Virus record (IMG/VR): IMGVR_UViG_3300042874_000041
Coordinates: 1 to 43,299 of that record
Length of the DNA: 43,299 bases
Source of the DNA: a virus
Direction: 5' to 3' (one strand)
Part shown: piece by piece, positions 1 to 43,299 of the stretch
How the letters are laid out: each line of letters opens with the position of its first letter
Numbering within the stretch: position 1 is the stretch's first letter
The notes under the pieces: model-generated
The model's database searches: none
What the model was told of the DNA's origin: nothing
Seen by the model: the letters and a program-made list of their open reading frames with translations, nothing else
Program-made: the position numbers and the translations under genes

Positions 1-1860
1 GTTACGCTGTACGAGCGCCCCGGCCCCTTCTTTCAACGCCTGGAAGGTGGTCTGACTGCCGGTGATGCGCTTCGTCAAATACTCCTGGGAATCCCCGAGA
101 TTCATGGACGCGTCTGAAGCGGACGTGACGGCAGTTCGCAACTCGGCGGCCTGCGTCGTGAAGACTCGCACCGCATCGGCACCCATGCCCAACGAAGCCG
201 CCACCCGGTCAATCGTAGTCGGGTCCATGTTCTGGAACCCTTGCAGCAAGGCTTGTGGACCACCTGCTGCCAACGCTTGTCCAAGATCCGCGCCCACAAG
301 CCCCAGAGTCGAGGACACTGCCGCGAACTTCTCAGGGTCCGCGAGGTTGTTGAACATTTCCGCGACTTCTGACCCCGCCGTGACGCTCAACTTTGTCGCG
401 CCAGCCACCAGCGAACCAATGCTGCTCAGGGCCTTCGCCGCCTGCTCGGGACCGAGTGAGTCGAAGAACCGTGAATTGGAACGCGCAACCTCCTCCATGG
501 TGCCCGCAAACTCGGACATATTGATGTCGAGCGCGGCCTGCTGGGCTGCCCAGCTTGCCATAACCCCCTTGGTCGATTCGACGGAGAACTTCAAGTCGTT
601 GTTGAGCACCGTGGCGAGCCCGGCTGCGGATGCGGTAGCCATGCCAGTGGCACGCTCCATCAAGCCCACCGTATTCATCAAGCCTTCTGCGGCCTCCTGC
701 CCGGCACCCGCATCCACCAGCGCACCAAACGCTTCCGTGAGCTTGTCCACACCACCCACACTCAAGGGGAGTGTCGCACTCGCCGCCAAGAGCCGATGAC
801 GCAACGCCCTCAAGCCCTCTGCCGACAGGCCGAGCACCTTGTTGGCTTCCTGCAAGTTTGTCACCAGACCGCCCGCGTCTCCGCTGATGTCCAGCGCACG
901 GGCAACGTCCTGCCCGGCGCTCTTCAGGTTGAAGAAGTTCTCCTGCACATTTTCCAGCGCGGCATTGATCGCCAAGAACCGGGCCGGGCCGAGCACCTTC
1001 GTGAGCAGCTTCTCCAGCGGACCAGCCGCGTTCGTAGTGTTCCCCTTCAGCGCCTTGATCTGCGCGTTCATCGCCAACAGCCGGGGCACGAGCTTTGACT
1101 TCAAGTCATTGGAGCCCGCCTTGATCTGGGCAAAGAACAACGCCTGCACCGCTTTGAGCTTGACCAACTGCGCGGCATACTTCGCAGGCGCGGAAGGATC
1201 GAGCCCGGCCTCCTGGATCTGCGCCAGATTCTCCAGCGACTTGGTGAAGCCATCAAACGCCTTGCTGGCCTTCGACAACTCACCAGGAAGGCCCTTCACG
1301 AACTTGCCAGAAGCGTCGCGCACCTGCCCGATCTGTTCCTCCAGGATCGGGTAGTCCTTGTTGCCGATGATACGCTCGCCTTCGCTGAGAAGCGCCTGGA
1401 TGTTGTCCTTCGGGGGGCCGGTCGATGTCTTGCCTCCGACCAAGCCACCCTTGGCGAACCTGGGGATGGTGATCTGACCACCCCGCCCACCAACGCCAAA
1501 GGTTCCCTTACGGAGAGCACCCGCCACCGCACGCGAGATCGTTACGCTGAGAGACTTCTGGGCACCCTTGCTGAAGTCCACGTTCAAGCGTAGCGACGAC
1601 TTGTTCGATGCCTTGTTCAGCGACCGAATAGCGCGGGTATAGACCGACGCGAGTTGTGCGGGGGCGTGGGTGAAGCCGTCGAGAACCCTGGCCAGACCGG
1701 AGAATCCTCGCGTGGCGCTCTTGAACGCCTTCGTGTTCCACATGTCGAGCTTCTTGACGAACTTGCCGTACGACTTCTCCGCAGATGCGAGAGCCGGGGT
1801 CAACTGGTCGTCTATTTGAAGCATGAACCCGATGGCATTCATCGCAAAGCTCTTAGCCAT
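1..1860 (-). CDS. Tail tape measure protein, N-terminal 620 residues (partial)
   Basis: Tape measure proteins sit inside the tail tube, set its length and are ejected on infection. The frame is open from ATG at 1860 to the left edge, so the C-terminus is missing. The N-terminal ~110 residues are basic and helical. Residues 133-170 hold a segment typical of phage tape measures: PRFAKGGLVGG followed by IQALLSEGERIIGN. The rest is long Ala/Leu/Gly-rich amphipathic helix with few aromatic residues, as expected for the rod-like part. The start overlaps the stop of a 40-codon gene (TAATG), so translation is probably coupled. The gene follows three large virion proteins and the sheath, tube and chaperone genes, which fits a tail cluster. 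The family call rests on the Gly-rich motif, composition and context. Prophage-type tape measures vary widely, so I assign no subfamily. Confidence 0.85.
   Translation of the reverse strand, partial: MAKSFAMNAIGFMLQIDDQLTPALASAEKSYGKFVKKLDMWNTKAFKSATRGFSGLARVLDGFTHAPAQLASVYTRAIRSLNKASNKSSLRLNVDFSKGAQKSLSVTISRAVAGALRKGTFGVGGRGGQITIPRFAKGGLVGGKTSTGPPKDNIQALLSEGERIIGNKDYPILEEQIGQVRDASGKFVKGLPGELSKASKAFDGFTKSLENLAQIQEAGLDPSAPAKYAAQLVKLKAVQALFFAQIKAGSNDLKSKLVPRLLAMNAQIKALKGNTTNAAGPLEKLLTKVLGPARFLAINAALENVQENFFNLKSAGQDVARALDISGDAGGLVTNLQEANKVLGLSAEGLRALRHRLLAASATLPLSVGGVDKLTEAFGALVDAGAGQEAAEGLMNTVGLMERATGMATASAAGLATVLNNDLKFSVESTKGVMASWAAQQAALDINMSEFAGTMEEVARSNSRFFDSLGPEQAAKALSSIGSLVAGATKLSVTAGSEVAEMFNNLADPEKFAAVSSTLGLVGADLGQALAAGGPQALLQGFQNMDPTTIDRVAASLGMGADAVRVFTTQAAELRTAVTSASDASMNLGDSQEYLTKRITGSQTTFQALKEGAGALVQRN
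1096..1108. promoter_or_regulatory. Copy of TGAC-N5-GTCA palindrome (TGACTTCAAGTCA)
   Basis: A perfect inverted repeat around a central C, inside the tape measure gene and read there as Asp-Leu-Lys-Ser. Its centre differs from the strong ACNGNGT class, so this may be a weak or chance member. Confidence 0.3.
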
Positions 1861-1982
1861 TAGGCAACCCTTTCAGCGATCCAGCCGTGGTGATGGGTTG
1901 CATTGCCATCGGCCACACGGCCCGTCACGATGCAGGTGATCGAATAGATGACGGCAGCATTCGACGAAAAGCTCTTGGCCAT
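1860..1982 (-). CDS. Small 40-aa protein ahead of the tape measure gene
   Basis: ATG at 1982, TAA at 1862-1860, overlapping the tape measure ATG by one base (TAATG). The product starts MAKSFSSNAAVIYSITCIVT and ends GWIAERVA. Its first codons nearly repeat those of the tape measure protein (MAKSFSSNA against MAKSFAMNA), at DNA level too. It begins 9 bases after the stop of the upstream 790-aa gene and fills the only gap there. No strong ribosome binding site is visible, so coupling to the upstream gene is likely. Function unknown. It could be a leader that feeds ribosomes to the tape measure start, a small tail protein, or the remnant of a duplicated tape measure 5' end. Confidence 0.5.
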   Translation of the reverse strand: MAKSFSSNAAVIYSITCIVTGRVADGNATHHHGWIAERVA

Positions 1983-1991
1983 GGTGAGAGC

Positions 1992-4364
1992 CTATCGACG
2001 GGTGGTGAAATCCAAGGTGCGGCGGATTCGCACACCAATGTCGCCCAGACCTTGTGCAGGCACCTCGGCAGGGAACCCACCGGGGCCGGGCGGGAGGGGC
2101 TGCGGGGTGAACTTGCCATGGTCGTAGCCCGCGTCGGCCATGAAGAACGGCAGCGACTTGACCACCTGACCGCTGTACGTCCCGCGCACCACCAACTGGA
2201 GGTACTTGCCTCGGAAGTTGGTCTGGAAGGGGATGACAAAGGCGTCCACGATTGACGCGGGCGCGGGCACGCTCGCCACCAACCGCTGATCGACCACGGC
2301 GAAGAACTCGCCCGGCGACATTTCGACTTCCCACCACACGTCCACGGGCGGATTGGGGATCACATCAGAGGTGATGATGCCGACCGTGCCGTCCATGAAC
2401 ATTTCATGCGTGGCCGGATTGACTGACACTGTGTTAATCACGGGCACAGGGATGACGTAGTTCATGGCGGCACCACCGCCGTTGTTGAAGTCGTCGCCCG
2501 TCATGGTCAGCCAGTTCGAGTACCAGACCTGGGCCGGATCTTCCGTCGCCATGACCACCATCCGGATACGCTTCCCGTTCCACTGCATCCCAGAGGGGAT
2601 GAAGAACGAGCGGATGTCAGTGGCACGCGACAGGAAGAACAATTCGGTGTAGTACCGCAGGCTCACGGCAGACACGTCCGACGTTGGCGGGCCAGTCTCG
2701 ACCTCCCACCAGTGGATCGTATTCGTGTCGGTGATGCCAGCCTCACCGATCACGGTGACTTCATGCAGAGGATCGACCGTCACAGAGATCGCCACGGGCA
2801 ACGGGTCGATCAACGCGGTTGGCACCGGGATGGCGGGGGCGTACACGTCAGGCGTCAACCCCGGCACAGGGAAGCCAGCAGTTGGAGCCGCGAAGGGGGT
2901 GCCAAGCGGGAGCAGGAGGGCGGCGGACACGTTGAAGGGGGCCACCGCAGCGGGGATTGCAGCATCGTCCGGAACGTAGTCAGTGATGTGATCCGGCTCG
3001 AACAGCCCTGGCTTCGTCACGTTGAACGGAAGCGGTGACGATGCCACATGCTTGAACTGCGACAGCAGCGTGACCACCTGTGCATCCGGCAGGACCATCG
3101 GCACCAGCGCAGCAACGGAGAAGTCAGCCTCATCCGACATCGTCAACGTGGTGCCGTCATAATACGAATCACTGGCGGTCGGAGTCTTGGCGTATTGCAC
3201 CGGGCCGATGAACAGATCGAGATCATCTTCTTCAGCGTTGAACCGCACCACGATGTCTACGGTCAAGCCTTCAACAGGGAAGATGCCGATGCCGTAACTC
3301 ACCTTCACATTCTGGTTGGTCAGCGTGGTATCGACGCCCACGATGGCGAACATTTCCAAGCTCGACGACTGGTAGCGAAGCTCAACGCCATACAGTTGCA
3401 GATACAACGTCTCCAACGTGCCAGCGATGCGCCGGGCGCGGATGAGCATGGTGAAGTCATGCTTGCCGTCGCGGTACGAGGCGCGAGTCGGAGGCGCGTC
3501 TGACGGCCCCCAAAGCTGGAACGGAGGCGCAGGCGTGTACGTCGATGACAACCCCTCACCGAGCCCCACGTTGCCTTGGTCGAGCAGCGAATCATTCCAA
3601 TAGCTCGACAGCAGCAGGAGTGAACCGCCAGCCAACTGCGCGAAGGGGAGGCCACCGGAGACGGCATCGGGGGTCAGGTGAAACAGGTTGCCCGTGAGAT
3701 CATTCCACCCCGTCACCCGCTTGTCACTGGCCCCTTGCGTGATGTTGGTGTGCTCGCAGACGATCTGCGGGGCATAGGCACCGCCCTCCAGCGCAGCAGG
3801 GATCAAGCCATCGGTGAGGATCGTAGCCACCTCAGCACCGGAGAGCGCGATGTTCCACAGAGCCACCATGTACACCGCACCGCGCCAGAGATTGCTTGGC
3901 GTGCCAGTGGTTTCCTCCGCTCCGATGGCCAGCGGCTCATTGTTAGTGCCGAGCGTCGCGGGGACCGATCCGGTCAGCGTGCCGTTGCGGAGCACGCCGT
4001 TGATATAGAGGTCCAGTGACGCGCCATTGAAGACGAAGGTGAACACACCGCGAGTGAGCAGGCCAACCGACGTGACGCGAGAGCACGCTGCCGTGCCCGA
4101 TGCGATATTCGACCACAGCGCAACGGTGATGAGCCCATTGGCCGCATTGTAGGTGACGCGAAACTGCCGCTGGTTGTTGTCCGTGCGGTGCTTGCTGATG
4201 ATCGTGCCGCTCTGACCGGCTGACCACACCAACTCAGGGTCAATGCACACCGACACGGACAGTTCGTCAAAACCATTCGTGGTGTAGTACGCATCAGCGG
4301 CGGTGCGCTTCAGGTAATTCGACCCGGTGAGCAGGGCGAACGAAGGGGTCAGCGTGACAGGCAT
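1992..4364 (-). CDS. Large virion protein with LamG/concanavalin-like and duplicated Ig-like domains
   Basis: 790 aa. Residues ~30-190 look like a LamG/concanavalin A-like jelly roll: alternating beta strands with the hallmark stretch FVFNGASLDLYINGVLRNG, and WRGAVYMVALWNIALSGAEV near the end. A second lectin-like block lies around 290-430. The C-terminal third holds two copies of a ~95-residue beta domain, each with a WWEVE motif (IHWWEVETGPP and VDVWWEVEMSP) and a similar ending (GKRIRMVVMA, GKYLQLVVRG). These folds in a phage tail cluster usually belong to adsorption or baseplate-peripheral proteins that contact sugars. The gene sits between a 617-aa virion protein and the tape measure gene. 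Receptor binding is inferred from fold and position only. ATG start 3 bases after the previous stop. Confidence 0.65.
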   Translation of the reverse strand: MPVTLTPSFALLTGSNYLKRTAADAYYTTNGFDELSVSVCIDPELVWSAGQSGTIISKHRTDNNQRQFRVTYNAANGLITVALWSNIASGTAACSRVTSVGLLTRGVFTFVFNGASLDLYINGVLRNGTLTGSVPATLGTNNEPLAIGAEETTGTPSNLWRGAVYMVALWNIALSGAEVATILTDGLIPAALEGGAYAPQIVCEHTNITQGASDKRVTGWNDLTGNLFHLTPDAVSGGLPFAQLAGGSLLLLSSYWNDSLLDQGNVGLGEGLSSTYTPAPPFQLWGPSDAPPTRASYRDGKHDFTMLIRARRIAGTLETLYLQLYGVELRYQSSSLEMFAIVGVDTTLTNQNVKVSYGIGIFPVEGLTVDIVVRFNAEEDDLDLFIGPVQYAKTPTASDSYYDGTTLTMSDEADFSVAALVPMVLPDAQVVTLLSQFKHVASSPLPFNVTKPGLFEPDHITDYVPDDAAIPAAVAPFNVSAALLLPLGTPFAAPTAGFPVPGLTPDVYAPAIPVPTALIDPLPVAISVTVDPLHEVTVIGEAGITDTNTIHWWEVETGPPTSDVSAVSLRYYTELFFLSRATDIRSFFIPSGMQWNGKRIRMVVMATEDPAQVWYSNWLTMTGDDFNNGGGAAMNYVIPVPVINTVSVNPATHEMFMDGTVGIITSDVIPNPPVDVWWEVEMSPGEFFAVVDQRLVASVPAPASIVDAFVIPFQTNFRGKYLQLVVRGTYSGQVVKSLPFFMADAGYDHGKFTPQPLPPGPGGFPAEVPAQGLGDIGVRIRRTLDFTTRR
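2424..2436. promoter_or_regulatory. Near-match of the TGAC-N5-GTCA palindrome (TGACACTGTGTTA)
   Basis: One mismatch in the right arm, otherwise the strong class. It lies inside the 790-aa gene and is read Asn-Thr-Val-Ser, the same codon phase as the other copies. Confidence 0.35.
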
Positions 4365-4367
4365 GGC

Positions 4368-6221
4368 TTAGACGCGCTTACGCCGACGCAGGCGGATGTC
4401 CTCGATCCGAATCTCCCATGCACCAGCGCAGAATGCCACATCCGGATCGTGCGCGCTGAAGCCCAACATGAACCCCCCAGCCAACGCCAGCACGCTGTCT
4501 GCCCGATGTGCCCGAGGCAGCGGCACCGCATACTCCGTCAAGTTGTAGCCCTGCTCACCGGACGAACGACCGGCGAGGATGACCAACGAATTGAACAATA
4601 CATTGCCAAACACATCGCTCACGAAGAACCGGAACGAAGGGGTGTCAGCGATGCCGATGGGGGCGACAGTCTGGGTCGAGCGCACATGGGCACGGAACAC
4701 CGCCTCAAACAACTCCTCCCGATCTTCACTCGTCGGTGACGGGATGGTCATGCGCGTGCGGCGGAAGTACCCCACGTTCACAAACCCGTACGCTGCGACC
4801 ATAGCATTCGTGGCAGGGACCGGAGTGAAGTTCTGAGAAATGAGGCCGCCGCTTATGCTGTCCTCCTGGGGGAACAGCACCGGTGAGCGCGGGAACACTG
4901 ACGAGAAGCCCGCAGAGGTCAGGTCATACGACTCGGTCGTAGCTGCGCCATATGCAGGGAGGGTTGCGGTGGTGGTGTTGGTCGCGCCTTCCACGTTGAA
5001 GGCGAGCTTCGCGCCCGACGCCAGCGGCGGAGTGATCCACCAATTCAGCGACGTGTCGGGGTCAACATACTCGCCCAACGGAGCCGTGATGTCCGCCCAG
5101 CGAGCGTATGGAGCATAGAAGTAATCCTCCCACTTCGGGCAAGCCAGCGTGGTGCTGATGTCAGGGTTGACGCGCCCCATGATCGGGGTGGGAAACAGAT
5201 ATTCGTTATTCAGGTACCCGACCAGAGGCTCCAGAATGTGACGACCAACCCCCAGCACTGCACGCGGCGACTTGCGGACGAAAGCATACTTGTCGTAGTG
5301 CGCGTTATTCTCTTCCAAGTTGCTCAGGTTGAGCAGATAGACATGCACCATCGCCAAGCGCCGACCGGCATCGACAGCCTGTGGCACGATCCGATTATAT
5401 TGACCACCAAGCGCCAAAGCCGCGTGGTGGTACGCACCGGGCACCGCGAGGTGACCCCCGTCAGTTGACCGGTGCTGGATCAGCGCCGTTGGATTCAACA
5501 AGTTGCGATTCGTGTCCGACATCGGCGGCAGCCCACGACTCGGGATGCGGTCGCCATGGAACACCACGCTGAACGAATGGTAGCTGGCAAACTCCGGAAC
5601 GGCGGGGCTCCGCCCGATGCTGACAGCCAGCCCACCTTTGCCGAGCGACACGAAGACGTTCCCCACCACCAGCGGGGCATACCCAGCGGAGCCAATGAGG
5701 GATGCCCACTCCGGGCGATTGGTCGGAAGCCACTTGTGGTTGTAATAGACCGCGCCGTTGGCGTACGAGGCCCACGGGCTGGTCCCGCCCCCCATGCCGT
5801 AGCCTTCGGTCCCGAATGAACGCCAATACTGCTCAGACCGGAACGTGGTCACGTCACAGGTCGTCGCCGGTCGAGCGTACAGGTCGAATGCGAACGTCTC
5901 CCCGGAGTACCCATCACTGGTCGGTATCCCCTCCCCAGAATACCGCATGCCGAGGCAGGGGCGATAAACAACCCCGTCAACTGTGAAGGTGTCAGCCGAG
6001 GGGAAGTCGAAGAAGAACACGAACGGGACTAAGCCGCCAAAGCCATACAGTCCTTCCTCATACCGCGAGTCGAGCGCATCGTAGGACGAGCACAGCGGGA
6101 GGGGGACCATGCCAGCCCGAACCAACGCCTTGGCCGCCAAATGGGCGTACGCTGCCTTGGTCAATGACCGCACAGCGGTATCGTGGACCGTCTTCGGAGA
6201 GATCGCGGAACCGTAGCTCAT
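4368..6221 (-). CDS. Virion-associated protein of unknown function, 617 aa
   Basis: I do not recognise a family. The sequence is rich in Tyr, Phe, Gly and Pro, with many short predicted strands and few charged helices, which suits an extracellular structural protein of the tail tip or baseplate. It has no signal peptide or membrane segment. The N-terminus is helical (MSYGSAISPKTVHDTAVRSL) and could anchor it; the last residues are very basic (RIEDIRLRRRKRV). It starts with ATG 10 bases after the 595-aa gene and ends 3 bases before the lectin-like 790-aa gene, so the three probably form one co-translated set of tail-tip or adsorption proteins. That role is inference from position. Confidence 0.55.
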   Translation of the reverse strand: MSYGSAISPKTVHDTAVRSLTKAAYAHLAAKALVRAGMVPLPLCSSYDALDSRYEEGLYGFGGLVPFVFFFDFPSADTFTVDGVVYRPCLGMRYSGEGIPTSDGYSGETFAFDLYARPATTCDVTTFRSEQYWRSFGTEGYGMGGGTSPWASYANGAVYYNHKWLPTNRPEWASLIGSAGYAPLVVGNVFVSLGKGGLAVSIGRSPAVPEFASYHSFSVVFHGDRIPSRGLPPMSDTNRNLLNPTALIQHRSTDGGHLAVPGAYHHAALALGGQYNRIVPQAVDAGRRLAMVHVYLLNLSNLEENNAHYDKYAFVRKSPRAVLGVGRHILEPLVGYLNNEYLFPTPIMGRVNPDISTTLACPKWEDYFYAPYARWADITAPLGEYVDPDTSLNWWITPPLASGAKLAFNVEGATNTTTATLPAYGAATTESYDLTSAGFSSVFPRSPVLFPQEDSISGGLISQNFTPVPATNAMVAAYGFVNVGYFRRTRMTIPSPTSEDREELFEAVFRAHVRSTQTVAPIGIADTPSFRFFVSDVFGNVLFNSLVILAGRSSGEQGYNLTEYAVPLPRAHRADSVLALAGGFMLGFSAHDPDVAFCAGAWEIRIEDIRLRRRKRV

Positions 6222-6231
6222 AGGTCAACCT

Positions 6232-8019
6232 TCAGGGGGTCGCGGGGATTGACACAGTGTCAGCGGTGTACTCGATGGCGAGATTGGCAGTGCGGCCACC
6301 ATCCGCGATCTGCGAGACGTAGTATTCGATGCCAGTCACCTCGTCGATGAGATTGACGAAGGGGATGAGGGTGTGATCGACCACGGCGAACTTCGCCATG
6401 CGACGCCACCGCCGAATGTCAAACACCAGCAGGGTGGTGTCGGGAGCATAGAAGTTGAACCCGTCACCAGCATTCACACCAACGTCCACCCAATCACCCC
6501 AGGACTGCCGGAGCAGCATGGGCGAGATTCGGTACTTCCCATCCCGAGGTGTCTGAGACAAACCGAACGTGTAGAGGGTGCCCAGCATTGAGCCATCCCG
6601 GATCTGCGTGATGGCGGCTCCCAACACGTTGTCCATCGGGCCGATGGACATCACCGAATCGTCCACCACCACCGGGGTGTCGAAGGAGACGGCTTGGTGC
6701 CCACGCACCGAACGCGGTTGCAAGTTGGAGGTGAAGTTACGGTTGCCTGCGTCGGCCACGGAGAACCGCTGGTTGCGGGTAGCGGTGAACTTGAGATCCC
6801 CGAACAGGTCCATGGGCACACCCTGGCTGGTCCAGAAGACCCGCGCATCGTCAGTGCCGAAAAGTTCAGGCATGGGCTCAAAGGTTGCAATGAACCAGTG
6901 CGCCAGATTCACCTTCTCGCCGTCGCGCCCGCACTCGCCAAAGAACCCGTATTCACCAGCGTAGAACTGGAACGTGTTGGGGGCGGTGTCGGAATAGACG
7001 ATCTCGATCTGGTGCGCCGCAAATGAGGAAATCTGATTGCCATATCCGGACGGGAATTGCAGGAATGTCCGAATGACGATCGTGGCGTTGACGGTGTCAT
7101 TGAAGACATGGATGCCGCAGTGCTGCCACGGTCCATCACCGTTGAAGGTCCAACGATTCTGCCACTTGGCAGTGACGTTCAGGCTCGCGGCTCCATTGAT
7201 GGCAGCCACCAGATTGGCCAGCGTATCCTCGACGGTAGCACCGCGAGTGACCGAGACAGCACCGCCGCCCACACCGATGGCACCACCGCCTCCGGTCATC
7301 CCCTCAACCACGATGTTGGCCCCCACCTCTGACAGGGCCACGTTGCCAGCCACGCCAGCCACATCGTTGACCAGCAGCACCGAATTGAGCGGGCCGACGT
7401 TCGCCGTGATCGCCAGTGTAGGCGCGAGATTCACCACCGCTGACAAGTTCGAGAGCGTGGTGGACAAGTCGCCACCGATGATGACTTGCCGGAGAGTGGC
7501 CGTTTCGACCACAGACGCATCGCTGTCGAACTCGAAAGTGACAGCAGGGTTCACGCCGTCATTCACCACCACCGTATCGCCATCCGCAGGCTGGCCGAGG
7601 AAGGCAACCTTGCCGCGTGCAGCCGCAGCCCCCGCCTCGAACTCGAAGACCTTGGCAGGATTGGTGCCATCAGAGATCGTCACCGAATTGGCATCGAACA
7701 CGTCCAAAGCGTTCAAGATGATCGAACCCGTAGCCTTGACCGTTGACGAACCGCCCGACATGCCAGCGATGGTGATGCGGGAGTTGGGATCAACCTTGGT
7801 GATGGCCACGTTGCCGGAGGCTCCGACCGCATCGTTGGTCAGCACGATGGTCCGACGATCCGAGCGGACGAACAAGCGGTTCAGCGCAGTGTCCCACGAC
7901 GGGCGCTCCCAGCCAGTGCCCAGGAGCATCGCCTCTATGGCATTCATGATGTTGACGTTGGTGTGCCCGAGGCCCACCGCGTCGTATGTCCACAGGGCGC
8001 GTTTCCATTCAGCAGGCAT
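6232..8019 (-). CDS. Virion protein with sheath-shared beta modules, 595 aa
   Basis: Start chosen at ATG 8019 (MPAEWKRALW), which has GAGG about 8 bases upstream; an in-frame ATG at 8064 has no such site. Residues ~60-245 contain tandem beta modules: ISDGTNPAKVFEFEAG, then NDGVNPAVTFEFDSDASV with TLRQVIIG, bracketed by GASGNVAI...GMSGG and GVAGNVAL...GMTGG. Nearly the same modules are inserted in the tail sheath protein of this window. Residues ~290-595 form an unrelated C-terminal part with many aromatic residues that I do not recognise. The position between tail chaperone and lectin-like genes suggests a baseplate or tail-surface protein. The stop lies 18 bases beyond a strong copy of the palindrome. 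Confidence 0.6.
   Translation of the reverse strand: MPAEWKRALWTYDAVGLGHTNVNIMNAIEAMLLGTGWERPSWDTALNRLFVRSDRRTIVLTNDAVGASGNVAITKVDPNSRITIAGMSGGSSTVKATGSIILNALDVFDANSVTISDGTNPAKVFEFEAGAAAARGKVAFLGQPADGDTVVVNDGVNPAVTFEFDSDASVVETATLRQVIIGGDLSTTLSNLSAVVNLAPTLAITANVGPLNSVLLVNDVAGVAGNVALSEVGANIVVEGMTGGGGAIGVGGGAVSVTRGATVEDTLANLVAAINGAASLNVTAKWQNRWTFNGDGPWQHCGIHVFNDTVNATIVIRTFLQFPSGYGNQISSFAAHQIEIVYSDTAPNTFQFYAGEYGFFGECGRDGEKVNLAHWFIATFEPMPELFGTDDARVFWTSQGVPMDLFGDLKFTATRNQRFSVADAGNRNFTSNLQPRSVRGHQAVSFDTPVVVDDSVMSIGPMDNVLGAAITQIRDGSMLGTLYTFGLSQTPRDGKYRISPMLLRQSWGDWVDVGVNAGDGFNFYAPDTTLLVFDIRRWRRMAKFAVVDHTLIPFVNLIDEVTGIEYYVSQIADGGRTANLAIEYTADTVSIPATP
6250..6262. promoter_or_regulatory. Strong palindrome copy TGACACAGTGTCA
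   Basis: Perfect 6+1+6 inverted repeat just before the stop of the 595-aa gene, read there as Asp-Thr-Val-Ser. The neighbouring ATT on the plus strand extends the consensus. Proposed protein-binding site. Confidence 0.5.
7285..7842 (-). repeat. Tandem beta modules shared with the tail sheath gene
   Basis: Codes for residues ~60-245 of the 595-aa protein. The unit has the pattern DG-x-NP-x-VTFEF, then VVETATLRQVIIG, then a GNVA...GANI...GMTGG end. The block at 10940-11650 in the sheath gene carries the same pattern, including TFEFDSDASVVET and TLRQVVIG with one or two substitutions. DNA identity is visible around 7470-7600 against 11300-11420. Confidence 0.7.
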
Positions 8020-8064
8020 TGGGACCTCGTGGGAGCAGCGTAGTGAGGCCCGCCACCACCGCAA

Positions 8065-8271
8065 TCAGTGGGGGCGCTTGCGCTTCATGCTGTTGGCAAT
8101 CTGTTCTTGGTGCTTCCGTTCCGCCTCAAGCTGACCGTGCAACCGGGTGGTATGCCTGTTCAGTTCATCCAGGGTCATACCGTCGATGTCAGCCTTGGTG
8201 TAGCCCTTCCCATGGTACGACAGGAAGAACGCATTGGAGTCCAATACGTCGAGACTACACAGCGGTTGGAC
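8065..8271 (-). CDS. Possible frameshift extension of the tail chaperone
   Basis: This frame runs past the stop of the 252-aa chaperone gene and overlaps its 3' end, offset +1. The part beyond the stop is protein-like: SNAFFLSYHGKGYTKADIDG, then MTLDELNRHTTRLHGQLEAE and a basic end. It has no well-placed start with a ribosome binding site. A TTT-C at 8275-8272 (codons TTC TTT CGT) would allow a tRNA-Phe to slip +1, adding 68 residues. Many tail chaperones make such a fusion by programmed frameshifting (lambda G/GT, P2 E/E', usually -1; -2 in Mu). The helical tail with Glu/Arg pairs resembles such extensions. Alternatives are weak independent initiation or a sequencing indel. Confidence 0.45.
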   Translation of the reverse strand, partial: VQPLCSLDVLDSNAFFLSYHGKGYTKADIDGMTLDELNRHTTRLHGQLEAERKHQEQIANSMKRKRPH

Positions 8272-9013
8272 GAAAGAACTCCGCAGTGAATTGCATATCC
8301 ACCTCGTTGTCGGCACCGCAGTGACGGCAAGTTGGATGGAAGGTGGTGTCCACGCCCGGCTCCAGCGCATCCATCTTCCGGCGCACGACCATGAGGTCCG
8401 AGACGGAGAGGCCCTTCACGAACAACTCCTTCTCCTTGGCGTCGCGGGTTTCGGTGCCGATGGTGAGGATCTGCCGGGCGATCCGCATGGTGCTGGAGGG
8501 GTCTGCGCCGTCATTGGAGGCCATCTTGACGCGCTTGGCGATCTTGGCGACGGCTTCCTCGTCGTAGCCGCGCAGGAAGCGCAGGCCCAACTTCACACCG
8601 GCATCCGGGAGATCGACCTCCACCGGCTCCGCGAGGTCATCCCCTGCCATCTTGTCCTCGAACTCCTCCTGCATGTTCCCTTTGACCTTATAGCTGATCT
8701 GGCCACAGAAGGTGCAGCGGAAATCGTACAGCAGGACGGGGGTGCCAACCGAGAAGACCCGCTGGGCGAGCAGGATCGCAAAGCGATCCACGATCAGCAG
8801 CTTCTCAGCCGGAAAGGCGTTGGGGAGGATGGTGCAGGTATCCACGATCCTGCGGATGCGGCCCATGACATCCTCGCCCTGGGCTTCCAGGAACGAAAGC
8901 TCGGCCACAGTCCATTTGCGGATCTGGACCACACCCCCCGGAATCTCCGGAAGGTCGCCTCCGTAGAGGACGCCGCGAGACGGGAGGGTGATGGAGAAGG
9001 ACGGGGGTGGCAT
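8255..9013 (-). CDS. T4 gp26-like baseplate hub / tail assembly chaperone, 252 aa
   Basis: The N-terminus has the PSRGVLYGG stretch and the C-terminus a CRHCGADNEVDM...FFRP ending that I associate with the T4 gp26/gp51-type baseplate family. Four cysteines (C100, C103, C229, C232) form two CxxC pairs and probably bind one zinc. The middle (residues ~145-215) is helical. The start has GGAGG four bases upstream of ATG. It follows the tube gene, the usual place of a tail assembly chaperone, and its 3' end overlaps a second frame in +1. It probably acts in the cytoplasm during tail or baseplate assembly rather than remaining in quantity in the virion. Whether it acts as a lambda G-type chaperone or a gp26-type hub factor cannot be settled here. 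Confidence 0.65.
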   Translation of the reverse strand: MPPPSFSITLPSRGVLYGGDLPEIPGGVVQIRKWTVAELSFLEAQGEDVMGRIRRIVDTCTILPNAFPAEKLLIVDRFAILLAQRVFSVGTPVLLYDFRCTFCGQISYKVKGNMQEEFEDKMAGDDLAEPVEVDLPDAGVKLGLRFLRGYDEEAVAKIAKRVKMASNDGADPSSTMRIARQILTIGTETRDAKEKELFVKGLSVSDLMVVRRKMDALEPGVDTTFHPTCRHCGADNEVDMQFTAEFFRPTAV

Positions 9014-9042
9014 GATGCCTCCAGGATGCAGGAGGGGTGGAT

Positions 9043-9055
9043 TGACACAGCGTCA
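9043..9055. promoter_or_regulatory. Strong palindrome copy TGACACAGCGTCA (intergenic)
   Basis: Lies in the 67-base gap between the tail tube gene stop and the chaperone start, about 30 bases upstream of the chaperone ATG. Flanked by AT on the plus side. No promoter-like -10 box follows on either strand. Confidence 0.55.
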
Positions 9056-9080
9056 GAGCGATGCCCTGACAAGGAGAGGA

Positions 9081-9635
9081 TCAACCGGCGCTGACGCTGA
9101 CGCTGACGCTCAGTTGGGTGCCGATGCCGCCGACAACGTACTTGTCGTAGGTCATGTTCATGGTGATCGACACGACATCGTCGCCGTTCATGTCGGCTTC
9201 ACCAAGGTCGAGGCCAGCGGGCCAGCAGCCGAGCAGGACGAGTTCCCGGTCTAGGGTGCCGTTGGGGGCGTAGAGCTTGACGGTACAGGTCTTCTTGTAC
9301 TGCGACGCCAGCCCGATCTGGCCGGTGACGGGGTCATAGACCAGCCGACGCCAGTTCTGAAGGACGCGGCTGACGGGCACATCGACGTAGTCCTTCACGA
9401 CCACGCTGATGTCGTCGAACACCGGGCGACCGGCGAACTTGCGCGTCTCATTCAGGTACCCCACTTCGATGGGGTTGTTGTTCACCTTCGGCAGGGCGAA
9501 GTTGGACAGCGCCAGGGTGATGTCATCAGCCCCGGCCAGCCCGATGATGCTCAGGAGCGCGTTGCTCGAACGCTGGATCTCGTGATTACCAGCGGCAGCG
9601 CCGATGTGGTTGGCACCCATGTAGTCGAGCGGCAT
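9081..9635 (-). CDS. Tail tube protein (T4 gp19-like), 184 aa
   Basis: Tube proteins form the inner channel through which DNA passes. The protein has the gp19-like opening (GNHEIQRSSNALLSIIGL), a central FALPKVNNNPIEVGYLNETRKFAG segment read here in short pieces, a VLQNWRRLVYDPVTGQIG stretch, and a closing GDDVVSITMNMTYDKYVV strand pair. The length matches the family (~160-190 aa). It lies 29 bases after the sheath gene, the standard sheath-tube order in contractile tails. The C-terminus SVSVSVSAG is encoded by repeats of gctgac (plus strand), an unusual low-complexity tail. Confidence 0.88.
   Translation of the reverse strand: MPLDYMGANHIGAAAGNHEIQRSSNALLSIIGLAGADDITLALSNFALPKVNNNPIEVGYLNETRKFAGRPVFDDISVVVKDYVDVPVSRVLQNWRRLVYDPVTGQIGLASQYKKTCTVKLYAPNGTLDRELVLLGCWPAGLDLGEADMNGDDVVSITMNMTYDKYVVGGIGTQLSVSVSVSAG
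9090..9110. repeat. Tandem hexamer gctgac, 3.5 copies, at the 3' end of the tube gene
   Basis: Direct repeats of a 6-base unit encode the Ser-Val repeats at the tube C-terminus. Slippage would change length by whole codon pairs without breaking the frame. Confidence 0.7.
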
Positions 9636-9664
9636 GTGGTATTCCTCGGAAGGTCAGCGGGTGA

Positions 9665-11959
9665 TTAGAAGTTGGACGTGAACTCGGCACCACTGGCGAA
9701 CAGAGCGAAGTCGGCTTCGACCACCTCGGCGGCACCAAAGGGCTTGAGCAGGATCTTGCCGTTCATGCGGCGCTGGTTCCGGAGCGCGGACGGGTTGGTG
9801 GTTGCGTCGCAGACCACACGGAACTCCTCCAGGCCACGGCTGTCCTTGATGTGCTGGAGGATCGGGTTGACCAGCAACTCGAACTTCCTCCAGGTGTAGG
9901 GGTCGTTCGGCTCGAACACCAGGGCACGCACCGAGTTGGCGACCAGCTTCTCCGCGTACACCAGCAGGCGGCGAACGTGGATGTCGGCCAGAGCCGACTC
10001 CTTGCGCTGGAGCGTGCGGTTGCCGTATAGGGTGATGCCGCTGATGAACTCGACGATGGGGTTGACGCGATTCGAGCCGCCAACCAGCGTCTCACGCTCG
10101 GCAGCATCTGGGCTGTACTCCACCTTGTCGGTGTCGAGCACACCACGGTTGTGGCCGCCGATGGGGAACCAGGGACCGGCCACGTCGTCGGTGTACGCGC
10201 ACGCCTGCGCGATGAAGCCCGAGGGCGGCAGCCACACGTCACGCTTGTTGTAGGCGTCGTACCGGCGCTGCCACGACCACCACAGGGTCGCATAGCTGGA
10301 ATCGAGGGGCTGGGTCGGAGCGTTGGCCACATAGCCAGCAAGGCCGTTGTGCCACTCGATGGCCTGCGCCCGGCTCAGGCCGAACGGGGTATCGACGAGG
10401 TACAGGAAGTCACCACGCAGCACGGTCATGTCCAGGACCGCCTGGAGGACATCCTTGTGGGTGACGCCGGGGAGGGCGAGCAGGTTGTAGTCGGTCTTCT
10501 CAGGGTTCGACAGCGCCTTGAGGCCGGTGGCGGTCTGGCCCGTGACCACGCCGATGTAATCGGCGGGCAGGAGGCCGGTGATGCCATCCTGGCCAGGATT
10601 GCCCGGAGCGACACCAATGGGGTAGGTGCCAGCGGTGGGCGAGCCAGCCGTGACCAGCACGTCGGCAGTCAGGTACTCGGACGGGTTGGTTTCGCCCAGG
10701 ATACCATCACGCAGCACCACTTCGATGTAGCGGGCGCTGGTCGAGTCCAGCGACAGGTTGTTGAAGCGTTCCACAACCGCCACGTTGCCAGCGTCATCGA
10801 CAGGGGCCTGGATGAGCAGGTCGAAGCTGTTGACCGGGGCGTTGATGACCGTGGTGGCCTGGATGATCGCCTTGAGGCTGTTGCCCCAGGTGCCGGGGGA
10901 GGTGGCGTACAGCCCCATCACGGTCACGGCGGAGCCAGGGACGAGATCCACACCACCGGAGAGGCCGACGACACCGATGTTGGCACCGACCTTGGCGATG
11001 GTGGCATTGCCAGCAAGGCCGCCGAGATCGCGGGTGAAGTTGATCTGCGGGATGGTGATCGTGCCATCAACCGCAGTGATGCCGAGCGTGGCGTTCCAGG
11101 CGTTCACCGCCGAAATGAGGTTCTGGAGGGTAGCCGCAGCGGTCACGCCGATGAGCACACCAACCGCACCAGGGGTCACGGTGGCGTTGTTGTCGAACTC
11201 GAAGGTCTTCTCGACCACCGAAGTCACGGCAGAGACGCTGAACGCTGCCGCGTTGATCTTGGTGATGAGGGTGGTGAGCGTGGCGTACGCATCCGCACCG
11301 ATGACTACCTGCCGCAGGGTCGGGGTTTCGACCACGGAGGCGTCGCTGTCGAACTCGAAGGTGACGGGGGTGGAGCCATCGCTGATGATGATCTGGTCGC
11401 CATCGGCTGGCTGGGCACTGCCGATGAAGTTGAGCGTGCCCTGGGCCGGGGTGCTGACGGTGCCGCCAGCCATGCCGGTGAAGCCGATGCGCGTAGCCAC
11501 GCCCGCGCCTGCGAGGACGATGACCACGTTGCCGACTGCGCCGTTGTTGTCGTTGTTCAGGGCGAGGGTCGGGACGTTCTTGCGGAGGGTGATGCTGTCG
11601 GCATCGGAGGGGTTGGTCGAGGCGGTGAAGGAGGCATTGCCGGTCGCCTTGACCGCAGGCACGCCACCGTCCACGCCAGAGATCGGGCGATCCGCCGTGG
11701 CCGCACCATTGGCGACGCGGGTGAAGATGGCGCTGTTGCCGCGCTTGAAGAAGTCCACCAACGCATGGAGCGCGTAGTCGTTCAGGAGCGGCTTGCCGAA
11801 GCGCCGCACCATGTCCGCTTCCGAGGTCAGTTCGATGGGGTCATTGAGCGGCCCCTTGCTGGCACCGCCAATGACCGCGAGCCGGGCGAGGCCCTGGGCC
11901 TGCGCGAACTCGGTAAAGTCGAACTCACGAATACGAACACCAGCGGCGACGAAAGGCAT
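9665..11959 (-). CDS. Tail sheath protein with inserted beta modules, 764 aa
   Basis: The sheath contracts to drive the tube through the envelope. The N-terminus (GVRIREFDFTEF) and the segment GASKGPLNDPIELTSEADMV, followed by FGKPLLN and a single-domain Rossmann-like part, are typical. The conserved C-terminal core has NRVNPIVEFISGITLYGNRT, then DIHVRRLLVYAEKLVANSVR and FEPND, the polymerising part of sheath proteins. Residues ~104-340 are an insertion of tandem beta modules (FEFDSDASVVET, TLRQVVIG, GNATIAKVGANI) shared with the 595-aa protein. Insertions in sheath proteins are usually surface exposed. It is followed directly by the tube gene. ATG start, 39 bases after the upstream 62-aa gene. 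Confidence 0.92.
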   Translation of the reverse strand: MPFVAAGVRIREFDFTEFAQAQGLARLAVIGGASKGPLNDPIELTSEADMVRRFGKPLLNDYALHALVDFFKRGNSAIFTRVANGAATADRPISGVDGGVPAVKATGNASFTASTNPSDADSITLRKNVPTLALNNDNNGAVGNVVIVLAGAGVATRIGFTGMAGGTVSTPAQGTLNFIGSAQPADGDQIIISDGSTPVTFEFDSDASVVETPTLRQVVIGADAYATLTTLITKINAAAFSVSAVTSVVEKTFEFDNNATVTPGAVGVLIGVTAAATLQNLISAVNAWNATLGITAVDGTITIPQINFTRDLGGLAGNATIAKVGANIGVVGLSGGVDLVPGSAVTVMGLYATSPGTWGNSLKAIIQATTVINAPVNSFDLLIQAPVDDAGNVAVVERFNNLSLDSTSARYIEVVLRDGILGETNPSEYLTADVLVTAGSPTAGTYPIGVAPGNPGQDGITGLLPADYIGVVTGQTATGLKALSNPEKTDYNLLALPGVTHKDVLQAVLDMTVLRGDFLYLVDTPFGLSRAQAIEWHNGLAGYVANAPTQPLDSSYATLWWSWQRRYDAYNKRDVWLPPSGFIAQACAYTDDVAGPWFPIGGHNRGVLDTDKVEYSPDAAERETLVGGSNRVNPIVEFISGITLYGNRTLQRKESALADIHVRRLLVYAEKLVANSVRALVFEPNDPYTWRKFELLVNPILQHIKDSRGLEEFRVVCDATTNPSALRNQRRMNGKILLKPFGAAEVVEADFALFASGAEFTSNF
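10940..11650 (-). repeat. Beta-module insertion in the sheath gene
   Basis: Encodes residues ~104-340 of the sheath. It contains about three degenerate units: one ending GNVVIVLAGAG...GMAGG, one with ISDGSTPVTFEFDSDASV, and one with KTFEFDNNATVTPGAV ending GNATIAKVGANI...GLSGG. The sheath core reads through on both sides, so this looks like a domain insertion. Confidence 0.7.
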
Positions 11960-11998
11960 CTTGGACTCCGGAGAGGCAGGGGTGGTTGGACCGCGTGA

Positions 11999-12187
11999 TT
12001 ACGCGGGGCGGAGGCGCAAGTGCCCAGCGGCGACCATCGAGCGCGTGTGCTGGGTGAGCTTCGATTCATTCACAGGGTCGCTGACCCCATTCGGTTGAAG
12101 CTGGATGTCCACAGCCTTTCCATCCCCTCCCGTCACGGACACGCGGACAGATTGAGCGAGCTTGTTGGCGATGCGGACGTTCGACAT
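11999..12187 (-). CDS. Small conserved-looking protein before the sheath gene, 62 aa
   Basis: MSNVRIANKLAQSVRVSVTG begins the product; it is basic and beta-rich and has no cysteine or membrane segment. ATG at 12187 has GAGG about 8 bases upstream and lies 3 bases after the stop of the 515-aa gene. I recognise no family. Position suggests a minor tail or sheath-terminus component, or an assembly factor for the sheath, by inference only. Confidence 0.55.
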   Translation of the reverse strand: MSNVRIANKLAQSVRVSVTGGDGKAVDIQLQPNGVSDPVNESKLTQHTRSMVAAGHLRLRPA

Positions 12188-12190
12188 GGA

Positions 12191-13738
12191 TCAGACCTCG
12201 TTCGGATGGTAGTGCCCACCGTACTGGTGCAACGCCACGCTGGCAAGGGCCACCAGTGCGGAGACTCGGAGGGCCAGCGAGTCAATCTTGGGCTGGATGA
12301 GATACGCGAAACCGACGTTCACAGTGGAGTCGATTGACACAACGTCACTGACATCGGGAACGAGAATGTCATTCTGGATGGTGAGGGAGGTAGGGCCGGG
12401 GGTGGAGTTGATCGTGACCCTAACTAGCAGGGGGGCGGAGGGAAGCCCCGACCAACGATACTCCACGTCAGGGCCTACGACCGCTTGCTCGGTGAAGGAC
12501 ATCAACGGCTGCGTATAAATGTGCCGCACGTCCACGCCGCCAATATACACCGTGGCCAGCGTGCCGAGCCCGGTGAGCGCCACTGACGCCAGGGGGCTCT
12601 CAACCACGGCGAAGAACGATACCTCCCGCCACTCCGCAGACGGGGGTAGTGTGCGCTCATTGGCGAGGGTCAGCACATCGGTCGTGGGATTCCGCTGCAA
12701 CACCTCCAGCGACACCGGGGCGTCGCTGATGTATGAGAACGACACCTGCACGATGGCTTGCCCTTGCCCATCAAGCGGCACCGGACGCTCCAGAAGCTCG
12801 ACCGAATCGACCGGATCTTTCAACGTCAGCAGAAGGCCATCTGGCTTGCAGGCAGGACCAACAGGGCTCGGAGCAACCGTGGCAGCGCCGGTCTTCGGCC
12901 AATGCAGAGGCCAGTATTCTTCAGGGAGGATCGTCGCAAAGAGATTGGCGGATTGCTGGAAGCCCCCCACCAAGAGGCCCAGCGGCACCCCCGGCATGGG
13001 CTTGCAGGCAGGAGCCGGGTAGCACACCGTCCCTTGGATCGCCAGCAGCGGGTGCCCCTCGTCAGCAGGCGTCGGCAGCGGCTTGAACATGAACATCATC
13101 CGCAAGGACAACTGCACCTCAAAGCGAATGAGCCGCTGCTCCTCGCCTTCGAGATCCGACAGATCCGCAGAGCCCAGGAACTTGAGGGACTGCGGGATCA
13201 CACCCCAAGGCTCGTCATGGTGAACTGGAATGAACAACTCAGAGGGAGCGGCACCGATCCGACCAAGCTGCGCGTACAGCCACTCGCGCATGTGCGCCTC
13301 AGTGTACCGCTTCTGGCTCCAGAACGTGATCGAATAATCGACACGGTAACTGCCGGGCCACGGGTGCTGCACCCACTTTTGCGTCACTGGGTCGATGAAG
13401 CGCGTGCGATAGACTTTCGGAGGCCCTGCCTGCTCGTAGTCGATGGCGGGCTCGCCACGCACGATGGTGCAGAGGGGGAGCGGAAGAACGTCCCAATTCT
13501 CCTCCGCCTTCTCCTTCATTTCCTCGGCAGTCGCACCACTGATCCACCCACGCGACACTAGCAGATCCGGAATGTACGCGAATGGCCGGGACGGTGTGGC
13601 CATGACCGACAGGACCGGCACGCCGTTGCGCGGAGTGCCAGCGATGTTGTCGTAATTGACGGTCAGCGTCTCCAACCAATTCAGAATGGCGAGATCGTGC
13701 TTCCGCAGCGTATCTTCAAACGAGAACGCGACGCTCAT
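12191..13738 (-). CDS. Probable tail completion protein with C-terminal beta-sandwich, 515 aa
   Basis: The first ~240 residues form one mixed domain (YRVDYSITFWSQKRYTEAHM, then FEVQLSLRMMFMF) that looks like a tail-terminator or sheath-completion type protein. Its place between neck genes and the sheath supports this, but I cannot name the family firmly. Residues ~300-420 look like a jelly-roll of carbohydrate-binding type (GQAIVQVSFSYISDAPVSLE, WREVSFFAVVESPLASVALT, then VYIGGVDV). The last ~90 residues are beta/hydrophobic and contain a strong palindrome copy read as Asp-Val-Val-Ser. Its ATG overlaps the upstream stop by four bases (ATGA). Confidence 0.5.
   Translation of the reverse strand: MSVAFSFEDTLRKHDLAILNWLETLTVNYDNIAGTPRNGVPVLSVMATPSRPFAYIPDLLVSRGWISGATAEEMKEKAEENWDVLPLPLCTIVRGEPAIDYEQAGPPKVYRTRFIDPVTQKWVQHPWPGSYRVDYSITFWSQKRYTEAHMREWLYAQLGRIGAAPSELFIPVHHDEPWGVIPQSLKFLGSADLSDLEGEEQRLIRFEVQLSLRMMFMFKPLPTPADEGHPLLAIQGTVCYPAPACKPMPGVPLGLLVGGFQQSANLFATILPEEYWPLHWPKTGAATVAPSPVGPACKPDGLLLTLKDPVDSVELLERPVPLDGQGQAIVQVSFSYISDAPVSLEVLQRNPTTDVLTLANERTLPPSAEWREVSFFAVVESPLASVALTGLGTLATVYIGGVDVRHIYTQPLMSFTEQAVVGPDVEYRWSGLPSAPLLVRVTINSTPGPTSLTIQNDILVPDVSDVVSIDSTVNVGFAYLIQPKIDSLALRVSALVALASVALHQYGGHYHPNEV
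12335..12347. promoter_or_regulatory. Strong palindrome copy TGACACAACGTCA
   Basis: Inside the 3' part of the 515-aa gene, in the Asp-x-x-Ser phase; flanked by ATT on the plus side. Confidence 0.45.
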
Positions 13739-14169
13739 GGGCCACCATTCAGGACGTGTTTGACAACCTCGACATCATACCGCTTCGTAGCGAGGTATGA
13801 CATGAAGTCAGAGATCGCCAACACCGGATGCGAAACACCGGGGACGGTGGACAGCCCTGGGGCCTGTAGGTCTTTCACTCTGACCGCGAGGTACACGCGA
13901 GCCATGACGTGCGAGGGGGCAGCTTGCTCCACGCCGTCCGCATACTGCGTCAGGGCGTAAATGTCTTTGCCGCCCATGAGCACCAGCAGGCAATGATGCG
14001 CCGCATCGTGCTGCTCTTTCGAGAGGTTCCGCAACGTCAGGGCCTCGACATGCACGCGCTTCTCGAAATGCACGCCAAAGCCCAGATGCAGCATGCACTG
14101 GAATGTGCCGTCGAGATTCACGCGACGAACACGGCCAGTCAGCCAGCGCGGAGGCAAGTCGATCTTCAT
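13735..14169 (-). CDS. Neck-region protein with possible degenerate SNase-like fold, 144 aa
   Basis: The N-terminal half (RVRRVNLDGTFQCMLHLGFG, then KRVHVEALTLRN) lines up by eye with the staphylococcal-nuclease-like gene at 38870-39304 (IRVLDGDTLEGYADLGF, then RKVSVRVNGVNAPE). The acidic DGDT site is reduced to LDGTF and no APE motif is present, so nuclease activity is unlikely. It overlaps both neighbours by four bases (ATGA at each end). A structural role in the neck or tail completion is inferred from position. The fold match is weak and could be coincidence. Confidence 0.5.
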   Translation of the reverse strand: MKIDLPPRWLTGRVRRVNLDGTFQCMLHLGFGVHFEKRVHVEALTLRNLSKEQHDAAHHCLLVLMGGKDIYALTQYADGVEQAAPSHVMARVYLAVRVKDLQAPGLSTVPGVSHPVLAISDFMSYLATKRYDVEVVKHVLNGGP

Positions 14170-14750
14170 CCGCCACGCCGCCTTTGCTCGCAGTTCATCA
14201 CCATGTACAGGGAGAGATCAGTGTTCTTCCAGTAGCCATTCGTGTTCTGTTCGATCACCGTGTACGAGTGAGCGTTCCAGTCGAACAGATCGCCATTCTT
14301 GACCGTGATCGCTGCGCGGTCGAGCAGCGACAACGGGATGAACAACGTGAGGTCGCGCACCTTGTCGAAACCATACTTCTTCAACTGCGTCTCTTTGTTG
14401 ATGCGCTGCACGCGAGCGTTGATCGGAACGGGAGTATGGTATAGCTCCACATCAGCCGCAGGAACCGTGCCCGCAGTAGCATGCGGCTGGGACCATTCGA
14501 CCGCAGCAGAGTCAACCGACTCACCCCACACCGGATCAAACTTGGTGGTTCCGGCTTTGCCCACCACCAGACGGTCCCCTGTGAGGGTGGGCGCGGAAGG
14601 CGTGACAGCTTTCTTCAGGCACGAATACTGAATCAGCGGGTAGAACCGGCGATACTGCTCCTCGATCAAACGAATCTGGGATTGCAGATCCTTGGCATTG
14701 ACGCGAGGGAACACCGTAGGGAGGGCGACAGGGTCAGGGAGGTAACTCAA
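14166..14750 (-). CDS. Neck/head-tail joining protein, unknown family, 194 aa
   Basis: I chose TTG at 14750 as the start (then SYLPDPVALPTVFPRVNAKD): GGAGG lies 5 bases upstream and the TTGA overlaps the stop of the previous gene. The first ATG at 14846 would overlap that gene by 100 bases. The product has a helical N-terminal part (LQSQIRLIEEQYRRFYPLIQ), then a beta-rich part ending WNAHSYTVIEQNTNGYWKNT, a pattern seen in small phage head-completion or tail-terminator proteins. The end is basic (CEQRRRGG). The function is inferred from gene order between an HK97 gp10-like gene and tail genes. Confidence 0.55.
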   Translation of the reverse strand: MSYLPDPVALPTVFPRVNAKDLQSQIRLIEEQYRRFYPLIQYSCLKKAVTPSAPTLTGDRLVVGKAGTTKFDPVWGESVDSAAVEWSQPHATAGTVPAADVELYHTPVPINARVQRINKETQLKKYGFDKVRDLTLFIPLSLLDRAAITVKNGDLFDWNAHSYTVIEQNTNGYWKNTDLSLYMVMNCEQRRRGG

Positions 14751-15277
14751 GCCTGCCTCCGTCGCGCAGTACGCATCACGGCCCGCTGGATCACGGACCC
14801 CAGCAGCGTAGCCCGCGCCTGCATGTCCTGCAAGTGGGGCCGCCAATGGGGCCGGGCAGGGATCTTCTTTGTGGCAGAGCCATACTCATGGATGCGAGCC
14901 AACTCGTCGAGCGTGATCGGAACGAAGCGGCCATCCTCGTCCTTCGCGTGCATCAGCGGGGAGAAGCCAACGCGATACGTCACCAGCCCGCCGATGCCTT
15001 CCTCTCGAAAGACCCCGATTGACGCAACGTAATGCCCCGTGGCGATCATGGTCCGCAGATCGAGCTTGTGCAGCAGCTTGCGCTGCAACGTGATCGGAGC
15101 GAGTGGGTGGTCCTTGAAAGACTGGAAGGCTTGGTCTTTGATCTCCTTCTTGAACAGCGTCGCCTCTCGCTTGGCGAACCGCTGCATTTCCACCTCAGCC
15201 ACCGCCACAGCCCCTTGTAGCGGAGCCGTGACCGTCTTGAACCGGGGGATGTGAGACTTCCGAGGCCGGGAGGCCAC
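14747..15277 (-). CDS. HK97 gp10-like tail completion/neck protein, 176 aa
   Basis: The segment ARIHEYGSATKKIPARPHWR matches the typical E-[FY]-G...[IP]-P-A-R-P signature of HK97 gp10-like and related minor tail/neck proteins. The N-terminal half is basic and helical and the middle beta-rich (GLVTYRVGFSPL), as in the family. Length is in the usual 120-190 range. GTG start at 15277, one base after the stop codon of the 256-aa gene. A near-match of the palindrome lies at about 15015, again read x-x-x-Ser. Confidence 0.7.
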   Translation of the reverse strand: MASRPRKSHIPRFKTVTAPLQGAVAVAEVEMQRFAKREATLFKKEIKDQAFQSFKDHPLAPITLQRKLLHKLDLRTMIATGHYVASIGVFREEGIGGLVTYRVGFSPLMHAKDEDGRFVPITLDELARIHEYGSATKKIPARPHWRPHLQDMQARATLLGSVIQRAVMRTARRRQA

Positions 15278-15280
15278 GAC

Positions 15281-16051
15281 TTAATCCACGACAGGAAGCA
15301 ACGGACGACGGCGCTTGAGCATGACCTCCTCCAAGCGCACTTGGTCCTCGCGGCCTTCCGCAATCAACTCATTGGAATCCGTGGGGTCACTGCCGCCATC
15401 GGGGTTGGTGATGCCCTGGAACTTCCCGCGCTTGCGACCAAGGATCTGCTTGGCCCGGCACAGCACATACTCCAGCACCCAATCCACGTCCTCATTCGGC
15501 ACAATCTGCAAACCCGTGCCGGGGTTCTCATCCGGAGAGATGTGCCACGCGTAGGTGTACGCCACATAGAACGTGCCGGACGAGGGGAGGTCGATGTACA
15601 GCGCGTACTCGCCTGCGGGATTGGTGAACTCCCACTGCCCGTACCACTCGGGTTCCGCCGACGCGATCTTCCGGTAATCCTCGCTTGCCGCAAGCATCTG
15701 CTCGACTGCCCCGTAGGTGGTCCCTGGTGCAGCAAGCATCGACTGTGCCGCGTTCTGCCCAATCACGGTGAAGGGGTCGATGGTCCCGGCATTCACCTGG
15801 GACGCATCCACGAACTCCACCTCCGTCACGCCTTCGAGCCCTGGATGTGCAATCACATACCGCTTCTGCGTGGCAGTGACCGGGATCGCCTTGCGCGACC
15901 GCATCGGCAGATTGTGGTTGTACTGGCGCAACGCGTCCCTGACGCACTTCTCGACATCCTTCTCGATCAACTCCACGTCAACGGTTGACCCGCCGAGCAT
16001 GGTGGTGACTTCATCGAGAATCTTGGCGCGAGTCAGGGACGTATTGGGCAC
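15281..16051 (-). CDS. Head-tail connector / neck protein, 256 aa
   Basis: The N-terminal helical part (TRAKILDEVTTMLGGSTVDV, then KCVRDALRQYNHNLP) and C-terminal helices (VPNEDVDWVLEYVLCRAKQI) flank a beta domain with WYGQWEFTNPAGEYALYIDL. This layout is common in connector or neck proteins of contractile phages that sit between capsid and tail genes. GTG start with GAGGTG 5 bases upstream. Neighbours are the low-complexity 156-aa gene and the gp10-like gene. Exact family not established. Confidence 0.55.
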   Translation of the reverse strand: MPNTSLTRAKILDEVTTMLGGSTVDVELIEKDVEKCVRDALRQYNHNLPMRSRKAIPVTATQKRYVIAHPGLEGVTEVEFVDASQVNAGTIDPFTVIGQNAAQSMLAAPGTTYGAVEQMLAASEDYRKIASAEPEWYGQWEFTNPAGEYALYIDLPSSGTFYVAYTYAWHISPDENPGTGLQIVPNEDVDWVLEYVLCRAKQILGRKRGKFQGITNPDGGSDPTDSNELIAEGREDQVRLEEVMLKRRRPLLPVVD

Positions 16052-16065
16052 AGTAGCACCTCAGT

Positions 16066-16536
16066 TCAGCGACGAACCGTGGGCTTGACCTTCACCGGAC
16101 CCTTGGGCGGCGGGGTGCCTGCGTTGGCGGGACCGGGAGGGCTGCCCGCATCACTGCCAGCACCATCCGACCCAGCATCCGCAGGAGCCCCACCTGCAGC
16201 AGCAGGAGCGCCACCAGCAGGAGCGCCAGTATCGCCACCAGCGTCCGAGGCGTTGCTGCCACCAGCCGGAGGAACCTCGCCAGCAGCCGATCCCGGAGCG
16301 ACAGCAGGCGTCGCCACGTCAGGTACAGAGGCCGCGCTCTCGGGAAACGGGGCGAGTGGACCTGCCGGGGCCACGAATTGGTTGTAGTGTTCGCCTTCGA
16401 CGACGAACACGAGGTTGGGGGTTTCTTTGTGATCGTCGCGGGAGGCGAACGGCATCACATAGAGCTTCTTTCGTTCCGGCGTGAGCACCCCGACAGGGGT
16501 GCTTTGCAGGTTGACGAAGCGGGGCGGTTTGGGCAT
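16066..16536 (-). CDS. Protein with Pro/Ala/Gly-rich tail, 156 aa
   Basis: The first ~60 residues look folded (MPKPPRFVNLQSTPVGVLTP; KKLYVMPFASRDDHKETPN). The remainder is low complexity with GAPAGGAPAAAGG-type repeats, serine, aspartate and a basic end (PPPKGPVKVKPTVRR). ATG with GGAGG four bases upstream. It is the first gene after the terminator downstream of the capsid gene. A flexible capsid- or neck-attached protein is plausible, but I recognise no family. Confidence 0.6.
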   Translation of the reverse strand: MPKPPRFVNLQSTPVGVLTPERKKLYVMPFASRDDHKETPNLVFVVEGEHYNQFVAPAGPLAPFPESAASVPDVATPAVAPGSAAGEVPPAGGSNASDAGGDTGAPAGGAPAAAGGAPADAGSDGAGSDAGSPPGPANAGTPPPKGPVKVKPTVRR

Positions 16537-16607
16537 AGATCCTCCGAATGGTTAATCGGGACACGCGGAGCTTATGCTCGCACGCGGTCAAGGGAAGGGA
16601 CCAGCAC

Positions 16608-16620
16608 TGACACTGCGTCA
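16608..16620. promoter_or_regulatory. Strong palindrome copy TGACACTGCGTCA (intergenic)
   Basis: Lies in the gap between the capsid gene terminator and the 156-aa gene, about 20 bases beyond the hairpin in transcription direction. Flanked by AAT on the plus side, which extends the palindrome. Confidence 0.55.
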
Positions 16621-16639
16621 ATCCGTCAGCCAATGAGTA

Positions 16640-16663
16640 GGGGGAGGGCAAATGCCCTCCCCC
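16640..16663 (-). terminator. Stem-loop terminator after the major capsid gene
   Basis: An 11-base perfect inverted repeat (gggggagggca / tgccctccccc) around two bases, so in practice a ~10-bp stem with a tetraloop. It starts about 25 bases after the capsid stop codon. No long U tract follows on the minus strand, so it may act as a partial terminator or as an mRNA 3' stabiliser. Confidence 0.65.
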
Positions 16664-16688
16664 TCTCTCCATCCGACTGACCACCAGA

Positions 16689-18194
16689 TTACGGAACAAT
16701 GTTGATCCTGACATACATAAGAGCATTCACCATCTTGCCAGCGTAGCGGCTGGCCATGCCCTTCTGCGTCACCATGTTCGCCAGCGTGATGCTGTCGGTG
16801 GTGTACATCAGATGGTACGGCGACCAGACATATCCGGCCTCGAAGAACTGGCCTCCCTTGAAGCCCATGAGGATGTTGCCGGTGACGGACGCGCCGGGCT
16901 CCTTCGACAGGAACATGTCCTTGTAGACCTTCCACTTGTTCATCAGCGTGCCGATGAAGTGGGGGCCGTTGATCGAGGACGGGCGAGGCGCGGCGACGAA
17001 CATGCCAGCCGGGAGGGACTCGATGATGTTCGAGCCGCCCTCATCGACCACCAGCCAGTTGCCGTAACCCTTCTGGGTCTTGGACTGGATGACGTTGCTG
17101 GCCTTGTTCAGGGTGAAGATGAGATCCCGGAAGTGGTCCTGCTGGTTGTACTCGGTGCTGGGCGGGGCCAGGGTGAAGCTGTCCACGACCGGGGCGGCCA
17201 CGAACAGTTCGTGGATGACCTGACGGCTGATCTCGTAGTTCAACTGCTCCGACGCACCCTGGAGCAGCGCGGGCTCCAGAGCCATGCCGAACTCCTGACT
17301 CACATCATGAGCAGCTTCGAGGCTGTAATTCAGGATGAGAGCGCGACGCTCGGTTTCGGCGGTGCTGGTGACGACCTGCACATCGACCTGGGGGACCATC
17401 GACGAACCTTCGCTGTCCCACCGGTAGGTGGCGACCGGGGCGGTCGTGGTGAAGGTGTCACCGGTCAGGGTGATGCTGATCGCGCCAGTGCGGTAGTTGA
17501 TCGACGATGACGCGATGGTCACGCCTGCGGGGGCGATGAAGCCACCCTGGCCGTTGTCGAAGAACTCCTTGGCACCAGCGGTGGTCAGGACGGCAGTGAC
17601 CTTGACCGCGCCGGGGCGGATGCCGCCGCCGTCGTTGAAGGCCAGGATGCCGGTGTAGGTGGCGTTGGCACCACCGAGGGCGGCCATGATCTCGGCGTCG
17701 ATCACTTCATTGCTGAAGTTGAAGCCGATGTCCTGCTTGCCACGGTTGGCGTCGAACAGGCGCTGGCCAGCGGTGTAGCTGCCTTTGCCCTTGCCGACGA
17801 TCCAGTTCCAGTACACGACCGTCGCGGTCTTGCGATTGGTCGGCTGGGTGCTGACCAGTTCCTGGAGGATGTTGTTCGGGAAGCTGGCGCGGATCACCGG
17901 GAACAGGTAATCCGAGAAGCCGCCGACCAGCGAGGACACGGTGGCCTCGTCGAGGGTCGAGAAGCCATTGGCGTTGGCCTTGGCGCGGCAGTTCTTGGCC
18001 ATCCACCGCTTGCAGTTCTCCAGGAGAATCGCGGTGTGGGCGCGGGTGATGGGGTTCTCGATCCGCAGGTCGCCCTGGTCGGACTCGCAGAAGTATTCCT
18101 TCCAACCGCCCTCGGCCATGGCCGTTTCGGCAAGCTGGAGGCCGAGGGTGATGACACCCGAGTAGCCGCCGATGTTGTTGTTGAGGATGAGCAT
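16689..18194 (-). CDS. Major capsid protein (HK97 fold, T4 gp23-like type), 501 aa
   Basis: It forms the icosahedral shell. Supporting features are a helical N-terminal ~60 residues, a beta/helix core, the YRWDSEGSSMVPQVDVQVVT segment and ALILNYSLEAAHDVSQEFGM with the following EISRQVIHELF helix; the last is the typical spine-helix region of gp23-type capsid proteins. Length suits the family. It directly follows the prohead protease-scaffold gene, has its own candidate promoter and ribosome binding site (AAAGG, 8 bases before ATG) and is followed by a strong hairpin, as expected for the most highly expressed virion gene. Confidence 0.88.
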   Translation of the reverse strand: MLILNNNIGGYSGVITLGLQLAETAMAEGGWKEYFCESDQGDLRIENPITRAHTAILLENCKRWMAKNCRAKANANGFSTLDEATVSSLVGGFSDYLFPVIRASFPNNILQELVSTQPTNRKTATVVYWNWIVGKGKGSYTAGQRLFDANRGKQDIGFNFSNEVIDAEIMAALGGANATYTGILAFNDGGGIRPGAVKVTAVLTTAGAKEFFDNGQGGFIAPAGVTIASSSINYRTGAISITLTGDTFTTTAPVATYRWDSEGSSMVPQVDVQVVTSTAETERRALILNYSLEAAHDVSQEFGMALEPALLQGASEQLNYEISRQVIHELFVAAPVVDSFTLAPPSTEYNQQDHFRDLIFTLNKASNVIQSKTQKGYGNWLVVDEGGSNIIESLPAGMFVAAPRPSSINGPHFIGTLMNKWKVYKDMFLSKEPGASVTGNILMGFKGGQFFEAGYVWSPYHLMYTTDSITLANMVTQKGMASRYAGKMVNALMYVRINIVP

Positions 18195-18224
18195 GGGATG
18201 TGCCTTTGATTGGATGAGGGGTGT

Positions 18225-18253
18225 GTTCTACCAAAGTGAGCGCAGCTTGTCTA
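18225..18253 (-). promoter_or_regulatory. Promoter of the major capsid gene
   Basis: On the minus strand: -35 TAGACA, 17-base spacer, -10 TAGAAC preceded by TTTGG. Start of transcription would fall near 18218, giving a ~24-base leader. A half-conserved copy of the palindrome (TGACGCAGT then AGACA) overlaps the -35 box, which may mean control by the same binding protein. Confidence 0.5.
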
Positions 18254-18258
18254 CTGCG

Positions 18259-19839
18259 TCACTGCTTCCGGAACCCAACCACCGCCGCAGCCAGCCCGAC
18301 ATGGGCCGGAGAACCTGCGGATGGCGGCTGTGAAGCCGAACGTTGGCCGATGATCTCAGCCTCCAGGACCAGCCCCGTGGGAACGGTAGCATGCTCCAGG
18401 AGCGGTGCGGGTGCGGCTGGCCGCGACGCCCGCAAGAGGGTGGGAACTGCCACCTCAACCACCTCGCTCACCGAGGACAGGGCGCGAAGCGCGTCTGCCG
18501 ATTCAGCCAGCACGGGGTATTTGGTCAGCAGCAGATCGACAGCTTCACCAACGTGGTTCTCAGGCACCTGCGGCTCGGACAATGCCGAGATATTGTCGCA
18601 GGCTTCTTCCAACCGTTTCGTCAGGGACGCCACCTCACTGGACTTTGCGTCACACTCGTCAACAGCCTTGATACGGGCTGCCGCTTGGCGCTCTGCGTAG
18701 TCTTCCGCCTTCTCCACCTGTGCCTTCAGAGCTTCGACCTCGGAGACGGACTCCGCGACCTGTTTCTTGAGCATTGCGATCACCGTGTTGAACGCCCCAC
18801 CGCCCTGAACTCCATGTTGCGTGGCACTTTCGACAACCTTGAGAGCCGCGAGTGAATCGAACGCTTCGCGGAGGCACGCATTGGCCTCAGAAACAAGGCG
18901 GAGGGCGAGGGCTTCAGTGAGCACTCCCGTCCGCGCTGCTTCCAGGAGGTCGGTAACGACCGCCTCCACGCTGGCGACTGATTCATCGCAGCTGTCCAGC
19001 TTGTCGATCTTGCGACGGATGGCGCTCAGACGGTCTTCAAAGACCTTCTGCACGTCGGTCATCGACGACCCCGGTTTCCCGGAATCGTCGGTGGTAGTAC
19101 CCTCGACCACAGTCTTCTTTCCAGAAGCAGGCGCAGGGGTTTGGAGGATCGGGTACGCACCGGGCGTGGACGGGCGCATGACCGCGTCCCACGTCTCCGG
19201 CACGAAATCGACGATGCTGACGATACCGGATTCATCCACGGTACCGGCACCACGCGAAGACACGCCCCAGCGCACCTTCTTGCGGATGTATTCCTGAACG
19301 ATCTTGCCCTTGGGGGTGTCCAGCACCTCGAACTTGGACCACACCACGCCATCCTGGCGGAGCTTGGCCTCCACGACCAGTAGCGCACCTTCATTGCCAT
19401 CCGTGCGCCCATCCTTCGGGTGCTCCAGATGGCCGAGAGCGCCGCGAGCCTTGATCGTCTCCTGAAGCGGTGACTTCATGTCACCAACCCACTTCTCCCA
19501 AATCTTGCGGGGGTAGGTCCGACCATTCTTGTTCTTGGTGTCCGAACGCTGGGCAGGGCCTTCCACCAACCACAGGCCGTCCTTCACCCGCTTGCTGCCA
19601 TCCGAGTCCTCAACCAGTTCCAATGCCTCCATGGACTCGACCAGCACCGGGCCGCCTTCGGCTTCACACAGCAGCTTGAGATCGGCGCTCTCTCCGAACG
19701 CCTTCCAGACCTTGTTGCCCTGGCGCACATACGCAGCTTCAGGCACGAACGCATCATCGTAGCCCTCGCACAGCAGGACGCGCTTGGGGGCCTCGGCTTC
19801 GAGCAGGGCACTATCGGAGGGCTGGGAGGTGATAGGCAT
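18259..19839 (-). CDS. Prohead protease (T4 gp21-like) fused to coiled-coil scaffold, 526 aa
   Basis: Start taken at ATG 19839 (MPITSQPSDS), with AAGG ~9 bases upstream; the longer frame from 19911 overlaps the previous gene more. Residues ~85-220 form a gp21-type serine protease: GLWLVEGPAQRSD, NKNGRTYP (103-110), GALGHLEHP with H137/H140, and the nucleophile region GVSSRG (S194/S195). From ~255 onward the protein is helical and coiled-coil-like with heptads of Leu/Ala and many Glu/Lys (LKAQVEKAEDYAERQAAARI), like a capsid scaffold. It lies directly before the capsid gene. In-frame ATG at 19062 (MTDVQKVFEDRL) sits near the start of the scaffold part and could give a separate scaffold protein. 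Confidence 0.82.
   Translation of the reverse strand: MPITSQPSDSALLEAEAPKRVLLCEGYDDAFVPEAAYVRQGNKVWKAFGESADLKLLCEAEGGPVLVESMEALELVEDSDGSKRVKDGLWLVEGPAQRSDTKNKNGRTYPRKIWEKWVGDMKSPLQETIKARGALGHLEHPKDGRTDGNEGALLVVEAKLRQDGVVWSKFEVLDTPKGKIVQEYIRKKVRWGVSSRGAGTVDESGIVSIVDFVPETWDAVMRPSTPGAYPILQTPAPASGKKTVVEGTTTDDSGKPGSSMTDVQKVFEDRLSAIRRKIDKLDSCDESVASVEAVVTDLLEAARTGVLTEALALRLVSEANACLREAFDSLAALKVVESATQHGVQGGGAFNTVIAMLKKQVAESVSEVEALKAQVEKAEDYAERQAAARIKAVDECDAKSSEVASLTKRLEEACDNISALSEPQVPENHVGEAVDLLLTKYPVLAESADALRALSSVSEVVEVAVPTLLRASRPAAPAPLLEHATVPTGLVLEAEIIGQRSASQPPSAGSPAHVGLAAAVVGFRKQ
19471..19483. promoter_or_regulatory. Palindrome copy TGACTTCATGTCA
   Basis: Inside the protease part of the protease-scaffold gene, Asp-Met-Lys-Ser phase. 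Weaker centre than the strong class. Confidence 0.3.
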
Positions 19840-20152
19840 CTGGCTTGGCCTTCTGGAAGACATCGACGTGCGCGGGATTGCGGTCGAATAGGGCGAGCAC
19901 TCGGCCCTCACCCGGGATCACTTGTACGGCACCGAACTGCATCGCATGGTCCATCGCCAGATCAGCTTCCTTGCCGCCGAACAGGGTCAGATACATGCGA
20001 GCAGGCGTCAGGGGTCCGAGATCGTAGCTGCTCTGCACCTCGTCATCGACATACAGGATGAACGTCTCGCTGTCCTTGCTGTACTCCAGGACGTAGAAGG
20101 CTCCGGGGATTACGACCGGGGGCTTAACCTGTGTCGCCCCCGCATGCAGCAT
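19811..20152 (-). CDS. Unknown head-region protein, 113 aa
   Basis: A beta-rich protein (PGAFYVLEYSKDSETFILYV, then PARMYLTLFGG) without cysteine or membrane segment. It overlaps the chosen start of the protease gene by 29 bases, so the two are probably co-translated. It follows two other small beta-rich proteins. I recognise no family; a capsid accessory role is inferred from place only. Confidence 0.55.
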   Translation of the reverse strand: MLHAGATQVKPPVVIPGAFYVLEYSKDSETFILYVDDEVQSSYDLGPLTPARMYLTLFGGKEADLAMDHAMQFGAVQVIPGEGRVLALFDRNPAHVDVFQKAKPDAYHLPALR

Positions 20153-20154
20153 GA

Positions 20155-20568
20155 CTAGGGTAGCTCGCGGTGGATCATGCGACCGACAAACGAGTGCAGC
20201 GCAACCCGTCCGAACCCGGTCCCGCTGTTGGACACCCGCAGGAAGGGCTTCGCCAGCGACAGCGTCTCCAGCGCGAACTGCACGCGGCCCTTGGGGGGTA
20301 CCGTGATGTTGTTCAGGCCAGCACCGTTCACCCGAGCAGTCAGCAGTGTGAAAGCACCGCCCACCGTTGCGGAGTCAGAGAAGCTGATGATCACGTCCTC
20401 GGTATCACTCTGATTGTCGATGACACCGACCAACGGGTAAAGTGCCGTGCCCAGCAACGCACCACCCTCCAACGTCTCGAACTTCATCACCGGACCCGGA
20501 GCCTCCCCGTGGAGGCTCCCGATGGCGACGAGTTCGGCGTGGGAGAGCGGATTGGTCTGGGCAAGCAC
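20155..20568 (-). CDS. Small beta-rich protein in head cluster, 137 aa
   Basis: GTG start at 20568 with GGGAG seven bases upstream. The product has a short N-terminal helix and then strands (ALYPLVGVIDNQSDTEDVII, VPPKGRVQFALETLSLAKPF, then RVSNSGTGFGRVALHSFVG). Together with the next 121-aa protein it could be a capsid decoration or head fibre component: both show a beta-sandwich-like pattern including a statement of variation around a mean position (VSNSGTG, ANLGDTD). No family recognised. Confidence 0.55.
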   Translation of the reverse strand: MLAQTNPLSHAELVAIGSLHGEAPGPVMKFETLEGGALLGTALYPLVGVIDNQSDTEDVIISFSDSATVGGAFTLLTARVNGAGLNNITVPPKGRVQFALETLSLAKPFLRVSNSGTGFGRVALHSFVGRMIHRELP

Positions 20569-20606
20569 GAGGAAGCTCCCGGGTGGTCAGATCGGCGGTA
20601 GCCGAA

Positions 20607-20972
20607 TCAGACCGTGATGATGTCGAGGTGGCAGTCGTCGCGGAGTTGCAGTTCACCACGGACGCCGCCCGAGGCGAGCACCTTGATGAACGCATCCTGC
20701 TCGTGGCGCAGGTTGATCTTGAAGTCGCGGCTCTGGCGGGAGGGCACCACGACGGCGGTGACGGCCTGACCGTTGTTCGGGGCGGTGGTGGCCGCGAAGG
20801 TGACGTTGTCCTTCGAGACTTCGACACTGACGGTCAGGTCGGTGTCACCGAGATTGGCGAACACACCGCGCAGGAAGCCGCCCTGGGGGGCCTTGAAGCG
20901 CAGAACTTCGGCGCTGACGGAGGGGGCACCGAAGTCGTAGTTGGCGACCTGGGCAGTTTGGAGACGGGGCAT
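20607..20972 (-). CDS. Small beta-rich protein, possible decoration protein, 121 aa
   Basis: Start at ATG 20972 (MPRLQTAQVANYDFG) with AAGAGG upstream; an in-frame ATG at 21197 would lie inside the 239-aa gene. Strands such as AEVLRFKAPQGGFLRGVFAN, LTVSVEVSKDNVTFAA and SRDFKINLRHEQDAFIKVLA suggest a beta-sandwich. It resembles its 137-aa neighbour in style (deviation-type strands, no cysteine except one near the end). High-copy capsid decoration is a reasonable guess from place, not shown. Confidence 0.6.
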   Translation of the reverse strand: MPRLQTAQVANYDFGAPSVSAEVLRFKAPQGGFLRGVFANLGDTDLTVSVEVSKDNVTFAATTAPNNGQAVTAVVVPSRQSRDFKINLRHEQDAFIKVLASGGVRGELQLRDDCHLDIITV

Positions 20973-21000
20973 GTTGAACCTCTTGGGGAAGGGGGGATGG

Positions 21001-21720
21001 TCACACCCTATGGTGGTCGATGTTAGGCGCAAGAGTGGCCAGAGGCCCAGCGACCCGAAGGGTATCAATCCGCCAGACCCCCTTCTCGCCGTAGGGCATC
21101 CGACCTTTGAGCAGACTGATGTACTCCGGGAAGCGAATGTCCCGGCCCATGGACCACTCAGAAGCCACTGATTCAAGCCAGGGGTCGTACACGCCAACGA
21201 TGTGCCAATCCCCCGCAGAATCGAACAGCAGCAGCGAACAGGGGGTGTCCCCTTGAGCCAATATCACCCGGCAGACCTCTCGCTCCGGCACTTCCAGCAG
21301 AGTAGTGACGCTCAACTCCGGCAGTGCCTCGGCCTTGGCGATCCAGTCCACCATTGACACTGTGTCACCGAGGGAAGTCTGCAAGCTCCGCAGAGCTTCC
21401 AGGTACGCCTCCTTCCAGAGCCGTCGAGCGTCAGTCACCACCTTGACCGATTGCACCTCCTCCTCCGTTTCCGGGGGGAGCAGATTCACGTTTGCGCCAT
21501 CAGGGCGGTCGGTCAGCACGAAGCCGCCAGGAGCTTCGACGAGACGTCCATACACCATCTGGATCGCGGGTAGTCGTTGATCCACAGGCAAGCGCCACCA
21601 GACCCCCCGGCCAACCAACGCACCCCCAGCAACCGGTAAGACGAGATCAATAGGATGCGCGTACGGGCGTGATGCAGACGAGATCATCAACCCAGAAACC
21701 AACGCGTCGAGGATACTCAT
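21001..21720 (-). CDS. Unknown protein between polyprotein and head genes, 239 aa
   Basis: ATG overlaps the stop of the 2527-aa gene (ATGA). The N-terminus is hydrophobic (LDALVSGLMISSASRPYAHP) but too polar to be a clear membrane anchor. The middle is helical (ARRLWKEAYLEALRSLQTSL) and the C-terminal third has mixed strands (CSLLLFDSAGDWHIVGVYDP). A strong palindrome copy is read here as Asp-Thr-Val-Ser. Family unknown. Coupling to the polyprotein suggests a functional link to it. Confidence 0.55.
   Translation of the reverse strand: MSILDALVSGLMISSASRPYAHPIDLVLPVAGGALVGRGVWWRLPVDQRLPAIQMVYGRLVEAPGGFVLTDRPDGANVNLLPPETEEEVQSVKVVTDARRLWKEAYLEALRSLQTSLGDTVSMVDWIAKAEALPELSVTTLLEVPEREVCRVILAQGDTPCSLLLFDSAGDWHIVGVYDPWLESVASEWSMGRDIRFPEYISLLKGRMPYGEKGVWRIDTLRVAGPLATLAPNIDHHRV
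21355..21367. promoter_or_regulatory. Strong palindrome copy TGACACTGTGTCA
   Basis: Perfect inverted repeat with ATT on the plus-strand flank, within the 239-aa gene. Confidence 0.5.
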
Positions 21721-24700
21721 TGCGTCACCAGTACCTGTTCCAGCGGTTTACCGGCGAAGGTCGAGATCCCATGCTGCTTGCACAATGCGATGGCGTCCTG
21801 CCGCTCAGTCTCCGAACTGAAAACAGCGAACGCCAGATACTCTCGGAAATCCACGTCATGCCGAGCCACGAACTGCCAGTGGCTCGACGCACCGACCGAC
21901 TCCGTTTTCTGATTGAGCCCTGCATCGACCCACTTCTTCGGATCGGAGTAGCGCGCCTCCGTCCACTTGCCGTAAGCGTCACCGGGCCCGACGACGTACA
22001 CGTCGGCGCGGAGCACGAGGTCGATGTGGAAGTACAGGTGGCTCGCGTGCTTCTTCCCGAGCTTCCGCATCCCCATGAACACGCCGGTCGCACCACCGGA
22101 AGCAAGGTCCGCCCCCAAGGATACACCCGTCATCGGGATGCCGGTGAAAGGCCGAATCTGATTGGCGAGCAACGCACCGTTATGTGGGATCGACTTCTGG
22201 AATATGTTCAATGTGCCACCACCCGTGCAGGCGTGAGCGATATACACATCCGGACCCAGCAGATCCCGGATCGACTTCGCGGTGTAATCCATCCGCAACG
22301 TCCGGAAGTATCCCGCGCCACGCGTGTACGAGGGCGCAGCATTGTAGCGGGGGTCCGCCAGCAACTCCTTCACCGTCACCCCGAGACGATTCGCCAGGGC
22401 CGACCGTAGTTTGACCAGCGCGTCCTCCTTGCTCCCTTGCTGGAACAGTCCGACAGCCGCATCAACCTGCGCCCCCAACTTCGGCACAGCTTCAGCCGAG
22501 ACGCTGATGCGCTCAGGTGTCGTGATGTACATCTGCTTCCGCAGAAACAGATACTCCCGATCTTCTGGCGAGGCAGGGTTCATCCGCACATCCGTCGCCT
22601 TCTCGAACACACGCAGAATACGCGCCACCGTTGCCGCAGACGGCGCTTCAGGCAACACCGCCCACACCAAACCGAAATACACGCGCACACCTGCTGACAT
22701 GGAACCGGAGGGGCACATATACAGCGTCACAGACGGCATCGACTTCAGCCGAATGACATACTGTTTCGAGCCTTCACCGGAGGGGGCGGACACCACCGCG
22801 TCCGTGACGACCACCCGCGTTCCAGCCGTAGTGCTCGCGGGGACTGAGAAGGAGCCCTGCTGCGTGACCGTGAGATCCTGAAGCGTCTCGTCAACTTCTT
22901 CAGCTTCCTTCGGCTGGAACTTGAATTGGATGAAGTCGTCCAGCACCTTCGTCTTCCCGAGGTGCGGAGTCGGATTCGCCAGCACCGCCTCAATCGACTC
23001 AATGTACGACAGGTACTCCTTGGCCATGGCCTGCACGATCCCGGTAGGGATGTTGCTGTATTTGCCGACCCCTGAAGCTGTCGCGGACACCAATTCTTTC
23101 AGCTTCGGCAGCATCGACTTGTACGCTTCGATCTTGCTCGCATTGAAATTGGTGTCGGCCTCCTTCACACCGCCGCTCTTGTCCACCGCCGACAAGTGAT
23201 GGTTGATCGTCTTCGCGGCATTCACGATGGACTCGTAGAACGTGTCCACCACCAGCGGCGCGGGGCCGGTCTTTCCACTGACCACCTTCACCACCGCAGC
23301 GAATCGAGCCTCAATGGCCTTCGAGGTTTCATAGGTCACGCGGAACGTGATGAGCGTGCCCGGGGTAACCTTGCCGCCAGACTTGTAGTCCACAGCCTTG
23401 ACCATCACCTCCTGGTTCTCAATCGCGTCGCTGTCGATCTGCAACGCCTTCCCCTGCCAGCCTGACTTGAGAGCGTCATCAATATACTTCGATTCCACCT
23501 CCGTGAACTCCAGCGCCTCCTCGGGCGGCAGCTTGCCCACCGGAACTTGCTCGAGTTGCGTGTCATCCGGGGCTCCGACCATCGGCACGGGCCACTTCCA
23601 CGATTCATTGCGAGCCTTCGCCAGCATCACCATGATCTTTGTCCACTCGATGACGTAGGTGTCACGACGCTGGATAAGAGCCTCGCGGAGCTTGGGGCGG
23701 AGCTTGGCGGCACCCGCCCCGCAAGCCTCCTGCCACACGTCCAACGCCGAATCAAGGACCGCCACATTAAGCGACGACACCGCGAGAATGGACTTGGCGA
23801 ACCGGGCGAATGCTGACTTGGGGATCTCCCGAGACAACGCCGCCCAATCCGACAGTAGTCGCTTGCTGATGGCCTTGCCGATCACGCCTGTAGGCGTGGT
23901 GCCAGGGTCCAGCGATTCACCACCACCGGACAACATGAACCGGAAGGCTTGCCCTTTGTCGATGACCACCAGCCGCCCATCGGGGGCACGCAGCCAGTTC
24001 GACACGCCGCCATCGTGGTCGCCTAGGAACATGTCCACCGCGTGCTGCGCCAGGATCTCACCCTTATCATTGTCCGACAGGCTCTCGTAGTCACCCTGCG
24101 TGAGAGTCTGCGCCCCCATCACCTGTGGCTGCAACGAACCAACATCACCAGCGAAGGATGCCCGCCGCACGGGGGGGGTCTTCCCTGGGCGCAGGTGATT
24201 GATGATCGTGAACGCTGCGGCTTCCGCACCCGTCCGGAAATGCAGAGGGTTCTCGACAGATGGCTTGAACACATACTGCGCCCCATCTGGGCCTTGGAGG
24301 ACAAGGTTCGGCTTCGACCCACCCGACAGCTTCTTGCCCGTATTCTTGAGCATCGACTCCGTCAATGACTGCATGTCACTGAATCGAGCAGGGCTGTCCC
24401 ACTCCACCACCACGGTCGGGATCGGCTGCACCACGTCAGGCGTAGCCACGTTAACAGGATGGCTCAACGCCGGATTCGTCTTTTGCTTCCCAGGCGCGGC
24501 TATCCCCCCCATTGACCCCGGCTTGAGCACGGCCTGGGCAACCGGAGCGCCCTTGGCAACAGTGTCGAGCGCGGTCTGCAACAGCACGGTGTCGAGGATG
24601 GAATGGTGAGACTTCAATTGGAGCCACGCCGCAAACGGCAACTTGCTCAACGGCAACGAATGCGCGTACGGGACGCCCAACTTCGCCAGAACGCCCCGAG

Positions 24701-27700
24701 CTTGCCCCATCGACGCGGTGAACTTCTGACCAGGGCCCATCGACTGTGCCGTCTGCGCCAGGATGGCCCAATCAGAGGGGTGCAACGCAGGGACGTTATC
24801 CTCATCCTCGGGGGGTAGCGGACTCGACACCGCCAGTTCCTCGTCTGTCAAGGTACGCATGACCCCGGTGTGCATATCCGTGAACAAGTTGACCTTCACG
24901 GACCCACACCGAACGGTGCCCAGGTAAACGTATGCCCCCACATTCGGGACCAACACGCCAGTCCCGTACATCAACCCCACACCGGAAGCTGTCGCAGTGG
25001 AGGCGAGCGTGATCTGCTCCTTCGGGTCTTTCTTCACCACCTCCCAGATTGCACCGTAGGGGATGAGCGGGAGCGCAGAAGGCGGGACCGGGTATGGAGC
25101 CTGAGCGAACAAGCTGTGCAACGCATGCGCCACGTTCAACTGCTTGGCCGTATCGAAGTCAATAATCACAGTCGGAATGACCGTCACGGTCATGCCCGTG
25201 AGCGACTTCTTCGGATGCACCGTCACCAGCTTCCCATCACTGGCCTGCTGCACATAGATCGCGCCGACCATGTTGTAGCCGAGCACCATACCGCACACGG
25301 ACCCGCCAGGAATCGCAGGGTCGTCCAGGCCACCGAAATGCGCCAGTGTGCCGGGCGCGGGGAAGCCCGAAGACACCAGAGATTGGTACTTCGTGGCCAT
25401 ATCGCTGAACGACAAACCATGCGCCTTCCAAGCCTTGATCCCGTCAGCAGTGACGAAGTGGTCATGGCCGCCAGCGTCGGGGGTGTCCAACATCCCGAAC
25501 AACGCGCCGGAACCTGCTGTCTGCACTTTGACCGTACCGACCCCCGCAGCAGCAGCAGCGGGGAGATAGCCCGGCATCCCGTTCTTCACCAGCCAACGAA
25601 CCGTGTCCGCCAAGACGCGCTTATCGACCGGGGAGAGTGGCTTCGCCCACGGCAACGTGTTCACATACCCGAGGAAGACGTTGTCTTGCTCATCGCCCGT
25701 AGCACCCGCCAGAATGGAATCGAACTTCTTCAAGGGGCGAACCACGACAGCGTCCGTCTCGGACCCGGCGTTGTAAGGGGTGCCGCCAAGGAAGGTGGCA
25801 AGATACATACGAGCGAGCGAAGTGCTGCGCTTATAATCCCCCAGGTGCCCCTCAAGCCGAACTTTTAGCCCTGTCTCCTCCCATGTTTCACGGCGTGCGG
25901 CCTTCGTCAGTGACTCGCCTTTGTCTACCCCGCCCTTGGGGAACGTCAGCGTACTCGCAAACCCCCCCACCGGATGCACCAGAATCACAGACGGGAACTT
26001 CATCGAGAATTGCGACTTGGCCCCGGTGATGACCGCGCCTGGAGGCAGCACGATGACCGTACCTGCGACCTTCCGCAGATTGCCCTCTTGGTACGGGGGC
26101 TCATCAACGTAGTCGTGGGTGTCAGTGAACGGCCCATTCTCGAATGCCGCACCATCGCTGTACACCTTCACCAACGCGCTGCCGCGTGCGAAGACGACGC
26201 CTTCGTCTTCGTCAATGAGCGCGGGGGTGGCGGATACCTGCACCAGCAACTCGATCTCCTTGGCTGGCACCACGAACAATGACACGCCCACCCCATCGGA
26301 GAGCGTATTCATCAACACCGCGCCACCGTGGGACCAACCGACCAACTTGCCGGGCAGTCCGTGGAACAGCGTCCCAGGGAAATACGGAGGGTCTTTCGGG
26401 GCGTTCGGGGTTGGAGTGAAAACAATCAGCCCGCCGCCCTCGACGGCGGCTTGCAGCGCCGCAATCGGCACACGGTAGTCGAGCTTGCCAGAAACGCACA
26501 CCCCGCCGTACACCTGCAATGACCCGATGACTGACAGAACCGGAGGGTTGCCCTCCACCGTTGGGGCGATCAGCGAACCTACCGCCTTGAACGATACGCT
26601 CCCGCTCTCGGTGTCCTGCATCGCATACAGCAATTCACCGGTCGGCTTGCGGAGCAACCCTGCGATGACCGTGATCTCATTGTACGACTGACCGGCCCTA
26701 TACACATACGCCTCAAACTCATCAAAGGACCGGACATCCCAGCCCATCTCGATGGCGGCCTTGGCAGCGGACGGCGTAGCCCAGGGGGCGCTGTCGTCCT
26801 TGTACGGCTTCGGAGCACTCGCCGGAGCGGGGATGTCCTCTGTGGTCGCCACGGGCGCGGCACTGGCGACAGCCAACACCCCTTCAGCCACAAACACCAA
26901 CCCGGCCTGCCCAGGTGCGTCTGCACCGGTGGAGATCAGCGCCTTGGTGCCTGCGTTGGGGACGGTGAACGCGCCAACGATCCAACCAGACTTGCCAGAA
27001 ACATTGACGGAGGTGCCGAGGGGGAACTTCGGCTGCGCCTGCACGAAAGGGAAAGGGGCATAGAACGTGGTGACGTCAGCGCACCAATCGGCCACGGAAA
27101 TCGGCTGAGGGTCGAAGCCCGTGATCCCGGTGAAGGGGACGGCTTGGATCAGCGTGCTCCCGTAGTCGCGCAATGCACGCGGGATGAGATAGACGCCTTT
27201 CCCATCTTCTGACAACCCCACAACGATGTGCTTGAGCTTGCTCACGGGGGGGAGCCCGAAATCCACGTCGAACTTCGGCAACACCGTGACGAGCGATCCG
27301 ACCACCGGTGTGGCCTGGACCTTCGAGGGCACCATTGCGATGAGCGCAACCTTGAGCGCACCCTTGGCCAGCATCCCCACCACGTCGGTATCCGACTCCG
27401 AGATCAGTGACTCATCGTCAAAGTCCTGGAACACCAGGATGATGTCATCCACCTCCACCTCGACTTCCTGCCCGTCCTGGTCCTCCTTCGTGGTGGTCTG
27501 CACCCGGAACGCGTGCTGGAGGCTGAACTTCTTCGTCGAACCCTTGAACAGGTAGTGGTCGTACGGCTTCGACGACGGCAGCAGGCTGTGGGCCTTCGCC
27601 ATCGTTTGGGTCAACTCCGGATCGAACGGGATGAACGCCTTGAGAAAGTCCGCTTCGTACTTCTCACCCAAGTGGGCCATGATCGACGAGGGGATGCCGG

Positions 27701-29300
27701 TATTCGGCGCAGCCACCACGCTCGCCTGATTGATCGGGAGCCCCGCCGCCACCTCCAACTCCGGTGGTTTGCCGTACAGCGTGCCCGGCTGCTCGTAGTG
27801 CCCATGCGTGACCTTCAAATCACCCGTCTTCAAATCCGCGTGAAGCTCATACTCAGACTTGGACACCAGCACCCCACCCGGAAGCCGGAAATAGTGCAGG
27901 TGCAGCTTGCCTGCCGCTCCCAAATCCCTCACCCAATAGCCCAGGTACACCAGCTTGGTCTTACCTGCCGTCTCAAACTGTGACCAGATCCCATACGGTG
28001 TGCCAGCCGCAGCGGCGTACTTGAGAGACTGCAATCCATCAATCGAAGCCGGGGAGAGGTTGTCTCCTCCGTCCTTCTTGAGCGCCGCAATCGTAGCCGA
28101 ATCGCTCATGGTCTTCTGGAGCTTCACCCCTTCCACAGGCAGCACATTCTTTGCCGCGAACTTTGAGAATGGCTCATGCACATCCGACCCGGTCGGAATG
28201 CTGTCGAGGATGGTCTGCCAATCCCCTTTGGCCCACGCAGCGTTGAAAACATGGAACAGCGAACCCGCGAGCTTATTCTCAGCGGTCCACCGACGCGCCT
28301 TGCCGAGCATCTTCCTGGCGAGGGTGCTATTGACGGTGTGCCCAAAATACGCCTTGGTCAGCAGCCCGAACACCTCCTCGGTGATCCCATCGAACTTGGT
28401 CCCGGTCGGATTGACGTAGCGAGCGCCCAGCGGGTGGAAATACATCAAGGCAGTGTTGATCGCATCATTGAAATGCGGCGAAGCCGGGAGCTTGTCCGCA
28501 TCGAGCGCCGGGGGTTTGAGCGACGGTTCATTGACCACCAGGAGCGTGTCAGGGGCCTCAGCAGCCAGGACGAAATACGCGACGAAGGGAGCCCATACCT
28601 GCTTGGCCGCAGCTTGCGGTGATGCGCTCTTGAGCTTCACCCACTCCAGGCTCTCGGACAGCGTGCCGCCCTGCATATCACGCACGTCCATCAACGCCGC
28701 CACGCGCAACTCCGGAGCGCCTTCGCTCAACAGCTTCATCGCCAGCTTGAATGGGTCAGGCGCGTGGTAGCGACGATAGATCGCATTCCCCACCGCAGGG
28801 GCGGCAACGCCAAAGGCACTCGGCAGATCGACGAGGTTGCCGGTGATGGTCGTGTACGATTCGATGAACTTGGCGACACTCTCAGGCGTGAAGCCGTATT
28901 CATACCGCCACGCTTCGAGCGCGAAGCGGTCGTACAACTCCTCGGTGGTCAGCTTGAACAATTCCGTCTGCGGGTCTTCCTCGACCAGCTTCTTATCGAC
29001 GGCATCCGCGTGAATCTTCTCCGACCACAGCCTCGCAGCCTCACCGCCGTGCAAGGCCCACGAACGAATGGCGGCGCTGTCCTTCTCGGTCTTCTGGAAC
29101 ATCGACTCCCGCACCATCGCCGTGTTATTCGTAGTGAGAAAGCGGTACACCTTCTCGACCACGTCCAGTGACACAGCGCCAATCAACGCCTCGGCCACCC
29201 CAATGCCGTACGTCCCGTCCAGCGGGGACTCCCGATGCAGAGCCAGAGCTTCGGCTGCCAGGGTCTTGGCCGCCTTCGGGGGGTCGAACGTCAGGGGCAT
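21717..29300 (-). CDS. Giant multidomain polyvalent protein with NUDIX and kinase-like domains, 2527 aa
   Basis: The largest gene here. Residues ~1-400 are helical. Between ~430 and 1080 several beta-barrel-like segments follow one another. Residues 1123-1145 form a complete NUDIX box (GGVDKGESLTKAARRETWEE then TGL; G-x5-E-x7-R-E-x2-E-E-x-G). At ~1679 a lysine in QYVFKP, at 1761-1768 DHDGGVSN and at 1781-1783 DKG give the pattern of a HipA/PI3K-type kinase fold (Lys, D-x-x-x-x-x-x-N, D-x-G). The last ~170 residues (FTGIPMTGVSLGADLASGGA, then VFMGM and a YFHIDLVLRADVYVVGPGDA strand pair) resemble ADP-ribosyltransferase-like phage domains, weakly. Phage polyvalent proteins of this kind are thought to be packaged and injected with DNA. 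It lies just upstream of the head genes. Functions are inferred from motifs only. Confidence 0.72.
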   Translation of the reverse strand: MPLTFDPPKAAKTLAAEALALHRESPLDGTYGIGVAEALIGAVSLDVVEKVYRFLTTNNTAMVRESMFQKTEKDSAAIRSWALHGGEAARLWSEKIHADAVDKKLVEEDPQTELFKLTTEELYDRFALEAWRYEYGFTPESVAKFIESYTTITGNLVDLPSAFGVAAPAVGNAIYRRYHAPDPFKLAMKLLSEGAPELRVAALMDVRDMQGGTLSESLEWVKLKSASPQAAAKQVWAPFVAYFVLAAEAPDTLLVVNEPSLKPPALDADKLPASPHFNDAINTALMYFHPLGARYVNPTGTKFDGITEEVFGLLTKAYFGHTVNSTLARKMLGKARRWTAENKLAGSLFHVFNAAWAKGDWQTILDSIPTGSDVHEPFSKFAAKNVLPVEGVKLQKTMSDSATIAALKKDGGDNLSPASIDGLQSLKYAAAAGTPYGIWSQFETAGKTKLVYLGYWVRDLGAAGKLHLHYFRLPGGVLVSKSEYELHADLKTGDLKVTHGHYEQPGTLYGKPPELEVAAGLPINQASVVAAPNTGIPSSIMAHLGEKYEADFLKAFIPFDPELTQTMAKAHSLLPSSKPYDHYLFKGSTKKFSLQHAFRVQTTTKEDQDGQEVEVEVDDIILVFQDFDDESLISESDTDVVGMLAKGALKVALIAMVPSKVQATPVVGSLVTVLPKFDVDFGLPPVSKLKHIVVGLSEDGKGVYLIPRALRDYGSTLIQAVPFTGITGFDPQPISVADWCADVTTFYAPFPFVQAQPKFPLGTSVNVSGKSGWIVGAFTVPNAGTKALISTGADAPGQAGLVFVAEGVLAVASAAPVATTEDIPAPASAPKPYKDDSAPWATPSAAKAAIEMGWDVRSFDEFEAYVYRAGQSYNEITVIAGLLRKPTGELLYAMQDTESGSVSFKAVGSLIAPTVEGNPPVLSVIGSLQVYGGVCVSGKLDYRVPIAALQAAVEGGGLIVFTPTPNAPKDPPYFPGTLFHGLPGKLVGWSHGGAVLMNTLSDGVGVSLFVVPAKEIELLVQVSATPALIDEDEGVVFARGSALVKVYSDGAAFENGPFTDTHDYVDEPPYQEGNLRKVAGTVIVLPPGAVITGAKSQFSMKFPSVILVHPVGGFASTLTFPKGGVDKGESLTKAARRETWEETGLKVRLEGHLGDYKRSTSLARMYLATFLGGTPYNAGSETDAVVVRPLKKFDSILAGATGDEQDNVFLGYVNTLPWAKPLSPVDKRVLADTVRWLVKNGMPGYLPAAAAAGVGTVKVQTAGSGALFGMLDTPDAGGHDHFVTADGIKAWKAHGLSFSDMATKYQSLVSSGFPAPGTLAHFGGLDDPAIPGGSVCGMVLGYNMVGAIYVQQASDGKLVTVHPKKSLTGMTVTVIPTVIIDFDTAKQLNVAHALHSLFAQAPYPVPPSALPLIPYGAIWEVVKKDPKEQITLASTATASGVGLMYGTGVLVPNVGAYVYLGTVRCGSVKVNLFTDMHTGVMRTLTDEELAVSSPLPPEDEDNVPALHPSDWAILAQTAQSMGPGQKFTASMGQARGVLAKLGVPYAHSLPLSKLPFAAWLQLKSHHSILDTVLLQTALDTVAKGAPVAQAVLKPGSMGGIAAPGKQKTNPALSHPVNVATPDVVQPIPTVVVEWDSPARFSDMQSLTESMLKNTGKKLSGGSKPNLVLQGPDGAQYVFKPSVENPLHFRTGAEAAAFTIINHLRPGKTPPVRRASFAGDVGSLQPQVMGAQTLTQGDYESLSDNDKGEILAQHAVDMFLGDHDGGVSNWLRAPDGRLVVIDKGQAFRFMLSGGGESLDPGTTPTGVIGKAISKRLLSDWAALSREIPKSAFARFAKSILAVSSLNVAVLDSALDVWQEACGAGAAKLRPKLREALIQRRDTYVIEWTKIMVMLAKARNESWKWPVPMVGAPDDTQLEQVPVGKLPPEEALEFTEVESKYIDDALKSGWQGKALQIDSDAIENQEVMVKAVDYKSGGKVTPGTLITFRVTYETSKAIEARFAAVVKVVSGKTGPAPLVVDTFYESIVNAAKTINHHLSAVDKSGGVKEADTNFNASKIEAYKSMLPKLKELVSATASGVGKYSNIPTGIVQAMAKEYLSYIESIEAVLANPTPHLGKTKVLDDFIQFKFQPKEAEEVDETLQDLTVTQQGSFSVPASTTAGTRVVVTDAVVSAPSGEGSKQYVIRLKSMPSVTLYMCPSGSMSAGVRVYFGLVWAVLPEAPSAATVARILRVFEKATDVRMNPASPEDREYLFLRKQMYITTPERISVSAEAVPKLGAQVDAAVGLFQQGSKEDALVKLRSALANRLGVTVKELLADPRYNAAPSYTRGAGYFRTLRMDYTAKSIRDLLGPDVYIAHACTGGGTLNIFQKSIPHNGALLANQIRPFTGIPMTGVSLGADLASGGATGVFMGMRKLGKKHASHLYFHIDLVLRADVYVVGPGDAYGKWTEARYSDPKKWVDAGLNQKTESVGASSHWQFVARHDVDFREYLAFAVFSSETERQDAIALCKQHGISTFAGKPLEQVLVTQ
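24366..24378. promoter_or_regulatory. Palindrome copy TGACTGCATGTCA
   Basis: Inside the giant gene, read Asp-Met-Gln-Ser. The same 13 bases recur at 36094-36106. Confidence 0.4.
27408..27420. promoter_or_regulatory. Weak palindrome copy TGACTCATCGTCA
   Basis: Inside the giant gene, read Asp-Asp-Glu-Ser in an acidic stretch. Arms match but the centre does not; may be chance. Confidence 0.2.
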
Positions 29301-29342
29301 ATGCAGAGCCAGGGGTGTGGGGTAGCTGGCGCAGTATCCCGT

Positions 29343-30575
29343 TTATCGAGGCGGGGTCAACTTCTCCCATTTGGCATCCTCGCCATGCACCGTGGTCGCC
29401 CACCGCCGCCGAATACGGTCACAGAAGACCGGCGAAAGCTCGGTGCCCATGCACACGCGCCCCGTCTCCTCGCACGCCATCAGCGTCGAGCCAGAGCCCA
29501 GGAAAGGGTCCAGGACGAGATCCCCGTCAGCGGTATGCCGCTCCACGAACGTCCGAATAAGCGCCACGGGCTTCTGCGTCGGGTGGTATTCATTCCTACG
29601 CGGGCGCTGGCAGCGAACGATGTTCCAACACTCGGGCAGCAGCTTCGGGGTCAGGCCCTTCCGCCACCCGACCAGAAACGGCTCCGTCTGGTAGTGGTAA
29701 TCGGTGGACTTGAGCGCCATCGGGGAGATCGCAGGGATGTCCTTCACCCAGGCCCCCAGCCATGCCAGCGCACCACCGCCAGCAGTCCAGGCCGCCAACG
29801 TATCCTCCACCACCCGCGACGCATAGAAGGACACGCACGGCCCATCAGTGAACTGCGTGATGACCGAGAACCACTCGGTAGCCATCGCCAACCATTGGTC
29901 AGCAGGCATATCGTCATTGGCAATCGACTCGCCCTTCTCCGACTTGTACGCCACATTGTACGGTGGGTCGGTGATGCAGGCAGAGGCCGGGCGCTTGGCG
30001 AACATCCGCTTCACCCCGGTCTGCATGTCCCCGCACCAGACGGTATGCCGACCGAGCTTGTACGCAGTGTTCAGCTTCGACACCGGAGGGGCTTCGGGCT
30101 TCGCGTCCGCGAGATCCTTCGCGTCATCCGCATCCTGCTGGTCCCTCGCTTCGAGTTTCCCAACCTCGGCCTTCACTGACGCCAGCAGCGCATCGAAACC
30201 GGCGAGGCTGGGGTTCTCCATCTTGGCGAGCATGCGCTGGATTTCAGGCGCGGCTTTGGCCGCGTCGAACTTCCCCTGCGTAGCGGTGTTGTTCATAGCG
30301 ACGTTGGCCATGCGTTCAGTGAGATCGTCGAAATCCACCACCACGCAATCCGCTGCCTTGACGCCTTGCAGGATGAGCGCGGCGACGCGCTGGTGGCCAC
30401 TGACCAATACCTGCTTGCCGCCATGGACATTCACCACAGGCATTTCAAGCACACCGAACTCGTTCAACGATTCGCGCAACCCTACCATCGCCGCCTCGGA
30501 CACTCGACGCGGGTTATAGGTCGCTGCGTCCAGACTTGCGAGGTTGAACTTCTTGACGACATGATCCGTTTTCAT
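29343..30575 (-). CDS. ParB-domain DNA methyltransferase (N6-adenine or N4-cytosine), 410 aa
   Basis: Residues ~10-100 are a ParB/Srx-like nuclease-type domain (NLASLDAATYNPRRV, then VLVSGHQRVAAL at 56-67). Residues ~168-400 form a beta-class methyltransferase: motif IV TDPPYN (202-207), HPTQKPVAL (331-339), SAM-binding DPFLGSGST (356-364), and GTELSPVFCD after it. All catalytic motifs are intact. Such ParB-MTase fusions are common in phages and modify phage DNA, possibly against restriction. The start overlaps the stop of its paralogue by four bases. The target base cannot be told from sequence. Confidence 0.88.
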   Translation of the reverse strand: MKTDHVVKKFNLASLDAATYNPRRVSEAAMVGLRESLNEFGVLEMPVVNVHGGKQVLVSGHQRVAALILQGVKAADCVVVDFDDLTERMANVAMNNTATQGKFDAAKAAPEIQRMLAKMENPSLAGFDALLASVKAEVGKLEARDQQDADDAKDLADAKPEAPPVSKLNTAYKLGRHTVWCGDMQTGVKRMFAKRPASACITDPPYNVAYKSEKGESIANDDMPADQWLAMATEWFSVITQFTDGPCVSFYASRVVEDTLAAWTAGGGALAWLGAWVKDIPAISPMALKSTDYHYQTEPFLVGWRKGLTPKLLPECWNIVRCQRPRRNEYHPTQKPVALIRTFVERHTADGDLVLDPFLGSGSTLMACEETGRVCMGTELSPVFCDRIRRRWATTVHGEDAKWEKLTPPR

Positions 30576-31756
30576 TGTTCGACCTCCGGTGCCATCGCCA
30601 GACTGCTGCCAGGACCATGCGCGAACAGCGCCCAGCGAAGACGCACCGCATCCATGTCTCGTGCTGACCAGACGTAGCCGCGCAGCTTGAGTTGCAGTTT
30701 CTCTGCCGCGATCACCGACGCGCCAGACTCCACATTGGTGTCGAGCACCACATCACCGGCCTTGGCAGAGTTGGCGAGCACATCCGCGTAGCAGCACACC
30801 GGGAGGTCTGACTTCGACTTCGGTGCCGCGAAGACATTGCCAAGCGCCGACTTCCCGAACCACTGCCGGGGAGCGCCGTCCCTCCTGAAATACAAAGCCG
30901 CCGACACGATGGCGTCCGCATAGGGGTCTGACGCGTCCCCCTCGTCATTCACCCACAGAATAGTCGAAGACACCAGACCCTTGTGCGCGGATACCCTCCG
31001 AGCGAGGTGAGGCGTTTGCGCGTACGGGGCATGCGCGTACAGCCACCCATCAGTGTACCGCAGCAACGGAAGAATGAGCGCGTCCAGATACTCGTCCGTG
31101 GGCAGACCCTTCGCCCGCACGCGAGTGATCCCTACGTCGGCGTTCCGCTCCAGCATCGGCGGGCGATCCACCAGCGGAGGCGCACCGCACATCAGCAAAT
31201 GCCCACCCAGCCGGTAGCAGGCACCTTCACGCGAGAGCGCCTTCGTGCGCGACACCTTCACCGTGTCATCGTCACCCATCTTACCCGTCAACGGTTCCTG
31301 GCGATCCGGAAGTGTGATGGCTCGGCTGACCGTCTTGAGCAGGTTGTCGAGCTTGAGATCGACGAATGCGCTTTCTGCGCTGGTCCCCTTCGCCGCGTTC
31401 TGGATCTGGCACAGCAAGTCGCGGGTCAACTCCGGAACGAACTCACCTTGGATGGCCCGATTGTTCAGCGCGAAGTTAGCCTGCCGCTCGGCATCATCAT
31501 CGAACTCCACCACCACGCATGGAACCTCCTTCACGCCCTGGCGGCGCAGGGCCTCCACTCGCTGGTGACCGCCGATCAGCCGGTAGCCATTCTTTCGCTT
31601 GTTGACGACCGGGAAGGCGAGGACTCCGAACTGCTCCATGGACGACACCAGCCCACGCATGGCTTCGGCGGTGATCGTCCGCGCATTGTAGCTGGCGGGC
31701 TTGAGCGAATCGACGGGCAGGGTTTGAATGCGCGTTTGCGCGTAAGGCTTTGGCAT
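30572..31756 (-). CDS. ParB-domain protein with catalytically dead methyltransferase domain, 394 aa
   Basis: A paralogue of the next gene. The ParB-like domain is well kept (DSLKPASYNARTITAEAMRG; GYRLIGGHQRVEALRRQG at 58-74). In the second half the alignment continues (YRLGGHLLMCG at 181-191 against YKLGRHTVWCG), but the TDPPYN site reads TRVRAK (211-216) and DPFLGSGST reads DTNVESGAS (339-347). GDVVLD and the final RLRWALFA are kept. The SAM-binding and catalytic residues are therefore lost while the frame is intact, so it is not a decaying pseudogene. A DNA-recognition partner or regulator of the active enzyme is plausible. ATG start 32 bases after the 152-aa gene. Confidence 0.8.
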   Translation of the reverse strand: MPKPYAQTRIQTLPVDSLKPASYNARTITAEAMRGLVSSMEQFGVLAFPVVNKRKNGYRLIGGHQRVEALRRQGVKEVPCVVVEFDDDAERQANFALNNRAIQGEFVPELTRDLLCQIQNAAKGTSAESAFVDLKLDNLLKTVSRAITLPDRQEPLTGKMGDDDTVKVSRTKALSREGACYRLGGHLLMCGAPPLVDRPPMLERNADVGITRVRAKGLPTDEYLDALILPLLRYTDGWLYAHAPYAQTPHLARRVSAHKGLVSSTILWVNDEGDASDPYADAIVSAALYFRRDGAPRQWFGKSALGNVFAAPKSKSDLPVCCYADVLANSAKAGDVVLDTNVESGASVIAAEKLQLKLRGYVWSARDMDAVRLRWALFAHGPGSSLAMAPEVEQ

Positions 31757-31788
31757 GAGTCCCTGCGTTGCAGAGGGGATGAAACGAA

Positions 31789-32247
31789 TCAGCGACGGCG
31801 AGTGCCGAGCATCCCCATGACGAGAGCAGGGCCGCTCAGGGACTCGTTGACCGGAGCGGCGGTCTTGGATGCCCGCAGAGCCCGTTCAGCCAACAATTCA
31901 CCCAGCGTGAGGGTGCGCTCCACCACCGGGCGGGGCTTGGCCGCCACAGGGGCAGGAACCGACCTAGGAGCAGGGCGCGGTGCGGGGGCGCTGGCCGCAG
32001 CACGGGCGTACTCCGCGATGATGTCGCCCTCCTCCACCACCCGCACCTCACCCTCGGCGGGTCCATCGTCCTCGTCATCGTAGCTGGCCGCAGGGACCAC
32101 CGGAGTGGCGGACTCCTGCACCCGCGCCGTGCGGGGGATCACGGGCTTGGACGACCCGACCCTGGCGAGGGCAGCAATCGACGTGGGCTGCACCATGGAG
32201 GGGGCGAGAGCAGACGAGGCGAAAGCGCCAATGGGTGCGTCGGACAT
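31789..32247 (-). CDS. Disordered Ala/Pro-rich protein, 152 aa
   Basis: Composed mainly of Ala, Pro, Ser and Val with an acidic patch (SYDDEDDGPAEGEVRVVEEG) and a helical end (LTLGELLAERALRASKTAAP, then GPALVMGMLGTRRR). No domain recognised. The first gene after a strong terminator hairpin, so it may have its own promoter, although I could not identify one. Codon use and position fit a real gene; a minor virion or scaffold-linked protein is possible. Confidence 0.55.
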   Translation of the reverse strand: MSDAPIGAFASSALAPSMVQPTSIAALARVGSSKPVIPRTARVQESATPVVPAASYDDEDDGPAEGEVRVVEEGDIIAEYARAAASAPAPRPAPRSVPAPVAAKPRPVVERTLTLGELLAERALRASKTAAPVNESLSGPALVMGMLGTRRR

Positions 32248-32301
32248 GCCAGCAAGTGTGGTAAGGGGTAAGCTCGATGCAACCCCGACGAGGCCAACGA
32301 A

Positions 32302-32328
32302 GAACCCCTGGAGGTCGTCCAGGGGTTC
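32302..32328 (-). terminator. Stem-loop terminator between 331-aa and 152-aa genes
   Basis: An 11-base perfect inverted repeat (gaacccctgga / tccaggggttc) around a five-base loop, about 25 bases after the stop of the 331-aa gene. On the minus strand CTTCGTTGG follows, so it is only moderately T-rich. It is one of two strong hairpins in the window. Confidence 0.7.
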
Positions 32329-32353
32329 GAGCCGTCATCGACAGGTAGCCGAC

Positions 32354-33349
32354 TCAGCCGTTCAGGGTCTTGTCCTTGGGCTTGGCCGAACCGGCGACGA
32401 GCTTGTTGGCGAGGGACAGGCCCTCGTCGATGCGGTCGTTGCGGACATCGGTGTCGTGGGCGACCAGCGACTTCTTGGCACCGCTCACGGTGCCGGGCTT
32501 CTTCTTCTCCAGCTTGCTGGCCTTGGCCTTGAGCTTGGCGGCCTTCTCCTTGGCCTTGGCCTTCATTTCGGCACCAGCGGCACCTTTGACCTTCTTCTTG
32601 GTCTTGGCCTGCTGGCCCTTCTTGGCCGACTTGTACTTGGCGACCTTGGCCTTGCCGGAGGCGGTGCCTTCACCGTAGCCAGCGTCCTTCTTCCAGGTGT
32701 GGACGACCGCGCCAGGGGCCTTGTAGGCACCCTTTGAGGGGCTGCGCTTGATCGCGCCCTTGTGGAACATGGCAAGCATCATCTGCGTGACCACATCCTT
32801 GCCGGTCTTGCCGTTACCGGTCTTCAGCTTGCCCTTGCGGATCTTGACGAAGTCACCCTTCTTGAAGTTGAACTTGGCCTCGTCGAGCTTGACCGCGCCC
32901 TCATCGCCTTCCTTGGCGGCCTCGACGATGTCATCCTCGCGCTCCTCGATCTGACCCAGGAGGCGCTGACCGGCGGCCTTGAGCACCTTCTCCTCGACAG
33001 TGCTTTCCGGGAGGTGCTGGACGTAGAACTCGAACATACCGAACAGGTCAGCTTCGTCGATGAACTCGGCCACGTCCGCACCGGCCATGGACTCCACGGT
33101 GAAGTCCTCGCCCTTCTCGTCAGCCACGACTTCCTCGCCGTCCTCATCGAGCGTGCCCTTGACGGTCTTGTGCTCGACGAACTCGACGAGGTCCGGATCG
33201 GACAGGAGATCGTCGTAGTTGACGCTCTCCAGGAAGGCCAGGAGCACCCGACCAGCGAGGGTCAGTTCACCGTTGGCGTCCTCCAGGAGCGACATGATGT
33301 CCGCTTCCTGAACGATCTCGGGGGGGCTGCGGTGGAGGATGACGGGCAT
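32354..33349 (-). CDS. Protein with histone-H1-like basic C-terminus, 331 aa
   Basis: The first ~170 residues are acidic and helical (GELTLAGRVLLAFLESVNYD, DLVEFVEHKTVKGTLDEDGE), the last ~130 strongly basic with Lys/Ala repeats (KSAKKGQQAKTKKKVKGAAG; KAKEKAAKLKAKASKLEKKK), like eukaryotic H1 or bacterial histone-like proteins. This part should be disordered and bind nucleic acid. A DNA-condensing or packaged internal protein is plausible, but unproven. No recognised family. A small hairpin precedes it and the long terminator follows it. Confidence 0.6.
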   Translation of the reverse strand: MPVILHRSPPEIVQEADIMSLLEDANGELTLAGRVLLAFLESVNYDDLLSDPDLVEFVEHKTVKGTLDEDGEEVVADEKGEDFTVESMAGADVAEFIDEADLFGMFEFYVQHLPESTVEEKVLKAAGQRLLGQIEEREDDIVEAAKEGDEGAVKLDEAKFNFKKGDFVKIRKGKLKTGNGKTGKDVVTQMMLAMFHKGAIKRSPSKGAYKAPGAVVHTWKKDAGYGEGTASGKAKVAKYKSAKKGQQAKTKKKVKGAAGAEMKAKAKEKAAKLKAKASKLEKKKPGTVSGAKKSLVAHDTDVRNDRIDEGLSLANKLVAGSAKPKDKTLNG

Positions 33350-33364
33350 GGGGAACTCCTGGAT

Positions 33365-33382
33365 GACGCTGTCTTGAGCGTC
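33365..33382 (-). other. Short hairpin in the gap before the 331-aa gene
   Basis: Six-base stem gacgct/agcgtc with a six-base loop, in the 59-base gap between the 671-aa gene stop and the 331-aa start. Too weak to be a convincing terminator; might shape the leader of the downstream gene. Confidence 0.3.
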
Positions 33383-33408
33383 GAACGTAGTCGGGTTTAA
33401 AGGTATGT

Positions 33409-35424
33409 CTAGGCCAGCTTGGCGTGCGGGAAGTCCGCAACCAGCTTGGTGGCCTGGGGGCGGGGGAGACGGAGGCAGACGGACTCACCGGAGATTCGCA
33501 CCGATGAATCGTGGGGCACGCCAATGCGCTTGGCGGTTTCGAGCATGGCATCCAGATTCTTGGCTTCGACCAGGACATCCACCAGATCGGCGGGCTTGAC
33601 CGCCTCGCGGATTGACGCTGTGTCAATGCCCTTGCCCAGGCACTTCTTGATGACCGGGTTGACCGCCGTGAACTTGCGGTCGAGATCGCCACGGCCCTGG
33701 CCGGAAGCGTAGGACTCGACGAGAGCAGCCACACGAACGTGGAACTCCTCCTTGGTGTCCTGCCCCGCAGCTTCCAGCATGGCGCTGGCAAACTCGGCCA
33801 CGCTCATCTTGCGAGCCGCCGTGACCCAGGCTTCGGTCACAGACTCGTAGCGAGCCTTGATCCCTTTGATCTTGGCCAGCATCGCCTTCTTCTTGACCGG
33901 ATCTTTCTCAGCATCGGCGTTGGCCTGCATGAGCTTGAGGTTGTCCTTGGCAGTAGCCTTGAGCCCTGCACGGAACTCCTCGGGGCTGTAATCCTTGCCT
34001 TCGACGACCTCCTCGACACCTGCGGCAGTGGACTTGGGGCGACCAGGGCCGACATCGACAGGCGGCTTGATCCGCATCAGCGCCTTGCGCGGGATGGTCT
34101 TGCCGGAAGGTTTGCGGCCCTTGACGTGCTTCTTCGAGGCGAAGCCCTCGTGCAGTGCCTTGAGGACAGGCACAGTGGCCTTGGCCAGGGCGGCACCAGC
34201 GGCCTCGGCGTCACCGGCATCCAGGGCCTCGCTGATCGCAGCGTAATCCGGGGTGGTCATGACAGTGGCGTCTTCGAGCACCACGCGCACCAGCGCATCG
34301 GTCAGGCTCTCATCCGTCTCATCTTCGATGTCCTCGGAGTCGTAGCCGAGTTCCTTGGCGACAGAGAGAACTTCGTCGCGAGCGGCCTCCAGCGAGTCCT
34401 CGTCGTCTTCGTTGTACGAGGACGACGCCAGCAGTTCACCATCTTCGTCATCGGCGCGAAGCTCCACAGCTTCGTCGCTGACCACGATGACCACAGATTC
34501 AGGGGTTTCCGACGCTTCCTTCACCTTGGTCTTGCCAGCACCCTCAACCACCTGCTCCGATTCGGTCACGACTTTGGCAGGGGCTTCCTCGGACTCGACC
34601 AGCTTCACGTCGAGAGCCGCCACCTTGGGGCTATCTTCGAGGTTCTTGCGGACGGCCTTCACGAAGGCATCGAGCGCACCATCTTCGATGGCCTGCTTCA
34701 TCGCCAGACCCATCACATAGTCGGCCACGCCGTAGTGTGGGACCGACGTGAGGAAGTCATCATTCGAGAGATAGATCGAACAGCCACCGATGCTGATGCG
34801 AGCGTCATCCGCCTTGAGGGGCTTCTCGTACGGCACCAGCGGGGCCACCTGCATGTACTCGTCGAGTTGGGCCTCGGTCAGGATGCTCTCCTTGATCGCG
34901 GCCTGGATGCGGTCGTGGGCACTCTGCACTGCGTTCTTGACCGCCATGAGAGCGGAGCCGGGAAGCTGGGCTTCGGCCTTGAGCTTGGCCGCAGCGACGG
35001 CCTTCTCCGTCTCCTTGACGGCAATGGTCTTGGCCGGGCGGAGGGTGTAGCCCTCCGCCGTGAGGGCCTTCGACAGACTGCACGAGTGCTTCTCGGTGAT
35101 CCACTTGGCGATGGCAGGCTCGTCGCCAGTCACCAGCACCTTGCCACCCTTGACCAGATCGAACGTTTCCGCAACAGGGGCCGTAGCCGGGGCGTCCTTG
35201 ATCTCGACATCGCCGGTATCCGCGAACAGCACGGCGGAGGTCGAACCCTGCACGACGAAGCCACCTTCGACTTCGTGAAGGACGAGGGGAGCGTCCGACT
35301 TGCTTTCCAGGAGTAAGCGAGCGGACTCTACGATCAGAGCCTCCGCTGGTTTCTTACCCCCTTCGATTTCCGGAACGCCCACTTTGGAAAGGGCCTTGCG
35401 GTTGAACAGGGCGAAGATGTCCAT
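33409..35424 (-). CDS. Large acidic protein of unknown function, 671 aa
   Basis: Long helical stretches with many Ala, Glu, Lys and Asp. An acidic block lies around 320-370 (DEDGELLASSSYNEDDEDSL; YDSEDIEDETDESLTDALVR). Residues ~195-235 look folded (LKADDARISIGGCSIYLSND). The last ~40 residues form a small beta unit (SSVRISGESVCLRLPRPQAT). It has no motif that I recognise. Place before the histone-like 331-aa gene and composition would suit an internal or scaffold-type virion protein. ATG with GGAGG 11 bases upstream, longer than usual. A palindrome copy lies upstream of the start and another one inside the gene. Confidence 0.6.
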   Translation of the reverse strand: MDIFALFNRKALSKVGVPEIEGGKKPAEALIVESARLLLESKSDAPLVLHEVEGGFVVQGSTSAVLFADTGDVEIKDAPATAPVAETFDLVKGGKVLVTGDEPAIAKWITEKHSCSLSKALTAEGYTLRPAKTIAVKETEKAVAAAKLKAEAQLPGSALMAVKNAVQSAHDRIQAAIKESILTEAQLDEYMQVAPLVPYEKPLKADDARISIGGCSIYLSNDDFLTSVPHYGVADYVMGLAMKQAIEDGALDAFVKAVRKNLEDSPKVAALDVKLVESEEAPAKVVTESEQVVEGAGKTKVKEASETPESVVIVVSDEAVELRADDEDGELLASSSYNEDDEDSLEAARDEVLSVAKELGYDSEDIEDETDESLTDALVRVVLEDATVMTTPDYAAISEALDAGDAEAAGAALAKATVPVLKALHEGFASKKHVKGRKPSGKTIPRKALMRIKPPVDVGPGRPKSTAAGVEEVVEGKDYSPEEFRAGLKATAKDNLKLMQANADAEKDPVKKKAMLAKIKGIKARYESVTEAWVTAARKMSVAEFASAMLEAAGQDTKEEFHVRVAALVESYASGQGRGDLDRKFTAVNPVIKKCLGKGIDTASIREAVKPADLVDVLVEAKNLDAMLETAKRIGVPHDSSVRISGESVCLRLPRPQATKLVADFPHAKLA
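33613..33625. promoter_or_regulatory. Strong palindrome copy TGACGCTGTGTCA
   Basis: Inside the 671-aa gene, read Asp-Thr-Ala-Ser. ATT and AAT flanks make a 17-base inverted repeat with one internal mismatch. Confidence 0.5.
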
Positions 35425-35466
35425 GATACGTTATGCCTCCAGCATGGGTCGCATGGTGCGTCGGAC

Positions 35467-35479
35467 TGACAGCATGTCA
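35467..35479. promoter_or_regulatory. Strong palindrome copy TGACAGCATGTCA (overlaps a stop codon)
   Basis: Overlaps the TGA of the 95-aa zinc-ribbon gene and lies ~45 bases upstream of the 671-aa start. AAT on the plus-strand right flank. A second copy overlaps a stop codon the same way at 42112-42124. Confidence 0.5.
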
Positions 35480-35764
35480 ATCTGCGACGGGTTGGTGCAG
35501 CGCCCGAATGCGTGACTCCAGCACCACAGGGATCTCCCGCCCACACGCCTCGCACGACACCATCTGCACGCCCCCCACCCCTCCACGCGTAGCTGGAGCG
35601 TTACACACCGGACAGGTCGTCGTCTCCGACGATGACGATTTGATCGTCATCCACTCCAACAGCGGGCAGGGGCGGAGGTTCGGATGCAGGCAGCGCGTTA
35701 CACCAAGGACACCAATCGGCGCAGCGACCGGCTCGATGGCGACCAAGCCAGCGAGCCCGCTCAC
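35477..35764 (-). CDS. Small zinc-ribbon protein, 95 aa
   Basis: Two CxxC knuckles, CPVCNAPA and CEACGREI, 17 residues apart, should bind one zinc. GTG start at 35764 overlaps the previous stop (GTGA) and has AAGG ~10 bases upstream. An internal ATG at 35650 would leave only the ribbon (57 residues) and is a possible alternative. Such ribbons often bind nucleic acid or mediate protein contacts; no specific role visible. Confidence 0.6.
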   Translation of the reverse strand: MSGLAGLVAIEPVAAPIGVLGVTRCLHPNLRPCPLLEWMTIKSSSSETTTCPVCNAPATRGGVGGVQMVSCEACGREIPVVLESRIRALHQPVAD

Positions 35765-36249
35765 GATCCGGAACCTTGGTCGATTGCCGCACGGACTTCT
35801 GCAATGAGGGCATCTGCCACCTCCCCGTGGTAGCTTCGCGCCTTCAAGTACGCGAGCAACCCGTCATCGGTCGCATTCGCCTTGAGGAGAGCAGCCAACC
35901 GCTCCTTGGTCACAGCGGCGTAGCCAGCCTCGAACCCAGCGTCCATGGCATCCGATTCAGGAGTCCGCACATCCCGGACCACCCGCCCCTGGCGCATGAC
36001 GCTGCCAACCGCGCTCACCTTGCCTGGAAACGCCTGTGCGCCGGTGCGCGGAACGATGATGGCCGCACCGGGCAGGAGGGTCTTCCCAACCAATGACTGC
36101 ATGTCACGGCCCTCAACCACCACACGAGCCAACACCAGCGGCACCACGCCGCGATAGACCAAATGAACCTGCTGCTTCTCCGGATGGGGTTCGACCGACA
36201 CCAGATTGTCCGCAACCCGGCCACTGGCGGTATGGATCTCGAACATCAT
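35761..36249 (-). CDS. Unknown protein, 162 aa
   Basis: The N-terminal half is beta-rich (VHLVYRGVVPLVLARVVVEG, then LPGAAIIVPRTGAQAF), perhaps a small barrel; the C-terminal half is helical with Ala and Glu (LKARSYHGEVADALIAEVRA). ATG overlaps the stop of the 126-aa gene (ATGA). A palindrome copy is read as Asp-Met-Gln-Ser at 36106-36094. Family not recognised. Confidence 0.6.
   Translation of the reverse strand: MMFEIHTASGRVADNLVSVEPHPEKQQVHLVYRGVVPLVLARVVVEGRDMQSLVGKTLLPGAAIIVPRTGAQAFPGKVSAVGSVMRQGRVVRDVRTPESDAMDAGFEAGYAAVTKERLAALLKANATDDGLLAYLKARSYHGEVADALIAEVRAAIDQGSGS
36094..36106. promoter_or_regulatory. Palindrome copy TGACTGCATGTCA
   Basis: Identical in all 13 bases to the copy at 24366-24378, in an unrelated gene. 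Confidence 0.4.
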
Positions 36250-36626
36250 ATGAGCCTCTTTGGTTTCTTCTTCGACTGCGCCTCACGCAGAGTGAGCACT
36301 TCTTCCAGGTTCGGTAGCCAAGCGTATGTCACAACCCCGTACACAGCCCGACCATCAATCTTTCGTTCGTCCTTCATCCGCTTCAACGCCATGGCGATCA
36401 GCGACTCTGTGTACTCGCACTGCCGGTCCCACACCCACCCAGGCGTGACATACTCCCCCTGCCGCGCTTTGAGGTACGGCAAGATATGGTCGGCACACGC
36501 CTGGAGAGTGTCCACCGGGGTACGCACGCCCGGCAGCGTGCCAGCCGGGCGGAGCGTGTCGAGTGGTGGCCTAGGCGGCACTGGCGACAGCCCGCCACGC
36601 AGCCTGCTCGACCGGAGCGAGGCCAT
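36246..36626 (-). CDS. Probable winged-helix-like DNA-binding protein, up to 126 aa
   Basis: The C-terminal ~80 residues (CADHILPYLKARQGEYVTPG, then YTESLIAMALKRMKDERKID and GRAVYGVVTYAW) have the helix-helix-helix-wing pattern of small winged-helix proteins. The start is uncertain. ATG at 36626 lies inside the preceding 48-aa gene and lacks a good ribosome binding site. GTG codons further down (near residues 34 and 38) are alternatives, and the first ~35 residues are Pro/Arg-rich and may not be translated. Overlaps the next gene by ATGA. Confidence 0.5.
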   Translation of the reverse strand: MASLRSSRLRGGLSPVPPRPPLDTLRPAGTLPGVRTPVDTLQACADHILPYLKARQGEYVTPGWVWDRQCEYTESLIAMALKRMKDERKIDGRAVYGVVTYAWLPNLEEVLTLREAQSKKKPKRLI

Positions 36627-36717
36627 CCCAGGTCCGTTTGAGGCCCAGCGCCTTCACATAGGCGGCATAGAGCTTCTTCGCTTTCGCCGCTGTCGAAGTT
36701 TTAGATTCCGTAGCCAT
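36571..36717 (-). CDS. Small 48-aa protein after thyX
   Basis: ATG at 36717 two bases after the ThyX stop, TAG at 36573-36571. The product MATESKTSTAAKAKKLYAAY continues with a helix and WDGLAPVEQAAWRAVA. The W...L...EQ.AW pattern is common in very short phage proteins. No ribosome binding site is needed if coupled to ThyX. Function unknown. Confidence 0.6.
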   Translation of the reverse strand: MATESKTSTAAKAKKLYAAYVKALGLKRTWDGLAPVEQAAWRAVASAA

Positions 36718-36719
36718 GG

Positions 36720-38873
36720 TCAGCCCTCCACTGCAACTTCACCGATTCCGTCAGGGGACGGGGTGAGCTTGAATGATTGAAACTGTGCCCCGAACGCGCA
36801 GCCCTGAAGCACACGCAGAGCGCCGCAGAAGACCTCCCGGATCTCAGCATCAGCCGCGATGTTGGCACGCTGGCGAAGCATGCGCTTCCACTGCGCCACC
36901 GAGGCGGAGAAGACGCATTCGGTGTACAGGGCGTTACCCAGGTAGCCGCGTGCGGCTCCGCGTGCCTGCTTGCGGGCAGTGAACTTCTCGACGCCCTTGG
37001 CGATCAACCAGGGTTCGAGAGTCTGCACTGCGGCACGGTACGCCCGCTTGGCTTCATCTTTGACATGGTTGACGCGCTGCATCAGCGTGAGCGCCGTCTG
37101 CTCGCCATTGGGCGCACGCTGCACTTCTTCCGTCTTGGCGTACGCCAATATCAACGGGTGATCGACCCACTGGCTCGCAGACTCATCGACGTAGCGCGTG
37201 CTGCGCTGGCTGACCGCCGTGCGGAACTTGTGACGAACGAGTTCATGCGAAAACCCGCGACTCCCTGTAAGAAACAGCGACACCCACCGCTCTTCGTCGT
37301 GCTCCAGCAACGTGACCCGCGACACATGCGGCATCCCGTCGTCGCTATGAATGCAGAGCTTCACCGCCTCTGCGATCTGCGGCGCGAGCAAATGCGCTTC
37401 GTGCGCGATGCAATCCGCCACATGCTGCACCGCCAAAGGAACCACGGGCGGCAGTAGCGCAGCCCACTCCCGCGCCGACCGGATGTTGACCGTGGTCCGG
37501 AGAGTGAACTCGTCCACCAACAGCACGAACACGCCAGGGCGATTCAACACCGACTCCAGAATCTCGACGTACATGTGCCGACTCGGCACTTTCACCTGCA
37601 CGGTGAACACGAAGTGCTCATGGACGCTATTCCCCGTCCACACGGCCTTGCCATTCCGCCGCACATACAGCGTCCCATTCGGCACCGTAGCGCAGAACAC
37701 CTCTCCTTCCCACCCCTCCTCCCAACTCCCCACCGTGGTGGACCCTGCAAACCTGTTGATCTCAGGCATCAACGAACGCCGGATCACGTTATTGCGATAC
37801 AGGGGGCGTTCACGCTCCAGGTATGAATCCGCCATTGAAATATCAGAAGCGAGCCCGATGTGCAACGCCAACTGTTGAAACTGACCTGACAGCATCCGGC
37901 TCTTCGTATCGTAGCACACCCCTGTTTCGGACACTGAACCATCCGAGTTAATGAGCCCGTCGTATAGCGCCAACAATTGTGCCCGCGACCAACCCAGCAG
38001 CACACCCGGAGGTATCACTTTCTCCCCATCGTCGTCATACATCGCGTCGAACAGCGCACGGTGTGAGTCAGGGACGCGGAGCACATAGGTATCATTCGCC
38101 AATTCGTCCAGATCCCATCCTGCCGCAGCCGCCTGTGCGTAGAGGAATCTGATCTTCCTCTCACGCCTGAGACGAAACCGAACCGGGCGAGCACGGGGTC
38201 CAATGCAGCCATCCCCGATTGCAAACCCGAGCAAGCAGGCGATAGGTGCAGTTATGCCCGCACAGTCGGGGGCGTCCCACTTACCGGACTTGACGACTGC
38301 GTAAGACCGCTCCAGATCCTTCGCCTCCACCAACTCCCAGGGGGCATTCCTCGCCCGGCCTTCCTTGGTAGTCGTCGGCATCACCAGCATCCGGTGATTC
38401 GGAGTCACCAGCAGGTCCACATTGCTCCCAGCGACCCGATACATCCGACCCGTGTGAACATACCGATGCAGCTTCGTCGCCCTGGCGTACTCAATCTGGT
38501 GCGTCTGCGGGTGCATCGAACAGAACTGATCGGACTCCACCACATCCTCCCACGCGACCCACCCCCGTGCAGTCAGCACCTCAGTCTCCCCATCGAAGCA
38601 CCCATGGTTCACGTCCACCAAATGCTTGTGGTATGCGGCGCTCGGGCGACCGCGAGCGAAGGAATCGTAGCAGGCACGACCCGCGATCTCGCACAGACGC
38701 TCAGTGTGCGTTCCCACATCCTGCCCGGCGTCAGCAACCGCCCGCAACGCCCAGGCTTGCCACTCTGCCGTACCACAGGTTTCACCGATCTCATCATTCT
38801 CCGGCAACAACTGCGGCGGGATGACCGGAGGGGTGGAGTAATCGTAGACCAGGGTAGCGGTATTCAGGCTCAC
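36720..38873 (-). CDS. thyX: Flavin-dependent thymidylate synthase ThyX interrupted by an intein, 717 aa
   Basis: ThyX makes dTMP from dUMP with FAD and methylene-tetrahydrofolate. Start is GTG 38873, overlapping the upstream stop (GTGA), with AAGGA ~9 bases before. The N-extein is residues 1-91 and the C-extein 416-717, giving a 393-aa spliced enzyme. The C-extein begins SVHEHFVFT, the conserved ThyX S-x-x-E-H site, and carries RHKFRTAVSQRSTRY (547-561), a variant of the ThyX signature RHR...S.RY with one extra residue. The N-extein has a helical AGRACYDSF...HL stretch. The intein interrupts the active-site region, so activity requires splicing. It lies near thymidylate kinase, which fits a dTTP supply module. 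Confidence 0.87.
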   Translation of the reverse strand: MSLNTATLVYDYSTPPVIPPQLLPENDEIGETCGTAEWQAWALRAVADAGQDVGTHTERLCEIAGRACYDSFARGRPSAAYHKHLVDVNHGCFDGETEVLTARGWVAWEDVVESDQFCSMHPQTHQIEYARATKLHRYVHTGRMYRVAGSNVDLLVTPNHRMLVMPTTTKEGRARNAPWELVEAKDLERSYAVVKSGKWDAPDCAGITAPIACLLGFAIGDGCIGPRARPVRFRLRRERKIRFLYAQAAAAGWDLDELANDTYVLRVPDSHRALFDAMYDDDGEKVIPPGVLLGWSRAQLLALYDGLINSDGSVSETGVCYDTKSRMLSGQFQQLALHIGLASDISMADSYLERERPLYRNNVIRRSLMPEINRFAGSTTVGSWEEGWEGEVFCATVPNGTLYVRRNGKAVWTGNSVHEHFVFTVQVKVPSRHMYVEILESVLNRPGVFVLLVDEFTLRTTVNIRSAREWAALLPPVVPLAVQHVADCIAHEAHLLAPQIAEAVKLCIHSDDGMPHVSRVTLLEHDEERWVSLFLTGSRGFSHELVRHKFRTAVSQRSTRYVDESASQWVDHPLILAYAKTEEVQRAPNGEQTALTLMQRVNHVKDEAKRAYRAAVQTLEPWLIAKGVEKFTARKQARGAARGYLGNALYTECVFSASVAQWKRMLRQRANIAADAEIREVFCGALRVLQGCAFGAQFQSFKLTPSPDGIGEVAVEG
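37629..38600 (-). other. Intein with LAGLIDADG homing endonuclease inside ThyX (324 aa)
   Basis: Begins at Cys92 (CFDGETEVLTARGWV, block A) and ends at Asn415, followed by Ser416. Block B is VTPNH (156-160). Two LAGLIDADG-type helices are visible: LLGFAIGDG (214-222) and ALYDGLINSDGS (302-313), spaced as in two-repeat enzymes. The end reads YVRRNGKAVWTGN then S, so the penultimate residue is Gly instead of the usual His, and the block F His is not seen. Splicing chemistry residues Cys1, Asn-last and Ser+1 are present. Confidence 0.85.
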
Positions 38874-39304
38874 TTGAGATAATCCTTGGCAATGGCAGCG
38901 ATGGCAGCCAGTTCTTGGGGGGTGTACGGCTTCTTGAGGTCGCCCGCGTAGGGCTGGACGAGCTTCATGGTCAGCAGCCAGGAGGTCAGCGTGGTCGAAG
39001 GCGGCACCACTGCGCCGCGCATTTCGATCTCGCCAAGAACGCGGCCGTACTTGTCCACTTCCTTGGAAACGAGCCAGGGAGACGCAGGGCCAGCCCGTAG
39101 CGCAGTGAACCACTTCTCCACGCACGACTTGACCAGGAGCCCGACTTCCTTCTCCGCCGCCCCACTGACTTCCGGAGCGTTCACGCCGTTGACGCGCACC
39201 GACACCTTGCGCTGGATATAGAACCCGAGGTCCGCATAGCCCTCCAGCGTATCGCCGTCGAGGACGCGGATGAGAGTAAAAGGGTACGCGAAGACGAGAG
39301 CCAT
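38870..39304 (-). CDS. Staphylococcal nuclease-like protein, 144 aa
   Basis: Start at ATG 39304 (MALVFAYPFTLIRVLDGDTL) with AGGA seven bases upstream; a longer frame overlaps the kinase gene. Catalytic residues of the family can be placed: DGD (16-18), Arg37, APE with Glu45, DKYGR with Arg88. The usual Asp before the T/A-P-E is Asn42 (NAPE), a form often seen in phage members. No signal peptide, so it acts in the cytoplasm. It sits between thymidylate kinase and ThyX and overlaps ThyX by four bases. Nucleic-acid degradation or binding is likely. Confidence 0.75.
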   Translation of the reverse strand: MALVFAYPFTLIRVLDGDTLEGYADLGFYIQRKVSVRVNGVNAPEVSGAAEKEVGLLVKSCVEKWFTALRAGPASPWLVSKEVDKYGRVLGEIEMRGAVVPPSTTLTSWLLTMKLVQPYAGDLKKPYTPQELAAIAAIAKDYLK

Positions 39305-39312
39305 GTGGAGTC

Positions 39313-39975
39313 CTAATGGGCGGAGGGGACGAAACGAGCGAGCGACTTCCACACCACGTCCAGCACGGCCTCGGCTGAAAGGGCGGCATCGACATGGTAA
39401 TAAGGGGGCAGCACACGGCGATAGAGCGCCGCCACCCGCTCCATGTACACCCCAGCCATCGCTTCAAAGCGGTCCTCCTGGAAATCCTGCCCGCGAGCCG
39501 TAGCCACCCGCTGGAACGAATCGCGCACCGGAAGGTCGAGCAGGATCGGCGTGATACACGCCAACGGCAGCGGCGTGAAATCCAGATAGGTCTTGTTGAG
39601 CAGGGGCAGCGACACGCCCTGTGCGCCTTGATACGCGAGGGTGCTCCAGAACCACCGATCCACCAGCAGCACGGCCCGAGGCTCGGCCTGCACTGCATCC
39701 ACCAACTCCTGAAGCAGGAGACGACGAGCAGCCATGAACAGCAGCACTTGGGTCAGCACATCCAACGGCGGTTCTTTCGCTTTCAGCACCTCGCGGAGCT
39801 TCTGTGCCACAGGATGCGAACCAGGGTCGCGGAACATGCACACCGGCACGCCTTCGCCTTTGAACCGATCCCGTAGCCCAGCGAGCAACGTGGTCTTGCC
39901 GGAGCCGTTGATCCCTTCGACTACGATGGTCCGGCGAGCGACCTGTTCGAGTTGTTCTGGTGTCGTCAGTGACAT
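39313..39975 (-). CDS. tmk: Thymidylate kinase, 220 aa
   Basis: Phosphorylates dTMP to dTDP. P-loop GINGSGKTT at 21-29, the DR motif in VDRWFWSTLAYQG (105-117), and a lid-like ATARGQDFQEDRFEAM segment. FRDPGSHPVAQKLREVL replaces the usual F-x-R-E/D-P-G...G substrate motif. Length is typical of the family. ATG with AAGG nine bases upstream, four bases after the 89-aa gene. Together with ThyX and the SNase-like gene it forms a nucleotide module. Confidence 0.9.
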   Translation of the reverse strand: MSLTTPEQLEQVARRTIVVEGINGSGKTTLLAGLRDRFKGEGVPVCMFRDPGSHPVAQKLREVLKAKEPPLDVLTQVLLFMAARRLLLQELVDAVQAEPRAVLLVDRWFWSTLAYQGAQGVSLPLLNKTYLDFTPLPLACITPILLDLPVRDSFQRVATARGQDFQEDRFEAMAGVYMERVAALYRRVLPPYYHVDAALSAEAVLDVVWKSLARFVPSAH

Positions 39976-39979
39976 CGGG

Positions 39980-40249
39980 TCAAACCTTGGTCTTCTTGCG
40001 CGGCCCGGAGGGTGCGGGTTTCCGCTTGACCACTTCCGCTGCGATCTTGCGGCGAAGCGTCGGATCGTTCAGGACATCGAGGATACGGTCGAGATCGTCT
40101 TCCCAGGAATCAGCCCGCATCACCAGACGCACAGGGGTCAGGTAGCAGGCGGTATCCGTCCCCACATCCACTGACCCAACGGCTTCCACCGTGTGATCGA
40201 AGGCGAACGAATGGACAGGCAGATGCGCCAGGAAATCAACCCGTGGCAT
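39980..40249 (-). CDS. Unknown small protein, 89 aa
   Basis: Start taken as ATG 40249 (MPRVDFLAHLPVHSFAFDHT); a GTG at 40264 in frame is the alternative. A beta-rich half (VGTDTACYLTPVRLVMR) is followed by a helix (SWEDDLDRILDVLNDPTLRR) and a Lys/Pro-rich basic end (KRKPAPSGPRKKTKV). It overlaps the previous gene by 14 bases. No family recognised. Confidence 0.5.
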   Translation of the reverse strand: MPRVDFLAHLPVHSFAFDHTVEAVGSVDVGTDTACYLTPVRLVMRADSWEDDLDRILDVLNDPTLRRKIAAEVVKRKPAPSGPRKKTKV

Positions 40250-40469
40250 GGCCAGCCTGCACACGAGATTGGTGATTCTTCGTCACCTTCTCGAACACGG
40301 CCTTCCACTCCGGCCCGCACAGGTGATACAGGTCACGTACACCCACTTCTACGCGTAGCATGCTCGGGCACGTCACGTTGCCGACCAGATCCGGGGGTCC
40401 GCCCATCCACTTCGTCACCAACTCATCCGCTGTCTTCGGCTGGCTCTCCAGCGTTTCATTGCAATTCAC
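40236..40469 (-). CDS. Unknown small protein, 77 aa
   Basis: GTG at 40469 overlaps the stop of the helix-turn-helix gene (GTGA), with AAGGGG 5 bases upstream, which I prefer to a far upstream start. The product is helical with two cysteines and a WKAVFEKVTKNHQSRVQAGH end. Function unknown. Confidence 0.55.
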   Translation of the reverse strand: MNCNETLESQPKTADELVTKWMGGPPDLVGNVTCPSMLRVEVGVRDLYHLCGPEWKAVFEKVTKNHQSRVQAGHATG

Positions 40470-40891
40470 TTCGACCCCTTGTGAGCGCCGCCTTCGCGGC
40501 GAGGAAACAGATCCGGGAAGTTGCGACGGCACACGCTGGCAGTCTTCATCACGCACTCCGGCGTGGTCCCCAACTCACGGGCGATGTCCAGCACCGACAC
40601 TGATGGGTCTTTCCACATCGTAGCGAGACGCTGGGCCATCGGCGTCAAATGTGGAGCCTTGCGAGCAAGGCGAGTGGCGGCTGCGACCTTGCGAATCTTC
40701 GCCCGTTCCGCTGTGAGCACAGCCCGCTTCTCCCGCAGAATCTCACGCCGAGGGCGGAGGCGCTTATGCTGCACGACGTACCCGACGTACTGCCGCGATA
40801 CACCCAGCCGGGCGGCGATGGCCGTGTGCGCGTCGCCCTTGTTGTGCGCGACCACGATCTTCGATAAAGTTTCCGCGCTGTCTCGGGGCAT
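40466..40891 (-). CDS. Helix-turn-helix protein, 141 aa
   Basis: Residues ~19-41 form a helix-turn-helix (DAHTAIAARLGVSRQYVGYV). The middle is basic and helical (REKRAVLTAERAKIRKVAAA). Residues ~95-125 hold a second HTH-like unit (SVLDIARELGTTPECVMKTA). Two such units and basic composition suit a DNA-binding regulator or a small terminase subunit; the terminase reading is weakened by the absence of a large subunit next to it. It has its own promoter, placed so that transcription would begin at the ATG. A candidate for binding the TGAC-N5-GTCA palindrome, by inference only. Confidence 0.6.
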   Translation of the reverse strand: MPRDSAETLSKIVVAHNKGDAHTAIAARLGVSRQYVGYVVQHKRLRPRREILREKRAVLTAERAKIRKVAAATRLARKAPHLTPMAQRLATMWKDPSVSVLDIARELGTTPECVMKTASVCRRNFPDLFPRREGGAHKGSK

Positions 40892-40897
40892 GGGTGT

Positions 40898-40925
40898 GTA
40901 TTACCAGAGCGCCATCCGTAGTCAA
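40898..40925 (-). promoter_or_regulatory. Promoter of the helix-turn-helix gene, probably leaderless
   Basis: Minus strand: -35 TTGACT, 16-base spacer, -10 TAATAC preceded by CTGG. The expected start falls on or next to the ATG at 40891, with no room for a ribosome binding site, so the message would be leaderless. Leaderless genes are common in actinobacteria and some other high-GC hosts. Confidence 0.55.
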
Positions 40926-40946
40926 CCTAACGCCTTACCACGACAG

Positions 40947-42056
40947 TCACAGACCAGCCACAGGTGCGCCACCCGCTGACGAACGCTCATCATTCTTCCG
41001 CACCACCACCCGATACTGGAACTTCCCGAGATCCCACTCCCCCGGACCCACCCACGTCGGGCGGATGCGAATACGCTGCCACCGCTTCGCCACCCACTTG
41101 TCCGAGGTCAGATACTTCGTGTAGCCGCGCCGTGGATGAGGGGACTTCGCATGCTTCGTGACGGTACCGTCCGACGCAGTAGCCGGGCGGATATTCGCCA
41201 CATGCTCAGGGTTGATGATCCGGACACGGGGACGGTCCACGATACGGGGGATCTTCGGGCGCTCCTTGGCCTCCTGCCGGTACGAGCGGGGCGTCTCCAC
41301 CACCAGATGATGCCGGGGAAGGTCGATGTAGTACATTTCGTCGAGCGCCGTCACCACCGAATGATAGAAGTCCGCCCGGAGCGCCTTGGCCAACGGAGCG
41401 GCCTGTTGGTCGGTCATCGACAGCGTCGAACGAATCTCCGGCTTGCCGTCGAACGTGAACGCAGTGGCAATGGCCACATCGCTCCACGACATTCCACGCC
41501 CCTTCCCGCCCGCCCAGGGAGCCGTGATCCCGATGCGCCCGATGGCCAGCCACCAGGAACCAGGGGCGGTGTCCGTCGCCCCATCACACCCGAATGCCAC
41601 CACAGTCGCCTCGCGTAGCACCGACTCGGTAACTCGGTGCGTCCCGCCAGCAGCCAGATCGACTGTATCGACGTATGCCTTCTTCACACCTTCCTCGTGG
41701 TCCACGGACTCCAAGAAGAACACCGCACCGTGCTGGTCGTACAAGACCACCTCATCGAACGGCATCATGGGCGGGAGGTACAGATCAATCTTCTCCGCCG
41801 ACTTCACCGCAGCGAGAGCCGCGTCGTAGTCGGACTTGTCGAAACGAATTACCGCAGCACGCGCCATGGCAGACTTGATCGCTTTGAGCTTCGCCTGCGC
41901 CGAATGCCCGGCGAAGTAATCCACCTCATCCTCTACCGCTCGACAGAACCGCGAGAAGACACGGTCGGGATCGACAGGCACCATGGCCTGTTGGCCGGGC
42001 GTGGGGGCCTGGAGGTTTTCCAGATCGGGGGCGTAAACGAGTTCAGGATGCTGCAC
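40947..42056 (-). CDS. Unknown protein with conserved-looking C-terminus, 369 aa
   Basis: Start chosen at GTG 42056 (then QHPELVYAPDLENLQAPTPG), which has CGGAG 5 bases upstream; the longer frame from 42089 runs into the putative promoter. The C-terminal ~70 residues (PHPRRGYTKYLTSDKWVAKR, then RIRIRPTWVGPGEWDLGKF) look like a basic motif, RRG...K.W...I...W.GP, that I recall from unassigned phage proteins. The first ~200 residues are mixed helix/strand with a Gly-rich GGKGRGMSWSD stretch. No enzyme motif is clear. Confidence 0.55.
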   Translation of the reverse strand: MQHPELVYAPDLENLQAPTPGQQAMVPVDPDRVFSRFCRAVEDEVDYFAGHSAQAKLKAIKSAMARAAVIRFDKSDYDAALAAVKSAEKIDLYLPPMMPFDEVVLYDQHGAVFFLESVDHEEGVKKAYVDTVDLAAGGTHRVTESVLREATVVAFGCDGATDTAPGSWWLAIGRIGITAPWAGGKGRGMSWSDVAIATAFTFDGKPEIRSTLSMTDQQAAPLAKALRADFYHSVVTALDEMYYIDLPRHHLVVETPRSYRQEAKERPKIPRIVDRPRVRIINPEHVANIRPATASDGTVTKHAKSPHPRRGYTKYLTSDKWVAKRWQRIRIRPTWVGPGEWDLGKFQYRVVVRKNDERSSAGGAPVAGL

Positions 42057-42073
42057 AGTGGCTCCGTAGCGTG

Positions 42074-42100
42074 ACCTTACCTGGACCAAGAAACTGTCAA
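42074..42100 (-). promoter_or_regulatory. Candidate promoter of the 369-aa gene
   Basis: Minus strand: -35 TTGACA, 15-base spacer (shorter than ideal), -10 TAAGGT in CAGGTAAGGT. ATTGTCCTTG just upstream is shared with the promoter at 43127-43155. A strong palindrome copy lies 12 bases upstream of the -35. Confidence 0.45.
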
Positions 42101-42111
42101 GGACAATGGAT

Positions 42112-42124
42112 TGACACGCTGTCA
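42112..42124. promoter_or_regulatory. Strong palindrome copy TGACACGCTGTCA (overlaps stop, upstream of promoter)
   Basis: The right-hand tca is the TGA stop of the 90-aa gene. ATT flank on the plus side. It lies just upstream of the -35 box of the 369-aa gene, a position suited to an operator or activator site. Confidence 0.55.
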
Positions 42125-42394
42125 GTCGGACCCAGATACTTCAATTACCACAATCGGCATCTGCGTGTCGAGACGGTGCCACTCATCGTCCCGACACGAC
42201 CCACCGTACTCGACGACGAAGCGCGTCCCAGCCGGGATGAGATCCTTCTCAAACCAGCGCGGCGTTTCCCGCTTATCCCGATGCGGAGCCATCGGGGACA
42301 CAACGTCACAGGTGAGCGTGTGGACCGCCCGACGAGTTTCCAAAGCAGCAAACCATGCCTCGGCCTTGGCGCGATCTTTGACGGACAGGCTCAC
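42122..42394 (-). CDS. Unknown protein, 90 aa
   Basis: GTG at 42394 overlaps the stop of the previous gene (GTGA) and has GGAGGT seven bases upstream, which argues for it over an upstream start. Product: MSLSVKDRAKAEAWFAALET, then strands ending MPIVVIEVSGSD. No cysteine cluster beyond two residues. Family unknown. Confidence 0.6.
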   Translation of the reverse strand: MSLSVKDRAKAEAWFAALETRRAVHTLTCDVVSPMAPHRDKRETPRWFEKDLIPAGTRFVVEYGGSCRDDEWHRLDTQMPIVVIEVSGSD

Positions 42395-42630
42395 AGGGTG
42401 TACCTCCACGCACCAACATCCGGCACGCCCAAGAGGCACATAGCCTCGACTGCCGTAGCCCCCGTCAGAGTCGTCACGGTCCCACCCCGCACGCACGTCC
42501 AGGGGCGCTCCTTACAGGCAGCAAGCCCCTTGGTCTGATACGTCACCCGAGCCGTACCGCACCGATACGTCGCGCCCTCCGCGTGATGCCGATTGTCGTA
42601 CGGCGTCGGTTCTGTCTTGAGCAGGCCCAC
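42391..42630 (-). CDS. Unknown protein, 79 aa
   Basis: GTG at 42630 with GGGGG six bases upstream, two bases after the DUF6011-like stop. Four cysteines (YRCGTARV, LAACKERPWTCVRGG, AMCLL) and a beta pattern, possibly disulphide or metal related. Overlaps the next gene by four bases. Family unknown. Confidence 0.5.
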   Translation of the reverse strand: MGLLKTEPTPYDNRHHAEGATYRCGTARVTYQTKGLAACKERPWTCVRGGTVTTLTGATAVEAMCLLGVPDVGAWRYTL

Positions 42631-42632
42631 GA

Positions 42633-43085
42633 TCAGCCCCCCATCTTGCTGGCGCACTCAGGCCCCATGCCCTGGATGACCGACTCGGGCGTGGTGAGCA
42701 GACGACCGCAGCGGCAGCAGCGGCCCGCGTGGTGGATCGTGTACCCATCCGGGAGTGCCTTCCCCTGCATGACCTGACGGATCGCCCAGGTGGCGACCTT
42801 CACGGGCACCGAGCCCGCGTCGTACTTCGACTTCTTGGTGATCGCCACCGTGCCATCCTGGCGCAGGACGCCAGCATAGGTGTAGCTGGCCGTATTATCT
42901 GGGCCGGTGAGCACCCCGAGGAACAAGGGAGGGATCTGAGGGCTGGTCTGCTTCGGGCGACGAGCGCGGAAGGTGAACCGACCATGCGGACCAGCCACCG
43001 TCCAGATGGCATGACCAGCAAAGAAGAAGTTGGCGTTGGCCACAGGGGCGAGGTCATCAGCGGCGGTTTGAGTTTCGGTGAACAT
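42633..43085 (-). CDS. DUF6011-like protein with C-terminal cysteine cluster, 150 aa
   Basis: Start at ATG 43085 (MFTETQTAADDLAPVANANF), with AAGGAG seven bases upstream; an in-frame ATG at 43196 has no such site and passes through the promoter. The C-terminal CCRCGRLLTTPESVIQGMGP then ECASK fits the CxxCGRxLT.PxSxxxGxGPxC pattern of the DUF6011 region found in many phages, probably a zinc site. The first ~90 residues are a beta-rich domain (IWTVAGPHGRFTFRARRPKQ). Function unknown. First gene of the window. Confidence 0.75.
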   Translation of the reverse strand: MFTETQTAADDLAPVANANFFFAGHAIWTVAGPHGRFTFRARRPKQTSPQIPPLFLGVLTGPDNTASYTYAGVLRQDGTVAITKKSKYDAGSVPVKVATWAIRQVMQGKALPDGYTIHHAGRCCRCGRLLTTPESVIQGMGPECASKMGG

Positions 43086-43126
43086 GGGCGGCTCCTTGGA
43101 GCGAGGTCTATGACCTTGATGGGCAC

Positions 43127-43155
43127 ACCTTACCAGACAGCAAGGCGGAAAGCAA
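43127..43155 (-). promoter_or_regulatory. Candidate promoter of the DUF6011-like gene
   Basis: Minus strand: -35 TTGCTT, 17-base spacer, -10 TAAGGT preceded by TCTGG. It shares ATTGTCCTTG and GGTAAGGT with the promoter at 42074-42100. Leader of about 35 bases to the ATG. Confidence 0.45.
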
Positions 43156-43240
43156 GGACAATCCCAGCACCCTCCTGCCCCAGAAACGAACCCCATTGTA
43201 CGTCCCGACGTTCCCTAGGTTGGACTGTGTTGGCGTGTGG

Positions 43241-43260
43241 GTCGCTGTGGGTCGCTGTGG
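43241..43260. repeat. Tandem 10-base direct repeat near the right edge
   Basis: Two exact copies of gtcgctgtgg, with a partial copy before them. Sits in the 103 bases at the right edge in which I see no gene, upstream of the DUF6011-like gene promoter. Confidence 0.6.
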
Positions 43261-43299
43261 TCTGTACTGTATTTCCTGTTCGTGAACCCACTTCGTAGC

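Follow-up and report, generated by a model that had tools for sequence, protein, structure and literature searches.

What does a DNA methyltransferase that has lost its catalytic motifs do beside an intact copy of itself? The question arises from two adjacent genes in an uncultivated bacterial virus with T4-like structural genes (a gp23-type capsid protein, an S77 protease, a contractile sheath and a T4 baseplate); the window analysed here is its entire IMG/VR record, 43,299 bases. A preliminary description had proposed a tandem ParB-methyltransferase pair with one dead copy, and this holds: both open reading frames, here called D and A, are present, and the motifs of D are replaced as described. 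The locus comprises:

30572..31756, minus strand: D, a pseudo-methyltransferase of 394 aa, with a ParB_N domain and a degenerate beta-class methyltransferase domain
29343..30575, minus strand: A, an intact ParB-fused N6/N4 DNA methyltransferase of 410 aa (from Pfam, motifs and fold)
21717..29300, minus strand: the next gene downstream of A, for a giant protein of 2527 aa with a NUDIX domain

D is transcribed first and overlaps A in the sequence ATGA, which holds the start codon of A and the stop codon of D. The GC content at the third codon position of D is 0.76, like that of the neighbouring genes. The giant NUDIX protein is possibly a polyvalent, injected virion protein. Further along the window (36720-39698), a 992-aa open reading frame matches both ThyX (Thy1) and LAGLIDADG and, judged by these matches, is probably a thymidylate synthase split by an intein.

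Fusions of ParB with N6/N4 methyltransferases are common in phages (PMC12704722), and A is a plain member of this group (phrog_498; PF02195 plus PF01555), which includes phi1605 Amt, Javan630 and Vibrio D93. It matches phrog_498 at 5.3e-85 and N6_N4_Mtase (PF01555) with 82.7 bits, its ParB_N domain is below threshold in Pfam yet aligned throughout, and it has all the motifs by which a phage ParB-methyltransferase fusion is recognised. The features of A, the motifs being placed by sequence and alignment, are:

30312..30557, minus strand: ParB/Srx-like N-terminal domain, aa 7-88 (PF02195, 17.6 bits, under the cut-off)
29955..29972, minus strand: catalytic motif IV, TDPPYN
29568..29585, minus strand: motif X, HPTQKP
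29484..29510, minus strand: motif I, DPFLGSGST

D is a paralogue of A: aligned as the preliminary description had suggested, the two proteins are homologous over nearly their full length (27% identity, E = 6e-31). The corresponding features of D, the replaced motifs being placed by alignment, are:

31481..31732, minus strand: ParB/Srx-like N-terminal domain, aa 9-92 (PF02195, 39.5 bits; Foldseek to ParB/Noc; alignment; GGHQR kept)
31109..31126, minus strand: TRVRAK where catalytic motif IV (TDPPYN) stands, in a shorter loop
30797..30814, minus strand: KSDLPV where motif X (HPTQKP) stands
30716..30742, minus strand: DTNVESGAS where the SAM-binding motif I (DPFLGSGST) stands

Alignment with A indicates a deletion of ∼14 residues around TRVRAK in the catalytic loop, and in all D lacks motif IV, most of motif X, motif I and the acidic residue of motif II. 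It shares its domain order with the phrog_498 fusions, but the single-copy members of that family that we examined keep DPPY, and D does not. In the window D, Pfam finds nothing but ParB_N, whereas it finds N6_N4_Mtase in A. Nevertheless, we conclude that D descends from a methyltransferase, because its orthologues (described below) still match N6_N4_Mtase in Pfam, the best with 47.5 bits (G002), its profile matches CcrM (6pbd) at 1.6e-5, and its predicted fold matches CcrM and M1.HpyAVI with Foldseek E-values of 5e-10 to 6e-10. These matches rule out a chance resemblance. The best match of the window D is likewise phrog_498 (2.4e-35), with homology over both domains. In the AlphaFold models, which are of single chains with pLDDT of 73 and 75, the C-terminal half of D has the beta-class fold of these two enzymes and the N-terminal half matches ParB/Noc; the structural match to M1.HpyAVI is stronger for A than for D.

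The capsid protein led to relatives of the virus, whose records were then searched for D. Three more IMG/VR viruses have the D-A pair, with order and orientation unchanged and beside the same giant gene:

G002: IMGVR_UViG_3300037245_000806, 143 kb, carries the D-A pair
G003: IMGVR_UViG_3300020152_000130, 16.7 kb, carries the D-A pair
G010: IMGVR_UViG_3300028837_000819, 57.8 kb, carries the D-A pair

The window D is 40-42% identical to each of the three others. The preliminary description had allowed for relatives in which the first copy is intact, pointing to a recent lesion or a sequence error; the outcome is the opposite, since in all four viruses D is dead and its neighbour A is intact. The position of motif IV in D is occupied by VADMAFTCIAETK in G002, VADAAFSFVAGQK in G003 and VVDMAFTRIADPK in G010, and that of motif I by DPNMGTGAT, DIDVGRGAS and DVDVGDGSS, respectively. 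In two of the four pairs the genes are ∼240 bp apart and do not overlap, so that tight translational coupling is not universal.

In the four pair-bearing viruses the giant gene marks the cassette by synteny, although in G010 one small gene intervenes. Its homologues have 2334-2672 aa and the same neighbours beside them in all six relatives checked. Neither D nor A was found at the syntenic locus in G006, G012 and G015, whose records are fragments, so that the pair could lie elsewhere. On these four positives and three fragmentary negatives, D and A have so far been gained or lost together.

Wider searches added no D. Single D or A proteins, scanned against IMG/VR and GTDB genome contigs, gave no useful relative, these scans being too narrow; nor did a scan of genome contigs with a D alignment, and a final scan with the four-sequence D alignment gave no additional D. 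The phage and plasmid collections contained no D orthologue: the listed matches to D all had less than 30% identity, those examined were ordinary intact methyltransferases, and no phage record had two places matching a D query. Several candidates were rejected. The matches in L025-L030, and those examined in L092, L094 and L095, are ParB-only proteins; L089 and L091 are single active enzymes; and the twofold 'DNA modification methylase' of Streptococcus Javan492 looks like one split gene, being a single open reading frame in its relative Javan486. Two of these phage contigs (L027:8007-9124 and L030:4594-5711) each have two adjacent, overlapping ParB-only genes with no methyltransferase domains.

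A set of 23 proteins, comprising the four D, the four A and 15 phage ParB-methyltransferases as outsiders, was aligned and used for a maximum-likelihood tree. Motif IV, (D/N/S)PP(Y/F/W), is missing in all four D and present in all four A and all 15 outsiders. At the SAM site, no D keeps the F of motif I or the HP and K of motif X, and every D has replaced the E of motif II. DPPY, HP, the F and S of motif I and the E of motif II, which D has lost, do not vary in A and the outsiders. In the tree, D is one clade and A its sister clade, both apart from the phrog_498 fusions, none of the outsiders falling with them. Support is 100/100 for D, 92/83 for A on its own branch, and 100/100 for the two combined. 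The stem of the D clade is long, at 1.59 changes per column. The simplest history, as read from the tree, would be that the gene duplicated once in this lineage of viruses, that D lost catalysis along its stem and that it was then kept for a long time.

Retention is also evident within the genes. In the dead half of D, 4-fold degenerate sites are at chance identity, synonymous sites being saturated, whereas identity at codon positions 1 and 2 is 46-71%, where ∼26% would be expected; A behaves much alike. Judged from this difference between codon positions, the dead half of D is under purifying selection. In most comparisons D orthologues are as similar to one another as A orthologues are, the dead half of the window D being somewhat less conserved (33-34% compared with 38-42%). 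A further 57 positions are fixed among D and variable among A. This, together with the constrained codon positions, identifies D as a maintained protein. Decay into a pseudogene, a recent lesion or a misassembly would explain the lost motifs, but nothing else speaks for any of these; three other viruses have a dead D of the same family, with open frames and purifying selection, and these results refute such explanations. The earlier suggestion that D is selected as a non-enzyme is thus well supported.

The residues peculiar to D raise the question of whether it has acquired a different activity on the old Rossmann fold, with another cofactor or another transferase reaction. The near-intact motif I of D in G002 would fit this, as would residues fixed specifically in D, among them GY after motif I and LPV in place of motif X. 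However, the four D differ from one another in motif I, none of them retains the motif II acid or the HP and K of motif X, and the loop that replaces DPPY contains no new invariant cluster of catalytic appearance. We consider a new activity very unlikely. Scarcely more probable is that D is a decoy or inhibitor that competes with A, either in dimer formation or for sites, and thereby delays or restrains methylation. The anatomy of the locus is compatible with this, in that a dead homologue transcribed first could titrate A into inactive heterodimers, but D has gained fixed residues of its own and a basic charge, which inhibition alone does not need.

The difference in charge between the two proteins is general. 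All four D are basic, with pI of 8.1-9.9, those of the window (D_G000) and G003 just mildly so, and those of G002 and G010 having Lys-rich N-terminal tails; all A and the 15 outsiders are acidic (pI 4.6-6.5). The ParB domain also differs. Taken pair by pair, ParB_N scores are 39.5, 33.3, 23.9 and 26.1 bits for D against 17.6, no match, 16.0 and 20.6 for A, so that D scores higher in every pair; D_G000 and D_G003 are above the PF02195 cut-off and D_G010 and D_G002 below it. Eight single-copy relatives score 17.3-33.7 bits, and A is low against most of them. The sequence GGHQR, with the conserved Arg of the ParB phosphate motif, is found in all four D. The contrasts in charge and in ParB score reflect one duplication, not independent events. 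In charge and in domains the two proteins are complementary, with the weaker ParB half in A and the dead methyltransferase half in D. These patterns of charge and domain retention would agree with the earlier proposal, a plausible one, that D has a part in choosing targets or binds DNA in the way of ParB.

These properties could also belong to a protein that acts alone. D might be a ParB-like, NTP-dependent DNA-binding or nicking protein, such as a regulator or genome organiser, with its dead methyltransferase half as a DNA-binding scaffold and its position next to A a leftover of duplication. Its good ParB_N domain, with GGHQR kept, and its basic charge would suit such a role. ParB folds bind CTP, ATP or GTP and are often fused to methyltransferases in phages (PMC12704722), and for one ParB-methylase, from Bacillus cereus, non-specific nicking has been reported in work cited in PMC5512222. 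On the other hand, D and A are still neighbours in four viruses in which these proteins are only ∼40% identical, they are gained or lost jointly at the loci seen, and the whole methyltransferase half of D is constrained. A solitary role for D is thus possible but, in our estimation, doubtful.

A link between the pair and the palindrome TGAC-N5-GTCA, offered as speculation in the preliminary description, is not supported. The element occurs at 15 sites in the window against 1.2 expected, with 0-4 at other spacings up to 15:

1096, 6250, 9043, 12335, 13798, 16608, 19471, 21355, 24366, 27408, 33613, 35467, 36094, 39970, 42112: TGAC-N5-GTCA sites

Its strongest versions lie just upstream of gene starts, as the versions carried by relatives often do. 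In G012 the palindrome has the version TGACARWYTGTCA, usually followed by CCCGAAC and mostly intergenic; in G002 the version is TRACACWGTGTYA, and there the related element ACAC-N-GTGT (23 sites against 1.9) lies mostly between genes, in many cases 14-25 bases ahead of a gene start. The sites occur where no pair is found at the syntenic locus (seven, eight and five of them in G006, G012 and G015), and G010, which has the pair, has a single site, inside the D gene. We therefore reject the link; the elements look like lineage-wide operators or promoters at gene starts, given their positions. The most over-represented gapped palindrome in G010 (L067-L069) is AGGA-N5-TCCT, with 11 sites against 1.4 and the same 4-5-4 geometry, and from its form it could be a diverged operator.

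We favour, with guarded confidence, the reading in which D serves A as a partner subunit that binds DNA and has no catalysis of its own, the phage counterpart of METTL14 or MTA9. The precedents of EcoP15I and MTA1-MTA9 make it the reading with the best support. In the beta-class dimer of EcoP15I one Mod subunit reads the DNA and the other methylates it (PMC4490356), and MTA9 is a partner of MTA1 with an eroded NALW motif that binds no SAM and aids DNA binding (PMC9852454). On this model D and A would be duplicated ParB-fused beta-class methyltransferases that divide the labour. A, retaining its active site, would methylate DNA, probably at adenine N6 and presumably late in infection, as it sits among structural genes. 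D would have lost SAM binding and catalysis, though neither its fold nor its ParB domain, and would present a basic surface; it would most likely dimerise with A through the surface by which beta-class enzymes usually pair and provide either DNA binding or recognition of the site, a role that METTL14 has towards METTL3, MTA9 towards MTA1 and the recognising Mod subunit within EcoP15I. The physical D-A complex, DNA binding by D, and the methylated site and timing are all what we infer here. More tentatively, the viral enzyme may be an obligate heterodimer, with catalysis in one subunit and DNA reading by the dead ParB-methyltransferase, possibly nucleotide-switched through the ParB domain.

Pairs of active and dead methyltransferases are well known in eukaryotes, METTL3-METTL14 and MTA1-MTA9 among them. 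Like these, D and A are a paralogous pair in which one catalytic motif is eroded and both members are retained. The eukaryotic pairs differ in belonging to the MT-A70 family and having no ParB domain, and in that their complexes are experimental, whereas D-A is known from sequence and single-chain models. None of the eight D and A proteins has an MT-A70 match in Pfam, both being of the PF01555 type fused to ParB_N, and the resemblance to METTL3-METTL14 would be one of working only, not of family. EcoP15I Mod2 and CcrM share the methyltransferase fold and motif order (IV...X-I) with the D-A family, but they are dimers of identical active subunits; in D-A each role would belong permanently to one of two genes.

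The closest arrangements elsewhere are tandem, apparently active ParB-methyltransferase pairs, in the Acidithiobacillus phage AcaML1 (gp24-gp25) and in two IMG/VR contigs:

L006:2852-5667: AcaML1 pair
L088:about 4500-7260: pair in an IMG/VR contig
L090:1182-3891: pair in an IMG/VR contig

As in D-A, the genes run in one direction with an overlap of a few bases. Unlike D-A, both members keep motif IV (SPPY, then DPPY) and motif I. The AcaML1 pair falls elsewhere on the tree, indicating that it arose separately. No description of a dead/active phage or bacterial ParB-methyltransferase pair was found in the mainly open-access literature searched. A conserved dead/active pair in phages would offer a small system for seeing how a dimeric enzyme splits catalysis and recognition between two genes, and a handle on the role of the widespread ParB domain in phage methyltransferases.
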